From Nitrospira sp. CG24C (lineage in GTDB: Bacteria > Nitrospirota > Nitrospiria > Nitrospirales > Nitrospiraceae), in contig NEWR02000007.1 in assembly GCA_002869885.2 (NCBI GenBank), positions 96,753 to 160,752 of the forward strand: a DNA stretch of 64,000 nucleotides. Reading direction: 5' to 3'. How positions within the stretch are numbered: position 1 is the first letter of the stretch; the number at the start of each line of letters is the position of its first letter. Under the pieces are notes generated by a model, which searched no databases, had not been told where the DNA came from, and saw nothing but the letters and a program-made list of their open reading frames with translations. Positions 1-64,000 of this stretch are shown here, piece after piece. The translations under genes and the position numbers were made by a program.

Positions 1-1
1 T

Positions 2-481
<480 letters not shown>

Positions 482-482
482 A

Positions 483-600
483 GAGGCTAAGGCTGAGGCC
501 CAGGGGGAAGGCTGAGGTCGAGGCTAAGGTTGAGCAAAAAGACTCAACTTACTTAGCCAGAACCTAAGCCTCAACCGTAACCTCAACCTTCCGCCCAGGC
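483..600. repeat. Palindromic array of 6-nt units (GAGGCT type)
   Basis: The left arm (483-534) is a run of degenerate hexamers such as GAGGCT, AAGGCT and GAGGTC. A short A-rich turn follows, then a right arm (540-595) of complementary hexamers such as TCAACC, GTAACC and TAAGCC. The arms can fold back on each other through most of their length. It begins one base after the stop codon of the epimerase gene. No ORF or protein is supported here. It could act as a transcription terminator, but there is no U-tract. A short fragment of the same unit type occurs near 50048-50065. Confidence 0.75.
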
Positions 601-739
601 AGCAGGATCAATTATGAACGAATCTGCCGAACCACTGGCTCAAAGACATTGAAACGTAAAGGGTTTGAAAACCACCTTGAATGGTCCAAGACTTGCGAAC
701 TTATTGCCATTGCACCCATACCCCACAGGAAACAAGAAC

Positions 740-1264
740 GTGAACGAAACCAACGCATTATCCCTGATACAAGAGAACCGTCCAGCCTCACGCCAATCTT
801 CGTCGGAGAATGAAGTGCGTGCTCTGATTCTGGAAGCGACTTTACAGACCATCGATGCCACTGTATCGACAGGGGCACCAGACGGACACGAAGCATACGA
901 ACAAGGTTCGGCGCTTAAGAATGTAGGCCTGTTCAGACAGGCAGCAGAACATTTCCAGAAAGCTGCACAAGACCCCGCATATGCGCTCAAGGGTTTGGCC
1001 CAAATGGGCCTGTGCCTCAAGCAGAGCGGAAAACAAGAAGAAGCCGTCGCGGCCTTTCGTCGAGCCCTTCAAATACCCACGACATCAGTGAAAGAACAAG
1101 TGCAAATCCTTTATCTCTTAGGGCGGACATTAGAGTCTCTCGGGCGTATCCCTGACGCGTTGGAGGCCTATCGATGGCTCCGGCGTGAAGCACCGCAATA
1201 TCGTGACGTCACCATGAGAATCGAATCGCTCAGCACGAGACGCCAGCACACCACCGGTCGCTGA
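740..1264 (+). CDS. TPR-repeat protein
   Basis: Small protein of about 174 residues with at least three tetratricopeptide-type helix pairs in its second half, including GLFRQAAEHFQKAAQDP, GKQEEAVAAFRRALQIP and GRIPDALEAYRWLRREAP. TPRs are protein-protein interaction scaffolds; no enzymatic domain is visible. I chose the GTG at 740 because an AGGAAA ribosome-binding motif precedes it by a few bases. An in-frame TTG at 665 would add 25 residues that do not look conserved. There is no signal peptide, so the protein is probably cytoplasmic. Its partner is unknown. The next gene is convergent. Confidence 0.7.
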   Translation: MNETNALSLIQENRPASRQSSSENEVRALILEATLQTIDATVSTGAPDGHEAYEQGSALKNVGLFRQAAEHFQKAAQDPAYALKGLAQMGLCLKQSGKQEEAVAAFRRALQIPTTSVKEQVQILYLLGRTLESLGRIPDALEAYRWLRREAPQYRDVTMRIESLSTRRQHTTGR

Positions 1265-1283
1265 TTTCACACCCACCAGATCA

Positions 1284-4200
1284 TCACCGTGACCGCACCC
1301 CTTCGTAGAGGGGTCTCACCGTCGGCATCGGCTCCCATTTCAAGATGGCTAGAGAGTCTTCGACATAGTTCCGCGTCCTCATTCCGTTCAACACAGAGGC
1401 CACACCGGGGGTGCTCGCCAGCACCGACAAGGCTTTTCGTGACAGTGATTCTTTGCGTCTGGCTTCCGGCAGCAGGGGATCTAGGGCCGCTGATAGCATG
1501 GCGGTTTTGGCACGACTCCGCTCGGTGGCTTCTCGACGAAGCCCGCCTAACAGAATGAGTAGCTGCGGCACATAGCGGTCACGCCAGGCCTCCCATTGCT
1601 CGGCGGCCGTTCCGGTCAGATGCCGTGTCAGCGCTTGCATCACTTGATTGATATGCGGCGCGATCATCTGATGCTCGATCTGTTCCCAATGTTCCAGGCC
1701 TTGGATCTGAGGCCTCACGCGCGGTAGCTCAATGGCCCAGGTAAAGAAGTCTGCCGGGGCCATCCCTTGACCGCTATGTTGAAGGGCCGGGGCAATGGCC
1801 TTGCGATATTCCTCTTCAAGCGCCGCAACTGTCCGGCATTGGCGATCGAAATCCACCGGGTCGCCTTCGAGTGGGAAATCCGCCAATCGAACCACACCGC
1901 TCATGTTCGTCGGCATGGCATTGAGCGGACGATTGACCAGCACGGCAATCCCTTCTCGTTGCGCCACCTCCAACACCGTCTCATGCTGATCTACGCCGGT
2001 ATTGGACATCACCAACGCGCCTGCTTCGTAGAGATTCATGGGGCATTGCAGCACTGCGAAGTGGTGACGGGCTACTTGCTGCGATACAGCGGCAGCTCGC
2101 GCCGCATCGCAGAGGCGAGAGAGTGACGTCGCCTCGGCATTGGATGGGTCTGCTGTGACCGTATTCGACGACACGCCGTAATAGCTGATCCGCCCCGCCG
2201 CCACTTGCGACTCAAAAAATGCGAAAGCCTGTTCAATCCGGCGGTAAAAAGCATCCCGCGTCGCTACGAGATCTCCTCCTTCATGAGGCGCTGCCTCGGA
2301 CAGAAAGTATTCCGGGTTGTGCAGTAAACAGACATCGAGCTTAGTTAACCCAAGGCGGTCCAACGACAATGCGAGTTGATCGGCTAGATACTCCGGGTGG
2401 ATACAATGCCAGATGCCCTCGCCATATTTGACCATGTCAGGGTAGGGGCGCCCGGCCTGTTCCCGTGCCTTCGCCTGTTTCAAGTTGTCTCCTTGCACAT
2501 AGCCGATCTTCGAGACGACGATCACCTCTTCACGAGTCAGCTCTCCGTTCTTGATCGACTCGCTTAAGACAGAACCGACCAGACGTTCACTGTCTCCGTC
2601 CATGTAATTCGTCGAGGTATCGATTAGATTGACGCCTTCTCGCAGAGCCTTCTTGAGGGCCTCTCGATGTTCCGGATCTGTTGTAGCGACCCGATAGGTT
2701 CCGAACCCGAGTCGGGACGTTGTCAATCCTGTGGCGCCGAACCGGCCATAACCATGTTCCATACGGCCTTCATGGCGAGAATGACTCAGGATACGCGCAA
2801 CATACCTGGCTGTTCCCTCAGGACTCGCTGATCCTGCGAGTGATGCTCCTTGCAAGAGTGTCTGTTGGATAGGCTGATCTGTCCGTCGTGACGCTGACAA
2901 CAGTGCCTCTGCAACCTCCCGTGGGTCGGTGAGCGGACGCTGACAGGAAAAGTTTCGACAGATATAGAGGGCCGCTTTCCCATCCAGCAATCCCTTGCCA
3001 GCCAATAGGGGATGGCTTGATGGCGTCCCGGTTCCATCGCTGGAGGCAATCACACGATTCGGCAAGAAGAGCTCGCGCACGGCGAGCTGCAATGCCTCCA
3101 GCCCAGGATCGCTGGGCGCTCCGACAAAAGCCAATTCAATCGGCCCTTCCCCTAACAGATCAACCGAGGCAAGCGTCTTGGCGAAGGCTCTCGGATACCT
3201 GGCTATCTGGCGGCCATAGGCGCGAATTCCACCGATTGCCGCCTCGCGCAGATCCTGGCGATCGTAATGAAAGGAGAGTCTGGCGAGGGCTGAAACCGCC
3301 ACGGCGTTCCCACTGGGTGTTGCACCATCCGCTCCCTCCCGCGCTCGTATAATCAACGTTTCATGAGCCGTTGCGGTCGTGTAGAACCCTCCCTGGTCCT
3401 TGTCCTGGAATGAACTGACCATCCGCTCCCCCAATTGAAGCGCGGTCGTGAGATAGCGTTCCTGCCCACAGGCTTCATAGAGGTCGATCAAGCCTTCTGC
3501 CAGATAGGCATAGTCCTCCAGGACTCCATCGAGATGGGCTCGGCCCTGCCGCGAGGTACGGAGCAGTGTTCCCTCTGATGTTCGATGCACCAGCAAGAGA
3601 AAGTCTGCTGCCTTCATGGCTCCATCGATGTAGCGTCTGATTCCTAATACACGGCCTGCCTCGGCCATCGCTGAGATCAGCATGCCATTCCAAGCTGTGA
3701 TGATCTTGTCGTCGAGTCCGGGCGGAACTCGCGTTTGGCGGGCGCGATAGAGGAGGGGACGTACGCGAGAGATCGTCTCGCTCAGCTCATCGATGGTGAG
3801 GTTCAATTCCTTGAGTACGGCCTCGATGGGACGCAGTCGATTCGGGATATTTCGATGCTCCCAATTTCCCTGGTCGGTAATGTCGTAGCAGGCGCAGAAT
3901 CGGCGGGTATCTTCGGCGTTCTGCAGTACGGCCTGGATCTCAGCCGGCGTCCAGACAAAAAACTTGCCTTCGACCCCTTCTGAGTCCGCATCCGTCGCGG
4001 AATAAAACCCTCCGGCTGAGTCGGTCATTTCCAGGAGAATATAATCGAGGATTTCCATGGTGACCTGGCGATAGGAGGCCCGCTTCGTGACTTGATAGGC
4101 TTCCAGGTAGGTCCGGGTAAGCAGGGCATTGTCGTAGAGCATCTTCTCAAAATGGGGCACTAGCCAACGTTCGTCGGTGGAGTAGCGCGCAAACCCGCCG

Positions 4201-4964
4201 CCGATATGATCGTAGATTCCCCCGGCTGCCATCGCATCGAGCGTGCCGGTGACCATCTGCAAGGTTCGACTCTCTCCTGTTCGACGGTAACAACGAAGGA
4301 GCAATGAAAGTCCGGCGGAGGGGGGGAATTTCGGCGCACTGCCGAATCCGCCATGTTCTTCATCAAAATTCTCACGGAACTGGATCACGGCCTCATCAAG
4401 CACGGAGATGCTAACTGAAACCGGGGACACCGCCTTGAGTTCGTTCTTCAACCGGTCAGTCAATTGACGCGCTTGACTCGTGAGCTCGGCGGAATCTGTT
4501 TCCCATGCTTCGGAGATTTTTTTGAGTAGGCTGGGAAATCCTGGCCGGCCCCAGCGATCGTCAGGAGGGAAATATGTTCCGGCAAAGAATGGCTCTTGGT
4601 CCGGTGTCAGGAACACAGTCATCGGCCATCCACCCTGGCCATGATTGAGGGTCACCGTAGCCTGCATATAGATCTCGTCGAGATCCGGGCGCTCTTCTCG
4701 ATCGACCTTGATACAGACGAAATGCTTGTTCATGAGTGAGGCAATAGCTTCATTTTCAAACGACTCCCGCTCCATCACATGGCACCAGTGACAGGCGGAA
4801 TAGCCGATCGAGAGCAGGATAGGGCGGTTCAGTGTTTTCGCCGCTTGCAAGGCCTCGGGTCCCCAGGCGTACCAGTCAACCGGGTTCCCGGCATGTTGAA
4901 GGAGATAGGGACTAGTTTCGTGGATGAGGCGATTAGACTTTGCCGATTCCGGTGACGTGGACAT
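1284..4964 (-). CDS. Thioredoxin/YyaL (DUF255) protein fused to an aldo-keto reductase
   Basis: Very long protein of 1226 residues. Residues 1 to about 170 form a DUF255 thioredoxin-like domain with the family hallmark CHWC at 58-61 and a [13 protein letters not shown] block. Residues of about 180-700 carry the alpha/alpha-toroid part typical of YyaL/SPATA20 proteins ([32 protein letters not shown]). From about residue 738 a complete aldo-keto reductase follows, with DTSTNY (catalytic Asp and Tyr), VVSKIGY (Lys) and LLHNPE (His). YyaL proteins normally end near 650-700 residues, so the C-terminal half is a true addition with no stop between. The substrate is unknown; a redox role is inferred. 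The first residues ([20 protein letters not shown]) are the expected family N-terminus, so the start is secure. Confidence 0.85.
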
Positions 4965-5129
4965 GGTTCACGGTAGCATCGAGGCCCTGGAAGGGTCAAT
5001 GAGCAGAAAAATGAAAGAGGCCTGCGACCGTTATTTTTCGCATGTTCTGTCATTGAATAGATGAAAAATGGTCATGCAAATTTGGTTCTGGCCAAGGCCA
5101 GCCTTGTGGTAGTCTATTCGAAAGATCGT

Positions 5130-5252
5130 AACTGCTCAGGTGTTTAGGCTGAAGGCTATAAATTATCGCGCAAGGAGCGAATGCGGGGGTAGCGGGATAC
5201 AGGGATAGTCGGGGTAGGCTCTTACCCCTCTACCCCGTTGCCCCCTTACCCC
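5130..5252. repeat. Octamer palindrome with terminal motif, copy A
   Basis: It begins with a conserved end motif (ACTGCTCAGGTGTTTAGGCT, 5131-5150) and continues into 8-nt degenerate units (GGGGGTAG, CGGGATAC, AGGGATAG). A turn near 5220 leads into complementary octamers (CCCCTCTA, CCCCGTTG). The first 100 bases are almost identical to the copy at 10359. The array stops just before the malic enzyme start codon. The 4965-5129 part of this divergent intergenic space holds no other clear feature. Confidence 0.8.
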
Positions 5253-5270
5253 ATAGTTACTGGACCAGCC

Positions 5271-6713
5271 ATGACTGACATCGGGCCCTATTCCAACTAT
5301 CGCCTGACCGTACGCCTTGAACTCGCCAATACGCCAGGCATGTTCGCAAAGGTGGCAGCCGTCCTGGCCGAAGAAGGCGCCAATTTGGGCGCAGTGGATA
5401 TTGTTTCTGCAACGGCCGATTGTATGGTGCCGGACGTAACCTTCGACGTCCAAAGCGAAGCGCATGGAGAGAAAGTGCTTGCTAGGATCGGGGCGCTTCC
5501 GGACGTAAAAGTACTGTCGGCCTCCGACCGAATTTTTCTTTTGCATCTTGGCGGGAAGATTCGCGTGCAAAGTAAGTTCCCCATTACGACAAGAAACGTC
5601 CTGTCGATGGTCTATACGCCTGGAGTCGGTCGGGTTTCGCAAGCGATCGCGAAGGACAAGACCAAAGCCTATGCCTTTACCGGCAAGGGGAACACGGTCG
5701 CCGTGGTCACCGATGGGTCTGCGGTGCTCGGCCTTGGCAATCTCGGCCCTGAAGCCGCATTACCCGTGATGGAAGGCAAAGCCATGCTGTTCAAAGAGTT
5801 TGCGGGAATCGACGCATGGCCGCTCTGTCTCAATACGCAAGATCCTGACGAGATTGTTCGTACGGTTCAGGCCATTGCTCCGGGGTTCGGCGCCATCAAT
5901 TTGGAGGACATCAGCTCGCCGCGCTGTTTCGAAATCGAGCGCCGCTTAAAAGCTACCTTGGATATTCCGGTGATGCATGACGATCAGCATGGCACGGCCG
6001 TGGTCATCCTTGCCGCCTTGACGAATGCGCTCACCGTGATCGGGAAACGAATGGAAGACATCCGCGTGGTTGTTAATGGTCTTGGCGCCGCTGGAACCGC
6101 CTGCTGCAGGATGCTGCTTGCCGCCGGCCTCTCGCACCTGGTCGGATGCGAACCTCAAGGCATCGTTTTGCGGGGAGACGGCCAACAACTGCGGGCTTGC
6201 CGAACGGATCTGGCCCCCTGTATGACCAAAGACCGTCCCCAAGGGACACTCCGAGATGCGCTCAAGGGGGCCGACGTCTTCATAGGCTTATCCGTCGGTA
6301 ACATCCTTACAGCGGAAGACCTGGACCTGATGGCGGCTGATCGCATCGTCTTTGCCATGGCCAATCCCGACCCTGAAGTCCCTCGTGAATTGGCTGCCTC
6401 CCACTGCCGGATCTTTGCCACCGGACGATCCGACTATCCGAATCAAATTAATAATGCACTCGCATTCCCCGGTATTTTTCGGGGTGCACTGGACGTGCAG
6501 GCCCGCGACATCAACGAAGCGATGAAACTGGCTGCGGCTAAGGCCCTGGCAGAGACCATTCCCCCTGCAGCTCTCAGTGCGGACTACATTATTCCGAGCG
6601 TGTTCGACAAGGGAATCGTACCGCGGGTAGCAAAAGCCGTGGCAACAGCCGCACGCGAAACGGGTGTGGCGCGCCGCCGCACCAAACTCAGCGACGACTT
6701 CGCATCCTCTTAA
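5271..6713 (+). CDS. NAD(P)-dependent malic enzyme with N-terminal ACT domain
   Basis: Oxidative decarboxylation of malate to pyruvate. Residues of about 8-85 form an ACT regulatory domain ([20 protein letters not shown]). Residues of about 95 onward are a bacterial malic enzyme: [13 protein letters not shown], a [20 protein letters not shown] block, [19 protein letters not shown], the metal-binding HDDQHGTA region and a Rossmann segment [13 protein letters not shown]. The length, about 480 residues, is normal for an ACT-fused form. The ATG at 5271 is preferred over an upstream TTG at 5238, which lies inside the octamer repeat. It is divergent from the thioredoxin fusion gene. The ACT domain suggests allosteric control by a small ligand, probably an amino acid (inference). 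Confidence 0.9.
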
Positions 6714-6790
6714 CCCGACATTTCACATGAATTCAGCAGTTTCCACTGCTCTTCTGGCATGGGGCCTGGCTGTGCTACAATGCGCGCCTC

Positions 6791-6884
6791 TTGTTCATTT
6801 GGTCTGTTCAGTCTGTCTGGTTTATTTGGTTGCATGATACCAACCAGATAGACAGGACAGACCAGATAACCAGACAGACTGGGT
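6791..6884. repeat. Nonamer palindrome (ACCAGACAG type), locus 1
   Basis: The left arm consists of 9-nt units such as TGGTCTGTT, CAGTCTGTC and TGGTTTATT. The right arm carries the complement, for example CCAGATAGA, CAGGACAGA and CCAGACAGA. The arms are separated by about 10 bases (GCATGATACC region). It lies between malic enzyme and the J-domain gene. This is the first of nine such loci in the window. Confidence 0.8.
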
Positions 6885-6940
6885 TTGTCTAGGTGTGCCG
6901 ACATAGTTTTCTGCAGTCTCCTGGGAGAGAGTCTGGGCAT

Positions 6941-7573
6941 ATGCCATTTACGCAAGGCAAATTTATCAAGTTTCAGAATGGGATGAGAAAACGGATCGAT
7001 TCATTACGACCGAAAGCCGAAGAGAGTCTGGATCTCGCCGTCGATACGATGATGCAGGAGCGGGTCGACAGCTTCTTTCGCGTTGAAGAGGGGCTGGAGG
7101 AAATCATTAAATCGCTGCTCCAGATTGAAGAAGAGATCGCAGAGATCCGTGATCTTTCCGGCGCCATGCGCCTGGAGTCCCGTCTTGAGTTTGTCGAAGA
7201 CCGATGGGACGATTTTGACAGCGAGATTCGAGAGCGCCCCCGGCGCCGGCGCAAGAAAATCAGCCTCGCCGATATGTTGAAAGCCGCCAGTGGGGGAGGC
7301 GGCGATCTGTCGCAGGGGTCGAGCGGGATCAATAACGCGATGGACGCCTATGCTGCGATGGGCGTAGAATTTGGCAGTTCGCTGGCCGATGTCACCGCCT
7401 CATTTCGCCACAAAGCCAAGCAACTCCATCCCGATTCAAACAACGGCGACCGCAGTGCCGAACCAGAATTGAGACGTATGTTAGAGGCCTATCAGTTCCT
7501 GAAGGAATACTTGGGCCTGAGCAATGTTGAACCTCCGCATTCGCCAGACGCCACCTACCGTCCAACAGAATGA
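6941..7573 (+). CDS. J-domain (DnaJ-like) protein
   Basis: About 210 residues. The C-terminal 60 residues form a J domain: a helix II with FRHKAKQLHPDS containing the essential HPD tripeptide, then LRRMLEAYQFLKEYLG as helix III. The N-terminal two thirds are charged and helical (LQIEEEIAEIRDLS) and unlike DnaJ itself; there is no zinc-finger or G/F region. It is therefore a specialised Hsp70 co-chaperone whose client is unknown. I chose the ATG at 6941 because a GGGAGAGA ribosome-binding motif stands before it; the open frame extends back to a TTG-type codon at 6893 at the edge of the nonamer repeat. The next gene, RNase D, follows with almost no gap. Confidence 0.8.
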   Translation: MPFTQGKFIKFQNGMRKRIDSLRPKAEESLDLAVDTMMQERVDSFFRVEEGLEEIIKSLLQIEEEIAEIRDLSGAMRLESRLEFVEDRWDDFDSEIRERPRRRRKKISLADMLKAASGGGGDLSQGSSGINNAMDAYAAMGVEFGSSLADVTASFRHKAKQLHPDSNNGDRSAEPELRRMLEAYQFLKEYLGLSNVEPPHSPDATYRPTE

Positions 7574-7580
7574 TATATAC

Positions 7581-8795
7581 GTGACACCCAATTCACCTCT
7601 GCCGTATGTGACTGATCAGCAAGGCCTTGAATCCCTCTGCCACACGTTGCGGCAGAGCCCGCGGCTGGCGCTAGATACGGAGTTCGTCGGGGAGGACACC
7701 TTTATTCCACGACTCGAACTGATCCAAGTCGCCACCGACACCACCGCCGCCGTCATCGACTTTCCTGCCGTCCAAGCCAGCGGATCGCTCGACGTCTTTT
7801 GGGAACTCATCTGTGAGGCCAAAATCGAGAAAATCTTTCATGCCGGGCGGCAGGATCTCGACCTGTTCGCCACGCATGCGGGGCAGATCCCGAAGCCATT
7901 TTTCGATACGCAGATCGCCGCCGCCATGGTTGGATATGGCGCCCAAATCGCTTATGCAAACTTAGTCCAGCGCCTCCTTGGCACCAGGCTGGCGAAAGCC
8001 CATACCTTTACGAACTGGAGTGCGCGACCGCTCTCGGATGGCCAGATCGCCTACGCATTGGAAGATGTCGAGTTCCTCCTGTCGATCCATACGCATTTAC
8101 AGGATCGCCTCCGCGCACTCGGCCGATTGGAGTGGGTCAGTGAGGAGTTTGCACGCCTCGAAACTGCGGTGGGAGAAAAAAGTCGAGAACCGCAGGAACG
8201 CTATCAACGAATTCGAGGGTGGGACACGCTCAAGCCCAAAGGGGCTGCGGTGTTGCGTGAGTTGGCTGCTTGGCGGGAAGCGGAAGCTCGCCGCCGGAAC
8301 GTGCCTCGCGGACGTGTCATGCGCGACGAGGTGCTGCTCCAGCTTGCACGCCATCCACCGAAATCGGTCAACGATCTTCGTGGCCTCCGTGGCGTCCATT
8401 CTTCCGAGGTCGATCGGCACGGGGCACAATTACTAGCGGCCATTACCTCGGCGCTCGCGCTTCCACCATCGGCCTGGCCGGAGGTTCCTAGTGAGCGAAA
8501 ACCTGATCCTGAGTCGACAGGTATCGTCGAACTCCTGCAAGCTGTGCTGAAGGCTCGTGCAGCAGAGGAGGGGATCGCTCCCACTATGGTGGCCACCAGT
8601 GCCGACCTGCAAACTCTCGTGGAGACCAAGCAGAATCGAACGGCTCTTGATGTGCCCATCCTCCGCGGCTGGCGACGACAGCTGGCCGGGGATCTGCTCT
8701 TACAAGTATTAGATGGAGCGGTCACCATTACCGTAGACCGAACCTCCGGTGCTCTTCGAATGACCCAAGACCTTCCTTTGAATACTTCACGCTGA
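7581..8795 (+). CDS. rnd: Ribonuclease D-like 3'-5' exonuclease
   Basis: DEDD-family exonuclease acting on RNA 3' ends, including tRNA precursors in characterised relatives. Exo motifs seen: LALDTEFVGEDTF (Exo I, Asp and Glu at about 32 and 34), FHAGRQDLDLF (Exo II) and AYALEDVEFLLSIH (Exo III). A weak HRDC-type helical region follows (VNDLRGLRGVHSSEV). The GTG at 7581, eight bases after the upstream stop, gives about 404 residues. An in-frame ATG at 7524 would overlap the J-domain gene by 50 bases. Tight spacing suggests co-transcription with that gene. Confidence 0.88.
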   Translation: MTPNSPLPYVTDQQGLESLCHTLRQSPRLALDTEFVGEDTFIPRLELIQVATDTTAAVIDFPAVQASGSLDVFWELICEAKIEKIFHAGRQDLDLFATHAGQIPKPFFDTQIAAAMVGYGAQIAYANLVQRLLGTRLAKAHTFTNWSARPLSDGQIAYALEDVEFLLSIHTHLQDRLRALGRLEWVSEEFARLETAVGEKSREPQERYQRIRGWDTLKPKGAAVLRELAAWREAEARRRNVPRGRVMRDEVLLQLARHPPKSVNDLRGLRGVHSSEVDRHGAQLLAAITSALALPPSAWPEVPSERKPDPESTGIVELLQAVLKARAAEEGIAPTMVATSADLQTLVETKQNRTALDVPILRGWRRQLAGDLLLQVLDGAVTITVDRTSGALRMTQDLPLNTSR

Positions 8796-9038
8796 CGCAC
8801 CGTCGAGTAATCCTCTCTATCTCCTGTCTGACAACCTCCTCTGACTGTTCACAAATGGCCTTGAGGCGCCCTTGCGCTTGTGCCTCCCTCACAAAGCGAT
8901 CACAGACGCCGGATTCTCCCTCAAAAACCATGGTTTTACCTGGTAGTTATTTTATCGCTCTCTACCGCGTAGTGCTGGGCTGGTATGGATCTGGCAGTTC
9001 TGCTAGGGCCCCGGTCCACTCTATTCACAGGATGAGCC

Positions 9039-10349
9039 ATGCTAAGTCAGCTCTGGAAATCTATCCTCGCGCTTCTCTTCCCTGGAGGGCTGATTCTTCT
9101 CCTTGCGATCGGATTTCTTCGTCCCCAGGGGCTCCCGACCTGGTTGCAACAGCCGATCGCCGCCCTACCGTATATCGTCCTCACGTTTGGGCTCATCTTT
9201 GGCTGGTACCTTGCCAGCAGTCGCATGATCCTCTCCCTGCTTGTGTTGGTGCTGGCCGATCGGGCCATGGTCCTGATTCCCACTGGCGAAGCCGATCAGG
9301 AGGCCGTACATCAAACGATTGACGCTATGACCGCGTTTCTCGTCCCTCTCAACCTGCTGGCCTTCTCCATCCTCAAAGAAGGTTCACTTTGGACATCTCG
9401 TGGCCTAATGCGCCTCCTGCTCGTCTTGATCCAACCTATTCTGCTGCTCTGGCTCTGCCTTCCGGACCAGCATGATCTGGCGACATCATTATTTACCGGA
9501 GCATTTATTCCGCTGATGTTCACGGAATGGACGCCGATTCCGCAACCGGCGTTGGTGGCCTTTGCTACAGCATTGCTGCTGCACGGCATACGATTCGTCC
9601 TTCATCGCGATGCGCTTGAAGGAGGAGCAATCTGGGCGCTAGTGGCCATTTTCGTGGCCTACCATACGAGCCGTTATGGCTGGCATTCGACAAACTTTTT
9701 CATGACGGCAGGACTAGTTCTCTTCGCCACATTGCTTCAGTCCTTTCATCGGCAAACCTATCGGGACACACTTACCGGCATCCCCGGTCGCCTGGCCTAT
9801 AACGAAGCGATCGGACAACTTGGGAAGCGATTTTCCGTTGCAGTCATCGGTATCGACCAGCTCACTCAGTATGCCAATGTCCATGGAAAGTCTGTCAGTG
9901 AACAGATATTAAAACAGATCGCACCGAAAGTTCTGGCCGTCTGCACAAGTGGGCAAGTCTTCCGTACGACTGGAGAAGAACTCACCATGCTGTTTCCTGG
10001 AAAATCGACTATCGAAGCTCTCAGTGCCTTGGATACTATCCGGAAATCGATCGAAGCGGTCTCGCTGTTTCTCAGAGGAAGAGAACGAGTGTGGGAAAAG
10101 GAGCGAGCGGCTCAAAAGACCGGACCACGCGACCAGGCGCTTCCTGTCACCCTGAGTATTGGCGTAGCGGAAAAACTGAACGACAGCGCGACACTGACGC
10201 TGGTGATCATGTCGGCGTACCGCGCCCTTTATGAAGCCAAAGGAGCAGGGGGGAACGTTGTAAAGCGTGGGACCGAAGAGAATGTGCCGGTACGGCGTTC
10301 CCCTACAGGAACAGGAAGAGTTTCCTCAATGAGCGAATACGGAACGTAG
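9039..10349 (+). CDS. Membrane GGDEF-domain protein with degenerate active site
   Basis: About 436 residues. The N-terminal 230 residues contain roughly six or seven hydrophobic segments (ILALLFPGGLILLLAIGFL onward), so it is an integral inner-membrane protein. Residues of about 245-420 are a GGDEF fold (RDTLTGIPGRLAYNEAI, and near the end LSIGVAEKL and ALYEAKGAGGN). The catalytic GG(D/E)EF signature is replaced by TGEEL in FRTTGEELTMLFPG, so diguanylate cyclase activity is doubtful; it may bind GTP or c-di-GMP or act as a sensor. The ATG at 9039 is preceded by an AGGATGAG motif. No partner gene is adjacent. Confidence 0.82.
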   Translation: MLSQLWKSILALLFPGGLILLLAIGFLRPQGLPTWLQQPIAALPYIVLTFGLIFGWYLASSRMILSLLVLVLADRAMVLIPTGEADQEAVHQTIDAMTAFLVPLNLLAFSILKEGSLWTSRGLMRLLLVLIQPILLLWLCLPDQHDLATSLFTGAFIPLMFTEWTPIPQPALVAFATALLLHGIRFVLHRDALEGGAIWALVAIFVAYHTSRYGWHSTNFFMTAGLVLFATLLQSFHRQTYRDTLTGIPGRLAYNEAIGQLGKRFSVAVIGIDQLTQYANVHGKSVSEQILKQIAPKVLAVCTSGQVFRTTGEELTMLFPGKSTIEALSALDTIRKSIEAVSLFLRGRERVWEKERAAQKTGPRDQALPVTLSIGVAEKLNDSATLTLVIMSAYRALYEAKGAGGNVVKRGTEENVPVRRSPTGTGRVSSMSEYGT

Positions 10350-10358
10350 ACCAGGCGT

Positions 10359-10541
10359 AACTACTCAGGTGTTTAGACTGAAGGCTATAAAATATCTCGC
10401 AAGGCACGAATGCGGGGGTAGCGGGATACAGGGATAGTCGGGGTAGGCTCTTACCCCTTTATTTCTTCAAGCAGAGATGAATCCTCGTTGCGCACGAAGC
10501 TTAACCCCTAATAGCCTTCAGCCTATCTACCTGAAATTTAC
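10359..10541. repeat. Octamer palindrome with terminal inverted motifs, copy B (complete)
   Basis: Most complete member of the octamer family. The left end CTACTCAGGTGTTTAGACTG is followed by 8-nt GGGGTAGC-type units. The right end is the inverse motif near 10512-10540 (AGCCTTCAGCCTATCTACCT). The internal stretch of about 100 bases is nearly the same as at 5130-5230. No reading frame inside is convincing. The element looks like a non-autonomous, MITE-like unit, but no target-site duplication could be confirmed by eye. It lies between the convergent GGDEF and ArsC-like genes. Confidence 0.75.
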
Positions 10542-10548
10542 GGCCCTG

Positions 10549-10899
10549 CTACAGCAGCTCCTTCACAGCCTCTGCCGGTCTAGCCAAGATTACCTTCTCT
10601 CCCTTTTCGACAATCGGACGCTGAATGAGATCCGGATGGGCCACCATCAGATCCAGCCATTCATCGTCAGACAGGATCTTTTTAGCCAAACCGAGATCCT
10701 TGTAGATGTCCTCTTTGGTTCTCAGAATATCCTTCGGTGAGAGCCCCGCCTTTTTTAAAAGATTCTTGAGTTGAGCCTTCGTGAAGGGTTTCTCATAGTA
10801 GTTAATAGCCGTGAATGGCTTGCCACTTTCTTTTAGCAGTTGCACGGCCTGACGGCAGGTGCTGCAGGTCGGTTTTTGGTAAATCGTTACTGCTGCCAT
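10549..10899 (-). CDS. ArsC/Spx-family glutaredoxin-like protein (putative arsenate reductase)
   Basis: 116 residues with a thioredoxin-like ArsC fold: TIYQKPTCSTCRQAVQLL carries a CxxC (Cys12 and Cys15), and PDLIQRPIVEKGEKVILARP is the family-typical C-terminal block. The ArsC/YffB family includes glutaredoxin-dependent arsenate reductases and Spx regulators. The extra CxxC makes a general disulfide reductase possible, so arsenate as substrate is only inferred. There is no ars operon nearby. The start at 10899 has an AAGGAG motif seven bases upstream. Confidence 0.8.
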   Translation of the reverse strand: MAAVTIYQKPTCSTCRQAVQLLKESGKPFTAINYYEKPFTKAQLKNLLKKAGLSPKDILRTKEDIYKDLGLAKKILSDDEWLDLMVAHPDLIQRPIVEKGEKVILARPAEAVKELL

Positions 10900-10918
10900 G
10901 TTCAAACTCCTTGTCTAA

Positions 10919-11046
10919 GCAGGATGCTGAAAAAGTCCGTCAGCGGCGTTCTCGGTTCATCGAAATCCTCAACGTACCTCTGAGGGTACGCCTCCGGTTT
11001 CGATTCGCCTGCGGCCTTGCTGGACGGCCATTTTGAGCATCCTGGA
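10919..11046. repeat. 125-nt covarying palindrome, copy 1 (inverted orientation)
   Basis: Long imperfect hairpin whose ends are GGATGCTGAAAAAGTCC and its complement. The centre is a GTACC/GGGTAC stem flanked by conserved GGAGGCG and GAGGAT blocks. Compared with the copies at 34701, 44639 and 48246, internal stem sequences differ but stay complementary within each copy (here CGAAATCC pairs with GGTTTCG). It sits upstream of the ArsC-like gene and of the zinc-ribbon gene. Confidence 0.82.
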
Positions 11047-11193
11047 TTTATTCGGTCTCAGCACCGTATGGAAGATCCCAACGGTATTTGGTGTGTTAAT
11101 CGAGTTTTCCTGCGACCTACCCAGCGTCTCGCCTGCCTTGACGCCATTTTTATCCCTGTGATACATCAGCCCTATCATGCTTACATCAACGCC

Positions 11194-11580
11194 ATGATGC
11201 CGACGCCAATCTTTGGAACCAGCTCCAGCGGTCAGTTTTCCTGCGCGACAGCCACGCACCACACCTTACGAGACCTCCGCACCAAGCGCAAGGGACAGCC
11301 GGTGTTCGTCGTCGGGCATGTCTTGGCTAGGAAAGGCCAGGAAGGAAGCTTTGAAGTCTTTAACGATCGGCTGGCCATTGTCAAATTTTCCGACGGCGGC
11401 GCAATCGGCTATGATCCGCAGGAGTTGCTCTTACCTACCGAAATCGACGATAAGGGCACCGCATACTTTGAAATTCGCCCCTGCCGGCAGTGCGAGCAAC
11501 TCTTCCCTTTGACCGCTGAAGATTGTGAGTCGGCAGAAGAACCCTCCTCTTGTCCGGAATGCCGAAGTTCGAAGTTCTAG
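11194..11580 (+). CDS. Hypothetical zinc-ribbon protein with repeat-encoded C-terminus
   Basis: About 128 residues and not recognised. A central beta-rich segment (GQPVFVVGHVLARKGQ, RLAIVKFSDGGAIGYDP) is followed by two cysteine pairs, CRQC and CPEC, that probably bind zinc. The last residues (RSSKF) and the TAG stop are encoded by the heptamer array that begins near 11564, so the original C-terminus may have been replaced. The start is uncertain: ATG at 11194 or 11197. The open frame extends back to 11017 through the 125-nt palindrome but is not convincing there. No function is proposed. Confidence 0.55.
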   Translation: MMPTPIFGTSSSGQFSCATATHHTLRDLRTKRKGQPVFVVGHVLARKGQEGSFEVFNDRLAIVKFSDGGAIGYDPQELLLPTEIDDKGTAYFEIRPCRQCEQLFPLTAEDCESAEEPSSCPECRSSKF

Positions 11581-11632
11581 GTTCGAAGTTCCAGAAACCT
11601 CGAACTTCGGACCTCGAACCGTCGTCCGTCTC
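11564..11632. repeat. Heptamer palindrome (GAAGTTC type), locus 1
   Basis: 7-nt units GAAGTTC, GAAGTTC, TAGGTTC, GAAGTTC, then after CAG the complement: AAACCTC, GAACTTC, GGACCTC, GAACCGT. The left arm overlaps the end of the zinc-ribbon gene. Highly similar to 31840-31905; a shorter relative is at 13433. Confidence 0.8.
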
Positions 11633-11645
11633 GCTCGCTATCCTG

Positions 11646-12053
11646 CTAGTCCCTCAACGGTGCAACCTCAATCGCTTTCTTAATCAAACAATCGCCGGCA
11701 AAAGACTGGAGAGACATCGGCAGCATGCCGGCATCGATCACGTGCACCGTGACAATCTGGAAGCCTTCAGGGCTTTTGTACCCTTCAAGCCTCATAGCAT
11801 GGCAGATCTCGAGCTTTTTCCATATCAGATTACTTAGGATTGTCTCCGATGCGAGGAGCTTCATATCTGACACTGCGTCATTGATCGAGACCTTCGCCGT
11901 TACCTGCGCCTTGTCTTTTGGCTCCTCACTTACCACGGCAAACGCAAGGGTTTCGCCATCGGCCTGTGCCAAGGTGACTGTTCCCATTGCAATGAGACCG
12001 AGGATTGTCAGCTGGAGGGACAGATACACCGTCATTGCGTGCTTCCTCGGCAT
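11646..12053 (-). CDS. Small secreted hypothetical protein
   Basis: About 135 residues. The N-terminus has a clear signal peptide: MPRKHAMTVY, a hydrophobic LSLQLTILGLIAMGTVTLA core, then a cleavage-like AQA. The mature part contains EEPKDKAQVTAKVSIND and a C-terminal AGMLPMSLQSFAGDCLIKKA with one cysteine; I do not recognise a domain. The ATG at 12053 has an AAGGA ribosome-binding motif at good spacing. The open frame continues upstream through the nonamer repeat (giving a NETNQIDRTDRMNKT stretch), which is not part of the protein. Probably periplasmic. Confidence 0.6.
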   Translation of the reverse strand: MPRKHAMTVYLSLQLTILGLIAMGTVTLAQADGETLAFAVVSEEPKDKAQVTAKVSINDAVSDMKLLASETILSNLIWKKLEICHAMRLEGYKSPEGFQIVTVHVIDAGMLPMSLQSFAGDCLIKKAIEVAPLRD

Positions 12054-12121
12054 ATCCGATTCCTTGTGTGAATAGCCGACAAGGTGAGTATGCCAATCGA
12101 TACGAGTCATTACAAGATCCT

Positions 12122-12228
12122 GCTCTCTTGTCTTGTTCATTCGGTCTGTCCGGTCTATCTGGTTAGTTTCATTCAACCAACACACCAGACAGACCGAATA
12201 GACCAGACAGACAAGATAGACCGGGCTA
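12122..12228. repeat. Nonamer palindrome (ACCAGACAG type), locus 2
   Basis: The left arm runs 12122-12172 with units such as CGGTCTGTC and CGGTCTATC. The right arm runs 12178-12228 with perfect 9-nt phasing (ACCAGACAG, ACCGAATAG, ACCAGACAG, ACAAGATAG). It lies between the divergent secreted-protein and citrate synthase genes. Confidence 0.82.
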
Positions 12229-12280
12229 GACGTGTAGGCCCGACAGCATATATCCTGCCGCTCAGGGAAGGAGAAAAATT

Positions 12281-13414
12281 ATGCCGCATGATTTTATGCC
12301 GGGGCTTGCCGGCATCCCCGCAGCCAAATCTTCGATCAGCGATGTGGATGGGCAACGCGGCGTGCTCGAGTATCGAGGCATCCGCGTCGAAGAGCTTTGC
12401 CTGCGATCGTCCTATCTTGAAACGGCTTATCTGCTGCTGTTTGGACATCTTCCCACTCAACCGCAATTCGCGCGATGGCACGAGGACATCCTCCATCACC
12501 GCCGCATCAAGTTCAAGATTATCGATTTGTTGAAATGTCTTCCGGAGCAGGGACATCCTATGGATGCCTTGCAGGCTGCGGTTGCCGCGTTGGGCATGTT
12601 TTACCCAGGACGGAACGTCCAGGACATCGAAAATAATTATTGGTCGGCTGTCCGTCTCGTTGCCAAACTCCCCACGATCGTTGCAGCCTGGGCGCGTTTG
12701 CGGCATGGGGACGAATACATCTCACCGCGGGACGATCTCGGATTTTCTGAAAACTTTCTCTATATGCTCACTGAGACGGTGCCGCTTCCCTTGTGGGGAG
12801 ACATTTTTGATGATTGCCTGATCCTCCATGCCGAGCACACGATGAATGCCTCAACCTTCACCGGTATGGTCACTGCCTCAACCCTGGCCGATCCCTATAC
12901 GGTCGTCGCATCTTCAATCGGGGCTCTGAAGGGCCCGCTGCATGGAGGGGCCAACGAAGAAGTTGTGGAGATGTTGAAGAAAATCGGCAAACCAGGGAAA
13001 GCCAGACCGTACCTCGAAGAACAGGTCCGTGCAAAACAAAGGCTGATGGGCTTCGGTCACCGGGTGTACAAGGTCAAAGATCCCCGGGCGACGATCTTAC
13101 AAGGTCTCTGCGAGCGGCTCTTTAAGGAATGTGGCACTTCACCGTTATATGAAGTCGCCCTAGAAGTCGAACGGGTTGCAGAAGAGCTGCTGAAAGGGAA
13201 GGGGATTTATCCCAACGTCGATTTCTATTCCGGAATCGTCTACGACAAGATGCGAATCGAAACCGATCTGTTTACCCCGTTGTTTGCGATGGCGCGGGTA
13301 TCTGGGTGGGTAGCCCATTGGCTTGAACAGCTTCGAGAAAACAAATTGTTCCGGCCTGACCAGATTTACTCCGGTGAACATGGTCAACCGTATGTGCCCA
13401 TCGAGCAACGATGA
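12281..13414 (+). CDS. gltA: Citrate synthase
   Basis: 377 residues. Condenses acetyl-CoA with oxaloacetate to form citrate in the TCA cycle. Family signatures: LEYRGIRVEELC near the N-terminus, LHAEHTMNASTF (first catalytic His region), LKGPLHGGANEEV, MGFGHRVYKVKDPRA (second catalytic His region) and NVDFYSGIVYDKM (catalytic Asp region). The length fits the short, dimeric citrate synthase type. The ATG at 12281 follows an AAGGAG motif. A methylcitrate synthase role is possible from sequence alone, but no propionate genes are near. Monocistronic; a nonamer repeat lies before it and a heptamer repeat after it. Confidence 0.92.
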   Translation: MPHDFMPGLAGIPAAKSSISDVDGQRGVLEYRGIRVEELCLRSSYLETAYLLLFGHLPTQPQFARWHEDILHHRRIKFKIIDLLKCLPEQGHPMDALQAAVAALGMFYPGRNVQDIENNYWSAVRLVAKLPTIVAAWARLRHGDEYISPRDDLGFSENFLYMLTETVPLPLWGDIFDDCLILHAEHTMNASTFTGMVTASTLADPYTVVASSIGALKGPLHGGANEEVVEMLKKIGKPGKARPYLEEQVRAKQRLMGFGHRVYKVKDPRATILQGLCERLFKECGTSPLYEVALEVERVAEELLKGKGIYPNVDFYSGIVYDKMRIETDLFTPLFAMARVSGWVAHWLEQLRENKLFRPDQIYSGEHGQPYVPIEQR

Positions 13415-13432
13415 AATGTGCGTGACATAAGG

Positions 13433-13487
13433 GTTGGAGGTCCGAAGTTCGAGGTTTTTAGAACTTCAACCGTGAATATCGAACCAC
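13433..13487. repeat. Degraded heptamer palindrome (GAAGTTC type), locus 2
   Basis: Short pair of arms (GGAGGTCCGAAGTTCGAGG, then GAACTTCAACC) with 7-nt spacing partly lost. It lies between citrate synthase and hsp20 and is followed by a CGCGTCTCGCGC stretch resembling the GCGAGACGG nonamer family. Confidence 0.55.
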
Positions 13488-13625
13488 CGTTCTTGCGCGT
13501 CTCGCGCTTTGCTCCCCCTTGACTCCGCGACAGCTAGAGTTATCTGTTGCTTTATACAGAGAAGTCGGCGCGCGCTGCCAATAGATATTCTAAATTTCTG
13601 AATAAGTACAACAAGGAGGTCTACT

Positions 13626-14075
13626 ATGACGCTCGTACGGTGGAATCCGTCTCGTGAACTCGAAGAGATGTCGGATCGGTTGAATCGGATGTTTAACCGT
13701 CAAGCTCTGCCTCAGGCGAATGCTAAGGAGACGATGGTCGTCGCCGATTGGGTGCCTTCCGTGGACGTCAGCGAAACGGAAGGAGAGTACCAGATCAAGG
13801 CAGAGATCCCTGACGTGAAGAAAGAGGACGTGAAGGTGATGGTCGAAGACGGTGTCCTCACGATTCAGGGCGAGCGTAGGCAGGAGAAGGAAGAGAAGGG
13901 CAAGAAGTACCATCGGATAGAACGCTCCTATGGCAGCTTTGTCAGGAGCTTTACATTGCCTGATCTCGTGGATGAGGCGAAGGTCAAAGCGGAATTCAAA
14001 GACGGGGTTCTGAATCTCCAACTGCCCAAGTCAGAGAAGGCGAAACCGAAAGCGATCGAAGTCACGGTCGGTTAA
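13626..14075 (+). CDS. Small heat-shock protein Hsp20 (alpha-crystallin family)
   Basis: 149 residues. ATP-independent holdase chaperone that forms oligomers and binds unfolding proteins. The alpha-crystallin domain spans about 40-140: WVPSVDVSETEGEYQIKAEI, KKEDVKVMVEDGVLTIQGER, YGSFVRSFTLPDLVDEAKVK and the DGVLNLQLPK end strand, with an IEV motif near the C-terminus. It starts with TLVRWNPSRELEEM, typical of bacterial class A. A strong AAGGAGG site precedes the ATG. No CIRCE operator is seen. A good intrinsic terminator follows at 14104. Confidence 0.93.
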   Translation: MTLVRWNPSRELEEMSDRLNRMFNRQALPQANAKETMVVADWVPSVDVSETEGEYQIKAEIPDVKKEDVKVMVEDGVLTIQGERRQEKEEKGKKYHRIERSYGSFVRSFTLPDLVDEAKVKAEFKDGVLNLQLPKSEKAKPKAIEVTVG

Positions 14076-14103
14076 TCGGCAACCGTAATATCCAGTCTGA
14101 ACA

Positions 14104-14132
14104 GAGGCCCGCTCCGGCGGGCCTCTTCTTTT
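14104..14132 (+). terminator. Rho-independent terminator after hsp20
   Basis: GC-rich stem (GAGGCCCGC paired with GCGGGCCTC, loop TCCG), directly followed by a T-rich tract (TTCTTTT). Confidence 0.9.
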
Positions 14133-14162
14133 GTAGCTGGCATTCTTCTCAAGAGTTCATCT

Positions 14163-14217
14163 GATTGTTCTGGTTCAACTAAACAAACCAAATAGACCAA
14201 ACAAACAAGACAAACCA
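14163..14217. repeat. Nonamer array (ACCAGACAG type), locus 3, mostly one arm
   Basis: A run of AAACAAACC and AAATAGACC type units with only a short left complement (GTTCTGGTTCAACT). It lies between hsp20 and fumarase. Confidence 0.65.
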
Positions 14218-14309
14218 TCGGTTCTCATGCTACTGCCCTTGTACTAGCTGGCGGCTAACGTTTATTATGGCGCCCGTAACAGCTGACACCCAACACTGGA
14301 GTAGTATCC

Positions 14310-15746
14310 ATGAAGAAGACAGCGACTCAATTGGCATCTGCAACCAGAATCGAACGAGACACAATGGGCGAGCTGGCTGTACCGGCCACGGCCTATTACG
14401 GAGTGCAGACCGCCCGGGCCATCGAGAACTTTCCGATCAGCTCCTTGCGATTTCCCCGTTCCATGATTCGGGCGATGGGAATGGTCAAACGCGCTGCCGC
14501 GACAGTCAATCAGTCGCTGGGCCTCCTCGACAAGAAAACGGCTGATGCGATCAATCAGGCAGCCACGGAAGTGGTCGAGGGTAAACTCGATGCCGAATTC
14601 CCCGTAGACATTTTCCAAACCGGTTCCGGCACCTCGACGAACATGAATGCCAACGAGGTAATCTCCAATCGCGCCACCGAACTGTTAGGCGGAGCGCGAG
14701 GCAGCAAGCTGGTGCATCCAAACGACCACGTCAATTTGGGGCAATCCAGCAACGACGTAATTCCCACAGCCATTCATATCGCCGCCGGAGAGATGATGCA
14801 GCAGCAGCTCATCCCGGCCCTCACCAGTTTGCAGAAAGCACTCGCTCGTAAAGCCAAGGAGTTCGACAAGATTGTGAAAATCGGCCGCACCCATTTGCAG
14901 GATGCGACGCCCGTGCGATTGGGCCAGGAATTCGGCGGTTATGCGCGTCAAATCGAACTTGGCATTCAACGGGTCAAGCGGGCACAAGAGGCCATCAGTG
15001 AAGTCGCACTCGGAGGAACAGCAGTCGGCACAGGGCTCAATTGCCATCCGAAGTTCTCCGCTAAAGTATTGGCAATCGTTTCAAAGGAGACCGGCTGCAC
15101 CTTTACAGAAGCGAAGAACCACTTTGAAGCGCAGTCCGCTCAGGACTCATTAGTGGAAGCGAGCGGGGAGTTGAAGACCATCGCCGTGAGCCTCATGAAA
15201 ATCGCCAACGACATTCGCTGGCTCGGTTCCGGTCCGCGCTGCGGGCTCGGGGAGATCAATCTGCCGGAGACCCAACCGGGCTCGTCCATCATGCCGGGCA
15301 AGGTCAACCCGGTCATTGCCGAGTCGGTGACGATGGTCTGCGCTCAGGTGATCGGCAACGATGTGACCGTCACAGTGGGAGGGCAGGCCGCTAACTTCGA
15401 ACTGATCGTCATGCTGCCGGTGATGGCCTATAACGTATTACAATCTATTGAACTCCTCTCGACAGCCTCGACCAATTTTGCAGTGAAATGTATCGACGGC
15501 ATCAAGGCCAATGAAGAACGTTGCAAGAGTCTGATTGAAGAAAGCTTGGCCATGTGTACGGCCTTGGCGCCGGAAATCGGATACGAAGCTGCCGCGAAAC
15601 TTGCCAAGGACGCCTTCAAGTCCGGCAAGACCGTGCGCCAGATGGCCAAAGAACAAAAGGTCCTCCCGGACAAACGGCTCACCGAACTGCTCGATCCCTG
15701 GCGCATGACCGAACCAGGCGGACCGGTGGGAAGCGCAGGGGGGTAG
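14310..15746 (+). CDS. fumC: Fumarate hydratase class II
   Basis: 478 residues. Reversible hydration of fumarate to malate. Signatures: ERDTMGELAVPATAYYGVQT at the start, DIFQTGSGTSTNMNANEVI, HPNDHVNLGQSSNDVIPTA and the superfamily signature GSSIMPGKVNPVIAES. The closely related aspartase normally reads differently at the QTGSGT and SSND blocks, so fumarase is preferred. The ATG at 14310 is consistent with family starts. The C-terminus departs from the usual after MTEPGG: the tail PVGSAGG and the TAG stop lie at the edge of an octamer repeat, suggesting a remodelled end. Confidence 0.9.
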   Translation: MKKTATQLASATRIERDTMGELAVPATAYYGVQTARAIENFPISSLRFPRSMIRAMGMVKRAAATVNQSLGLLDKKTADAINQAATEVVEGKLDAEFPVDIFQTGSGTSTNMNANEVISNRATELLGGARGSKLVHPNDHVNLGQSSNDVIPTAIHIAAGEMMQQQLIPALTSLQKALARKAKEFDKIVKIGRTHLQDATPVRLGQEFGGYARQIELGIQRVKRAQEAISEVALGGTAVGTGLNCHPKFSAKVLAIVSKETGCTFTEAKNHFEAQSAQDSLVEASGELKTIAVSLMKIANDIRWLGSGPRCGLGEINLPETQPGSSIMPGKVNPVIAESVTMVCAQVIGNDVTVTVGGQAANFELIVMLPVMAYNVLQSIELLSTASTNFAVKCIDGIKANEERCKSLIEESLAMCTALAPEIGYEAAAKLAKDAFKSGKTVRQMAKEQKVLPDKRLTELLDPWRMTEPGGPVGSAGG

Positions 15747-15830
15747 GGACGGGGTAAAAGGGGTAACGGGGGTAGCGGGATAAGGGGGACAGGCTCCGCC
15801 GCCTTCAGCCGTGCCTGTGCCCCTTCTCAG
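15741..15830. repeat. Octamer repeat remnant
   Basis: Phased GGGTAACG, GGGGTAGC, GGGATAAG and GGGGACAG units, followed by a GCCTTCAGCC piece of the terminal motif. It overlaps the fumC stop. A short GTTTCAC/GCTTCAC heptamer fragment follows at 15833-15866. Confidence 0.6.
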
Positions 15831-15963
15831 GCGGCGTTTCACGTTTCACGAACGACGCTTCACGCACAAAAGCAGCTTTGACACCACAAAAGTCTCTATG
15901 TTAAAGTCCGCGGAACTGTTGAGGTTCTAGGCATTTTCGCTCACTTTCCCCAGGGAACAACGT

Positions 15964-17319
15964 ATGAGCACACCGACATCGCATGTAATCATTGTGGCTG
16001 GCGCTGGACCGGCTGGAATGGCCGTGGCTAGTTCACTTGCGAAGGCCGGCCATGAAATCATTATCCTGAATCGGGACATCAAGTTCGGCGGGTTGGCTGA
16101 ATACGGGATCTTCCCTGCAAAGCTTAAACTCCGCGGCGGTCTCAAGAAGCAGTACTGGGAATTACTCGAGCGGTCGAATGTCCACTATTTTGGCAATGTC
16201 GCCATCGGCAACGGCAAAGACCTTACCGTCGAAGAGGTCCGAAGTCTTGGCGCAAGTGCGGTCGTGTTCTCTATCGGTGCGCAGGGGACCAAGGCTATCG
16301 GTGTGGAAGGAGACTCTGCCAAAGGCGTGTTCCATGCGAAGGATGTCGTGTACCACTTTAATCGGCTTCCTGGGTTCGGCGATCGCCCGTTTGAGATGGG
16401 CAAGCATGTGGCAGTGATCGGCGCCGGCGATGTGATGGTGGATATCTCGCACTGGCTGATCCGCTACAAAAAAGTCGAGCGGGTCACCGCGATCGTGCGG
16501 CGTGGGCCTGCAGAGCGAAAGTACAATCCGAAAGAAATTCGAATGGTGTGTGCCAACATGGATGTGGAGGGGATCGCCAATGAGGTGGCCCGGATTAAGG
16601 ATCGACTTGTCACAGTCGGCCAGAATGCAGACGAAATACTCAAGGGGCTGACGGACGAGTTTACGAAATGCGAGCCGAAGGTCAGCGAGACGAAAATGGG
16701 CTTCAAGTTCCTCGCCTCTCCCAAGCGCATTCTTGTCGATGGGAACAACCGCGTGCGCGGCCTGGAGATGGAAGACAACAAGCTCGATCCAAAAGGCGAG
16801 GATACGGTCGCCGTCGGGCTGAAACAGTATTATGAGTTTCCTTGCGACTCCGTAGTCTTTGCCGTCGGCGACAAAGTCGATGAGACCGTCGGACTACCAT
16901 ATAAGAGCGGCCTGTTCGTCACAAACCCCAATAAGACCGGCAACGATCCGGACGACGCGCTCTTCCAAGCCTATGACGAAACCGCAGGCAAGGTGGTGGA
17001 CGGCGTGTTTCTCGCCGGGTGGGCACGAAAAGCAAGCGAGGGCCTAGTTGGCATCGCCAAGCGGGATGGAGATTGGTGCGCTGAAGTGGTAACCAAATAC
17101 CTCTCAACGAAAACACCGGGTAGCCACTCTGGCACAAAGATCGTCCTCGACAAGCTCGCTTCAACACTCACGGCGCACAAGAGCCACCCAGTCGATCTGG
17201 CAGGGCTCCGCATACTCGAATCAAATGAAAAAACTCACTGGGGTGAGGACTGTATCGGAGAGTTCAAATTCACGAACAACCAGGAAATGCTCAAATTGAT
17301 CGAGAGCGGGAAAGCCTAG
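15964..17319 (+). CDS. FAD-dependent pyridine nucleotide oxidoreductase (ferredoxin-NADP reductase/GltD-like)
   Basis: 451 residues. An N-terminal FAD dinucleotide fold (HVIIVAGAGPAGMAVASSL) and KFGGLAEYGIFPAKLK, the motif typical of glutamate synthase small subunit and adrenodoxin reductase-like enzymes, are followed by a second Rossmann fold at about 145 (HVAVIGAGDVMVDISHWL) for NAD(P)H, and a C-terminal FAD block (GVFLAGWARKASEGLVG). No iron-sulfur cysteine cluster is seen at the N-terminus, unlike classical GltD. It may pass electrons between NAD(P)H and ferredoxin, which is useful where a reductive TCA cycle needs ferredoxin (inference). It is convergent with NAD kinase. Confidence 0.8.
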   Translation: MSTPTSHVIIVAGAGPAGMAVASSLAKAGHEIIILNRDIKFGGLAEYGIFPAKLKLRGGLKKQYWELLERSNVHYFGNVAIGNGKDLTVEEVRSLGASAVVFSIGAQGTKAIGVEGDSAKGVFHAKDVVYHFNRLPGFGDRPFEMGKHVAVIGAGDVMVDISHWLIRYKKVERVTAIVRRGPAERKYNPKEIRMVCANMDVEGIANEVARIKDRLVTVGQNADEILKGLTDEFTKCEPKVSETKMGFKFLASPKRILVDGNNRVRGLEMEDNKLDPKGEDTVAVGLKQYYEFPCDSVVFAVGDKVDETVGLPYKSGLFVTNPNKTGNDPDDALFQAYDETAGKVVDGVFLAGWARKASEGLVGIAKRDGDWCAEVVTKYLSTKTPGSHSGTKIVLDKLASTLTAHKSHPVDLAGLRILESNEKTHWGEDCIGEFKFTNNQEMLKLIESGKA

Positions 17320-17337
17320 CCCCCACGTCTTTAATTT

Positions 17338-18198
17338 CTACCCATCCCCCCATTTGAGTTTTTCTCTGAGCACGTCGTAATAATTACTTTCGGGAAATCT
17401 GATCAACCTGGTCCGGTTCTCCGATGTCTGAATCACGACCGTATCTCCCTGCGTGATCGCCACTCCCACCTGCCCATCGAGCGTCGCCATGGCGCCGTCA
17501 TCTTTACTGGTGAGGGTCACTTCAATCTCCGCATTACCCGGCACAATCAATGGCCGATGCGTCAGCGTATGGGGACTGATCGGCGTCAGAATCAATGACT
17601 GGACTGCCGGGTCGATAATGGGACCGCCGGCTGAAAGTGAGTAGGCGGTCGATCCCGTCGGGCTGCTGACGATCAACCCGTCGCCCCGCAAGTTGGTGAC
17701 GAACCGCCCTTGAATCGCGATCTTCAGCTCGATCATGCGGGCGAGGGTGCCCTTACTGATCACGACATCGTTCAATACCACCCCTTGTGCGACTGTTTCT
17801 CCATGCCGATGAATATGCGTCCGTAGCATGAGACGTTCATCGAGGACAAAGTCATTCGCAAATACCCGTTCGAGCGAGGGGTAGAGATTCTCCAGACGGA
17901 CCTCCGTCAAAAATCCTAACCCGCCCATGTTGACCCCCAGAATGGGAATGCTTCGTTCCCCGGCAAGTCGAGCGGCACTGAGCATCGTTCCGTCGCCGCC
18001 TAAGACCAAAAGCACGTCTGCCTTGCTTGCCAGCTGAGTTTTCTGATACCCACCCTGTTCACCGAGGAGAATCGCCGATGACTGGTCCAAAATCACATCG
18101 ATGCTTCGAGCTCGGAGCCAGGCAACCACATCTTGGAGCGTGCTCTTGATCTCAGGGAACTTCGGCTTTGCCAAGATCCCGATACTTTTGTTTTTCAT
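17338..18198 (-). CDS. nadK: NAD kinase
   Basis: 286 residues. Phosphorylates NAD to NADP. Signatures: VLLVLGGDGTMLSAAR (GGDGT catalytic loop), ILGVNMGGLGFLTEV, LRGDGLIVSSPTGSTAYSLSAGGPII and an HTLTHRPLIVP block. Full length. The start ATG has an AGGGTTT element upstream, so the ribosome-binding site is only moderate. It is divergent from clpC, with 255 bases between. Confidence 0.95.
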   Translation of the reverse strand: MKNKSIGILAKPKFPEIKSTLQDVVAWLRARSIDVILDQSSAILLGEQGGYQKTQLASKADVLLVLGGDGTMLSAARLAGERSIPILGVNMGGLGFLTEVRLENLYPSLERVFANDFVLDERLMLRTHIHRHGETVAQGVVLNDVVISKGTLARMIELKIAIQGRFVTNLRGDGLIVSSPTGSTAYSLSAGGPIIDPAVQSLILTPISPHTLTHRPLIVPGNAEIEVTLTSKDDGAMATLDGQVGVAITQGDTVVIQTSENRTRLIRFPESNYYDVLREKLKWGDG

Positions 18199-18356
18199 TG
18201 CTAAAACCCTGTCGTGGCGCTATTTAGATATGGGCTGGAATGTCCGAGATTGTATCGGGAGGGTTCTTTTGAAGTCAACGAATCAGAAGCACATCAGACC
18301 TCTCTGTACGATGTTCCGTCCAGACCGGCTTTGGCATGTACGATTGTCTCACAGCC

Positions 18357-18385
18357 TTGACACTGAAAATCCTTCTAGATAGTAT
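18357..18385 (+). promoter_or_regulatory. Sigma-70-type promoter upstream of clpC
   Basis: A perfect -35 box TTGACA (18357-18362), a 17-base spacer and TAGTAT as -10 box (18380-18385). Transcription would start near 18392, leaving a leader of about 60 bases before the clpC ATG. No CtsR-like heptamer direct repeat was seen near it. Confidence 0.7.
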
Positions 18386-18453
18386 TAGGTCAGATTTTTC
18401 GAGAGCTTTGCGCATACGGAACCGGTTATAGGCTCCCCCTAAAAGGAGGCAGG

Positions 18454-20880
18454 ATGTTCGAAAGATTTACGGATAAGGGCCGGAAGATTATCATTCTCGC
18501 GCGGGAAGAGGCTGAGCGGCATCAGAACGACTACCTCGGAACCGAGCACCTCGTCTTGGCCATCCTCCGCGAATCCGACGGAATTGCCCTGATGATCTTG
18601 AAAAAGATGGGACTCTCGACCGAACAGATCCGTTTGGAAATTGAACGGAATTTGCCAGGCGGCGGAACCACCATGACCTTTGGAGAGATCCCTTTCAGCC
18701 CTCGGGTTAAGAAGGTCATTGAGTATGGGGTTGAAGAAGCCCGTCTCCTTGGACACAATCATATCGGTAGTGAACACCTCTTATTGGGCCTCCTCCGAGA
18801 AGAGGAGGGGATCGGCGGAAAAATTCTCCGCAGCCTGGGAGCGAATCTTCTGACTGCCCGGCAATTAACCGTAACCTTTCTCCGAAAGTCTGCCCCGCGT
18901 GAGCGTGATCGGAAGAGCAATACCCCGGCGCTCGATGAGTTTGGTCGCGATCTGACCCAGCTTGCTCAAGCCGGGCAACTGGATCCCGTTATCGGCCGAG
19001 CAGACGAAATCGAACGGGTGCTTCAGATCCTCAGTCGCCGTTCGAAAAACAATCCTGTACTCATCGGGGAAGCGGGTGTCGGCAAGACCGCCATTGTCGA
19101 AGGGCTTGCCCAACGAATCATCCAGTCCGAAGTGCCGGACAACCTTCTTTCACGGCGGGTCATTGCGCTCGACCTCGGTTCGCTGGTCGCAGGGACCAAA
19201 TATCGCGGCCAGTTCGAGGAACGGCTGAAGGTCGTGATGAAAGAAATCGTCCAGGCTGGCAACATCATCATCTTTATCGATGAACTCCATACCTTGGTGG
19301 GAGCAGGGGCGGCGGAAGGGTCGATCGACGCCTCCAACATGCTCAAGCCTGCGCTGTCGCGTGGCGAAATTCAATGTATTGGCGCCACGACTCTCGATGA
19401 ATATCGAAAACACATTGAGAAAGATGGAGCGCTCAAGCGACGGTTCCAACCAATTCACGTACAGCCGCCAAGTCTCGACGAAACGGTGTTGATCATCCAG
19501 GGGCTCCGTGACCGGTACGAAGAACACCACGGTGTCGATATTTCCGAAGAGGCCATCCTCGAGGCGGTGAAGCTGTCGGATCGATATATCAGCGATCGAT
19601 TCTTGCCGGACAAGGCCATCGACTTGATCGACGAGACCGGATCTCGAGCCAAATTGCAGACCTACGCCTTGCCGTCGGATTTGAAGGCTATGGAACAGGA
19701 GTTAAAAAAGGTCTCGCGCGATAAGGAACTGGCGATCTCGATGCAGAACTTCGAGGAAGCTGTTCGCCATCGCGAAGAAGAGGAACGGCTGCGGAAATTG
19801 TTGGATGAGTCTAAGCGTGAGTGGAAAAAGAGCCAGGAAAAGAACAAACCGACGATAGGCAAAGAAGAGGTGGCCTATGTCGTGTCCAAGATGACAGGCA
19901 TTCCACTCTTCAAGCTCGAAGAAGAAGAATCGAACAAATTGCTGCGCATGGAGGAATTCCTCCATAAACGCGTGGTCGGACAGAACGAAGCGATCTCCGC
20001 CGTGGCCAGAGCTATTCGGCGGTCACGCGCCGGTTTGAAGGAAGCGAAAAAACCCATCGGGTCTTTTATCTTCCTAGGACCGACCGGGGTTGGAAAAACT
20101 GAGTTGGCTCGGACGTTAGCGGAGTTCCTCTTCAATAGCGAGGATTCACTTATTCGAATCGACATGTCCGAGTATCAGGAAAAGTTCACGAGTTCACGAC
20201 TCTTTGGAGCCCCGCCTGGGTACGTGGGATACGAAGAGGGCGGCCAATTGACCGAACGAGTCAGGCGCCGACCCTATTCCGTTGTCCTGTTTGACGAAAT
20301 CGAAAAGGCCCATCCTGATGTGTTCAATATCCTGTTGCAAGTATTGGACGATGGGGTGCTGACCGATAGCCTCGGACGTAAAGTTGATTTCAAGAATTGC
20401 GTCATCATCATGACCTCCAATATTGGGACCAAGATGATTCAGAAGGGGGTCTCGCTCGGATTCCAGAGCACGGAAGGCGATCAGGAGCGTCATAAGAAGG
20501 AAGAAGTGCTGGGAGAATTGCGCCGCTCGTTCAGCCCGGAGTTTTTGAACCGGATCGACGAGATCGTGGTCTTTCATCAGTTGGATAAGACGCATCTCTA
20601 CAGTATCCTCGATATTCTCTTGGGTGAGCTCAACCTGCGTCTCCTCGAAAAGGGTGTGGAACTTGAGGTCGATGACGAAGTTAAGCAGTGGTTAATAAAA
20701 GAAGGTTATGAACCGCTGTACGGAGCCAGACCGATGCGCAGGACGATACAGCGCGCGATCGGCGATCCGCTCTCCGAAGAGATGATCAGAGGACGATTCA
20801 AAGAAAGCCGAAAGATTCGTGTGGTACTTCGTGACGGCGCTCCGGCATTCATCGCGCAGGAGGCGATGGCCGGCGTCTAA
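18454..20880 (+). CDS. clpC: ATP-dependent Clp protease ATP-binding subunit ClpC
   Basis: 808 residues. AAA+ unfoldase that feeds substrates to ClpP. Two N-terminal Clp-N repeats ([40 protein letters not shown]) are followed by the first AAA+ module with Walker [14 protein letters not shown], a UVR-type coiled segment (LEKV-like [20 protein letters not shown]), and the second AAA+ module with [17 protein letters not shown] and the sensor region [12 protein letters not shown]. The UVR segment separates ClpC from ClpA and ClpB. Strong AAAGGAGG site before the ATG. Transcribed alone from the promoter at 18357 and ended by a hairpin at 20927. Confidence 0.94.
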
Positions 20881-20926
20881 CTTCCAGGCCCTGTGCCTGC
20901 GCGGTCTCTTTACATGGAGTTAGGAC

Positions 20927-20969
20927 AAGGCTCTTGTGGCATTAGTGGCCACAAGGGCCTTGTTATTTT
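20927..20969 (+). terminator. Rho-independent terminator after clpC
   Basis: Stem AAGGCTCTTGTGGC with GCCACAAGGGCCTT, loop of about six bases, followed by a T-rich tract TGTTATTTT. Confidence 0.88.
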
Positions 20970-21022
20970 GATTCTTGCAGCGTATCTTTTTTCCCGTACA
21001 GGTTCGTGATTAAAATGACTTC

Positions 21023-22102
21023 ATGATGATCTCCATTGACCAGCTAGCCTCCACCTGGATACCGGGCCCCATCCTTGGTATTGAAACGTCATGCGATGAA
21101 ACGGCTGCATCGGCGCTTGCCGCAGACGGTTCCGTCCTCTCGAACGTTATTGCGTCACAACATGACGTTCACCAGCGTTTCGGAGGCGTCGTTCCCGAGC
21201 TTGCCTCCCGCGCCCACGTTGAGTCGATTGAACGTGTCGCCGCTACGGCGCTCCAACAAGCCGGTCTTGCATGGACGGATCTCGCCGGAATCGCCGTCAC
21301 CCAAGGCCCAGGGCTGGCAGGCGCTCTGCTCGTCGGGGTCAACTATGCAAAAGCGCTGGCCTATGCCTTGAATATTCCGGTGGTTGGCGTAAGCCATCTT
21401 GAAGGCCATATCGCCTCCGCATGGCTTCAGTATCCAGCGTTTCCCTTACCCTGCGTGGTCCTCGTTGTCTCAGGTGGCCATACACATCTCTATTATAAGG
21501 ACCGAAGTGGTCACCGCCGTCTCCTGGGAGCGACCAGAGACGATGCGGCAGGGGAGGCCTTCGATAAAGGTGCTCAATTACTTGGACTAGAATTTCCAGG
21601 AGGACCAGCCATCGATCGCCTGGCTCGACGGGGGAATCCTAGCGCCATTGCGTTTCCCCGTTCCTATCTGAAACATGGAAGTCATGATTTTAGTTTTAGC
21701 GGTTTAAAGACAGCATTGCTTTATAGACTTCAAGCAATGGATGAGCAGTCTCGTGTCGCAAACGTTGCTGACTTGGCAGCCGGCTACCAGGAGGCTATCG
21801 TGAGCGTCTTGGTTGAAAAGTCGTTTGCCGCAGTTCGGTCATCCGGCGCCCGTGCGTTAGCCGTCGTCGGAGGGGTGTCCGCTAACTCTCGGTTGCGCGC
21901 ATTGCTTCAAGAACGAGCAACTTCCGAGAGCTTGGAGTTGAGTCTCCCCCCGCTGTCCTACTGCACCGACAATGCAGCGATGATCGCGGCAGCAGGGAAG
22001 CAGGCTCTTTGCGCAGGGCTCCGTGCATCATTGGATATGGATGCCAACGCCTCGCTGTCTCGTTTAATTGGTTTGTTTGGTGTGTTTTGTTTATTTGGTT
22101 GA
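21023..22102 (+). CDS. tsaD: tRNA threonylcarbamoyladenosine transferase TsaD
   Basis: 359 residues. Catalyses the last step of t6A37 modification of ANN-decoding tRNAs with TsaB, TsaC and TsaE. Seen: ILGIETSCDETAASAL, the metal-binding VSHLEGHIASAWL histidines, VSGGHTHLYY, GEAFDKGAQLLGL and AVVGGVSANSRLR. ATG at 21023 or 21026. The C-terminus is odd: after DMDANASLS the last dozen residues (RLIGLFGVFCLFG) and the stop are encoded by the nonamer repeat, giving a hydrophobic tripeptide-periodic tail that other TsaD proteins lack. The enzymatic core is intact. hflX follows on the same strand beyond the repeat. Confidence 0.93.
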   Translation: MMISIDQLASTWIPGPILGIETSCDETAASALAADGSVLSNVIASQHDVHQRFGGVVPELASRAHVESIERVAATALQQAGLAWTDLAGIAVTQGPGLAGALLVGVNYAKALAYALNIPVVGVSHLEGHIASAWLQYPAFPLPCVVLVVSGGHTHLYYKDRSGHRRLLGATRDDAAGEAFDKGAQLLGLEFPGGPAIDRLARRGNPSAIAFPRSYLKHGSHDFSFSGLKTALLYRLQAMDEQSRVANVADLAAGYQEAIVSVLVEKSFAAVRSSGARALAVVGGVSANSRLRALLQERATSESLELSLPPLSYCTDNAAMIAAAGKQALCAGLRASLDMDANASLSRLIGLFGVFCLFG

Positions 22103-22199
22103 ACGAAACTCACCAGTTGAACCAAATCAACCAAACAAACCAGAGCAACCAGATAGACCGGATCGACAAGACAGACCGAATAGACCAGACAGACCAGGC
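22055..22199. repeat. Nonamer palindrome (ACCAGACAG type), locus 4, overlapping tsaD
   Basis: One of the longest members. The left arm (GGTTTGTTT and GGTTTATTT type units) forms the tsaD 3' end; the right arm (22112-22199) carries ACCAAACAA, ACCAGATAG, ACCGGATCG, ACAAGACAG, ACCGAATAG and ACCAGACAG in strict 9-nt phase. It ends just before the hflX ribosome-binding site. Confidence 0.85.
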
Positions 22200-22227
22200 A
22201 TCCTAGGACGATAAGGAAACGACGGCC

Positions 22228-23871
22228 ATTCCAGAAATTCACGGACAGGTTCTCGGTCTCCGTGCCGGCCAGCTCACCATGCTTGAGCGACTGTATCGAC
22301 GGCGTATGCCCGTGGATGAAGTCCTCTCAGCTGAAGCTGCAAAAACTCTCGCACAGTTTACGCACGAGATTCGGCGCCCTATCGGACTGGTCATCACCAG
22401 GCGTGGAGCTGTCCAAGACGTCTTGGTGGGAGCCGGCGCTGAACCCTCACCGACGACCCTGGCCACCTTCCGCGCAAGCCCGCGATCGCTGCGCGGCCTT
22501 CGCCTGATACGCTCGCAATTAAAGGAATTACCCCTGACTCAGGAAGACCTTACGATGCTGGGTCTGCTCCGGCTCGACATGATTGGAATGTTGGCGGTTA
22601 CCCCCAAAGGCGAACCAGGGTTACTCTCCCTGGCTCATCTGAATCCACCCAGTTCACAGGGGCAGCTGTATACCCTCTTGAAACCCACTCTGGTGCATCA
22701 ATGCTCGGTGAATTTCGAGACATTCATTCGCGAATTAGAGGCCGACCTCCAGCGTCAGAGCGGTTCTCATGCGATGGCTCAGGGGCAGACCGCCATCCTC
22801 GTGAGCGCTTCGCCCAAGAGCAAGGCTGAACAAGAAGAACGCCTCGCCGAATTGGCCGAACTGGCCTCCTCGGCAGATCTCACGGTGATCGATCGATTAG
22901 TGCAGCGTACACAGAGCGGCCATCATCGGTTTCAATTGGGAAGCGGCAAACTCAAGGACGTCCTGATGCAAGCCATGCAAAAGGGCGCGGACTTGCTCAT
23001 CTTCGATCAGGATTTGGCGCCTGCTCAGCTGCGGGCTATTGAGGAGATCACCGATCTCACGGTCATCGATCGGACCCAGCTGATTCTCGACATCTTTGCG
23101 CAACGAGCGCATAGCCGAGAAGGAAAAGTGCAGGTCGAGTTGGCGCAACTCCGTTATCTGCTTCCCCGTCTCTCCGGTCAGGGGACAAGCCTTTCACGCT
23201 TGGGCGGCGGCATCGGCAGCAGAGGGCCTGGTGAAACGAAGCTCGAAACGGATCGACGTCGTATCAGAGAACGCATCGACTATTTGGACCGAGAGATTGC
23301 GGGCTTTGCCCGTCACCAAGACCAACGGCGATCCCGCCGCATCCGGCAGGCATTCCCAGTCCTGTCCATCGTGGGGTATACGAACGCCGGCAAGTCGACG
23401 TTGCTCAACGTCTTAACAAAAAGTCAGGTGGCCACGGCCCCACGCGTCTTTGAAACGCTCGATACCACGAGCCGCAGGCTGCATTTCCCACATGGCAGGG
23501 AAGTCATCCTTACCGATACAGTGGGGTTTATTCGCGACCTGCCGAAAGATCTCCTCGCAGCCTTCAGAACGACGTTGGACGAAATGCGCGATGCCGATCT
23601 CCTCCTGCATGTGGTCGATGCAGGGGCGAAAGACTTAGACACCCATATTGCATCGGTCGATACCGTGCTGCAAAGCCTCACCCTCGATCAGATTCCACGG
23701 GTCTTGGTATTCAACAAGTGCGATCAGCTTCCAACTGGGCAAGCGGAGGCCCTGTGCCGTCGGTATGGGGCAATCGGGATATCTGCGCTACACCAGGAAA
23801 CCTTGCCTGCGCTGATGCAGCATCTCGAAGAACAGCTGGCCACGCTTGTCCCACTTGCATCTCGTCCATGA
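22228..23871 (+). CDS. hflX: Ribosome-associated GTPase HflX
   Basis: GTPase that binds 50S subunits and splits stalled ribosomes. Seen: an N-terminal GLR..QLTMLERLYRRR block of the long bacterial HflX type, the LGSGKLKDVL region, the glycine-rich GGIGSRGPGETKLE, and the G domain with SIVGYTNAGKSTLLN (G1), DTVGFIRDLP (G3) and VFNKCDQL (G4). The first ATG is at 22279, but the conserved family N-terminus (IPEIHGQVLGLRAGQLT) is encoded directly upstream in the same frame. No ATG, GTG or TTG exists between the in-frame TAG at 22204 and 22279. The likely start is therefore the ATT at 22228, ten bases after an AAGGA motif. If only ATG is used, the protein begins at 22279. Confidence 0.9.
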   Translation: MPEIHGQVLGLRAGQLTMLERLYRRRMPVDEVLSAEAAKTLAQFTHEIRRPIGLVITRRGAVQDVLVGAGAEPSPTTLATFRASPRSLRGLRLIRSQLKELPLTQEDLTMLGLLRLDMIGMLAVTPKGEPGLLSLAHLNPPSSQGQLYTLLKPTLVHQCSVNFETFIRELEADLQRQSGSHAMAQGQTAILVSASPKSKAEQEERLAELAELASSADLTVIDRLVQRTQSGHHRFQLGSGKLKDVLMQAMQKGADLLIFDQDLAPAQLRAIEEITDLTVIDRTQLILDIFAQRAHSREGKVQVELAQLRYLLPRLSGQGTSLSRLGGGIGSRGPGETKLETDRRRIRERIDYLDREIAGFARHQDQRRSRRIRQAFPVLSIVGYTNAGKSTLLNVLTKSQVATAPRVFETLDTTSRRLHFPHGREVILTDTVGFIRDLPKDLLAAFRTTLDEMRDADLLLHVVDAGAKDLDTHIASVDTVLQSLTLDQIPRVLVFNKCDQLPTGQAEALCRRYGAIGISALHQETLPALMQHLEEQLATLVPLASRP

Positions 23872-23905
23872 CCCGCTGCACAATTGCACGATTTTGGCAC
23901 CACCC

Positions 23906-24568
23906 ATGACAACAACATCTCTGCCATCGTCGGATCATCGAAGGCGTCTCCGGGAGATATCGAAGACGCTTCAACGTACGATGCCGAGCCCAAAGATGGA
24001 ACTCGACCATCGTTCCCCCTGGGAATTGCTTGTAGCCACAATCCTTTCCGCCCAATGTACCGACCAGCGAGTCAATCAAGTCACTCCATCGCTCTTTCGT
24101 CGTTATCGGCAACCAGCAGAACTGGCTGCGGCTCATCGTCCTGAGCTCGAACAGCTCATTCGTTCCACGGGTTTCTTTAAGAACAAAGCAAAACATCTGG
24201 TCGCTTGCAGCAAAGCTGTGGCCGAGCGTTTCGACGGCCAGGTTCCGCATACAATGGAGGAATTGATCACCTTGCCGGGCGTCGGCAGAAAGACCGCGAA
24301 TGTCGTCCTCGGGAATGCTTTTGGCCAGCCCGGTATCGTCGTCGACACCCATGTGAAGCGCGTGGCGAAGCGACTCGGTCTGACCAGATCAGATAATCCT
24401 GACCTGGTCGAACAAGACCTTCAGCAGCTCCTGCCGAAATCCCAGTGGACGGCTGTCTCACAACGATTATTACTGCATGGCCGCTACATCTGTCTTGCGA
24501 GAAAACCGCAGTGCCGTACCTGTCCGGTCTATCAGCACTGCCCATGGAAAGAGAAAGGCCCCCAATGA
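23906..24568 (+). CDS. nth: Endonuclease III (DNA glycosylase/AP lyase)
   Basis: About 220 residues. Removes oxidised pyrimidines and cleaves at AP sites. A helix-hairpin-helix-GPD core, ITLPGVGRKTANVVLG with the catalytic Lys, is followed by VVDTHVKRVAKRLG with the catalytic Asp. The C-terminus has the four-cysteine 4Fe-4S loop, C-x6-C-x2-C-x5-C (CLARKPQCRTCPVYQHC). The ATG at 23906 is the best start; the frame extends back to 23846, inside hflX. The stop overlaps the yicC start (ATGA), so translation is probably coupled. Confidence 0.93.
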   Translation: MTTTSLPSSDHRRRLREISKTLQRTMPSPKMELDHRSPWELLVATILSAQCTDQRVNQVTPSLFRRYRQPAELAAAHRPELEQLIRSTGFFKNKAKHLVACSKAVAERFDGQVPHTMEELITLPGVGRKTANVVLGNAFGQPGIVVDTHVKRVAKRLGLTRSDNPDLVEQDLQQLLPKSQWTAVSQRLLLHGRYICLARKPQCRTCPVYQHCPWKEKGPQ

Positions 24569-25443
24569 TTCGTAGCATGACCGGTTTCGGTCGAGGACTA
24601 ACCCCCTGGCAGGATGGGTCCGTGACGGTGGAAATACGCTCCGTCAACCATCGCTTTCTCGAAATTGCCTGCCGCTTACCCCGGCCATTGAGCCACCTGG
24701 AGGACTCCTTTAAGAAAGCCATTCAGCAATGTTGTACCCGCGGACGTATCGACATGACCGTGACGGTCCAGGCCGGCAAGGGCCGTGCTGGAAGCGTCAA
24801 CCTTGACCAATCCCTCGCGAAACAGTACCATCAGGCCCTTCGCACCCTGAAGAAATCCCTTAAGCTCAGTGGGTCTGTCGATTTAGCTCTCATAGCTGGT
24901 CTCCGTGACGTGCTCTCGGTGTCGGATCAACCGACGGAAGACCCGAAATTGGCGAAGATCGTCCAGCAACTGACAAGCCAGGCGTTGAAAGATCTTGAGG
25001 GCATGCGAATGCGCGAAGGAAAGGCCTTGGCAGAGGATATGAAAGCACGGATTCAAACGATCCGGGGACACAAAACCCTCGTTGCAGCACGGACCCCTCT
25101 GCTCGCCCAAGAGATTTTCGACAAAATGAAGGTCCGCGTGGAGAAACTGCTGGGGTCTGAAATTCCCGATCCTCCACGGCTCTACCAGGAGCTAGCGGTG
25201 TATGCAGACCGTGGCGACATTACAGAAGAAATAGTCAGATTGGACTCGCATATGATACAGTTCGAGCAGACGCTCGACCGTGCAGACTCTGTGGGCAAAA
25301 CGCTCGATTTCCTGCTCCAGGAAATCGGGCGGGAAGTCAACACGATCGGCTCAAAAGCTAATGACGCGGAAATTGCCGGTCATGTGGTTCAGATGAAGGC
25401 CGAGCTGGAACGTATTCGGGAACAGGTCCAGAACGTCGAATGA
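24565..25443 (+). CDS. yicC: YicC/YloC-family endoribonuclease
   Basis: 292 residues. It starts with MIRSMTGFGRG, the invariant N-terminus of the YicC family, and continues with VEIRSVNHRFLEIACRLP. It ends with the DUF1732 block (RADSVGKTLDFLLQEIGREVNTIGSKA). Family members have been linked to RNA degradation. The position between nth and gmk, with ATGA overlaps on both sides, matches the widespread yicC-gmk-rpoZ order. Confidence 0.92.
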   Translation: MIRSMTGFGRGLTPWQDGSVTVEIRSVNHRFLEIACRLPRPLSHLEDSFKKAIQQCCTRGRIDMTVTVQAGKGRAGSVNLDQSLAKQYHQALRTLKKSLKLSGSVDLALIAGLRDVLSVSDQPTEDPKLAKIVQQLTSQALKDLEGMRMREGKALAEDMKARIQTIRGHKTLVAARTPLLAQEIFDKMKVRVEKLLGSEIPDPPRLYQELAVYADRGDITEEIVRLDSHMIQFEQTLDRADSVGKTLDFLLQEIGREVNTIGSKANDAEIAGHVVQMKAELERIREQVQNVE

Positions 25444-26150
25444 ATTCAGCCCCCACAACCAGCCCCTCGGCGCCGGTATCCGGCCATCCACGATCCTCGA
25501 TGGATCGGCGGGGGATTCTTTTTATTATCTCCGCACCCTCCGGAACGGGGAAAACCACGCTCTGCAAGCAACTCACGGTGAAGCTTCCCGGGCTATGGCA
25601 TTCCATTTCCTATACCACAAGGAAGCCGCGTTTAGGTGAAGAACATGGGAGCGACTATTATTTCGTCGATGAGAAGACATTTCAAGAGATGACCGCGAAA
25701 AATGAATTCGTCGAGTGGGCTCACGTATACGGAAACCTCTACGGGACACCTTGGAAATCGCTGACAGAAAAGATCGATCAGGGGATCGATGTGTTACTTG
25801 AGATCGACGTACAGGGGGCCATGCAGGTCAAAAAACGATTCGAGGATGCGGTGTCGATCTTTATTCTTCCTCCCTCAATGACCGTGCTCCGGTCCCGACT
25901 CCACACCAGGGCCTCCGATACGCCGGAAGAGATTCAACGGCGACTGCACAAAGTGAAAGAAGAGGTCTGGTCCTACAGGGAATATGCCTATATTGTTCGA
26001 AACGAAGACCTCAGCCGATCCCTTCGTGATCTCGAAAGCATCTTTTGGTCGGAACGCTTAAAGACGAAACGGTTGAACATGACGTGGCTCGAGAATAATT
26101 TCATTCTTGACGATGAACAGAAAACAGGAGATCACAAAGATCTTCCCTAA
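25440..26150 (+). CDS. gmk: Guanylate kinase
   Basis: 236 residues. Converts GMP to GDP with ATP. After a non-conserved leader of about 24 residues come the P-loop ISAPSGTGKTTLCKQL, SYTTRKPRLGEEHGSDYYFV, and VLLEIDVQGAMQVKKRF. The ATG overlaps the yicC stop by four bases. The leader is proline/serine-rich, so an internal ATG at 25500 (MDRRG) is an alternative start. Confidence 0.94.
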   Translation: MNSAPTTSPSAPVSGHPRSSMDRRGILFIISAPSGTGKTTLCKQLTVKLPGLWHSISYTTRKPRLGEEHGSDYYFVDEKTFQEMTAKNEFVEWAHVYGNLYGTPWKSLTEKIDQGIDVLLEIDVQGAMQVKKRFEDAVSIFILPPSMTVLRSRLHTRASDTPEEIQRRLHKVKEEVWSYREYAYIVRNEDLSRSLRDLESIFWSERLKTKRLNMTWLENNFILDDEQKTGDHKDLP

Positions 26151-26170
26151 CCTAAAGGAGTACTGCTTCC

Positions 26171-26527
26171 ATGATCGACATGCTGAGACTTTTGCCCCAA
26201 TACACTACAGACGAATTCGACTCACGTCACCGGCTGGCGATCATCGCAGGCCAGCGGGCGAAGCACATTTTGCAGGGGTCGCGTCATGCCCCTTCGCGCT
26301 TTACCAAAGAAACGACCATCGCCCTCGATGAAGTGCTCCGGGGGCAAATCAGCTACCTCGTCGGTCAAGAAGCGCGGGATGCCATGAAAGAAGCGAAGCG
26401 CGGGAAGGAAGGCGAAATGGAGCGCGTCGCCTTGATGACCGGTGACGATGCGAAGGAGATTAAGAAAGAGCTGAGCGTGTATGTCGACGATTCCCCGGCG
26501 CCGGCGCCGGCTGAGAGTGAGGAATAA
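26171..26527 (+). CDS. rpoZ: RNA polymerase omega subunit
   Basis: 118 residues. Assembly subunit of RNA polymerase. The DSRHRLAIIAGQRAKHIL motif and the following TTIALDEVLRGQISYLV match the family; the C-terminal 40 residues are charged and then proline/alanine-rich (DDSPAPAPAESEE). An AAAGGAG site is present. It lies between gmk and coaBC, as in many bacteria. Confidence 0.9.
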   Translation: MIDMLRLLPQYTTDEFDSRHRLAIIAGQRAKHILQGSRHAPSRFTKETTIALDEVLRGQISYLVGQEARDAMKEAKRGKEGEMERVALMTGDDAKEIKKELSVYVDDSPAPAPAESEE

Positions 26528-26539
26528 GAAAGGTAGCCA

Positions 26540-27802
26540 ATGACGATATCCGGCTCCATCGGGCCGACATTGGTTGGCAAACAGATTGTGCTGGGCGTGA
26601 CCGGCAGCATTGCAGCCTATAAGGCTATCGCGTTGCTCCGGACCTTGCTCCGAGAAGGAGCGACGGTGCAGGTCGTGATGACGCAGTCAGCCACGAAGTT
26701 CGTCACTCCGCTGACCTTTGAAGTGCTTTCCGGCCACCCAGTCTCAACGGATGTATTCGAAGCGCATCAGGAGATGAAACATTTGTCGTTGTCCGAGCAG
26801 GCAGATGCCATCGTCATTGCCCCCGCCACGGCCAATTGTCTTGCAAAGTCAGCGTTGGGGTTGGGCGACGATTTGCTCTCTACTATGCTCCTTACCGCAC
26901 AGTGTCCGCTGATTGTGGCCCCCGCCATGGACGGAGGAATGTGGACTCATCCATCTGTTACCGAACACGTTGCAAAATTACGTGCGAGGGGAACGATCGT
27001 GGTGGATCCGGAAGTCGGCCCGCTGGCTTCCGGGCGAATCGGTCAAGGCCGTTTGGCAGAGGAAGCCACAATTTTGGAAGCTATTCAGGCAGCGTTGGCT
27101 CCACGACGCGATTGGCAAGGACATCGTATTCTGGTTTCGGCAGGCCCGACGCAAGAGGCGATCGATCCGGTGCGTTTCATTTCAAACCGCTCCTCCGGCA
27201 AGATGGGCTATGCGATCGCCGAAGCCGCCCAGGCAAGGGGAGCACAGGTAGTCCTTGTCACCGGTCCAACGGCCTTACAACAGCCAAAAGGCATCGAGGT
27301 CGTTTCCGTCGCCACGGCTGAAGAAATGATGAAGGCGCTGTCCTCGCGCCTCGCATGGTCCACAACGGTGATCATGGCTGCCGCTGTGGCAGATTTTCGA
27401 CCCGCGAATCCCGCGTTGCAAAAATTAAAGAAGCAGGGGCGAACCGGCCAGACGCTTGAACTCGAACGGACCACGGATATCCTCGCCTCCTTATCTGCCC
27501 AACGGACCACGCAACTCATGGTCGGCTTCGCGGCTGAAACCAGCGATCTGATCGCCCATGCGAAACGCAAACTGACGGAAAAAGGCCTCGACCTCATCGT
27601 CGCAAACGATGTCACGGCATTGGGAGGTGGATTCGGCAGCGATCAAAACACCGCCACATTGATCGACCGGGAGGGGGTTCTGACAGAACTGCCGATGATG
27701 CCGAAACGAGCGCTCGCCGATGCAATCTTGAACCGGGCGCAAGAACTGCTCCGTGTCAGACAATCCAATCAGACATCCAAGCTAGTCCGGGGAAGACGCT
27801 AG
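26540..27802 (+). CDS. coaBC: Phosphopantothenoylcysteine decarboxylase / phosphopantothenate-cysteine ligase
   Basis: 420 residues. Bifunctional enzyme of coenzyme A synthesis. The N-terminal flavoprotein CoaC half has VLGVTGSIAAYKAIALL, IVIAPATANCLAKSALGLGDD and PLIVAPAMDGGMW. The C-terminal CoaB half has ILVSAGPTQEAIDPVRFISN with RSSGKMGYAIAEAA, then VGFAAET and LDLIVANDV. Full length, start at ATG 26540, close behind rpoZ. Confidence 0.94.
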   Translation: MTISGSIGPTLVGKQIVLGVTGSIAAYKAIALLRTLLREGATVQVVMTQSATKFVTPLTFEVLSGHPVSTDVFEAHQEMKHLSLSEQADAIVIAPATANCLAKSALGLGDDLLSTMLLTAQCPLIVAPAMDGGMWTHPSVTEHVAKLRARGTIVVDPEVGPLASGRIGQGRLAEEATILEAIQAALAPRRDWQGHRILVSAGPTQEAIDPVRFISNRSSGKMGYAIAEAAQARGAQVVLVTGPTALQQPKGIEVVSVATAEEMMKALSSRLAWSTTVIMAAAVADFRPANPALQKLKKQGRTGQTLELERTTDILASLSAQRTTQLMVGFAAETSDLIAHAKRKLTEKGLDLIVANDVTALGGGFGSDQNTATLIDREGVLTELPMMPKRALADAILNRAQELLRVRQSNQTSKLVRGRR

Positions 27803-27808
27803 AAGCCT

Positions 27809-28645
27809 ATGGCTCAGAATCAGCAAGCCGCCGATATCTCCATGGAAATCGATCGATTGGCCACCCAGTTGGCCAAAGATCCACATTCCAAAGTGTTCAT
27901 GCCACTGGCCGAAGAGTACGGAAAGGCCGGGATGTGGCAGGAAGCAGCCGGCGTGCTTGAAGACGGCTTGAAATTGTATCCAGGTTTTATTACCGCCATG
28001 GTCGCACTGGGACGCGCCTACGACCAGATGGGGCAGACCACGAAAGCCAAGACTATTCTGGAAGAGTCCGTCAAGTTGAGTCCGGAAAACCTGCGCGCGC
28101 ACCGGACCCTGATCAAAATTTATACGAGTCAGGGGCTGAAGGAATTGGCGCTTCAGTCCTGCGCCGTCATTCTGGCAGTCAACCCGCGTGATGAAGAAGC
28201 GCTCTCAGTTCAATCTGCTTTGGGCGGACCGCTGAAACAAGAGAAGGAAGCGAAACAGTTCAAGCCTGCGGGTTCGCTGAAGTCTACCCTTCCCCCCCAG
28301 CAGGTTGATGCACCGCCTGCTCCTGCCGAATTCACAGCCTCTGCCATCAAGACGAATGCCGTGCCTGATCTAACTGCCTCAATGGTGAACGAATCGGACA
28401 TTGCTTCTGCCGACCCACTGAGTGTGAAAGCGTTTCTTATGGAGACAGCCCTTCTCCCAGAGGATCAGACAGGGGAGCAACCAGCAATCGCAAAACCGGA
28501 CGTACAAGCTGCCGATACCGAGGTGATGCCTCCTCCTTCTCCTCACCCAGGAGCCGTGGCCCAGCTGGAAGCCTGGCTTCATGCCATTGAATCACGTCGT
28601 CAGGATCGAGATACCACGAACGAGCCGCAGCCAAAAACTTCCTAA
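27809..28645 (+). CDS. TPR-repeat protein
   Basis: 278 residues. The first 150 contain about four TPR motifs (ADISMEIDRLATQLAKDPHS, GMWQEAAGVLEDGLKLYPG, GQTTKAKTILEESVKLSPE, GLKELALQSCAVILAVNPRD). The remainder is low-complexity, rich in Pro, Ala and Gln. No signal peptide. It begins six bases after coaBC and so belongs to the same transcription unit; its role is unknown. Confidence 0.75.
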   Translation: MAQNQQAADISMEIDRLATQLAKDPHSKVFMPLAEEYGKAGMWQEAAGVLEDGLKLYPGFITAMVALGRAYDQMGQTTKAKTILEESVKLSPENLRAHRTLIKIYTSQGLKELALQSCAVILAVNPRDEEALSVQSALGGPLKQEKEAKQFKPAGSLKSTLPPQQVDAPPAPAEFTASAIKTNAVPDLTASMVNESDIASADPLSVKAFLMETALLPEDQTGEQPAIAKPDVQAADTEVMPPPSPHPGAVAQLEAWLHAIESRRQDRDTTNEPQPKTS

Positions 28646-28752
28646 TCTTTTTGCATGTTTGACCGGTCTGAGGCAGACTGCTACAATGCCGCATTGCTGG
28701 ACCCCTATCACGAGGAATCGTCCTCACCTATCCAGTATGTGCATACAACAAC

Positions 28753-29244
28753 ATGCTACGAATACGAGTTTTGCACGGTCCAAATCTAAATCTCCTCGGG
28801 ACAAGGGAGCAGTCGATTTACGGCACCCTGTCACTCGATGCTCTTGATTCAGCCATCACGACGCTGGCGAAGGAATTGGCAGTGGAGGTGGACCTGCGCC
28901 AGTCGAATAGCGAGGGTGAACTGGTCACCTGGATCCAAGAGGCTCGGACCGAATACCACGGGATCATCATTAACCCTGCCGCCTATACGCACACCAGCAT
29001 TGCAATTCGGGATGCTATTGCGGCAATTGGACTGCCAACAGTTGAGGTCCATCTGTCCAATATTCATCAGCGTGAAGAGTTTCGCCATCGATCGCATATT
29101 GCAGGAGTCGCTCTCGGACAGATTACCGGCTTTGGTCCGACCGGCTATCTCCTCGCCCTTCGCGGCCTGCACGACCACTTGACCGCATCCCGGCGCGGGA
29201 AGAAGATACCCGCACCGGCAACATCGCGACGAACGGCAAAGTGA
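28753..29244 (+). CDS. aroQ: 3-dehydroquinate dehydratase, type II
   Basis: 163 residues. Dehydrates 3-dehydroquinate in the shikimate pathway. The signature [20 protein letters not shown] (catalytic Tyr and Arg), [39 protein letters not shown] and the end block [18 protein letters not shown] are all present. The final 15 residues are basic and unconserved. The aroQ-efp-accB-accC order is a common conserved cluster. Confidence 0.94.
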
Positions 29245-29296
29245 ATGAGACAGTGAGCCGGACGAGCGGCTTTTGACAGTCTGAAGGGAGTACCGA

Positions 29297-29857
29297 GTGA
29301 TTTCTACGACGGATTTTCGCGGTGGTGTGCGGCTCATGGTTGATAACCAGCCGTTTTATATCGTTGAGTTTCAGCATGTAAAACCGGGCAAGGGCGGAGC
29401 GTTCGTGCGCACGAAGCTCAAGAGCTATCTTTCAGGCAATGTCCTGGATCGCACCTTCCGATCAGGAGAACGGTTTGAAGAACCGAATCTTGAAGAACGG
29501 ACCATGCAATTCCTCTATGCAACGGACGATGCCTATACCTTTATGGACACGGAGAGCTTTGAACAACTGACGTTCGAAAAGGGCAAGCTCGGCGGCAACG
29601 CGGACCTCTTGAAAGAAGACATGACAGTGAAGATCCTTGTGTACGAACATCGCCCGATCGACGTCGAGCTGCCCAACTTTATCGAACTCAGAGTCAGCGA
29701 TACGGAACCGGGTTTCCGTGGCGATACCGCGACCGGTGGCACCAAGCTCGCCACCCTTGAAACCGGCGCCACCATCAAGGTTCCGCTCTATTTGGAAACC
29801 GGGACCGTAATTAGGATCGATACCCGTACCCGAGAGTATGTGGAGCGTGTTCGGTGA
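29297..29857 (+). CDS. efp: Elongation factor P
   Basis: 186 residues. Relieves ribosome stalling at polyproline stretches. The N-terminal KOW domain has [19 protein letters not shown], where the Lys of PGKGG is the position modified in lysine-type EF-P; C-terminal OB domains end with [14 protein letters not shown]. The start is GTG at 29297, after an AAGGGAG site. No modification enzyme gene lies in the window. Confidence 0.95.
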
Positions 29858-30426
29858 GCAAACGGACGTCCGGCAAATCGAAGAAGGGTGTGCCGCCGAT
29901 CATTCTGCCTCAGGCTTTTGCACCGACTCAGAGCGGGCAGAGTTCACGCTTACTGTCGGGACAACAAACCAAAGACATTCAGGAATTGATCGAGCTATTA
30001 AAGAAAAATAACCTGACCGAATTGGAGTTGGAGCGCGACGGACTCAGAGTTCGCGTGCGATACGAGGTCGGCGTTAAGTCGATCTCAACCACTGTTGCTG
30101 ACCAGGGAGCAGCCGGATCGACCTCAGCCGTTCACGCGCCCACCGTGGCCGGCGCTCAGGCCGAAAACACGACAGGGATGGTCACCATCGTGTCTCCGAT
30201 CGTCGGAACGTTCTATCGGTCTCCCTCTCCCGATGCCGACCCCTATGTTGAAGAGGGTGATTACGTGAAAATTGGGCAGGTTCTGTGCATCGTCGAAGCG
30301 ATGAAGCTGATGAACGAAATCGAATCGGAGGTCAATGGGCGGGTCACGAAAATTTTGGCCGAAAGCACCAAGCCGGTGGAGTATGGCCAAGCGCTCTTCC
30401 TCGTCGATCCGACAGCCACGCCTTAG
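29854..30426 (+). CDS. accB: Biotin carboxyl carrier protein of acetyl-CoA carboxylase
   Basis: 190 residues. Carries biotin for acetyl-CoA carboxylation. An N-terminal helical part ([20 protein letters not shown]), an Ala/Gly linker and a C-terminal biotinyl domain with the biotinylation motif [13 protein letters not shown] and the thumb-region sequence [17 protein letters not shown]. The GTG start overlaps the efp stop by four bases. Some 30 extra basic residues precede the usual start. Confidence 0.93.
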
Positions 30427-30459
30427 TCTTCTTCCCTCGATCCACATCGGAGTACTCGA

Positions 30460-31800
30460 TTGTTCAAGAAAGTATTGATAGCCAATCGCGGTGAGATTGC
30501 GCTCCGCGTGATTCGTGCCTGTAAGGAGCTCGGCATTAAGACCGTGGCAATCTTTTCTGAGGCCGATGCGGCAAGCCTCCATGTCCGCGCAGCCGACGAG
30601 AAGATCTGTGTCGGGCCTTCTGACGCAGCGCTGAGCTACAGAAATATTCCCAACGTCCTGAGCGCCGCCGAGATCACCGGGGCGGATGCCATCCATCCCG
30701 GCTACGGGTTCCTCTCCGAGAACGCCCATTTTGCAGAAGTGTGCGAGTCCATCGGCGTCAAATTCATCGGCCCAACGTCCGAACACATCGCCCTCCTGGG
30801 CGACAAGGCCAAAGCGCGTGAAATCGTTGCCCGCCGTGGCTTACCCGTTACACCAGGCAGCCCCGGCGAACTGAAGAGCGAACAGGGAGCCCTCGAAGCC
30901 GCCGGCAAGGTCGGCTATCCCGTCATCATCAAAGCCTCAGCCGGTGGGGGAGGGCGCGGCATGCGCGTCGTCAATAAAGCCGAGGATCTCGCTCGCGCGT
31001 TTCAAGCCGCTCAGGCCGAAGCAAAGACCACCTTCGGGAACGATGCCGTCTACCTCGAACGATATTTTCTCGAGCCTCGCCATATTGAAGTGCAAATTGT
31101 CGCCGACCATCGTGGGCATGTCGTACATCTCGGCGAGCGCGACTGCTCGATCCAACGCCGGCATCAGAAACTGCTTGAGGAAACCCCGTCGCCTGCCGTC
31201 GACGAGAAACTCAGACGGGAAATCTGCCGAGTTGCGGTCGAAGCCGTCAAAGCCGTGCACTACAGGAATGTCGGTACCGTCGAGTTCCTGCTCGACAAGG
31301 ACCACAATTTTTTCTTCATGGAGGTGAACACTCGCATCCAAGTAGAGCATGCGATCACCGAAATGGTGACCGGCTTCGATCTCATCAAGGAGCAGATCAG
31401 GCTCGCCGACGGTCAGTCTCTCTCGTTCAAGCAGCAAGACGTCAAGCTTATTGGGCACAGCCTCGAATGCCGCATCAATGCCGAAGATCCTGAAAAGTTC
31501 ACGCCTTCTCCAGGAATGATCACCAAATACAGCGCACCAGGCGGATTCGGCGTGCGCGTCGACTCGGCTATGGAATCGAATATGATGGTCGTCCCCTTCT
31601 ATGATTCGATGATCGCCAAGGTCATCACCCACGGGCGAGACCGTCAAGAATCCATCGCCCGCATGCGGCGTGCCCTCGACGAATTCGTGATCGAAGGCAT
31701 CAAGACCACCATTCCGCTCCACAAGCGCATCATCAATGACCCCGACTTCCAAAAGGGTCACGTTTCCACGACATTTATCGAGCGCTTCCTTGCCAGCTAA
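30460..31800 (+). CDS. accC: Biotin carboxylase subunit of acetyl-CoA carboxylase
   Basis: 446 residues. ATP-dependent carboxylation of biotin on AccB. ATP-grasp enzyme with KKVLIANRGEIALRVIRAC, HPGYGFLSENAHFAE, a glycine-rich loop IKASAGGGGRGMRVV, EVQIVADHRGHVVHLGERDC and MEVNTRIQVEHAITE. The start is a TTG at 30460 aligned with the family N-terminus. The last base of its stop touches the start of a composite repeat. A closely related pyruvate carboxylase subunit A is possible, but pairing with accB favours ACC. Confidence 0.94.
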   Translation: MFKKVLIANRGEIALRVIRACKELGIKTVAIFSEADAASLHVRAADEKICVGPSDAALSYRNIPNVLSAAEITGADAIHPGYGFLSENAHFAEVCESIGVKFIGPTSEHIALLGDKAKAREIVARRGLPVTPGSPGELKSEQGALEAAGKVGYPVIIKASAGGGGRGMRVVNKAEDLARAFQAAQAEAKTTFGNDAVYLERYFLEPRHIEVQIVADHRGHVVHLGERDCSIQRRHQKLLEETPSPAVDEKLRREICRVAVEAVKAVHYRNVGTVEFLLDKDHNFFFMEVNTRIQVEHAITEMVTGFDLIKEQIRLADGQSLSFKQQDVKLIGHSLECRINAEDPEKFTPSPGMITKYSAPGGFGVRVDSAMESNMMVVPFYDSMIAKVITHGRDRQESIARMRRALDEFVIEGIKTTIPLHKRIINDPDFQKGHVSTTFIERFLAS

Positions 31801-31955
31801 CTCAGGCGAGACGGGCGAGAGAAGCGAGACAGGCGCGACCCGAAGTTCGAAGTTCCGGGTTCGAAGTTCCGGGAACCTCGAACTTCGGACCTCGAACCAT
31901 CGTCCGTATCACACGTCACGCGAGTCGCGCCCCTCGCGTTTGTCACGCGCTCCCC
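31801..31955. repeat. Nested palindrome: heptamer hairpin inside a nonamer (GCGAGACGG) hairpin
   Basis: The outer left arm (31804-31838) has 9-nt units GCGAGACGG, GCGAGAGAA, GCGAGACAG and GCGCGACCC. The inner element (31840-31905) is a full GAAGTTC heptamer palindrome nearly identical to 11564-11632. The outer right arm (31915-31953) has the complementary nonamers (CGCGAGTCG, CGTTTGTCA). Two repeat families are thus stacked concentrically right after accC. Confidence 0.8.
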
Positions 31956-32056
31956 ACAAAATATGGGGGCTTCATCGGACAGGCCACATTGCTCATTATT
32001 TAGGCAAACTGCTCTGAGGTCTCTCAATATCGGCCATTGTTCATCTGACAAGCAGC

Positions 32057-32091
32057 TCATCCACAGATTTATCCACAGAAGCTGTGGAATG
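32057..32091. other. Cluster of three DnaA-box-like sites
   Basis: TCATCCACA (32057-32065), a perfect consensus box TTATCCACA (32069-32077) and a reverse near-match TGTGGAATG (32083-32091), at 12- and 14-base spacing. They lie in the noncoding space between accC and a small secreted-protein gene. A chromosomal origin is unlikely without dnaA or dnaN beside it; a DnaA-binding regulatory or titration site is possible. Confidence 0.4.
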
Positions 32092-32116
32092 GGATCGCTG
32101 TCACGTGAGAGGCGAG

Positions 32117-32377
32117 TTACTTATTCTGCTTGGTTGGCTTTGGAGATGAGGGTTTATCCTGGCCATTCGCTGTGATCTTCTTGACTGCGCTTCCGATCGC
32201 AGACCCAATCTTAGGAATCTCGTTCTCAACATTCTTGGCCGCGGTCTTCAGTCCTCGTCCAAGGTCGTCTACGGTGAGACCTTGACTCTCCCCTGTGGTG
32301 CGACTCTCAGCAGCGATAGCAGTCTGTATAAGCCCTGAAAACGATAGGACTGCGACGATCATGACCATTCTATTCAT
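32117..32377 (-). CDS. Small secreted hypothetical protein
   Basis: 86 residues. Signal peptide MNRMVMIVAVLSFSGLIQTAIAAES, then a short mature domain of about 62 residues with an amphipathic helix (LGRGLKTAAKNVENEIPKIG, SAIGSAVKKI) and a Lys/Pro-rich tail. An AGAGGT site stands before the ATG at 32377. No cysteines and no known domain. The helix resembles those of membrane-active peptides, but this is only an impression. Confidence 0.6.
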   Translation of the reverse strand: MNRMVMIVAVLSFSGLIQTAIAAESRTTGESQGLTVDDLGRGLKTAAKNVENEIPKIGSAIGSAVKKITANGQDKPSSPKPTKQNK

Positions 32378-32571
32378 GCGATACCTCTCTGTTTTCGAAA
32401 CTATATCATGTCTTTAATCCTCTGTTGCTTGCAACTTCGATCTCAGCCCACCTAAAATGCATCTCCTGCGAAGCCTATATGCCATTCACGATTCGCCCTT
32501 ACCGTCGCGTCTCTGGACCATATTCTGTGATCTATAACGCAGGCTCATTCCTCAAACTCTCTCAGCCCTTC

Positions 32572-32967
32572 ATGTTGGGTTTCTGGTTGTTAATTACGTT
32601 TCTAGTCCTGAGTAGTGGCCCCGTGTATGCAGAGTGGGTGTTGGTGAGTGGCGACGACGCTGCAGGACTGGCAGTGTACGTCGATCCAGCGACTATTCGC
32701 CGTAATGGGAATCTGGCAAAGATGTGGCAATTATACGACTACAAAACCGTTCAAACAGTGGCGGGCGATTCGCTTTTGTCAATCAAGCGATTCAACGAAT
32801 ACGATTGTACGGAAGAGCGCACACGTATGCTTGGGTATACGTGGTTCTCGGGCAACATGGGACTCGGTAAAGTGGTGTACAGTACCACTGAAAAACTACA
32901 GTGGGAACCGGTTGCCCCTCGTAGCATCAATCATACTCTCTGGAAAGTGGCCTGCAATAAGAAATAA
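32572..32967 (+). CDS. Secreted protein resembling the surface-adhesin E family
   Basis: About 131 residues from the ATG at 32572, which opens a signal peptide (MLGFWLLITFLVLSSGPVYA). The mature part, EWVLVSGDDAAGLAVYVDPATI, KMWQLYDYKTVQ, YDCTEERTRMLGYTWFSGNMG and a final LWKVACNKK, fits the small beta-sandwich family named for Haemophilus surface adhesin protein E; two cysteines could pair. The frame is open back to 32425, but no good ribosome-binding site marks any start. Adhesion is not implied by the family name alone. Confidence 0.6.
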   Translation: MLGFWLLITFLVLSSGPVYAEWVLVSGDDAAGLAVYVDPATIRRNGNLAKMWQLYDYKTVQTVAGDSLLSIKRFNEYDCTEERTRMLGYTWFSGNMGLGKVVYSTTEKLQWEPVAPRSINHTLWKVACNKK

Positions 32968-32969
32968 CC

Positions 32970-33097
32970 ACGCGAGACGGGCGGGACAAGCGGGATGAAC
33001 GAGATGGGTTGATTTGGTTCATCTCGTCTATCTGGTCGGTGCTGTTGCTCGACCCAGAGAAACCAAACAAACCAAACAAACGAGATACACCAAATAA
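32970..33097. repeat. Composite nonamer palindrome (GCGAGACGG and ACCAGACAG types)
   Basis: Starts with GCGAGACGG, GCGGGACAA, GCGGGATGA and ACGAGATGG, then passes in the same 9-nt phase into GTTGATTTG and GTTCATCTC type units. The right arm (33050-33097) has AAACAAACC-type units and ends with CGAGATACA. It shows that the two 9-nt families grade into one another. Confidence 0.75.
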
Positions 33098-33105
33098 CGA
33101 TCTCC

Positions 33106-33747
33106 ATGAATGCCGTGGGTTCTCACCCCCTCTCAAGCCTCTATATCATTCTCGATCCGTTGGTCTGCCCTGCGCGTCCCTTGGTCGAGGTGCTGACGGT
33201 GGCGGCTGAGGCCGGCGTTTTTCTCTTCCAATATCGCAACAAGGCAGGATCGATGAAGGACGCCTACGTGGAAGCGTTGGCGCTCCGGCAAGCTGCTGCT
33301 CAAGCAGGTGTACTTTTCATCGTCAACGATCGCTGTGACTTGGCCCTGGCCGTAGATGCCGATGGCGTGCATCTGGGGCAGGGAGACTTGCCGCTCGACT
33401 TGGCGAGAAAGGTAATGGGCCCTGACAAACTCATCGGGATTTCCACGCACAGTCCTGACCAGGTGCGGAAGGCCACCGCAGGAAAGCCTGACTACCTTGG
33501 CTTTGGTCCTATTTTTACACCAGGCTCAAAACAAGACCATGATCCGGTGGTTGGGCTTGAAGGGTTACGTGCGATCACCGGACTCACGTCGTTGCCGGTT
33601 TTTGCGATCGGTGGCATTCAGATCGACCAGGTGGGGGCGGTGATGCTCGCCGGTGCCAAAGGCGTTGCGGTCATTTCAGCGATTCTGAAGGCCCCGGATA
33701 TCAGCCGCGCCGTGAAAGCTTTCCTGCACAGATGTGAGCCCGCATGA
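33106..33747 (+). CDS. thiE: Thiamine phosphate synthase
   Basis: 213 residues. Joins the thiazole and pyrimidine phosphates of thiamine. TIM barrel with YIILDPLVCP, VFLFQYRNKAGSMKD, FIVNDRCDLALAVDADGVHLGQGD, IGISTHSPDQV, YLGFGPIFTPGSKQDHDP and VFAIGGIQIDQV. The start lies nine bases after the composite nonamer array. No other thi gene is in the window. Confidence 0.92.
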   Translation: MNAVGSHPLSSLYIILDPLVCPARPLVEVLTVAAEAGVFLFQYRNKAGSMKDAYVEALALRQAAAQAGVLFIVNDRCDLALAVDADGVHLGQGDLPLDLARKVMGPDKLIGISTHSPDQVRKATAGKPDYLGFGPIFTPGSKQDHDPVVGLEGLRAITGLTSLPVFAIGGIQIDQVGAVMLAGAKGVAVISAILKAPDISRAVKAFLHRCEPA

Positions 33748-33784
33748 TTCATGAAGCTTCTGCTGCAAGCGCGGATACCTTACT

Positions 33785-33878
33785 CAAGCGAGACGGACGA
33801 GACTGGCGGGAAAAGCGCGACAGGTAACAGGGCTCACACGTCACGCAAGTCCCGCTCTTCGCGCTTGTCGCGCGCCAC
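33785..33878. repeat. Nonamer palindrome (GCGAGACGG type) overlapping the bioD 3' end
   Basis: The left arm holds GCGAGACGG, ACGAGACTG, GCGGGAAAA and GCGCGACAG. The right arm (33840-33878) is the complement and also encodes the last residues of bioD on the minus strand. Confidence 0.8.
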
Positions 33879-34664
33879 TCCACCATTTCTCGACGAACCT
33901 TCATGAATAATGCGGGCTAGGACCAGACTCGCCAGCTTTGTGATCGGAGCGGTTCCCGCAAGACGGACCAGATCTTTATTCCACTCTTGATTCACACGTG
34001 GGCGATATAGGATGGGCCCCACCACAGGAACCTGTGAGAGCTGTCGAAGTAGGGTGACTGTCGATTGTTCCTGCAAACGAGCGGTTTTCGTACACACTGG
34101 ACGACGCTGATTCAAGACCAGGGCCAAGATGGGAATATTTCGCTGGCGGAGTGCGTGAAGCGTCAATAATGCATGATTGATTCCTCCTAAGCCAGAATGT
34201 CCGACCACGATCGCTGGCAATTTCAACTGGTAGATGAGGTCTACGACGTTGAGCGATGAGGTCAGCGGCGCATAGACACCACCGACTCCTTCTACCGCCA
34301 TGAATGTATGTTTCTGACGCAGGGCATGGAAGGCCCGTATAATGGTGGCGATACGCACGGTCGTTCCTTCCGCTCGTGCAGCAGAGAGCGGCGCCGCTGG
34401 AAGTCGAAAGACATAGGGACAGACTTCCGCCACCGGATCATGGTTTCCAGCCGCCCTACGCAACCGTGCTCCATCAGACCGCGCCTTAGCCGATGGTGAA
34501 ACCCCTGTTTCAATCGGCTTCATGACACCGACATCGATTCCCCGTTGAATCAGGCACCGCACGAGCGCAGAGGTCACAAGCGATTTCCCCACGCCTGTAT
34601 CGGTTCCTGTAATAAAAACCCCTCGCGAGCTGGAATCGGTAGCTAGTTGTTTGGCTCGTTGCAT
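33834..34664 (-). CDS. bioD: Dethiobiotin synthetase
   Basis: 276 residues. ATP-dependent ring closure in biotin synthesis. P-loop GVFITGTDTGVGKSLVTSAL, then VGVMKPIETGV, the MAVEGVGGVYAPL metal/ATP loop and AIVVGHSGLGGINHALLT. The last 15 or so residues (ARDKREERDLRDV) have a three-residue periodicity and are encoded by the GCGAGACGG nonamer array, which also supplies the stop; bioD proteins normally end before this. Downstream of an SDR gene on the same strand, with a 125-nt palindrome between. Confidence 0.9.
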   Translation of the reverse strand: MQRAKQLATDSSSRGVFITGTDTGVGKSLVTSALVRCLIQRGIDVGVMKPIETGVSPSAKARSDGARLRRAAGNHDPVAEVCPYVFRLPAAPLSAARAEGTTVRIATIIRAFHALRQKHTFMAVEGVGGVYAPLTSSLNVVDLIYQLKLPAIVVGHSGLGGINHALLTLHALRQRNIPILALVLNQRRPVCTKTARLQEQSTVTLLRQLSQVPVVGPILYRPRVNQEWNKDLVRLAGTAPITKLASLVLARIIHEGSSRNGGVARDKREERDLRDV

Positions 34665-34700
34665 AATTAATTTCTGGTGGAAACTGGAACGCTGCTCCCC

Positions 34701-34828
34701 GCAGGATGATCCAAAAGGCCGCCAGCAAGGCCGCAGCCGAAGAAAGCACCGGAGGCGTACCCTCTGGGGTACGTTGAGGATGCTTTCGAGGTGAGAACGA
34801 AGCTGGCGGGTTTTTGGGACATCCTGCT
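34701..34828. repeat. 125-nt covarying palindrome, copy 2
   Basis: Lies between the SDR gene and bioD. Conserved blocks CAAGGCCGCAG, ACCGGAGGCGTA and ACGTTGAGGAT. The inner stem GAAAGCA pairs with TGCTTTC, and the apical stem GTACCC with GGGTAC. The right end touches the SDR stop codon. Confidence 0.85.
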
Positions 34829-35561
34829 AAAGATTTCGGCTGTCACAGTTCCACACCTGCCCCGATACACCGTTAAGTTGCGCCAGATAGAAGACAGTCT
34901 TGGCCACTTCCTCTCGCGAGGGTGGCTGGCCTAACACATGGTCGTTCCAAGTATCGCCTTCCGGCATGGCCCCTTCCGATAGTCCAGTAGCCTGCCAGCC
35001 TGGTAAGAGGAGATTCACACGAACATTGCCCGCTCCCCATTCTTTGGCTGCGGTCTGTACCAGACCGATAAGACCGGCTTTTGAGGCAGCGTAGGCAGCC
35101 TGGCCAATCGTCCCATGGAACCCCGCATACGACCCGATCACGACAATGGATCCACCACCGTGAGCGAGGAGGGGCGGGGCCATAGCGCGAAGACAGCGAA
35201 ATGTTCCAGTCAGATTCGTGTCTATGACCTCGGCCCAATCTTCTTGGCGTTGTCGAAGCAGGAGATGGCTCCCTCCGATTCCGGCATTGCAGACAAACAC
35301 AGACGGCACAGGTACTAGCCGACAGAAGGCTTCCACCATCTGTTGCACCTCATGAGACTCGCGAATATCGGCTTCGTAGAGCGTCCCAGTTCCACCGGAA
35401 GCCACTACTTGCTTGAGCGTGCCTTCGGCTGCTGTCTTGTTTCGGTGATAATGGACCCCAACAGACCAGCCGTCCGTTGCAAAGGCGAGGCTGATCGCTC
35501 GGCCAATCCCTCCTGACGCACCGGTCACAAGCACCGCTTGTTTCTGGTTGATTTGGTTCAT
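34827..35561 (-). CDS. Short-chain dehydrogenase/reductase (FabG-like)
   Basis: 244 residues. NAD(P)-dependent oxidoreductase: cofactor loop LVTGASGGIGRAISLAF, CNAGIGG, catalytic Ser in IVVIGSYAGF and the YAASKAG pair. FabG-like members reduce 3-oxoacyl-ACP; the position just upstream of bioD suggests a role in the pimeloyl chain of biotin synthesis (inference). The N-terminus MNQINQKQ is encoded by the right end of a nonamer array, which supplies the only in-frame ATG before the cofactor motif. The stop lies at the edge of a 125-nt palindrome. Confidence 0.85.
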   Translation of the reverse strand: MNQINQKQAVLVTGASGGIGRAISLAFATDGWSVGVHYHRNKTAAEGTLKQVVASGGTGTLYEADIRESHEVQQMVEAFCRLVPVPSVFVCNAGIGGSHLLLRQRQEDWAEVIDTNLTGTFRCLRAMAPPLLAHGGGSIVVIGSYAGFHGTIGQAAYAASKAGLIGLVQTAAKEWGAGNVRVNLLLPGWQATGLSEGAMPEGDTWNDHVLGQPPSREEVAKTVFYLAQLNGVSGQVWNCDSRNL

Positions 35562-35646
35562 TTGGTTTATTTCGTTTGTTTGGTTTATCTGGTTAGTTTG
35601 GGTTACCCATATAAACCAGATAGACCATACAAACCAGAAAGACCAA
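35535..35646. repeat. Nonamer palindrome (ACCAGACAG type), locus 6
   Basis: Left arm of GGTTTATTT, CGTTTGTTT and GGTTTATCT type units, short turn near 35605, right arm ACCAGATAG, ACCATACAA, ACCAGAAAG. It overlaps the SDR start codon and precedes a secreted-protein gene on the other strand. Confidence 0.82.
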
Positions 35647-35734
35647 TGAAAGGCAAGCCTGCTCCCTCCCTTGCCGCCTCCAGGATTGCTATGGTACTTT
35701 CACCGCATCGTGTAACCAGTGGAGGATCTCGCGC

Positions 35735-36664
35735 ATGCCGCTGAAGAAGCCAGGATATCGAAGGGCCTTCATGTTGGGAACAGTTCTACTACTTGCCGGC
35801 GCCGCCTGGTCCACGTCGTTTGCAGCGGAAGAGGCTGGTATCATTGCCCAGTCCGCCGACTACTTCCCCGATCAGACTGGAAACGAATGGCACTATCGAG
35901 GGCAAATTACCGAAGGGCCGCTGCAAACGGTTGAGCATAAATTCTTCTCTAACGTATCATCGGTCACCGGCACAAAAACCATCAAGGGCATGACGGTCAC
36001 CGTGTTCCACGATACCAATCCAGGCAACCATGGCACAATGGACAGTTTCTACCGGCGCGATAGCGTCGGCATTGTCTATTACGGCTCAGAGCCGGGCACG
36101 CCCTTTGAGAAACAGCTCGTACCCTATCAGATCGTACGCTTTCCGATGAAAGTCGCGTCGTCCTTCCCGCAATTCAACCGTAAGGATCTGGACTTTGGGA
36201 ACGATCTGAATCGGGACGGCATCAATGAAAAGGCCGATGCGCAGGGTGATGCATCAGTGTTGGGACAGGAATCAGTGACCGTGCCGGCTGGTACGTTCAA
36301 GGATGCCGTGAAAGTAGAAGCGCGCATGCGCATGCACATTTATCTCTCCGGCACGAAGAAGACGGTCCAGGGGACCGATGTGATGACCGCGTGGTTTGTG
36401 AAGGGCGTCGGCTTGGTGAAATATGTCGAACGGCAGGAACTGTCTCCGCTGGAAGACCGGGGCGTGGTGACGGATATTATGGAAGAGCTGGAGTCGTACG
36501 AGATCAAGCCGTCAAAGGCCTCACTCGGGCGGAGCGAAACCCCGCCGGAGGGTCTGTTCGCTGATGACGCGGGTGACGACAAATTGCATCAGGTACTCTT
36601 CCCCTCCGGCTTTCGCCCCGACACCGGACAGTCGATGGCCCCCAAACGGCTGACGCCCCACTAA
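35735..36664 (+). CDS. Secreted hypothetical protein overlapping the putA 3' end
   Basis: 309 residues. The signal peptide MPLKKPGYRRAFMLGTVLLL, with cleavage near SFAAEE, is preceded by a good GGAGG site. The mature protein looks beta-rich (GNEWHYRGQITEGPLQTVEH, VPAGTFKDAVKVEARMRMH, TAWFVKGVGLVKYVERQELS) and ends in a low-complexity region. The pattern of a tail-anchored VPAGTF ... WFVKGVGLVK is frequent in uncharacterised periplasmic proteins; no function is assigned. The last 47 codons (36521-36664) run antisense through the end of putA, an unusually long convergent overlap. Confidence 0.75.
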   Translation: MPLKKPGYRRAFMLGTVLLLAGAAWSTSFAAEEAGIIAQSADYFPDQTGNEWHYRGQITEGPLQTVEHKFFSNVSSVTGTKTIKGMTVTVFHDTNPGNHGTMDSFYRRDSVGIVYYGSEPGTPFEKQLVPYQIVRFPMKVASSFPQFNRKDLDFGNDLNRDGINEKADAQGDASVLGQESVTVPAGTFKDAVKVEARMRMHIYLSGTKKTVQGTDVMTAWFVKGVGLVKYVERQELSPLEDRGVVTDIMEELESYEIKPSKASLGRSETPPEGLFADDAGDDKLHQVLFPSGFRPDTGQSMAPKRLTPH

Positions 36665-39484
36665 CGCGCCGGTGATCGGACGATTCAGATAGAGATTTCC
36701 GATGTCGAATCCTTGCCGTGCTAACTCCAGATTCGATGGGCTTCGTGAATAGACTCCGCCGGTGAGGGCATAGGCTGTCGAATTAGCCATCGTCAGCGCT
36801 TCTTGGAAGGACTCAGCCCTCATCACTGACAAAACCGGCCCGAAGATTTCCTCCTGGGCTATTCGATGCGCTGGCGCCACATCCGCAAAGGCAGTCGGCC
36901 CGATATACCAGCCTGCTCCTGTTACAGTCCCTTCGACCAGCAGGCGGGCTTCCTTCTTCCCAATCTCGATATACTCCTGAATTTTCGATTGCGCGCGACG
37001 ATCGATCACCGGCCCAATTTGTGTACCAGGCTGTTCAGGATTCCCGACTTTTAGACTCAGCACTGCTTCCTTCAGGCGCTCCAGAAAGTTGTCGTAGATC
37101 GCCGCATGCACGATCGCCCGCGAGCAGGCGGAACATTTCTGCCCCGAATAGCCGGTGAAGGATGAGACCACGCCGGTGATCGCATCATCGAGATCCGCCG
37201 TTTCATCCACGATGATCGCGTTTTTCCCTCCCATCTCAGCCAGCACCCGCTTTACCATCTGTTGCCCCGGCCTCAGAGTACCGGCATCTTTCATAATGCT
37301 CAGCCCCACGTCCTTCGAACCGGTAAAGGCAATCGTGGCAATGTCCAGATGCTGTGCCAGTGCCTGTCCAATGTCAGCTCCTCCCGGCAGGCAACAGAGA
37401 ACCTCTCCCGGCACACCAGCCTCATGCAAGATCTCCGTGAGCCAGTGCCCCATCATTGGCGAGCGCTCGGAGGGTTTGAAGATCACGGGATTTCCGGTGA
37501 CCAGCGCCGCTGACACCATGCCGGTGGGAATCGCCAGGGGGAAATTCCATGGGGCAATGACGGCCGTCACCCCACGAGGGCTATAGAGACGCTGGTTCAG
37601 TTCTCCGGGCTCCTGTCCTAACCGTTTTGGGGGAGCAAGCCTGCGCCAGTCTGCTGCATAAAATTCCAGAAAATCGATTGCCTCTGCAATGTCCGCATCC
37701 GCTTCCCGCCAAGGCTTTCCACATTCGTATATCTCCCATGCCGCCAACTCATTGCGTCTGGCTCGCATGATTGAAGCAGCGGCACGCATGATGTCCACTC
37801 GTCGTTCCATGGTCGTGTCGCGCCAGGATTCCCATGCCTGAACCGCCAAGCGCACTGACTGTGCAACATCCTCTGAACTCGCACTTAACAACCGGCCTAC
37901 GACTTCACCCGGACGTCCAGGATTACGGGACTCAATGAGCGGCCCTGTCAGGCGCTGCTCCCCAGACAACGAATTCCACTCTCGGCCCAGCTGCGACCGC
38001 ACAGCTTCCAGAGCCTGCTGCATCGCCACGCGATTGTCGGCCAGAGAAAAATCCTGCTGCGGTTCATTTCGAAAATTCTGCGTACTGGTCGGTTGAGGGA
38101 GGGGGGGCTGCTTTTGGGTCAGTCCTTCTAAAACCGGCGGAGCCAACAACGTGCTCAACGATTGAGATTCTACGTACTCCTTGCGCAGAAACGATTCATT
38201 CGACGTATTTTCCAGCAATCGCCGTACGAGATAGGCCATACCTGGGAGCAAATCGCCCACCGGAGTATAGAGCCGTAGTCGTCGGCCGTACTGCATAACC
38301 GCATGCTGAAAAGGCTCGGCCATGCCGAAGATCATCTGATATTCCCAGGTCTCTGGAGGGAGCCTGAGTGATTCCGCGACTGCTTCGATGTAAGCCAGCG
38401 TACGGAGATTGTGCGTGCCGAAGGTCGGTCGAATGAGAGATGACTGGGACAACATGAGATGCGTGAGCGATTCATAGCTGGCATCCGTCTCCGCTTTATG
38501 TTCAAAAAGAGGAATTGGCCAGCCTCGTTGCCGGTAGCGGATCGTGTCTGAATCCCAGTAGGCCCCTTTCACCAATCTGATTGAGATGGGCGCCCCACGC
38601 CGGCGTACCCAGGCCAGGAGCCCTTCGATATCTTGTGCGGTCTCCCGATGGTAGGCCTGCAATGCGAGCCCTGCATAGGGATAGTCCTTGTAAGAAGGTT
38701 CTGCGAAGAGCCTGGTGAAGATCTTCACCAGCAAGGATTTTGTCTCGGCTTGTTCCATGTCAAAGATCAACGACGCCGGGAGGCGCATCGCCAGATCGAG
38801 GATAGGTCGGAGCCTCGCCGCCACCGAATGGTAGCTTCCTTCCGGATCGATCGGGTCGAGATGAGGAGAGAGGGCGGAAATCTTAATGGAGAGCTGGACA
38901 CTCGGTATCGGTCCGAGATGGTCCCGTTCTAGGAGCGATTGGGATGGCCAAGATACCGCCTCTCGCGCGAGCAGCGTGAGAGCTTCCACACAGCGGTCAC
39001 GGTACCGATCAGCCTCATGATCGCTGATGGTCGCTTCGCCCAACAAGTCAACCGAGAAGGCCCGTCCCTGTGTCCACAGATCGGTCAACCGTGGAGCTGC
39101 CTCGGCAACCGTCGCTCCAGCGATAAAGGTACGTGCCATATGTTCGACCTGGCTTCTGATCGCCTTGCCGCTGAGCCGAGCTCCCAAGCTGGTAGCGGAA
39201 AGGGCCTTGAGTCCCCAATGCGTGCCGAAGAGCGCGGTCTCTCCGTCTCCCAAGTACTCGCGAGCCAGGGCGACCACCTGCTCATCGTCTGTGATCGAGG
39301 GCAGTACATCGATAAATCGAAACAATTGCGCCTTGAAAAGATTGTCATGCATGGCCAGATTGAGCGCCTGGTGCGACCACCAGCCGCCCTCAAAGAGAGT
39401 CGGAGTTCGACCGGCAGAGAGACGGGCGAGCTGTTCGCCGATACGGGATACCATAGGTTCGAGGGAGGAAGTAGCGTCCGGCAT
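36521..39484 (-). CDS. putA: Bifunctional proline dehydrogenase / delta-1-pyrroline-5-carboxylate dehydrogenase
   Basis: 987 residues. Oxidises proline to glutamate. The N-terminal half is an FAD proline dehydrogenase barrel (QLSIKISALSPHLDP, IRLVKGAYWD, RLRLYTPVGDLLPGMAYLVRRLLENTSNESFLR). The C-terminal half is an aldehyde dehydrogenase with PWNFPLAIPTGMVSAAL, FTGSKDVGL, AEMGGKNAIIVD (Glu), GYSGQKCSACSRAI (nucleophile Cys) and a GALVGRQPFGG end. No N-terminal ribbon-helix-helix DNA-binding domain is present, so it is the non-regulatory type. The C-terminus TLRRGFAPPE is normal. It is divergent from the desaturase gene. Confidence 0.94.
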   Translation of the reverse strand: MPDATSSLEPMVSRIGEQLARLSAGRTPTLFEGGWWSHQALNLAMHDNLFKAQLFRFIDVLPSITDDEQVVALAREYLGDGETALFGTHWGLKALSATSLGARLSGKAIRSQVEHMARTFIAGATVAEAAPRLTDLWTQGRAFSVDLLGEATISDHEADRYRDRCVEALTLLAREAVSWPSQSLLERDHLGPIPSVQLSIKISALSPHLDPIDPEGSYHSVAARLRPILDLAMRLPASLIFDMEQAETKSLLVKIFTRLFAEPSYKDYPYAGLALQAYHRETAQDIEGLLAWVRRRGAPISIRLVKGAYWDSDTIRYRQRGWPIPLFEHKAETDASYESLTHLMLSQSSLIRPTFGTHNLRTLAYIEAVAESLRLPPETWEYQMIFGMAEPFQHAVMQYGRRLRLYTPVGDLLPGMAYLVRRLLENTSNESFLRKEYVESQSLSTLLAPPVLEGLTQKQPPLPQPTSTQNFRNEPQQDFSLADNRVAMQQALEAVRSQLGREWNSLSGEQRLTGPLIESRNPGRPGEVVGRLLSASSEDVAQSVRLAVQAWESWRDTTMERRVDIMRAAASIMRARRNELAAWEIYECGKPWREADADIAEAIDFLEFYAADWRRLAPPKRLGQEPGELNQRLYSPRGVTAVIAPWNFPLAIPTGMVSAALVTGNPVIFKPSERSPMMGHWLTEILHEAGVPGEVLCCLPGGADIGQALAQHLDIATIAFTGSKDVGLSIMKDAGTLRPGQQMVKRVLAEMGGKNAIIVDETADLDDAITGVVSSFTGYSGQKCSACSRAIVHAAIYDNFLERLKEAVLSLKVGNPEQPGTQIGPVIDRRAQSKIQEYIEIGKKEARLLVEGTVTGAGWYIGPTAFADVAPAHRIAQEEIFGPVLSVMRAESFQEALTMANSTAYALTGGVYSRSPSNLELARQGFDIGNLYLNRPITGALVGRQPFGGHRLSGVGAKAGGEEYLMQFVVTRVISEQTLRRGFAPPE

Positions 39485-39647
39485 CTATACCTCACTGTTT
39501 AGGGAGAGGCGGAAGCACCGTCAGTATACACTGCGAGCATTCGCTTGAAACATTAGCGAGATTTCGGTATGCTGTTGTACTACTAGTGTACCCTTCCCAG
39601 AGCTCGGCTTCATGACGTAAAAAATCTGTGTGCGCTAAGGAGAGGTA

Positions 39648-40508
39648 ATGCTCGCGACAACAACTGACGCCACACCTGCTACATCCCCGTTTTCTGCGTT
39701 TAACTTTGCGCTGTTCTGCGCCATCGTCGCTGCCAACACGATCGGTCTCCCACTCTACGGCTACTACTACGGATTCAGCCTCTTCGATTGGGGACTGTTC
39801 TTTGCCATGTACATCGTCACAGGCATGGGTATCACCGTCGGCTATCACCGGCTGATTTCGCACCAGAGTTTCGAGTGCCCGAACTGGGTCAAGGCCTGTA
39901 TCCTCGTCGCCGGCGGATGGGCACTGCAGAACTCTGCCCTCAAGTGGGGCAGCGACCATATCCGCCATCATGCCAAGACTGATGAAGAAGAAGATCCCTA
40001 CAACGCGAGCAAGGGATTCTGGCACAGCCACTGTGGCTGGCTCTTTTACAATAGTATCTATCGTAAGGAAAAATATGAGGTCCGTCTGCGCCGCGACCCT
40101 ATTGTGATGTGGCAACATCGCTACTATTGGCCGATCGTCGTCACGGGGCTGCTGCTTCCATTCGTCCTAGGTCTATGGCACGGCGGCTGGCAGGGAGGTA
40201 TCAGCGGGCTTCTCTTGGGTGGTCTCTTTCGGTTGTTCATGGTGCTGAACTCTACCTTCACGATCAATTCACTCTGTCACATGGTCGGGGCACAGCCCTA
40301 CAGCAAAAAAGACAGCAGCCGCGATAGTTGGCTGGTCTCCTTCGTGAGTTTTGGCGAAGGGTATCACAATTTTCATCACGCCTATGCGCGCGATTACCGC
40401 AACGGACCGCAGTGGTACAATTTCGATCCCTCGAAGTGGATCATTTACACGCTTTCGCTGATCGGCCTTACAAGCAACCTTCGCCGCAACGACCCCACCG
40501 TTGGATAG
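39648..40508 (+). CDS. Acyl-CoA/fatty-acid desaturase (membrane di-iron)
   Basis: 286 residues. Introduces a double bond into acyl chains. Three histidine boxes: HRLISH, HIRHHAKTDEEEDP and a final YHNFHHAYARDY. About four hydrophobic segments place it in the inner membrane. The family includes stearoyl-CoA delta-9 desaturases. An AAGGAGAGG site precedes the ATG. Electron donor unknown; no ferredoxin or reductase gene is adjacent. Confidence 0.9.
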   Translation: MLATTTDATPATSPFSAFNFALFCAIVAANTIGLPLYGYYYGFSLFDWGLFFAMYIVTGMGITVGYHRLISHQSFECPNWVKACILVAGGWALQNSALKWGSDHIRHHAKTDEEEDPYNASKGFWHSHCGWLFYNSIYRKEKYEVRLRRDPIVMWQHRYYWPIVVTGLLLPFVLGLWHGGWQGGISGLLLGGLFRLFMVLNSTFTINSLCHMVGAQPYSKKDSSRDSWLVSFVSFGEGYHNFHHAYARDYRNGPQWYNFDPSKWIIYTLSLIGLTSNLRRNDPTVG

Positions 40509-40516
40509 GCGCCTCG

Positions 40517-40655
40517 CATTGAAGAGATACAGGGGTAGAGGGGTACCGGGGTAGAGGGATAAGAGGCTACCCCGACTATCCCTGTATCCCGCTACCCCTG
40601 TATTCGTGCTTTGCACAATCATAAATCGCCTTCAGCCCATCTACCTGAACCCCTT
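40517..40655. repeat. Octamer palindrome with terminal motif, copy C (inverted)
   Basis: Left arm of 8-nt units GGGTAGAG, GGGTACCG and GGGTAGAG; right arm GACTATCC, CTGTATCC, CGCTACCC. Ends with the inverse terminal motif CGCCTTCAGCCCATCTACCT. It is the same element as at 5130 and 10359 in the opposite orientation. Confidence 0.8.
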
Positions 40656-40762
40656 CCTCTTGCGCATTAGACCCATTTTCTTTCACCCAGTCCTTCGCTT
40701 ATGATGGAGTTGCTGGCCTGTGAGCCAGTCCAATTTGTTCTGCACGTAGAGAGGAGCGCTTC

Positions 40763-41638
40763 ATGGCTGATCAACATCCCGCCGGACCCCAGACCGGTCA
40801 CGGGAAAGACAATCTCATTCCCGGTGTTAAATATGTCATCGCCGTCAGCAGCGGAAAAGGCGGAGTCGGCAAGTCCACGGTTGCCGTCAATCTTGCCGTG
40901 GCCCTTGGCTTAACTGGCGCCAAGGTCGGCCTGCTCGATGCGGATATCTATGGCCCGAACATTCCCATGATGATGGGTGTGTCCAAGCCTCCGGAACAGA
41001 TGGATGGCAAGATCGTTCCAGCCGAAAGTCACGGCGTCAAGCTGATCTCTATGGGCTTCTTTGTACCGGAAGACACAGCCGTGGTCTGGCGAGGCCCAAT
41101 GGTCCATACGGCCATTCAACAGCTCTTCCGCGATGTTCTGTGGGGCGAACTGGATTACTTGCTCATCGATCTGCCGCCCGGTACGGGAGATGCGCAGCTC
41201 ACCTTGACTCAGTTGGTACCACTGACCGGCGCTGTGACTGTAACGACACCGCAAGAAGTCGCCCTGCACGATGTCCGCAAAGGCATGATGATGTTCCAAA
41301 AGGTGAATGTGCCGCTCCTGGGCATTGTGGAGAACATGAGTTACTTTCTCTGTGGCCATTGCGGCGAGCGAACAGAAATATTTTCACACGGGGGAGGGGA
41401 GCGGGCTGCCGCAAAGCTCGGAATTCCCTTCCTTGGCCGGGTACCGATCGATCCGGCCATTCGCGACGGCGGGGACTCGGGCAACCCAATCGTCATGGCC
41501 GATCCAGCGTCTCCACAATCGGCGGCATTTCGAGAGATCGCGCAGAAAATTATTGCGGGAGTCACCGGCGCCGCAAAAGGAGTCCCACCGATCGAAAGCC
41601 TGTTGAGTAAAATTAAGAACCCGTTTGCAAAAACATAA
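40763..41638 (+). CDS. Mrp/NBP35-family Fe-S cluster carrier ATPase
   Basis: 291 residues. P-loop ATPase proposed to carry and insert Fe-S clusters. [19 protein letters not shown] is the deviant Walker A, followed by [32 protein letters not shown], and a CGHC pair near the C-terminus that binds a bridging cluster. It lacks the N-terminal DUF59 domain of longer Mrp proteins. GAGAGGAG precedes the ATG. Confidence 0.92.
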
Positions 41639-41642
41639 TCGG

Positions 41643-41735
41643 CAGGCGAGATGGTTTCTCTTGTTTATTTGGTCTATTTTGTTTGTTTGGTTGAATTAGA
41701 CTAACCAGATGAACTCGTCCCGCCGTCTCGCGAAG
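41643..41735. repeat. Nonamer palindrome, locus 7 (both unit types)
   Basis: An inner GGTTTCTCT/GGTCTATTT type arm is followed by a short right arm (ACTAACCAGATGAAC), all enclosed by GGCGAGATGG on the left and CCGCCGTCTCGCG on the right. Located between the Mrp gene and pdhA. Confidence 0.65.
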
Positions 41736-41749
41736 CGAGGCCACTGATC

Positions 41750-42730
41750 ATGATCATGCCAAGTATGGACCGGAGCGACGTCTTATTCCTCTATCGTCAA
41801 ATGCTGCTGATTCGCCGGTTCGAAGAAAAATCGGCGGAGATGTACGCCCTCGCAAAAATTGCCGGTTTCCTGCATCTCTATATCGGCGAAGAAGCCATTG
41901 CAGTTGGGGCAATGGCCGCCCTTCGACCGGATGACTACGCGATCAGCGCCTACCGTGACCACGGACATTGTCTTGCCCGAGGCTCTAATCCAGACCAGGT
42001 GATGGCTGAGCTGTTCGGCAAAGCGACGGGCCTGTGCCACGGCAAAGGAGGCTCCATGCACCTGGTGGATGCTCCACGCCGGTTCATGGGCGGCTACGCC
42101 ATTGTCGGTGGCCACATTCCCCTTGCCACAGGACTCGCGTTCGCGACCAAATATCAAAAACTCGACCTCGTGACGGTCTGCTTCTTCGGTGAAGGGGCGA
42201 TCCCCAGCGGCCAGGCCCACGAAGCGCTGAATTTGGCGGCCTTATGGAAACTCCCTGTGATCTTCGTCTGCGAGAATAACCGCTACGGTATGGGAACGCC
42301 GGCTGAACGGGCCATCGCACTCTATGCGGATGTGGCAGGGACGGCCAGGTCCTATGGCATCATGGCAGAGCGCGTGGACGGCATGGATGTATTGGCCGTT
42401 CGCGACGTGATGCGCAGGGTCGTCGAGCAGGCGCGCGCGGGGCAGGGCCCATTTTTCATCGAGGCAATGACCTACCGCTTCATGGGCCACTCAATGTCCG
42501 ACCCGGCGCATGGACATTACCGAACCAAAGAAGAAGTGGAGGAGCACCGCAACCGCGACCCGCTCCTATTGCTGAAGCAGACGATTCTGAGTAACAATCT
42601 GGGTACCGATGCCGATCTCCTACAGCTTGAACGCGAAGTCGGGGAGGTCGTGACGGCCGCCGTCAAATTCGCGGATGAAAGTCCATTCCCCATCCCATCG
42701 GAGCTTTATCATGACGTTCTGGCTGACTAA
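41750..42730 (+). CDS. pdhA: Pyruvate dehydrogenase E1 component, alpha subunit
   Basis: 326 residues. Thiamine-diphosphate enzyme that decarboxylates pyruvate and acylates the E2 lipoyl group. Seen: RRFEEKSAEMYALAKIAGFL, AISAYRDHGHCLARG, GKGGSMHL, the TPP loop from FGEGAIPSGQ to VCENN and TYRFMGHSMSDP. ATG at 41750, with alternatives at 41756 and 41765. It is followed at 30 bases by pdhB. A 2-oxoisovalerate E1 is similar, but LipA and E2 context favour PDH. Confidence 0.92.
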   Translation: MIMPSMDRSDVLFLYRQMLLIRRFEEKSAEMYALAKIAGFLHLYIGEEAIAVGAMAALRPDDYAISAYRDHGHCLARGSNPDQVMAELFGKATGLCHGKGGSMHLVDAPRRFMGGYAIVGGHIPLATGLAFATKYQKLDLVTVCFFGEGAIPSGQAHEALNLAALWKLPVIFVCENNRYGMGTPAERAIALYADVAGTARSYGIMAERVDGMDVLAVRDVMRRVVEQARAGQGPFFIEAMTYRFMGHSMSDPAHGHYRTKEEVEEHRNRDPLLLLKQTILSNNLGTDADLLQLEREVGEVVTAAVKFADESPFPIPSELYHDVLAD

Positions 42731-42761
42731 CCGACTGCTGAAACAGCCGCCAGGTTGACAC

Positions 42762-43739
42762 ATGTTGATGTCCTATCGGGAAGCGCTCAATCAGGCCATG
42801 CGGGAAGAGATGCGTCGAGACTCGCGCATTTTCCTGATCGGTGAGGAAGTGGGTTACTACCAGGGCGCCTTCAAGGTCAGCAAGGGTTTCGTGGAAGAAT
42901 TCGGTCCACAACGGGTGGTGGATACGCCTATCACGGAGGCAGGCTTCACGGGGCTGGCAGTAGGAGCCGCCATGGCGGGGTTGCATCCCATCGTCGAGCT
43001 CATGACCATGAATTTTGCCATTGTAGCCTTGGATCAGATCGTCAACAATGCCGCTAAAATTCGATACATGTCGGGGGGGCAGCTGTCGGTGCCGATGGTG
43101 ATTCGGGGGCCTGGCAGCGCCGCGCACCAGCTTGGGGCGCAGCATTCACAAAGTCTGGAAGCTTGGTTTTGTCACGTGCCGGGATTGAAAGTGATCGCGC
43201 CGGCTACGCCGCACGATGCGAAGGGCCTGCTGAAGAGCGCGATCCGGGACAAGAATCCTGTCATCTTCATCGAAGCGCAATTGCTCTACGGAACGAAGGG
43301 CGATGTTGAAGACGGTGAATACACAATCCCCATCGGTGTGGCCGAGGTGAAGCGTGCCGGGCGCGATGTGACGATCGTGGCCTATTCGAAGATGCTGTTG
43401 CTGGCCCTGGAGGCAGCCGATCAATTGAGTCGAGAGGGCATCGAGGTCGAGGTCATCGATCCTCGCACCCTCAAACCCTTGGATCTTCCAACGATCGTGG
43501 CCTCGGTCAAAAAGACAGGACGTCTCGTGATTGTCGAAGAGGGCTGGCGGTTTTGCGGTCTGGGCGCGCAAATTGCCGAGAGCGTGTACACGGCGGCCTT
43601 CGACTATCTGGACGCTCCCATCCAACGCGTGACCGGCGAAGAGGTGCCGATGCCCTATAGCCGCCCGTTGGAAGACGCCGCCATTCCGAACAAGGCGCGG
43701 GTCATCGAAGCTGTCAAAGCACTGTGCAGCGCACAGTAA
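42762..43739 (+). CDS. pdhB: Pyruvate dehydrogenase E1 component, beta subunit
   Basis: 325 residues. Pairs with PdhA. Seen: SYREALNQAMREEMRRDSRI, IGEEVGYYQGAFKVS, RVVDTPITEAGFTGLAVGAAM, EAWFCHVPGLKVIAPATP and the C-terminal transketolase block VEVIDPRTLKPLDLPTI. Full length. ATG at 42762 (or 42768). Confidence 0.93.
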   Translation: MLMSYREALNQAMREEMRRDSRIFLIGEEVGYYQGAFKVSKGFVEEFGPQRVVDTPITEAGFTGLAVGAAMAGLHPIVELMTMNFAIVALDQIVNNAAKIRYMSGGQLSVPMVIRGPGSAAHQLGAQHSQSLEAWFCHVPGLKVIAPATPHDAKGLLKSAIRDKNPVIFIEAQLLYGTKGDVEDGEYTIPIGVAEVKRAGRDVTIVAYSKMLLLALEAADQLSREGIEVEVIDPRTLKPLDLPTIVASVKKTGRLVIVEEGWRFCGLGAQIAESVYTAAFDYLDAPIQRVTGEEVPMPYSRPLEDAAIPNKARVIEAVKALCSAQ

Positions 43740-43763
43740 ACGAACGAAGGAGGCACGTATACC

Positions 43764-44132
43764 ATGTCGTCACAAGCCCAGGCCCCCGGTCATATCGAAA
43801 TCACGGAGACGCTCGTTCGGCTCTATGTGTTTCTCACGCAGTATCTCGATCGCTGCCTCGATGAGGCAGCCAGGAAGTCATACCCGGACGAGGAGCTGCA
43901 CGCGCATCTCTCCAAGACACGCGCAACGATGGCGGACATTCTGGCGGTGAATCCCGTGGTCAAGAGCAAAGTCGAGAAGGAATGCCAGGATGTACTTGCC
44001 CTTGGAGCCGCGATTTTGAAAGGCGGTCATGAGCGAGCCTCGGCGTTGGAGCCGATGCAGGCGCAGCGCGCCATCCTGCGAAGCAAAACCATTGCCTTGA
44101 GCGATCTTCTGGCGGTGTTCCGAGCACTCTGA
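43764..44132 (+). CDS. Hypothetical helical protein in the pdh cluster
   Basis: 122 residues, mainly alpha-helical and charged (EITETLVRLYVFLTQYLDRC, KSKVEKECQDVLALGAAIL), with no signal peptide, membrane segment or recognised domain. It starts 24 bases after pdhB, with a GAAGGAGG site, so it is co-transcribed and probably cytoplasmic. Its role is unknown; a structural part of the PDH complex is conceivable but unsupported. Confidence 0.65.
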   Translation: MSSQAQAPGHIEITETLVRLYVFLTQYLDRCLDEAARKSYPDEELHAHLSKTRATMADILAVNPVVKSKVEKECQDVLALGAAILKGGHERASALEPMQAQRAILRSKTIALSDLLAVFRAL

Positions 44133-44149
44133 CAGAGGGGTCAAAACCC

Positions 44150-44263
44150 GTTCTTTGGTTTGTCTCGTTTGTTTGGTTGAACAACACCAACTAAATCAAC
44201 CAGATGATCCAAATAAACAAAATAAACCAAACAAACCAGATAGACCAGATGAACCAGACAGAG
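44150..44263. repeat. Nonamer palindrome (ACCAGACAG type), locus 8
   Basis: A short left arm (TTTGGTTTGTCTCGTTTGTT) is followed by a long right arm with at least eight units (AAACAAAAT, AAACCAAAC, AGACCAGAT). It overlaps the start region of the next small gene. Confidence 0.78.
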
Positions 44264-44605
44264 AAACATCAATTAGCCGGCGTCGATGGACGCGAACGCG
44301 GCTTCAGCAGGCCAGTCGTGTTTGAGCAAACCGACGGAGGATATCAAGCCATTCTGCGATATGAAACGACGCGTGTGGCGACTACTCCGCACGACACACT
44401 GGGGGCGGCGTTGGAGGAGTTGATTCGCATGCTCCAAGGCCAAGGCTATTCGCAACTCCGTAGCCAACTCAGCGTTCGGGAGGGCACCTACTTGGGTTCT
44501 CGGGAGCCTTGGATCGAGTATCCGGACCCAGCGAGGCAACCTGAAACATCTGATGGATTGATCAGCAAGTTCTTTACATGGTTTCGTCGCCCTACTATTA
44601 GCTAA
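44249..44605 (+). CDS. Hypothetical protein with repeat-derived N-terminus
   Basis: 118 residues, unrecognised. The core, RGFSRPVVFEQTDGGYQAILRYETTRVATT, is followed by a helix (ALEELIRMLQGQGYSQLRSQ) and a Trp/Pro-containing tail. The ATG at 44249 and the first codons (NQTEK) come from the nonamer array; the frame is open further back to 44204 with a tripeptide-periodic NKINQTNQIDQ stretch that is surely repeat. No clear ribosome-binding site. It sits between pdhB and pdhC and may be transcribed with them. Confidence 0.55.
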   Translation: MNQTEKHQLAGVDGRERGFSRPVVFEQTDGGYQAILRYETTRVATTPHDTLGAALEELIRMLQGQGYSQLRSQLSVREGTYLGSREPWIEYPDPARQPETSDGLISKFFTWFRRPTIS

Positions 44606-44638
44606 ATGGTAATGATGATTGAAAGACAACTCCAAATC

Positions 44639-44763
44639 TTAAGGATGCTCAAAAAGGTCATCCAACAAGGCCGCAGGGATGACACAACCGGAGGCGTAGC
44701 CTCATGGCTACGTTGAGGATTGTGTCGAACCGAGAACGAAGTTGGGGGACTTTTTCAGCATCC
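44639..44763. repeat. 125-nt covarying palindrome, copy 3
   Basis: Same conserved blocks as the other copies (CAAGGCCGCAG, ACCGGAGGCGTA, ACGTTGAGGAT). The inner stem is GACACAA with TTGTGTC, the apical stem GTAGCC with GGCTAC. It ends 13 bases before the pdhC start codon, so it would form part of the pdhC leader. Confidence 0.87.
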
Positions 44764-44776
44764 GTGAGGGATTATT

Positions 44777-45979
44777 ATGGCTAGTCGCGTCGTCATGCCA
44801 AAATTAACCGATACGATGGAAGAGGGCATCCTCGTTGCGTGGAAAAAACACGAAGGGGATTCGGTGCAGGCAGGGGATGCACTCGCGGAAATCGAAACCG
44901 ACAAGGCCATCATGGATCTCGAAGCCTTCGCCTCCGGTATCCTGCGTAAGATCCTGGTGCAGGACGGCGCAACCGTGATGTCCGGAACGTTGATCGGCGT
45001 CATCGGCGGAGCGGATGAGGATATTACATCGGCACTGGCCGATACGATCACTGCCGGGCCGTCGGCCGGTGGTGGAAGCCGGACAAGCGAGCCGCCCGCT
45101 GCCGGTCCGGCACCCGGCATATCCACGACTTCAGAGGAAACCCACGTCATCGCGTCGCCCCGCGCAAGAGCCCTTGCTGCAGACCGGGGGATCGATCTCT
45201 CCACCATCATTGGAACCGGCCCCGGTGGGCGAATCGTGGAAGAGGATATTGCCAATGCCCAGCCGACGCCAACGTCGAAGTTGCCGGCCGGAATAGACCA
45301 ACCGCTCAGCCAGATGCGGAAAGCCATCGCTCGAGCGACGACCCAGAGCAAAGGGCCGGTGCCGCATTTTTATCTGACGAGCGAGATCGATATGGAGCAG
45401 GCAGAGCGGTTCCGTGATCAGTTTAAACAGAACCGAACCACGCATCCCTCCGTCACCGACCTGCTGATCAAAGCCGCAGCGATCGCGCTCACCCGCCATC
45501 CGGACATCAATGTGTCGTTCACCGGCCAGGCTATCAGACGGCATGCGCGCATCGATATCGGCATCGCCGTCGGCATTGATGACGGCTTGATCACACCGGT
45601 CATTCGCAATTGCGGCGTAAAGTCCCTAGACGAGATCACGATCGAATCGCGGACGTTGATCGACAGGGCCAGGGAGAAACGCTTGCAACCGCAGGAATAT
45701 ACCGACGCCACGTTCTCCATCTCGAACTTGGGCATGTTCGACGTGGAAAACTTCATTGCGATCCTCATTCCCCCGCAGGCCGCATCCATCGCCGTGGGAT
45801 CCATTCGCGACGTGCCTGTCGTCAAAGACGGAGCAGTCACGGCGGGCCGGCGCATGAAGGTGACCCTATCCTGCGACCACCGGGCTCTGGATGGTGTGCA
45901 GGGAGCCGGCTTCCTGAAAGAATTTAAATGTATCCTTGAACATCCTTCGGAGTTATTCCAGTCGAAAGAGAAACCATGA
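44777..45979 (+). CDS. pdhC: Dihydrolipoamide acetyltransferase (E2) of pyruvate dehydrogenase
   Basis: 400 residues. Transfers acetyl from lipoyl to CoA. The N-terminal lipoyl domain has [14 protein letters not shown] with the lipoylated Lys43. An Ala/Gly/Pro linker leads to the E3-binding domain at about 125-165 ([20 protein letters not shown]). The C-terminal catalytic domain has [26 protein letters not shown] and the active-site [12 protein letters not shown]. It overlaps lipA by four bases (ATGA). A dihydrolipoamide dehydrogenase gene is not in the window. Confidence 0.94.
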
Positions 45980-46911
45980 GCTTTATCCCACTCGACCAGC
46001 TCCGATCTTCGTCCTCAGACTCATCCAAGGCTAGCAGCCTTGAGCCTTCAGCCTTCAACCCTGCCCAACGCCTTCCCCCCTGGTTCAAAGTCCAAGCGAA
46101 AACCGGTCCCGACTACCTCGACATCAAGCAGACGATGGATCGGCTCAAGCTCCATACCATCTGCGAAGAAGCGCGCTGTCCGAATCGATGGGAATGTTGG
46201 AACGCGCGCACCGCGACGTTCCTCATCCTGGGAGACATCTGCACCAGACGCTGCCACTATTGTTCAGTCGAGACAGGCCGACCTCTAGCGATCGATCATG
46301 AAGAGCCCCGGCGCGTTGCAGAGGCGGTGCAGGCGTTGGGTCTTCGACATGCCGTGATCACATCGGTGAACCGGGATGAACTGGAAGATGGCGGCGCCGC
46401 GATCTTTGCCGAAACGATCAGGCAAACCAGACAGCTCAGCCCTGGCTGCACGATTGAAGTCTTGATTCCGGATTTCGAAGGGAATGAAACAGCCCTCGCG
46501 ATGGTTTGTGATGAGAAGCCTGATATTCTGAATCACAACATCGAAACAGTCCCTCGGTTGTTTCCGGCAATCAGACCACAGGGAAAGTATCAACGTTCGA
46601 TCGAGTTGCTCGGCAGGGCAAAGCAATTGGGTATGCGGACCAAGTCCGGATTGATCCTCGGGATGGGAGAGACGATGGACGAAGCCCGGGAGGTCATGCG
46701 CGACCTCCGCTCCGTCGGCTGCGACATCATGACTATTGGACAGTACCTTCAACCGACGAGAGAACACCTTCCGGTCGCGCGCTTCTACGATCCCAGCGAG
46801 TTTGCCATGTTGAAAGAGGAGGGGAGGGCCCTTGGCTTTACCCACGTGGAGTCAGGTCCACTCGTCCGCAGCTCGTACCACGCAGAACAGCAGGTAGCTC
46901 CCGAAGTATAA
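45976..46911 (+). CDS. lipA: Lipoyl synthase
   Basis: 311 residues. Radical-SAM enzyme that inserts two sulfurs into octanoyl-lipoyl domains, here next to the E2 it would modify. The auxiliary cluster motif [12 protein letters not shown] and the radical-SAM motif CTRRCHYC are both present, followed by [17 protein letters not shown] and [15 protein letters not shown]. The first 35 residues are serine-rich and not conserved. Translation is coupled to pdhC. Confidence 0.95.
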
Positions 46912-46928
46912 AGGGGTCTGCCTTGACC

Positions 46929-47606
46929 ATGAGCCACAACCACGTCGTCATCATCAGCGCTCATCCGGATGACATGGAAATCGGCATGGGTGGGATGGTC
47001 GCCAAACTGGCGGAGTCCATGGCGGTGATTAGTTCTATCGTCGTGACAAACGGTGGCCGGTCGTCGAATCCATTCGCGTTCACGGAGCAGCGGATGGCCG
47101 AAGTGAGACGAGAAGAGGCTCTCCGTGCCGCCGGCGTCTTGGGAGTGAAAGACGTGATCTTTTTCGACGAACCGGATGCGGTTGAAGAAATCAATACCGC
47201 GTCTGTCGCAGGAAGACTCGTCGAGATCCTCACCCGTCTCCAGCCAACTGAGGTCTATACGTTGGATGAGGAACTCGACCGGCATCCGGCCCATCGCCTG
47301 GCCGGCAAGCTGGCGAGAGAGAGTGTCCTTAAATCAGGCATCGTCCTGAGCGGTGGCCTCTGGGCGTACGAAATCTGGGGCCCCTTTGCGATCTGGGATC
47401 GCCTTGAGTACATTGACCGCTATGTGGCCAAGAAGATGGCCGCCATCGCGGAGCATCACAGTCAGGTGGCCACGATACCCTATGGGGAAGGAGTCCTTGG
47501 ATTAAACCGCTGGCGAGCCGTGTTCGCCCATCCCAAGGCTAGCGCTCCGGCTGGCCAGTATGCGGAAGCCTTTCGACGGATCACCATCTCTCCTGTTCTG
47601 AAATAA
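46929..47606 (+). CDS. PIG-L family deacetylase
   Basis: 225 residues. Zinc-dependent N-acetylglucosamine deacetylase family. The metal motif AHPDDMEIGMGG near the N-terminus and DRHPAHRLAGKLA supply the ligands. Family members act on bacillithiol and mycothiol precursors or on sugar-lipid precursors; the substrate here is unknown. ATG at 46929; a TTG at 46923 is in frame just upstream. It follows lipA by 17 bases and may share its transcript. Confidence 0.85.
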   Translation: MSHNHVVIISAHPDDMEIGMGGMVAKLAESMAVISSIVVTNGGRSSNPFAFTEQRMAEVRREEALRAAGVLGVKDVIFFDEPDAVEEINTASVAGRLVEILTRLQPTEVYTLDEELDRHPAHRLAGKLARESVLKSGIVLSGGLWAYEIWGPFAIWDRLEYIDRYVAKKMAAIAEHHSQVATIPYGEGVLGLNRWRAVFAHPKASAPAGQYAEAFRRITISPVLK

Positions 47607-47632
47607 ATTCCGTTATCTCACCCACGTCCATC

Positions 47633-47759
47633 GGGTTCACCTGGTCTGTCTGGTTCTTCTGGTCTATCTGGTCTCTCAGGTCTTTTTTGTCTCTCTAGTG
47701 GGATTTCCGATCTGGTCAACCAGACAAACCAAATAGACCGGATAAACCAGACAGACTAG
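47633..47759. repeat. Nonamer palindrome (ACCAGACAG type), locus 9
   Basis: Left arm of GGTCTGTCT, GGTTCTTCT, GGTCTATCT units, turn near 47700, right arm ACCAGACAA, ACCAAATAG, ACCGGATAA, ACCAGACAG. A CGCGTCTCGCG stretch and a short AGAACTC heptamer run (47788-47812) follow. It begins 27 bases after the PIG-L stop. Confidence 0.82.
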
Positions 47760-47863
47760 CCCCGCGTCTCGCGTGGCCGTAGGCCAACCCAGAACTCATA
47801 ACTCAGAACTTCCCCAAACGGGTGGGGTGCTTTCTCCTGGGGAAGCGAAGCCTATGAAGTGCC

Positions 47864-47913
47864 GGGGCAGGTTGAGGCGTCCGTTATCTCACGGGGCACC
47901 TCAACCAGTCCCC
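47864..47913. ncRNA. Candidate structured leader hairpin upstream of the RRM remnant
   Basis: GGGG and GGTTGAGG (47864-47877) are complementary to CCTCAACC and CCCC (47899-47913), giving a two-part stem with a loop of about 21 bases. It lies 235 bases before a truncated RNA-binding-protein gene. I could not match it to a known riboswitch. The rest of 47914-48147 contains nothing clear except a strong ribosome-binding site at its end. Confidence 0.35.
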
Positions 47914-48147
47914 TCATTACTATGAGTGGCTATTTATGTGGAGGCATGCTAGTGTGCAAGCGTTTCTCGCGGCGGGCCTCGCGTGAAACATCAAATCGAA
48001 CGGCCCATTTCGGATGTTGTTGTTACCGAGAATCTGATCGGAAGTCTGACCTAGGTCGCCTGTTCCTTGCGCCTTCGGCCCTCTCCTTCCCCTCGTGAAA
48101 TAGTTCTCGTGTTCCCCACAATATCAATTTTCAGAAGGAGGACCCCC

Positions 48148-48300
48148 ATGGGTTCAAAACTTTATGTTGGCGGGTTGCCGTCCCCCACTGCCAACAACGA
48201 GAACTTTCACAGGGTAGCCTTCAGCTTGAGGTCTTTCTTCGGAGGATGTTCAAACGGCTTTCCAGCAAGGCCGCAGGCGAAGGTAAAACCGGAGGCGTAG
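48148..48300 (+). pseudogene. Truncated RRM (RNP-1) RNA-binding protein
   Basis: An excellent AGAAGGAGG site and an ATG at 48148 open MGSKLYVGGLP, the first beta strand and RNP-2 motif of small bacterial RRM proteins. After about 14 residues (SPTANNENFHRVAF) the sequence no longer follows the fold; the RNP-1 octapeptide and the second half are missing, and the frame runs into the 125-nt palindrome and stops at 48300. It therefore looks like the 5' remnant of an RRM gene. Intact relatives are about 90-110 residues and are often cold-regulated. Confidence 0.65.
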
Positions 48301-48366
48301 CCTCTCGGCTACGTTGAGGATTTTGCCGAGCCGAGAACGACGCTGGAGAGTCGTTTCAACATCCGA
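48246..48366. repeat. 125-nt covarying palindrome, copy 4
   Basis: Outer arms GGATGTTCAAACGGCTTTCC and the matching CAACATCC end; inner stem GGTAAAA with TTTTGCC; apical stem GTAGCC with GGCTAC. It lies between the RRM remnant and purH, one base from the purH stop codon. Confidence 0.87.
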
Positions 48367-48367
48367 A

Positions 48368-49921
48368 TTAGTGGCGGAAATGGCGCATGCCCGTCAAGAT
48401 CATCGCCACCCCCTGCTCATCTGCGGCTTTGATAATCTCGGCATCGCGAATCGAACCGCCAGGCTGAATGACCGTGGTAATGCCGGCTTGAATGGCTGCA
48501 TCCAATCCATCCCGGAACGGGAAGAACGCGTCCGACGCCATCACGCACCCCTTAATCGGCATCTGGGCCTTCATCACCGCAAGCTTCACGGAATCGACCC
48601 GGCTCATCTGGCCGGCGCCGATCCCCACCGTCTGGCCCGGCTTCGCATATATGATCGCGTTCGACTTTACGTGTTTGCAGACCTTCCAGGCAAAGGCGCA
48701 GGCCGCATATTCCTCGTCCGTCGGTTTCCGCATGGTCGGTACCTTGAGCGCTCTCAAATCGGTCAAAACACCGAGATCCCGATCCTGCACGATCAATCCG
48801 CCCACCAACTTCTTAAGATCGAAACCTTCTTGTTTCACTTTCATGAGCGGCCCGACATCCAGCAAACGCAGATCCTTCTTGCGTTTTAACTCTGCCAACG
48901 CATCGTCTGCGAATCCCGGCGCAACCACCACTTCGACAAACGTGGCGGTAATTTCTTTTGCGGCGGCCAAATCCACAGGGCGATTGAATGCAATGACGCC
49001 GCCGAACGCTGAGACAGGATCGGTCTCACGGGCTTTTACATAAGCTTCGAGAGGCGTCGCACCCAATGCCACACCGCAGGGATTATTGTGCTTGATAATC
49101 GCCACGGCGATCTCGTCATATTCTTTTGCCAGTTCGAGCGCCGAATTGGCATCGAGGAAATTGTTGTACGACATCGCCTTGCCGTGCAGGATTTTTCCAC
49201 GGGAGACCGACGGCTCGGACGAATGCAGTTCTCGATAGAATGCCCCTTGCTGATGCGGATTTTCACCATAGCGAAGCATCTCCGCCCGTTCGAACTGCAA
49301 CGACAATATTTGGGGGAATTTAGTTTCGCTGCCCTGCACCTGCTTTTCGAAATACCCGGCAATCAAACTGTCGTAGCGCGCCGTATGTTGAAACACCTTC
49401 ATCGCTAACTCACGACGCAACTCACGCGATACCATTCCTGTCTTCGCGGCATCGAGTACGCGCTGATAATCCGTCGGATCTACGACTACCAAAACATCTT
49501 CGTGGTTCTTGGCTGCGGATCGGAGCATCGACGGTCCACCGATATCGATATTTTCAATGGCTTCTTCAAAAGGACAGTGCGGTTTCGCAATAGTCGCCTC
49601 AAAGGGATAGAGGTTGACCACGACCACGTCGATGGGTCCAATTCCATGCTGTTCCATCTGCGCGACATGGGCAGGGAGCGAACGGCGTCCCAGTAGGCCA
49701 CCATGAATCTTGGGGTGCAGTGTCTTGACACGGCCATCGAGAATTTCCGGTGAACCTGTGTACGCCGCCACATCGGTCACCATCACTCCTGCTTCGCGCA
49801 AGGCCTTTGCCGTTCCTCCGGTCGAGAGAACCTCAGCCCCAAGGGCCGCAAGCCCTTTCGCCATTTCCACCACGCCGGTCTTGTCCGATACGCTGATTAA
49901 TGCCCGCTTAATGCCGGCCAT
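48368..49921 (-). CDS. purH: Bifunctional AICAR formyltransferase / IMP cyclohydrolase
   Basis: 517 residues. Last two steps of IMP synthesis. The N-terminal IMP cyclohydrolase domain has [51 protein letters not shown] and [12 protein letters not shown]. The C-terminal AICAR transformylase domain has [43 protein letters not shown] and the end block [19 protein letters not shown]. Full length. Monocistronic here; its 3' end abuts a 125-nt palindrome. Confidence 0.95.
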
Positions 49922-50200
49922 AAAAACTCCTTTGAAGACGATCGCGAGATATTATGAGACTCGGAAGGCGGGCGAAGAATAACAAATGAGGGTACACCTT
50001 ACAAGGGGAATGGCGAGCCTACGGATCGCCCATGAATCAGGCTAATGTAAAGGTTGAGGTTAAGCGAGGATCTTACGTGTGCTCATATAAGTTAGCGCTG
50101 CGATTATGCGAGTTTGGCTCATAAATACTGTCTGGTATGAACTCGTGCAGTATGGTAGGGTCACAGGACTTTCAGCTACCTTCCGCTCGAGAGTTGATTC

Positions 50201-51061
50201 ATGATGCGGAGAGCGATTCTAGGCGCAGGCGCTATCGCGCTTACTTTTATTGCTGCGGTCTGTATTCCGCGCCATCTTCCGACATCGACAGCCTCAAGCT
50301 CCCTCACTCCTGCCAGCTTTCATGCGCATATAGAGAAGGGAACCCTGACCCTCCGTGGCTCGCTCCCCAGTGAGGCTGTCAAAACCACAATCCTTCAGCG
50401 AGCCCACGAACTGTATGGAGCAACGCCTGACCGGGTTGTCGATGAGTTAGCTGTGGACCCGAGCGTGGGACCCGCAGCGTGGGTCGATAATGTTCCCAAG
50501 ATCCTTCCCATCTTAGGGCGCATGGTGGAACGAGGTTCCGTCATCATTGATGGGCGGTCGCTTGTTCTCAGCGGCCGAGTCGATAGCGATCGCGCCAAGG
50601 CCACCATGCTGCAAGACGTTGCCCCTTTGACGCAAACAGGACTTAAACTGGAAGATCATATCCTCGCGGCTCAGCTCACGGCTCCTTCCCCTACGCTCCA
50701 GAAGAAATTAGATGAGACCCTCACGCAAGGCTCCATCGAATTTGAGTCGAACGCCACGACGATGCTTCCTCGCAGTCGGGCCACACTCGACCAGCTGATT
50801 ACGATCTTGCTCCGTGCTCCTAACACCGCTATTGAAATAGGCGGCCATACGGACAAGTACGGTGCGCCGGACTATAATCTTCAACTCAGCCGCCGCCGCG
50901 CTGAAGCCGTGCGGCGCTACTTTATCAGTCACGGCTTGACCAATCAGTTCACCGCCGTCGGCTATGGCGACTCACGACCGCTGTCGGTGGCGCAGACGCG
51001 GGCCGGGTTGCAACGCAACCGTCGTATTGAATTGCGAATAAAAGGAACTGGTGACCTATGA
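50201..51061 (+). CDS. BON-like/OmpA-family cell-envelope protein (copy 1)
   Basis: 286 residues. N-terminal signal or anchor segment (AILGAGAIALTFIAAVCIP), then two BON-like modules (FHAHIEKGTLTLRGSLPSEA, IDGRSLVLSGRVDSDRA), then an OmpA C-terminal peptidoglycan-binding domain (IEFESNATTMLPRSRATLDQ, IEIGGHTDKYGAPDYNLQLS, RRAEAVRRYF, RRIELRIKG). Architecture like Mycobacterium OmpATb. It overlaps the next gene by four bases. A paralogous pair follows at 52717. Upstream, an ATAAG-TAGCGCTG element (50086-50100) is shared with copy 2. Confidence 0.85.
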   Translation: MMRRAILGAGAIALTFIAAVCIPRHLPTSTASSSLTPASFHAHIEKGTLTLRGSLPSEAVKTTILQRAHELYGATPDRVVDELAVDPSVGPAAWVDNVPKILPILGRMVERGSVIIDGRSLVLSGRVDSDRAKATMLQDVAPLTQTGLKLEDHILAAQLTAPSPTLQKKLDETLTQGSIEFESNATTMLPRSRATLDQLITILLRAPNTAIEIGGHTDKYGAPDYNLQLSRRRAEAVRRYFISHGLTNQFTAVGYGDSRPLSVAQTRAGLQRNRRIELRIKGTGDL

Positions 51062-52383
51062 TCACGCTCATCGGCCAGATTTTTGGTTGTCTTCTCATTG
51101 CAGGGGGCATCGGCGTCGTGGTTGGATGGCTGCTGCGAAATCTGTCCGCCAGCCTACTCACACAACAGTTCACGGAAGTGACTGCCACCCTACGCGTCAA
51201 AGAACAGATGCTGGAAAAGGCGCGATATGAGCTGAACGTTCAAACCGCTGCGATGCAGCTGCTCGAAAAAAAGATGATCGAATCGGAAGAGCTCAGCCAA
51301 TCCACCCAGCAGGAATTGGCATCACGAAACGACCGCCTTCTGGCGCTTCAAGAAGAGCTGTCCCTTCGCTCACAGAAGCTGACGGTCCTCGAAGCGGAAG
51401 ACGCCTCTGCTCGCCGACGCGCGAGCGAGCCTGACTCGGTTACCGCAGCTGCACAGGCGGAAGAAGTTCAGCGATTGCATCTCACTAGCCAAGCTGCCCA
51501 GCAAACACTCGCATCAAACGAGCAAGAGCGACATCATCTTCAACGTCGCATCGTCGAACTGGAAGCCGACGTTTCAGAAACCGATCTGCTGCGCGCGCGC
51601 CTGAAGGAACTCGAACCGGCCCAAGGGCGGGTCCATTGGCTGGAAGTGCAACTCTCCGATCGAGAGGCCGAGCATCGAGCCGCACTGCACCGACTCGACA
51701 GCCAACTGGCCGAACGAGACCGGCGCATCGATACACTCGAACATTTCCAGGAGCAGTTGAAGGAGCAGAAGGCATCACCGACTGAGTGGGAGACGAAATA
51801 TGCCCGTGCCCTCACGCAACACGAAGCACAGATTGTCACGTTACAAAACCAACTCGCAACACAAGACACACTCCAAGCCCGGCTCCGGCTCGATGAACAA
51901 CTCCTGCATGAGCGAGACGCACAGATCCATGCCTTGCAGCGCCAGGTTCAAGAACTCGAAAAGCAACAACAACTGACCAGTCAAGTGAAACTGGCAGAAG
52001 AAAAGCAAGAGGAGCAAACCCGTCTTCAAAAACGCCCAGCCAAAGTCCAGGCCCCAACCAAGACCAAAGCCGATAAGGAAGCCGTGGCCCCTCGCCAGAC
52101 CAATCAGAATGGGAGTCAGCTGAGCCTACAGATCGAACAGACGAAAGCGGCAAAGAATGTACAGAAAGACGACTTGAGTAAGATTCACGGCATCGGCCCT
52201 GCCTTTGCGCGAAGCCTGAATAAGATGGGGTTGTATACCTTCGTTCAAATCGCACGTTGGAAGCCGGAGGATATCGACGAGATTGCAAAGAAGCTCTACA
52301 CCGCCCCAGACCGGATCAAGCGGGGCAAATGGATCGATGAAGCCAAAAGAGAGCATTATCGCAAATACGGTGAACAACTCTGA
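51058..52383 (+). CDS. Membrane-anchored coiled-coil protein with C-terminal helix-hairpin-helix domain
   Basis: 441 residues. A single N-terminal membrane segment (IGQIFGCLLIAGGIGVVVGWLL) is followed by about 300 residues of Glu/Gln/Leu-rich coiled coil and a C-terminal domain of about 65 residues (DLSKIHGIGPAFARSLNKMG, WKPEDIDEIAKKLYTAPDRI) of the helix-hairpin-helix type seen in several DNA- or protein-binding proteins. Translation is coupled to the OmpA gene, suggesting an envelope-spanning pair: peptidoglycan-bound outside, coiled coil inside (inference). Confidence 0.78.
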   Translation: MITLIGQIFGCLLIAGGIGVVVGWLLRNLSASLLTQQFTEVTATLRVKEQMLEKARYELNVQTAAMQLLEKKMIESEELSQSTQQELASRNDRLLALQEELSLRSQKLTVLEAEDASARRRASEPDSVTAAAQAEEVQRLHLTSQAAQQTLASNEQERHHLQRRIVELEADVSETDLLRARLKELEPAQGRVHWLEVQLSDREAEHRAALHRLDSQLAERDRRIDTLEHFQEQLKEQKASPTEWETKYARALTQHEAQIVTLQNQLATQDTLQARLRLDEQLLHERDAQIHALQRQVQELEKQQQLTSQVKLAEEKQEEQTRLQKRPAKVQAPTKTKADKEAVAPRQTNQNGSQLSLQIEQTKAAKNVQKDDLSKIHGIGPAFARSLNKMGLYTFVQIARWKPEDIDEIAKKLYTAPDRIKRGKWIDEAKREHYRKYGEQL

Positions 52384-52716
52384 TTCAGGGCGTAACCAGA
52401 GATTCCATTCCCATAACCATTTGAAACTATAGATAATACACCCTTCTTTCGACGCGAAGCCTCCCCCGTGCAACTGCTGTCCAAAACCCAGTTGGAGCTA
52501 TCCGCATAAGATAGCGCTGTTGCGAACCTCATGAATACATGATTTGCGATGGCGTCTCTCAATCCCATATGGAAACCAGACATTCTGATCGTATCCTGTC
52601 CAAGATTCAGATATTGAAAAATTATTTAGCTAAAAGTGGCTCCTGCCACCATTTTTTCACTTATGTGGTAGGTTTTACTGATACTTGCAGATGTCAGTTC
52701 GTCCAAGAGGTGATCC

Positions 52717-53802
52717 ATGAAGAGTGCAGCGATTTTAGCAGCTGGAATTGTTGCATTTGCCCTCCTTGCCTTTCTCTGCCTTCCACGACACGCTTCTCAG
52801 CCAATAGCATCGACCGTTCCCATCCCTGCGAACTTTCATGCGCGTGTAGAGTATGGGATGCTGATCCTGCGTGGCTCACTTCCCAATGAGGCCAGTAAGG
52901 CCGCAATCCTTCAGCAGGCCCAAGCGCTCTATGGAGCCACGCCAGGAAACGTCGTTGATGAATTAGCAGTAGATCCGAGAATGGGGACTGTCGCCTGGGC
53001 CGACAACGTCGCCCAGATCCTCCCTGTCTTAGGGCAAATGAAAGAACGAGGCTCCATCATCATCGACGGCCGCACGATCGTCGTCAGCGGCCAGGTCGGC
53101 GGCGATCGTGCCAAAGCCACCGTGCTACAAACTATTGCCCCGCTGACGCAAACAGGGCTGGAATTAGAAGATCGTATTCTGGCTGGTCCAATCATGGCGG
53201 GTCGGTCTACGAAGGCTCTCTCTCCCACAGCCCCATCCCAGAAAGCTCCAGCAACAAAGGCTCCTTCAGTGGTGATGGCCTCATCACCAAAGACCCCCGT
53301 CCCCGCTGTCCTATCCCAGAAAGTTTCCGTCACGAAGACCCCCTCCCTGGTGCTGGCCCAGATCCCAAAGGCTCCATCTCTACCAGTAACCCCATCACCG
53401 GCCGTTCCATCGCTGACTGTCGCCTCCCCCGCCTCGCTCCAGAAGAAATTAAATGAGATCCTCACTCGTTCGTCCATTGAGTTTGAATCGAAGAGCTCAA
53501 CGATGACTCCTGCCAGTCTGGCCACTTTGGACCAACTGACTGCTGAATTACGACAATCCCCTTACACCGCCATTGAGATCGGTGGCCATACCGACAAGTA
53601 CGGTGAGCCGGAATATAACCTTCAACTTAGCCAACGCCGCGCTGATGCCGTGCGGCGCTACTTCAGCAAACACGGCTTAAGCAATCAGCTCACTGCCGTC
53701 GGCTATGGCGACTCACGACCGCTGACGGTGAGGGGGAATCGGGCCGCCCTCCAGCGCAACCGGCGAATCGAGATACGATTGAAAGGACAGCCCGAGTTAT
53801 GA
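52717..53802 (+). CDS. BON-like/OmpA-family cell-envelope protein (copy 2)
   Basis: 361 residues. A close paralogue of the gene at 50201: the same signal segment, BON-like modules (FHARVEYGMLILRGSLPNEA) and OmpA domain (IEIGGHTDKYGEPEYNLQLS). It differs by an inserted Pro/Ala/Lys/Ser-rich linker of about 75 residues (for example SQKAPATKAPSVVMASSPK) between the BON part and the OmpA domain, as if to span a longer distance to peptidoglycan. An AGAGGTGATCC site precedes the ATG. The 330-base space before it holds the shared ATAAG-TAGCGCTG element (52506-52519). Confidence 0.85.
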   Translation: MKSAAILAAGIVAFALLAFLCLPRHASQPIASTVPIPANFHARVEYGMLILRGSLPNEASKAAILQQAQALYGATPGNVVDELAVDPRMGTVAWADNVAQILPVLGQMKERGSIIIDGRTIVVSGQVGGDRAKATVLQTIAPLTQTGLELEDRILAGPIMAGRSTKALSPTAPSQKAPATKAPSVVMASSPKTPVPAVLSQKVSVTKTPSLVLAQIPKAPSLPVTPSPAVPSLTVASPASLQKKLNEILTRSSIEFESKSSTMTPASLATLDQLTAELRQSPYTAIEIGGHTDKYGEPEYNLQLSQRRADAVRRYFSKHGLSNQLTAVGYGDSRPLTVRGNRAALQRNRRIEIRLKGQPEL

Positions 53803-54143
53803 CCATGTTCATCAACCAAATGCTGGGATGCCTGCTCATTGCCGCTGGAATCGGCGGAGCAGTCGGATGGCTACTGAGGCACGTGTCCGCCGGCAAGGAC
53901 GCACAGCTGCTCGCCGACGTCACCGCCATGATGCGCATCAAAGAACAGATGCTGGAGAAGGCCCGGTATGAACTCAGAGACGCCACCTCGAAATTACAGG
54001 CGATTGAAAGCCCCGTGACCACACCCCAAGGGGTCGAGCTGCAGCTAGCCGAGCGAGGCCGGCGCATCGGCGAACTCGAGCAGCACATTTTGGAGCTGAA
54101 GATGCAAGCGAAAGACCACGAGTCTCTTAAAAAAGTCGCCTGA
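53799..54143 (+). CDS. Short membrane coiled-coil protein, paralogue of the 441-residue protein
   Basis: 114 residues. The N-terminal segment LGCLLIAAGIGGAVGWLLR and the following RIKEQMLEKARYEL are nearly identical to the start of the protein at 51058, but the coiled coil stops early and the helix-hairpin-helix domain is absent. It overlaps the copy-2 OmpA gene by four bases, so the whole two-gene unit has been duplicated and the second member shortened. Confidence 0.78.
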   Translation: MTMFINQMLGCLLIAAGIGGAVGWLLRHVSAGKDAQLLADVTAMMRIKEQMLEKARYELRDATSKLQAIESPVTTPQGVELQLAERGRRIGELEQHILELKMQAKDHESLKKVA

Positions 54144-54259
54144 TCGTAACCGGCACAGACATCAATTCTATCCCGCGCCTCTCAAAAAGCAAAATTTTCT
54201 GTCGTGCTGGCGGAAATTCCCGTTGCATTTTTAAATAGATCCATCTATACAAGCGATCC

Positions 54260-54502
54260 ATGAACGCTCAGCAGCTGGAAGAGATCAAACGTCATTTTAG
54301 GGTCGTATCCGAAGCGCTCAGAAGCGACATCCGCCGGATTGCAGAAGGCCACAGCACTCTGTGCCATGAGTTAGAAGAACCGCGCGGAGAAATTCGTGAC
54401 GAGTTCAAAGAAATACAAGCCATCCAGCACAGCCACACTCTCGAAATAGACCTCTCTGACCTGAAGAACCGTATAGATTGCCTCGAAACCAGCCGCACCT
54501 AA
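54260..54502 (+). CDS. Small coiled-coil hypothetical protein
   Basis: 80 residues. Entirely helical and charged (EEIKRHFRVVSEALRSDIRR, SHTLEIDLSDLKNRIDCLE). No signal or membrane segment. No good ribosome-binding site, but a weak TTGCAT-N17-TATACA promoter-like pair ends about ten bases before the ATG, so a nearly leaderless transcript is possible. Downstream, 54503-54850 is gene-free; it contains a 12-bp hairpin at 54590-54616 and a CCTTCCAAG/CTTGGAAGG inverted repeat near 54718-54752, both of unknown role. Confidence 0.5.
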   Translation: MNAQQLEEIKRHFRVVSEALRSDIRRIAEGHSTLCHELEEPRGEIRDEFKEIQAIQHSHTLEIDLSDLKNRIDCLETSRT

Positions 54503-54850
54503 TTCATGCAGACCCATTCAATCAATTAAAGCAGAGCGGGGTGGCAGAGCCCATCGCTCCAGCGCCTCCCGGAGTGGCCTGAATACTCCCTGTGCTCTCG
54601 CAACGCGCGAGCACAGAAGATCATCAGGCTCCATCCCTTCTCCCCTATTTTATTTTCAAGGATAGCCTGGTTGATCGTCGATTGCGCGCGTCGAACGAGC
54701 ACATTCCATCTAATTGACCCTTCCAAGCTCGCTTGTTTTTCTCTCTTGGAAGGACACTCATGTTGGTCTAAGTGCGGCCGTCGAACGAGGCCCTTCTGAG
54801 GGCGCGCGTTCCGGGAGCACAGGACCAACGTGGGTGCCCTTCCATCCCCT

Positions 54851-57055
54851 TCAGTGCCCCAATCGTCGCCAGGGAATGGCGCTTTCTCGTTCTTCCTTGT
54901 ATTGTTTAGAATCATGAATCTCCATATCTTTTCTATCTCCCTCTTTTTTCTTTCCCGGCAGCACCCAGTAGTCGAGCGCAAACCATTTATTCGAGAGGCC
55001 TTTCAAAAAATCCATCTCAGTGCTGGGCCGTTCTAGATCCTGGCGGAAGGCGGTGGAAAACTCGCTTCGCACATACGCGTCGAACACGATCGGTTCGGCA
55101 AGAGATTGTCTGAACGGTGTTTGATGAAGGGTCGAGACCTTCCCGCGAATTTCCGAGATCGTGGCGTTGCGGGAACCCAAATGATCGAACACATCGTAAA
55201 ACCACATCTGAGCATGAGCGTTAAACAGGCCCGCAAGGCCCCCGATGATATATTTCGGCGGGCCGAGGGCGAGCATATCCAACGTCTCAGCATAGGTGCC
55301 GGCAACGACCCCGATCTTTGACACAACGTCTTGCGCTCCGCCGCTGTCGGTATTCAGGAAAATATGAAAGGCGTTGGGGAAACGTTGATCGACATAGGCC
55401 TGACCGACATTAGGACCGGCCACCCCAAACACCTTCTGCACAGAATACCCGTGGTTTGCGAGGATACGTGAGGCACTCGCGCTCCGCTGCACGCCGCCGC
55501 TGTGACCGGATAGGTACAGCCGATCCGCCTGCCCCGCATGACGCATGATGTAGGCCGCCTCGTTATAGCCCGGCCCATGCGATAGGTTAAGCATCGACCA
55601 CAAAACGTCGGTGATCGTCCCATGGCGATAGGGAGGGCTATACACGTCGTAGTCCGGATAGGCCGCTTTGGCCCACGAGGCCCACAGTCCTGTGTCCTGT
55701 CCCCATTTGTCACCGCCGTAAATCCCACGTGAAAGAAAAATCTTTTCACGGGTACGGCCAGGCTCTGGCGCAAAATCCCAATCCATGTATTTGGGGCCTG
55801 TGTTGAACTGAAAGAGCTGCCCGACGAACGGCACTTCGCTGATGAGGTTCACCAGGCCCGGCAGGAAATAGTAGTGGGGCCGATGTCCAACCTCCACTTC
55901 AAGCGCATTCCATGCCGTCCGAATGTTCTGTGCCGGATAGAAGAGGGGATTGTCCCGTCCAGACAGGATGCCTGCGACAGTGCTGAAGGGTATTTTGGCC
56001 AACTCAAAGGCGGCATTCTTGACCCCGATGGCCACGGCAAAGGGATAGCCGGTCCAATAGAGTATGCGCCGAGTGGTGGAAAGCGGGGGTGCGTCGGTCT
56101 TCGCATCCGTGATGTCTTGTGCGTCCGGCCCCTCGTCTTTGCCGGGCACACCGCCTTTCTTGTTATGCGCGAGAACGGGCTGAGGCGTGGCTTCGTTGGC
56201 ATAGTCCAACTCATAGCCGAGGTATTCGATTGTTGTCACACTCGGATCTGAGGCGCTTGCCCCCAATGTGAGCGTATCGATGAAATAAAACCGCATCCCA
56301 TAGCGAATCAGCGTATCGTCTTCGTCCCAGGGAATTTCATATCCCAATACGAAAAACCGAACGTTGCGCGCCTTATCGGCACGCACATCCTTCACTCTGG
56401 AAAGCAGTCTACTGAGAAGATCCTTCGCCTGATCAGCCTGATAGGGGTGTTTATCTTTCTCATTCTTGTACGAAAGGATCTTGTACAGGGGCCTGGACCT
56501 GCTTGAGCACAGGCTCCCTTCTTTCGCTTCTGGATTCCCGAACCACTGCGAACGGCGGTCGCAGGATCCTTCATCCCACATAAGCCCTTCGACTTCCCCC
56601 TGCCGTTCATCTGCAACGACCGGTACCTTCAGGATTAGTTCCTGCGCAAACTGTCTGGAGTTCAGATACTCCTCAAAACGCCGCAGTTCCTGATCCGGGT
56701 CCGTCGTTTCATAGGCATAGGAAGCAAGCCATTTGACCGACCTCTTGCTGAGAGGGGTCGTCGTGTCGTCTCTGTAACAGGCCAGATTCTTCACTGTTTG
56801 ATGAAGCTGACGCTCAAGTGCGATTTGGAAGTCGCGAATAGTTCCGGAATGGTCTCCCAACGGACCATTATTTCCCTTCAGCACATCGTCCACCACAGAC
56901 TTCAACACCACGGTGCAGTCAGGTTTCAGAACGGCATGATCCGTTTCCAGCGCAAGATGATATTGCAAGTCGGAAGACCAGACTGCGCAACCTTGCAACA
57001 AGAGACAGAGCCCCAGGGCAGGGAAACCAAGCCACTGTATCTGTACCATTGCCAT
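54851..57055 (-). CDS. Lipoprotein with alpha/beta-hydrolase (lipase-like) domain
   Basis: 734 residues. It begins with a lipoprotein signal, LGLCLLLQGC, with lipidation at Cys23, so the protein is membrane-anchored. The central part is not recognised. In the C-terminal third DRLYLSGHSGGVQRSASASR contains the GxSxG nucleophile elbow of an alpha/beta hydrolase, and QVFGVAGPNVG-like strands surround it. Strong GGAGGG site before the ATG. It follows the protease-hydrolase gene on the same strand after 98 bases, which include a mini repeat element. Substrate unknown; lipase or esterase is inferred. Confidence 0.72.
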   Translation of the reverse strand: MAMVQIQWLGFPALGLCLLLQGCAVWSSDLQYHLALETDHAVLKPDCTVVLKSVVDDVLKGNNGPLGDHSGTIRDFQIALERQLHQTVKNLACYRDDTTTPLSKRSVKWLASYAYETTDPDQELRRFEEYLNSRQFAQELILKVPVVADERQGEVEGLMWDEGSCDRRSQWFGNPEAKEGSLCSSRSRPLYKILSYKNEKDKHPYQADQAKDLLSRLLSRVKDVRADKARNVRFFVLGYEIPWDEDDTLIRYGMRFYFIDTLTLGASASDPSVTTIEYLGYELDYANEATPQPVLAHNKKGGVPGKDEGPDAQDITDAKTDAPPLSTTRRILYWTGYPFAVAIGVKNAAFELAKIPFSTVAGILSGRDNPLFYPAQNIRTAWNALEVEVGHRPHYYFLPGLVNLISEVPFVGQLFQFNTGPKYMDWDFAPEPGRTREKIFLSRGIYGGDKWGQDTGLWASWAKAAYPDYDVYSPPYRHGTITDVLWSMLNLSHGPGYNEAAYIMRHAGQADRLYLSGHSGGVQRSASASRILANHGYSVQKVFGVAGPNVGQAYVDQRFPNAFHIFLNTDSGGAQDVVSKIGVVAGTYAETLDMLALGPPKYIIGGLAGLFNAHAQMWFYDVFDHLGSRNATISEIRGKVSTLHQTPFRQSLAEPIVFDAYVRSEFSTAFRQDLERPSTEMDFLKGLSNKWFALDYWVLPGKKKEGDRKDMEIHDSKQYKEERESAIPWRRLGH

Positions 57056-57105
57056 ACTCTCCCTCCAGGTTACGTCATGCTCCCTTGGACCGCGTGTCCC
57101 TTATA

Positions 57106-57158
57106 ACGACTCAGGTGATAGGCTGAAGGTGTTCAGCCTGAACCCCTGAGTGGTTACG
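57106..57158. repeat. Mini octamer-family element (terminal motifs only)
   Basis: ACTCAGGTGATAGGCTGAAG is followed directly by the inverse TTCAGCCTGAACCCCTGAGT. These match the end motifs of the elements at 5130, 10359 and 40517, without the octamer core. The right end contains the TAA stop of the protease-hydrolase gene (minus strand). Confidence 0.75.
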
Positions 57159-59067
57159 TTCCCTTTATCAGCGTAATCACGCTCGCCATCGTCACCTGGT
57201 CGTCATCGAAATCGCCATGTGTCGTACTTTTCGATTCTTTGCCGGGAGCAGCCCAAGTATAGACGTTTGGTAAATTCTTCGATGCAATCTTGTCATTGAA
57301 ATATTTCTCAAGGCCGAGTATCGGTGTCGATCGTCCTTGTTCGAGCGACTGCGACACCAGATAGAGCAGCGAGCGACTGTAGCCAAGAATTGGTTTGCAG
57401 GTCGGGTCCTTCTGTTCCATGTCGTCGGATAGATGGAACTGGTTAAAGCGCTTGACCTTGCCACTCTTAATGGCTGGCACGACCGTTTCCTCGAACAGAT
57501 CCACTCGTACCGCCGGCGCCATAAAGTTCACGCTTTCGAACGTCCATCCCTGCCCACCCAACCGATGGACGACATGACTATGCAGGATCGATCCGGCAGA
57601 ATGGCCGACGAGATGCAGTCGCACCTTGGACAGATCGGCAAAGTACGGTGATCGTTGGCAGGCCCTGTAGAGCTTCATACCTCCACTCTCTGCCGTATTG
57701 GAGATCGCATCCGCATTCTGTTTCATCTCGCTCCAGATCGCCGTCCCAGGCCTGGCCAATAGTTTTTCGAGCCGTTCATTCAACCAAATCTTGGCGCCGT
57801 CGAGGAACCCGCCGGTGGGACGCGGCTGGCCTTTAAAGATATCCTCAAGGCGCCCTGTTAGCGTGGACCAGAGGTCTGTTTCCCACATGAGGAAGATAGG
57901 GAAAATCTTCTGTTCGTACAACGCCGGTATCCATTTTGCTGCTGTTTCTCCCGCATCGTCCTCGGACGTAAGACCGCCATGTGCATAGATGGCGATATCC
58001 ACAGGATCGTTCTTGCCCAGGCCCCATGCCGTCCGAGCCATGCCGAGATGGTGCGTAACCAGCGCCTCGATGTCGGAGTCTTGTGTACGAAAAACGCCGG
58101 TGTTGCTGAGCCTCCCGTTATTCTCCATGTCGATGATGAAGGGGCTGATTTCGCGTCTGCGTAACGAAGACTCGCCGGCGAGCTGCACTTTGCCGGACTC
58201 CAGACGCAACGTCGGAGACTGGGCGATCGTCAGATGCTGTTCAGTCACCACCCCCAGCTGTGCCACCCAACAGTCCATCGCATTGTCGAGCCAGTCTTCA
58301 TACCGTAATACTGCGCGACCCTTGGCACCCCAACCTAATCCCCACGAGTTATGCACTATGAATCCCACCTGGTTATAGCCGACGATCGCAAAAGCATGGC
58401 CACCGTCGCTCAGGCTTGCCTTCCGATGTGGAATCGCCCAGAGTCCGCCTTTGGTCTGCGATTTCTTAGAGAATCCATCATCCCAGCCTGAATGGCAGAC
58501 CGCGCTGGCATAGAGAATGCCGATCTCGTTGAGGGCGACATGCATATCGGTGATAGACCCTGTGTCGATGCGGTAATAGGCCCCCAAAGGCCGCCGCACA
58601 GCATCAAGCCACCAGTCGTCTGAACATTTTGCAACGTGGTCTGTCGGCATCTGTTCCGAGGTCCAGAGCCTGTCCGCGCAGGCGCCGTGCTTGTACCAAC
58701 CTTTCATGGCGCCGCGCAGACTCGATCCAGTATCGACGTCCGGGGCGCCGGGAAATTCATCGTAGCGTCGCGCCATCGAATACAGCATGTAGGGGGACAC
58801 GCGACAATCCATCTGCTTACGTTTCGCGGTTTGTTGCAAATGAGCCACGACACTTGCCAGGGCGAAGCCTGTACAGGCGTTAGTCTGTCTCTGATCGAGC
58901 ACGGGAATGTTGGTCTTCGGATCAAGCGTCACGTTCGGCACCACTGCGACCGGCGGCTGATAGAATCTGTCGCGCAAATCGAGGCGATCGGGAACCGCGC
59001 TCCGCTTTAGAATAGCCTGAATACCGGACTTCTTGGTTCTTCCTGCTGTGATCTTATTCTTCGCCAT
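57154..59067 (-). CDS. Papain-family (C1) cysteine protease fused to an alpha/beta hydrolase
   Basis: 637 residues. The N-terminal half is a C1 peptidase with its full catalytic set: Gln59 and Cys65 in LDQRQTNACTGFA, His224 in DGGHAFAIVGYN and Asn240 in VHNSWGLGWG. The C-terminal half is an alpha/beta hydrolase with IAIYAHGGLTSED near 359-370 (oxyanion region) and RLHLVGHSAGSI with nucleophile Ser490. There is no signal peptide; the first 25 residues are basic. Strong AAAGGAGG site before the ATG. The adjacent lipoprotein hydrolase suggests a two-gene system. Function unknown; an effector, a defence role or protein turnover are all possible. Confidence 0.8.
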   Translation of the reverse strand: MAKNKITAGRTKKSGIQAILKRSAVPDRLDLRDRFYQPPVAVVPNVTLDPKTNIPVLDQRQTNACTGFALASVVAHLQQTAKRKQMDCRVSPYMLYSMARRYDEFPGAPDVDTGSSLRGAMKGWYKHGACADRLWTSEQMPTDHVAKCSDDWWLDAVRRPLGAYYRIDTGSITDMHVALNEIGILYASAVCHSGWDDGFSKKSQTKGGLWAIPHRKASLSDGGHAFAIVGYNQVGFIVHNSWGLGWGAKGRAVLRYEDWLDNAMDCWVAQLGVVTEQHLTIAQSPTLRLESGKVQLAGESSLRRREISPFIIDMENNGRLSNTGVFRTQDSDIEALVTHHLGMARTAWGLGKNDPVDIAIYAHGGLTSEDDAGETAAKWIPALYEQKIFPIFLMWETDLWSTLTGRLEDIFKGQPRPTGGFLDGAKIWLNERLEKLLARPGTAIWSEMKQNADAISNTAESGGMKLYRACQRSPYFADLSKVRLHLVGHSAGSILHSHVVHRLGGQGWTFESVNFMAPAVRVDLFEETVVPAIKSGKVKRFNQFHLSDDMEQKDPTCKPILGYSRSLLYLVSQSLEQGRSTPILGLEKYFNDKIASKNLPNVYTWAAPGKESKSTTHGDFDDDQVTMASVITLIKGT

Positions 59068-59308
59068 CAGAACCTCCTTTCAGGATGCGTACAGACACCG
59101 ATCGAGAATCCGCTCTTTGATTTTCATATCGGACAAGCGTAGGTCGTATTCTCAGACGATTCACGTCTTCCGTCAAGCATCAATCGGCTGAACTTTTTTC
59201 AGTTGCCCATATTTCAAGAAACTGAAAACGCGCTCCAATGCCGGCTAGTTTCGTTTGACTTTCCATTCCCTGCCCTCCTAAAATCCCGCTCATAAAAACT
59301 GCTCAGCG

Positions 59309-59402
59309 ATCCGTGAAAAGTGAAACGTAAAACGAGAAATGTTTCGGAAGAATACTGCTCGGCAATCCAACATCTCACCTTTTACGTTTTACCTTTCACG
59401 CT
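59309..59402. repeat. Heptamer palindrome (GTGAAAC type)
   Basis: Left arm GTGAAAA, GTGAAAC, GTAAAAC, GAGAAAT (59312-59340); right arm ATCTCAC, CTTTTAC, GTTTTAC, CTTTCAC (59370-59400). It lies in the leader of the guanidinase-like gene. The remaining 59068-59308 part of this divergent intergenic space shows only a weak TTTTCAGTT/AACTGAAAA inverted repeat near 59196-59229. Confidence 0.8.
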
Positions 59403-59458
59403 TTTTGAGAGCGATTTTTTTCAGCCCCCTGCAAAAGCGGGTGTAAGGAGGTGGCGGT

Positions 59459-60607
59459 TTGGCTAAAGAACAGAAATATCGAGGCGAGGTCCCCCTACAC
59501 GACAACTATGGTCCGGAGGCGAAATACGCAGTCGAAGCTGAGGCGCTGCTGCCGACTACGAAGTATGAGGAAGAAATAGCTCGAGGTCTTGAATTGGGCC
59601 TGCCAGGCGCGGATTCCATTAAGGACCGCAGGATTCCCACGTTTAGCCGAGGAGAGCTCCCCCACTTCGCCGGAATCAATACTTTTGTCAAAGCCCCCTA
59701 CATCGAAGATGTGCGCAAATGCGGCCAGTACGACGTGGCCATTCTCGGAGCGCCATTCGATGGCGGTACAACCTATCGGGCCGGCACGCGGTTTGGCCCT
59801 CAGGGTATTCGTAAGATCTCGGCTCTCTATGGATCCTATAGCTTCGAGCTCGGCGTGGATCTGCGCGAATCCATTTCCATGTGCGATCTCGGCGATGTGT
59901 TTACCATTCCCGGCAACATTGAAAAGACCTTCGATCAGGTCAGTAAGGGTGTTTCGCACGTCTACGCCAGTGGGGCCTTTCCCGTGGTGCTCGGTGGTGA
60001 CCATTCCCTTGGCTTCGCAACCGTGCGGGGAATTGCCGAGAATCTCAATGGAGGTAAGCTCGGCATCATTCATTTTGACCGGCATGTGGACACACAAGAG
60101 ACCGATCTTGACGAACGTATGCACACCACACCTTGGTTTCACGCGACGAACATTCCCAATGTGCCGGCAAAAAATCTCGTGCAGATCGGGATCGGTGGTT
60201 GGCAGGCGCCACGGCCCGGGGTGAAGTCCGGACGTGAACGTCAAACCACCATCATGACCGTCACCGATTGTGTAGAGATGGGAATTGAGAATGCCGCGAA
60301 GCGAGCGCTCGAAGTGGCCTGGGATGGCGTCGACGCCGTCTGGTTGAGTTTCGATGTGGATTGTCTGGACGCCGCCTTCGTGCCTGGAACCGGCTGGCCT
60401 GAGCCTGGCGGGTTCTTGCCGCGTGAAGTGCTGAAGTTTCTGCAAGTCATCGCGGATAGTAAGCCGATTGCCGGAATGGAAATTGTGGAGTGCTCGCCTC
60501 CCTACGACTCAGCCGAGATCACTGCCCTGATCTCCACTCGCGTAATCATGGATGTATTGGCCTGCCAGGTGCGCTCAGGCCATTTGCCGAACCGGAGAAA
60601 GCCCTAA
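59459..60607 (+). CDS. Ureohydrolase of the agmatinase family, probable guanidine hydrolase
   Basis: 382 residues. Binuclear-metal hydrolase with the arginase/agmatinase motifs GGDHSLG, IIHFDRHVDTQETDLDERMH and SFDVDCLDAAFVPGTGWPEP. Classical agmatinases read DAH.D at the second motif; the HFDRHVD with DLDERMH form and the long N-terminal extension are what I recall from the nickel-dependent guanidinases of cyanobacteria and comammox Nitrospira (from memory, not searched). The product would be urea plus ammonia. TTG start at 59459, eight bases after AAGGAGG. No nickel-chaperone genes are adjacent. Agmatinase remains possible. Confidence 0.82.
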   Translation: MAKEQKYRGEVPLHDNYGPEAKYAVEAEALLPTTKYEEEIARGLELGLPGADSIKDRRIPTFSRGELPHFAGINTFVKAPYIEDVRKCGQYDVAILGAPFDGGTTYRAGTRFGPQGIRKISALYGSYSFELGVDLRESISMCDLGDVFTIPGNIEKTFDQVSKGVSHVYASGAFPVVLGGDHSLGFATVRGIAENLNGGKLGIIHFDRHVDTQETDLDERMHTTPWFHATNIPNVPAKNLVQIGIGGWQAPRPGVKSGRERQTTIMTVTDCVEMGIENAAKRALEVAWDGVDAVWLSFDVDCLDAAFVPGTGWPEPGGFLPREVLKFLQVIADSKPIAGMEIVECSPPYDSAEITALISTRVIMDVLACQVRSGHLPNRRKP

Positions 60608-60746
60608 CCAGCATTATTCGTGAACACTTGTGCGTGAAGCGTCGCTCGTCTGAAGAAAAGAGCATTTGGCGTATGGCTTGTGGCCGATAGTAGGTGCAGA
60701 ATAGCCAGGACTTTCTTTGTTCGTGCCATGCGCTAGAAGCCATTCG

Positions 60747-61496
60747 TTATCTGCTCCTGCTCACTGGAATCTGAACACTGATCGCACCGGCAAGATCGCC
60801 TTCCTGGGCGCCTTCACGTGGATAGCCTGAAATATCCAAGATACCTCTGGGGCTGCCATGACAGGCCAGACAGTCTTGCGAATAATAAATCGGGGTTAAT
60901 GCCCTCAAGGTCGTTTCATTATCAATCCATTCGGTGATGGGGATGTTTGAGGCCGGTTGAGTAGCCAGCCGTCTCAATACGTTTTCTTCGTATGCGTCAG
61001 GCGCATTTTTCAAATTCCTCGGATTGAGCGTGGTTTGTTTTATCTTCACGTGAGAGCGGTTGGAGAACTTTCGAGCGGCCTGGCTGCCAAAGGTGGCCGG
61101 AATGAAATTCTTATACCCAATGCCTCTTTGGTTGATGACGAGTTGTGCATCAGCCACCACCTCCTTGCTCGACTGAAGCAGAGTCGGTAACAATTCTTTC
61201 GCGAGAGAAGGAAGATGCGAGGAGAGATGCTTCAGATCTATGTTTGTCTGACGGAGAAACTCATCAAGAACCTGCCGCTCAAATACCTCTGGCGTAAATC
61301 CCTTATCGCCTTTCTGGGGATCATCAATAAGCTTTTGATTGCGATCGACGATGAGGCGTCCAACATTGAGCAGCGTTGCTAAATACTGGGCTGTTTTTTC
61401 GGTTTCTTCACGTAGTACCTGCGCCAAGCCAATACTTGCCCACACAAGAAAAAGCACGAGGCTCAGGGATATGAACAGAAGTACCCGAGACTTCAT
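60747..61496 (-). CDS. Membrane-anchored haem protein with Tll0287-like (DUF3365) domain
   Basis: About 249 residues. An N-terminal hydrophobic segment (VLLFISLSLVLFLVWASIGL) anchors a periplasmic DUF3365 domain (IPATFGSQAARKF, LRALTPIYYSQDCLACHG) with one c-type haem motif, CLACH. Such domains sense redox or gas ligands. The frame extends to a GTG at 61538, overlapping the upstream gene, but the ATG at 61496 directly before the anchor is preferred. No kinase or response-regulator domain is attached. Confidence 0.75.
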   Translation of the reverse strand: MKSRVLLFISLSLVLFLVWASIGLAQVLREETEKTAQYLATLLNVGRLIVDRNQKLIDDPQKGDKGFTPEVFERQVLDEFLRQTNIDLKHLSSHLPSLAKELLPTLLQSSKEVVADAQLVINQRGIGYKNFIPATFGSQAARKFSNRSHVKIKQTTLNPRNLKNAPDAYEENVLRRLATQPASNIPITEWIDNETTLRALTPIYYSQDCLACHGSPRGILDISGYPREGAQEGDLAGAISVQIPVSRSR

Positions 61497-61513
61497 CAGT
61501 ATTTCTTTCTTGC

Positions 61514-62599
61514 TCACTTTTCGGTCGTCAAACGACACTGTCCCTGATCATAATGTTCCGGCACTTTCGAGACTTCAAACGGCAAGCCTTCTGTGGTCGC
61601 CCGTCGAGTCGGTGCATAGGTTTCTTCCAACCAACGCCTGCGCATCTGTTCCAACCGCCCTGATTCTTCCAATCGATACAACAGATTATTGAGGAACCAC
61701 TGTAGTCGCCTTTTCTCTTCAACTGTGACAATAGAGAAATGTTCTTGCGTCAGGAGCAAGGGCGTTCCATCATTCCTTGTGAGGAGGCGCCAGTCTGGCC
61801 AGACATGCTTTGTCACATAATCGAGAATGGAGTAATTGGTCAAAATCACGTCGATGCTCGGATCTTTCGTCTCCACCGCAGCAGGAAGCGAATCGCATAT
61901 CAGCAACAGGATATTTTTAAGATTGGCTTGTGCATATAGTTGAGATGTTCTTCCCTTCTGAGCGGCAACGGTCAACCCAGAAAGCCCTGCCTGAATTACC
62001 GACAACGTATCGGAATTTCCAGCCTGCTTTCGAAACTGTTCCCAGACTCGCTCCGCCACTTCCGGTTTTTGGATGATGGCCCCGATGCCGCCGTTATGAA
62101 AATACGGAATTGAGTACCACAGGCCGGCAGGTCTTGCGCCAGGAACATTCCCACCGATAGATGAGACAAAAAGATCGAGGTGCCCTTCATTCATCTCGAT
62201 GAAGAGGTCACGGAACCTGGTGAGCTGCAATGTAGGAACGATGGGTTTCTGACCGCCACAATATATGGTCAGAGCGTCGGCCACCTCACGGATCAGCTCC
62301 ACATCGAGGCCTGTGACACGAACCCCTTCATCGGTGAAAACAGCTGGAAACACAAAGGGACGAAACGGTTCAACGGAAATCCCAACACGCAACTGCCCTC
62401 GTGAGCAGATAGCAGACATTTCATCGAATGCAAGAGGCTGTACCAGTTCCACAGCATCGAAGACAAGTCCGCATCCTTGCAGAAAGAATCCGAGTGCGAT
62501 CAGGAATGAGACGATGCCTTGTGAGCTAAAGTCCTTCAGCCGACGACGCAGTTTCTGTGTATGCGATCGTAAGCGTATGATGGATCTACCAACAATCAT
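61514..62599 (-). CDS. Lipoprotein of the amino-acid-type solute-binding family (SBP 3)
   Basis: About 361 residues. After a basic N-terminus a lipobox LGFFLQGC marks a lipoprotein. The rest is a type 3 periplasmic binding fold: GQLRVGISVEPFRPFVFP, VTGLDVELIREVADALTIYC, GHLDLFVSSIGG, VILTNYSILDYVTKHVWPDW. ABC-transporter permeases are absent nearby, so a sensing role with the haem protein downstream is possible. The start ATG is four bases after the upstream stop; the frame runs further back to 62674. Confidence 0.75.
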   Translation of the reverse strand: MIVGRSIIRLRSHTQKLRRRLKDFSSQGIVSFLIALGFFLQGCGLVFDAVELVQPLAFDEMSAICSRGQLRVGISVEPFRPFVFPAVFTDEGVRVTGLDVELIREVADALTIYCGGQKPIVPTLQLTRFRDLFIEMNEGHLDLFVSSIGGNVPGARPAGLWYSIPYFHNGGIGAIIQKPEVAERVWEQFRKQAGNSDTLSVIQAGLSGLTVAAQKGRTSQLYAQANLKNILLLICDSLPAAVETKDPSIDVILTNYSILDYVTKHVWPDWRLLTRNDGTPLLLTQEHFSIVTVEEKRRLQWFLNNLLYRLEESGRLEQMRRRWLEETYAPTRRATTEGLPFEVSKVPEHYDQGQCRLTTEK

Positions 62600-62603
62600 A
62601 AGT

Positions 62604-63260
62604 TTAGAATCGAACTCCGGTTGTAAAAAGCCATTGCTCTGACAAGTTAGATTTATCCTTGAAATCAATTTCAAGTCGTGTGTATTGGAGCCCTATATCG
62701 ACCGAAAATCCTTGCGCCACAGGAAATCGTACTCCTACCTGGCCTCCATAGAGATAACCTGGAGAATTAGCGTCTCGCCCCGGAATCGTTCCTCCAACGA
62801 GTGCTCCAAGATATGGCACCGCCCGGTCTTCTAACGGCCCAAAGAGCACATGTCGAATCATCCGATTTATCGGGTAGTCTTTTGGAAAATCCAAGATATC
62901 GATGAAATTATTCCAGCGGGGATTCAGATACAAAGAATTTTGGTCAGTAATAAATGTAGGGGTATGCTGACTATAGTATTGATAGACTGTTCTCACCTCA
63001 AGGTTGCCGTAGCGAAAGGCAGTGAGTCCAGCCTGGGCAGCAATGACTCTGGTCTGTGGCGCAAATGTTCGCTGATTAAATGAAACGTCAAAACTAAATG
63101 GACGAAGTGGGAAAAACTCTGGAATCGACTCTACGGCTACCGCGTGAGATGGAAGCGCCATTGCCAATATGATACTGCCAATTAACAAAGCAGCGTGGGT
63201 TAGAAATCGCCGGAGGTATAGTCGCAGCCATCCCCCGCTCATATCAGATGAGCTCTTCAT
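62604..63260 (-). CDS. Outer-membrane beta-barrel hypothetical protein
   Basis: 218 residues. Signal peptide with core ALLIGSIILAMALPSHAVA, then alternating beta strands (FSFDVSFNQRTF, NLEVRTVYQYYSQ, FSVDIGLQYTRLEIDF, WLFTTGVRF) ending in a C-terminal Phe, the usual mark of an outer-membrane barrel. Resemblance to the PagL/acyloxyacyl hydrolase fold is only general, and I cannot find its catalytic His-Ser pair with confidence. First gene of a compact three-gene run on the minus strand. Confidence 0.65.
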   Translation of the reverse strand: MKSSSDMSGGWLRLYLRRFLTHAALLIGSIILAMALPSHAVAVESIPEFFPLRPFSFDVSFNQRTFAPQTRVIAAQAGLTAFRYGNLEVRTVYQYYSQHTPTFITDQNSLYLNPRWNNFIDILDFPKDYPINRMIRHVLFGPLEDRAVPYLGALVGGTIPGRDANSPGYLYGGQVGVRFPVAQGFSVDIGLQYTRLEIDFKDKSNLSEQWLFTTGVRF

Positions 63261-63360
63261 TGAATTCTTTTGAACAATATCTCACCGGGCGTCCCATCAG
63301 CAAGGTGCGTTTCTGAGTGCACGCGGCAAGGCATTCGGTGAGGGAGAGTAATTCCTTCAA

Positions 63361-64000
63361 TCAATCCCTGCGGATTTTGCCGATCAGCACATATAGCGTA
63401 GTGACACCTAGAATACTCCCCAATACCAGAGGCACGGCCCAGAGCTGCCACCAAGGCGCATCGGGTGACACAGCATAGGCTCGCGGCCAGGAGATGTTGA
63501 CGAATTCAAACAGCGACCAGAGGAAGGCTGCCACATTGATCACCAATCCCCAGATGCCCAGCTTCAGCTCACCCAGCGCCGGGTTCCAGCGGCCTGTGAG
63601 GCGAGTATAGAGACCGACCCCGGTGGTCATGGCGAACATCGCGTACAGCCCGCCTGTGCCGAAGGCGATCACCGTGGCCACAGCTCCATCGTTCAGCCCG
63701 AACAGCAGCCCGAGGCCCGCCAGCAACACCACACAGATCACCGCATTGCGTGGAATCTTGGAGGTTGTCACCCGGCTGAACATCGTGGGCATATTGCCCT
63801 CGCGGGCCATGGAGTACACGATACGCGACGTGTATTGCACCATGGAGGCTCCGCAAGCCAGAAACGCAACCATGACGATCGCCAGAAACGGTGTTTCAGC
63901 CCAAGCTCCAAAGCTGCTGGTTATCACAGGGGTGACGGGATCGGACGCGGCACTGGTATTCACCAGTGTGTCTCGATTGAAGCTCAAGGTCAGGGCGGCG
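63361..64000 (-). CDS. APC-family amino-acid permease (C-terminal part, cut by window edge)
   Basis: The last 213 codons, open to the right window edge. About five hydrophobic segments (FLAIVMVAFLACGASMVQY, NAVICVVLLAGLGLLFGL, ATVIAFGTGGLYAMFAM). The SRIVYSMAREGNMP segment, with its R.ly.maR.g..P pattern, is characteristic of the APC amino-acid/polyamine transporters. The substrate is unknown; transport of guanidine or an amino acid for the nearby ureohydrolase is speculation. The stop is 100 bases upstream of the beta-barrel gene. Confidence 0.85.
   Translation of the reverse strand, partial: AALTLSFNRDTLVNTSAASDPVTPVITSSFGAWAETPFLAIVMVAFLACGASMVQYTSRIVYSMAREGNMPTMFSRVTTSKIPRNAVICVVLLAGLGLLFGLNDGAVATVIAFGTGGLYAMFAMTTGVGLYTRLTGRWNPALGELKLGIWGLVINVAAFLWSLFEFVNISWPRAYAVSPDAPWWQLWAVPLVLGSILGVTTLYVLIGKIRRD

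Follow-up and report, generated by a model that had tools for sequence, protein, structure and literature searches.

A nested repeat after accC in Nitrospira is most likely a member of a genus-specific family of miniature palindromic mobile-type elements with exchangeable centres

The window analysed here is a stretch of 64,000 nucleotides from Nitrospira sp. CG24C (G000), in which the open reading frame at 30460-31800 is identified by Pfam as the biotin carboxylase gene accC. Directly 3' of its stop codon starts a composite repeat, in which a heptamer palindrome (H7) is flanked by inverted arrays of the 9-nt unit GCGNGANNN (N9), together spanning 31806-31953. A first-pass annotation had described two repeat families nested concentrically after accC, and both the arrangement and its coordinates are right; so is its statement that the heptamer palindrome is nearly identical to a copy at 11564 (92% identity over 71 nt). 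The element belongs to what we call frame B, one of several types of N9 arms, and has the following parts.

31801-31805, forward strand: remnant of the frame-B end, CTCAG; in the alignment with other frame-B copies the consensus GACTCAA precedes the first N9 unit
31806-31841, forward strand: left outer arm, four N9 units GCGAGACGG GCGAGAGAA GCGAGACAG GCGCGACCC
31842-31897, forward strand: H7 core, a 56-nt heptamer palindrome of sequence GAAGTTCGAAGTTCCGGGTTCGAAGTTCCGGGAACCTCGAACTTCGGACCTCGAAC
31898-31953, reverse strand: outer arm on the right, made of inversely oriented N9 units

By the frame-B alignment, the first residues of the right arm (CATCGTCCG) are part of the H7 module, and frame B resumes from ATCACACGTCACGC on.

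The H7 arms (31840-31859/31869-31888) are 90% complementary, while the complementarity of the outer arms is loose, at 75% over 28 nt. None of 200 dinucleotide shuffles folds as well as the whole stretch (z -3.35), with most of the folding strength supplied by the inner palindrome, which when taken alone is equalled by 4 of 1000 shuffles. The first-pass annotation had made its reading depend on outer arms that are complementary above chance, and here the result is divided: the outer-arm duplex, at -37.6 kcal/mol versus -33.1 +/- 3.9 in composition-matched shuffles, is matched by 128 of 1000 of these, but it is equalled by only 5 of 2000 stretches of the window with identical geometry. The N9 unit is partly invariant, and the arms match chiefly at its fixed positions; in this copy the outer "palindrome" consists for the most part of two arrays of this one unit, inverted to each other. 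Because the arms of a single copy are only loosely complementary, it is the family-wide register described below that secures the outer palindrome at accC. The arms of one copy paired no better with each other than with arms of different copies (at least as good in 4882 of 5000 permutations), on which ground we reject co-maintained hairpin arms; selection for a precise hairpin is thus not shown. That the element might be a functional RNA hairpin or the terminator of accC is suggested by its position directly after the stop codon and its ability to fold, but is extremely improbable: the 64-kb window holds no Rfam match at gathering score, the sequence after accC has no terminator-like site (no stem with a T-run), and almost all relatives lack the element at accC or have something else there. 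We reject a known RNA family and an intrinsic terminator alike.

The composite is dispersed. Searching its own genome with a 175-nt stretch yielded 101 first-look candidates; of these, 40 were scored and all match, many of them across arms and core. These and other genome-wide counts are candidates from searches and no census. The register between arms and core is fixed: on the left side, perfect GCGNGA units begin 9, 18, 27, 36 and 45 nt from H7, and on the right side 15, 24, 33, 42 and 51 nt from it. This pattern comes from 35 full-length cores in G000 and a further 73 at other loci. N9 stands on at least one side of H7 in 33/35 own copies and 72/73 others, and on both sides in 23/35 and 51/73 (66-70%), versus about 1% at random positions. 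These loci were picked by the H7 pattern, and the frequency of N9 without H7 is not readable from them. The earlier annotation had named as decisive whether the two arrays arose everywhere as one block; for the accC locus this is largely how it looks, with N9 in fixed register to H7, and at the level of the family the cores are exchangeable, as set out below.

Across the genus, sampled with one genome per species and with many incomplete MAGs, H7 has matches in 32 of 32 genomes (1 to 80 first-look candidates each), and a 132-nt composite query matches 30 of the 32; the same query found nothing in 29 genomes that belong to other genera within the family and order. Within the GTDB collection, the matches of an exact H7-core 22-mer are nearly all Nitrospira MAGs. 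It also occurs in two MAGs labelled Acidobacteria and Bacillota (L301 and L322), probably on contaminating Nitrospira contigs. H7 copy number is very uneven among related species, with 79 first-look candidates in G000 and 3 in G025, a difference suggestive of bursts or losses. The accC repeat most likely belongs to a family of miniature palindromic mobile-type elements that is specific to the genus and has exchangeable centres.

For comparing single sites, the nearest relatives of G000 are G013 (95.2% nucleotide identity over 2,226 aligned nt), G017 (91.3%) and G025 (87.5%). The tree is ((((G000,G013),G017),G025),G020), with support of 97-100 at the nodes that carry a value; support is low (43-75) at several deeper nodes, but polarity was read from nodes with 97-100, and G015 and G023 pair with a support of 87. 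Three further elements of the window bear on the centre as a module. Two of them contain a second core, T9, a nonamer palindrome of TTTGGTTTGT nonamers, which occurs by itself, within other inverted repeats and also within N9 frames.

32969-33108, forward strand: N9 arm with a T9 core; the whole element is absent from G013 and G017
33735-33921, forward strand: frame B without H7, inside a further outer inverted repeat CCCGCATGATTCATGA/TCATGAATAATGCGGG; wholly absent from G013 and G017
41643-41735, forward strand: N9 ends around a T9 core; orthologous, fuller frame-A copies occur in G023 and G006

The element at 33735-33921, 1.9 kb from that of accC, has the outer frame of that element, with the same residues at the turn, and a short turn TAACAGGG in place of H7. 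Aligned at the turn, it reads ...GCGCGACAGG / TAACAGGG / CTCACACGTCACGC... where the accC copy reads ...GCGCGACCC / GAAGTTC...ATCGTCCGT / ATCACACGTCACGC...; H7 fills exactly the turn of frame B. One frame thus exists both with and without the core, and one core is found in several frames: by arm type, 39 H7 copies are in frame A (one reversed), 20 in frame B (12 forward, 8 reversed) and 15 in frame C, with 34 left unassigned. The centres of the family are the H7 heptamer palindrome, the T9 nonamer palindrome or a short turn. The weak second nesting that had been reported at 41643-41735 is real and has N9 ends, but its inner part is T9, not the heptamer.

Frame B sometimes sits within a further inverted repeat, as at 33735, whose outer layer has the inverted ends TAGCCCGCATTATTCATGA; the empty sites in G013 and G017 give no clear target duplication for it. 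Elements of about 120-260 bp with the inverted ends TAGCCCGCATTATTCATGA...TCATGAATAATGCGGGCTA and varied nested contents are present in many copies in G000 (33735-33921; L061, L134-L160). Another inverted-repeat element, GCAGGATGCTGAAAAAG...CTTTTTGAGCATCCTGC, has several centres including T9 (about 34690-34830; L064, L072, L077, L196, L205). The loci examined yielded no convincing autonomous partner for either of these two outer inverted repeats. The window also holds periodic palindromes of different sequence at 483-589, 40528-40603 and 59312-59404, with units of 6, 8 and 7 nt.

The first-pass annotation had offered two origins for the nesting, a heptamer element that moved into the turn of the nonamer element, or hairpin turns as hot spots where new arrays arise. 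The second, with new tandem arrays born by slippage, could appeal to the palindromic arrays with periods of 6 to 9 that are common in the window; it is very hard to credit, since the cores are recurrent dispersed families common to all species of the genus and not arrays private to one site. This recurrence contradicts de novo array birth at hairpin turns for both H7 and T9, and we reject it. The first is supported at the level of the family, by frame B without H7 at 33735-33921, by the three frames and by the core differences at orthologous sites (below), but largely not at the accC locus itself.

The accC site carries no element in G025, a small, unrelated palindrome in G013 and a short remnant of N9 alone in G017. 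One might suppose that an N9 palindrome was resident here first and that H7 alone inserted into its turn, given that frame B exists without H7 and that G017 has only N9 remnants, with identical outer ends. We judge this unlikely. Nearly all H7 copies already come with N9 in fixed register, and the empty outer palindrome that the earlier annotation proposed to look for in relatives is in neither G013 nor G025. The G017 junction, moreover, falls on GCGAG, which stands at both breakpoints in G000, and its inner N9 units are missing asymmetrically, as in a deletion; judged by its sequence, the G017 remnant looks like a deletion derivative of the full element more than an ancestral empty frame. If it is one, the composite arrived at accC whole before the split of G000 and G017, and most likely it did so rather than being built in place. 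Other nested palindromes of the window insert as units, because 32969-33108 and 33735-33921 are absent as entire blocks from G013 and G017; a clean empty site was seen directly for these insertions of N9 with T9 and of frame B with its outer repeat, and for none of N9 with H7.

Two further H7 copies in the window lie at sites where the centre differs between species.

11564-11634, forward strand: second copy of H7, which has lost its left N9 arm; the open reading frame 11017-11580 has its stop codon within H7
13434-13485, reverse strand: degraded third copy of H7, following the citrate synthase gene, at a site that has H7 in some species and T9 in others

At the latter site, with states here and elsewhere assigned by pattern and by eye and with G013 excluded from the state table owing to its rearranged flank, the core is H7 in G000, G017, G023 and G031 and T9 in G014, G015, G019, G020, G024 and G025; the site is empty in at least six species. 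Both states share the outermost arm on the right side, together with the point where it joins the flank: these are identical between G014 with T9 and G023 with H7, and six other species have similar ones, so that orthologous arms are kept while the core differs. The tree requires at least three switches between H7 and T9. Because G025 and G020 serve as outgroups, the direction in the G000/G017 lineage is likely from T9 to H7. Elsewhere, at C2:153506, a T9 element is common to G013 and G025 where G000 has H7 with N9. At C22:539253 a core-less N9 palindrome is present in G006, G014, G015 and G023, N9 with H7 in G000, and another palindrome in G013, G020 and G025. The states at site 11564 are H7, T9, N9 only, other elements or nothing. 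The junction of H7 with the gene is identical there in G000, G013, G003 and G011. The final residues of the reading frame 11017-11580 are encoded by the element, and this junction recurs in the other three.

These differences could also be explained without any exchange of cores, if composites of frame A with H7, of frame A with T9, and of N9 alone had inserted independently in a few permissive gaps and older ones had been deleted. Composites with either core are themselves dispersed blocks, and the same gaps are reused in other species by unrelated palindromic elements (P type, hexamer type); part of the core turnover may consist of such coincident independent insertions. As a full account we give this a minority share of our confidence, because the common arm and junction at 13434, identical in G014 and G023 with their different cores, would need independent insertions to strike one and the same nucleotide.

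We therefore favor exchangeable cores, and consider it probable that the accC repeat belongs to a genus-specific family of miniature non-coding mobile-type elements that are modular and concentric, with N9 arms in at least three frames (A, B and C) and recurrent cores that are combined and exchanged between copies and between species. The finished composite would have reached accC as one piece, and the element may spread as a non-autonomous unit on which a transposase acts in trans. Core exchange might take one of two routes: a core could insert into a palindrome already in place, at its turn, or a second dispersed copy could act as the template for repair or conversion, the common N9 arms providing homology. 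Neither a mobilising enzyme nor defined ends nor a target duplication were established from the Y1 genes of the 32 genomes, the empty sites and the loci examined. A more far-reaching reading, which we put forward tentatively and think rather doubtful, is that these are a bacterial class of concentric, modular palindromes whose arms stay while the centre is actively exchanged in situ, either through insertion targeted to the turn or through cleavage of the hairpin followed by repair from a second copy; the 9-nt arms would then be a docking frame for cores across the genus.

Among known systems, REPINs are REP doublets that form hairpins and are tied to RAYTs (PMC3116915), and the Nitrospira elements are like them in being bacterial, miniature, intergenic, palindromic and in many copies. 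Size, palindromic form and intergenic dispersal, together with Y1 transposase genes in 19 of the 32 genomes, would fit REPIN-type elements moved by a RAYT transposase. We nonetheless regard this as quite improbable, and reject RAYT mobilisation, since RAYT presence does not follow copy number (none was found in the high-copy G013, G017 and G023, whose assemblies are incomplete); also the arms are 9-nt arrays and the centres exchangeable families. Bacterial MITEs are likewise small, non-coding, dispersed and absent from the same site in close relatives, and the outermost layer at 33735, with its inverted ends, resembles them; frames A, B and C differ in having no clear short terminal inverted repeats, and among the loci and empty sites examined neither a parent element nor a target duplication was found. 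Cyanobacterial heptanucleotide short tandem repeats (STRR) also place heptamer units between genes, but these are direct-repeat arrays of other sequence, whereas H7 in Nitrospira is a palindromic core inside N9 arms.

Foldback transposons have a variable centre. The Nitrospira family shares with them inverted arms of short tandem repeats and a centre that differs among copies with the same arms. Foldback or Galileo-like elements with arms containing short-unit tandem repeats (PMC3688188) are eukaryotic and much larger (Galileo arms are 0.5-1.2 kb), some with known transposases, whereas the Nitrospira elements are about 100-190 bp, bacterial and linked to no enzyme. Volvox organelle DNA contains short dispersed palindromic elements inserted within one another (PMC2670323), and yeast mitochondrial GC clusters such as GC42 merge and are shuffled, and the same homologous site can hold a stand-alone or a merged form (PMC4478555). 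In the parts of those two sources used here, the likeness is that the palindromes are short, dispersed, and nested or merged; the same parts describe organelle DNA with unrelated sequences, and report neither tandem 9-nt arms nor fixed-register combinations of frame and core.

We found no description of these Nitrospira repeats in the open-access literature. The family resembles the Volvox and yeast, foldback and REPIN systems each in part and fits none fully. Bacterial miniature palindromic elements are usually treated as fixed units; here copies with common outer arms differ in their core or lack one, and the core differs even between close species at one site. The genus is a natural system for testing how miniature palindromes grow, nest and exchange parts, processes so far described mainly for organelle DNA.
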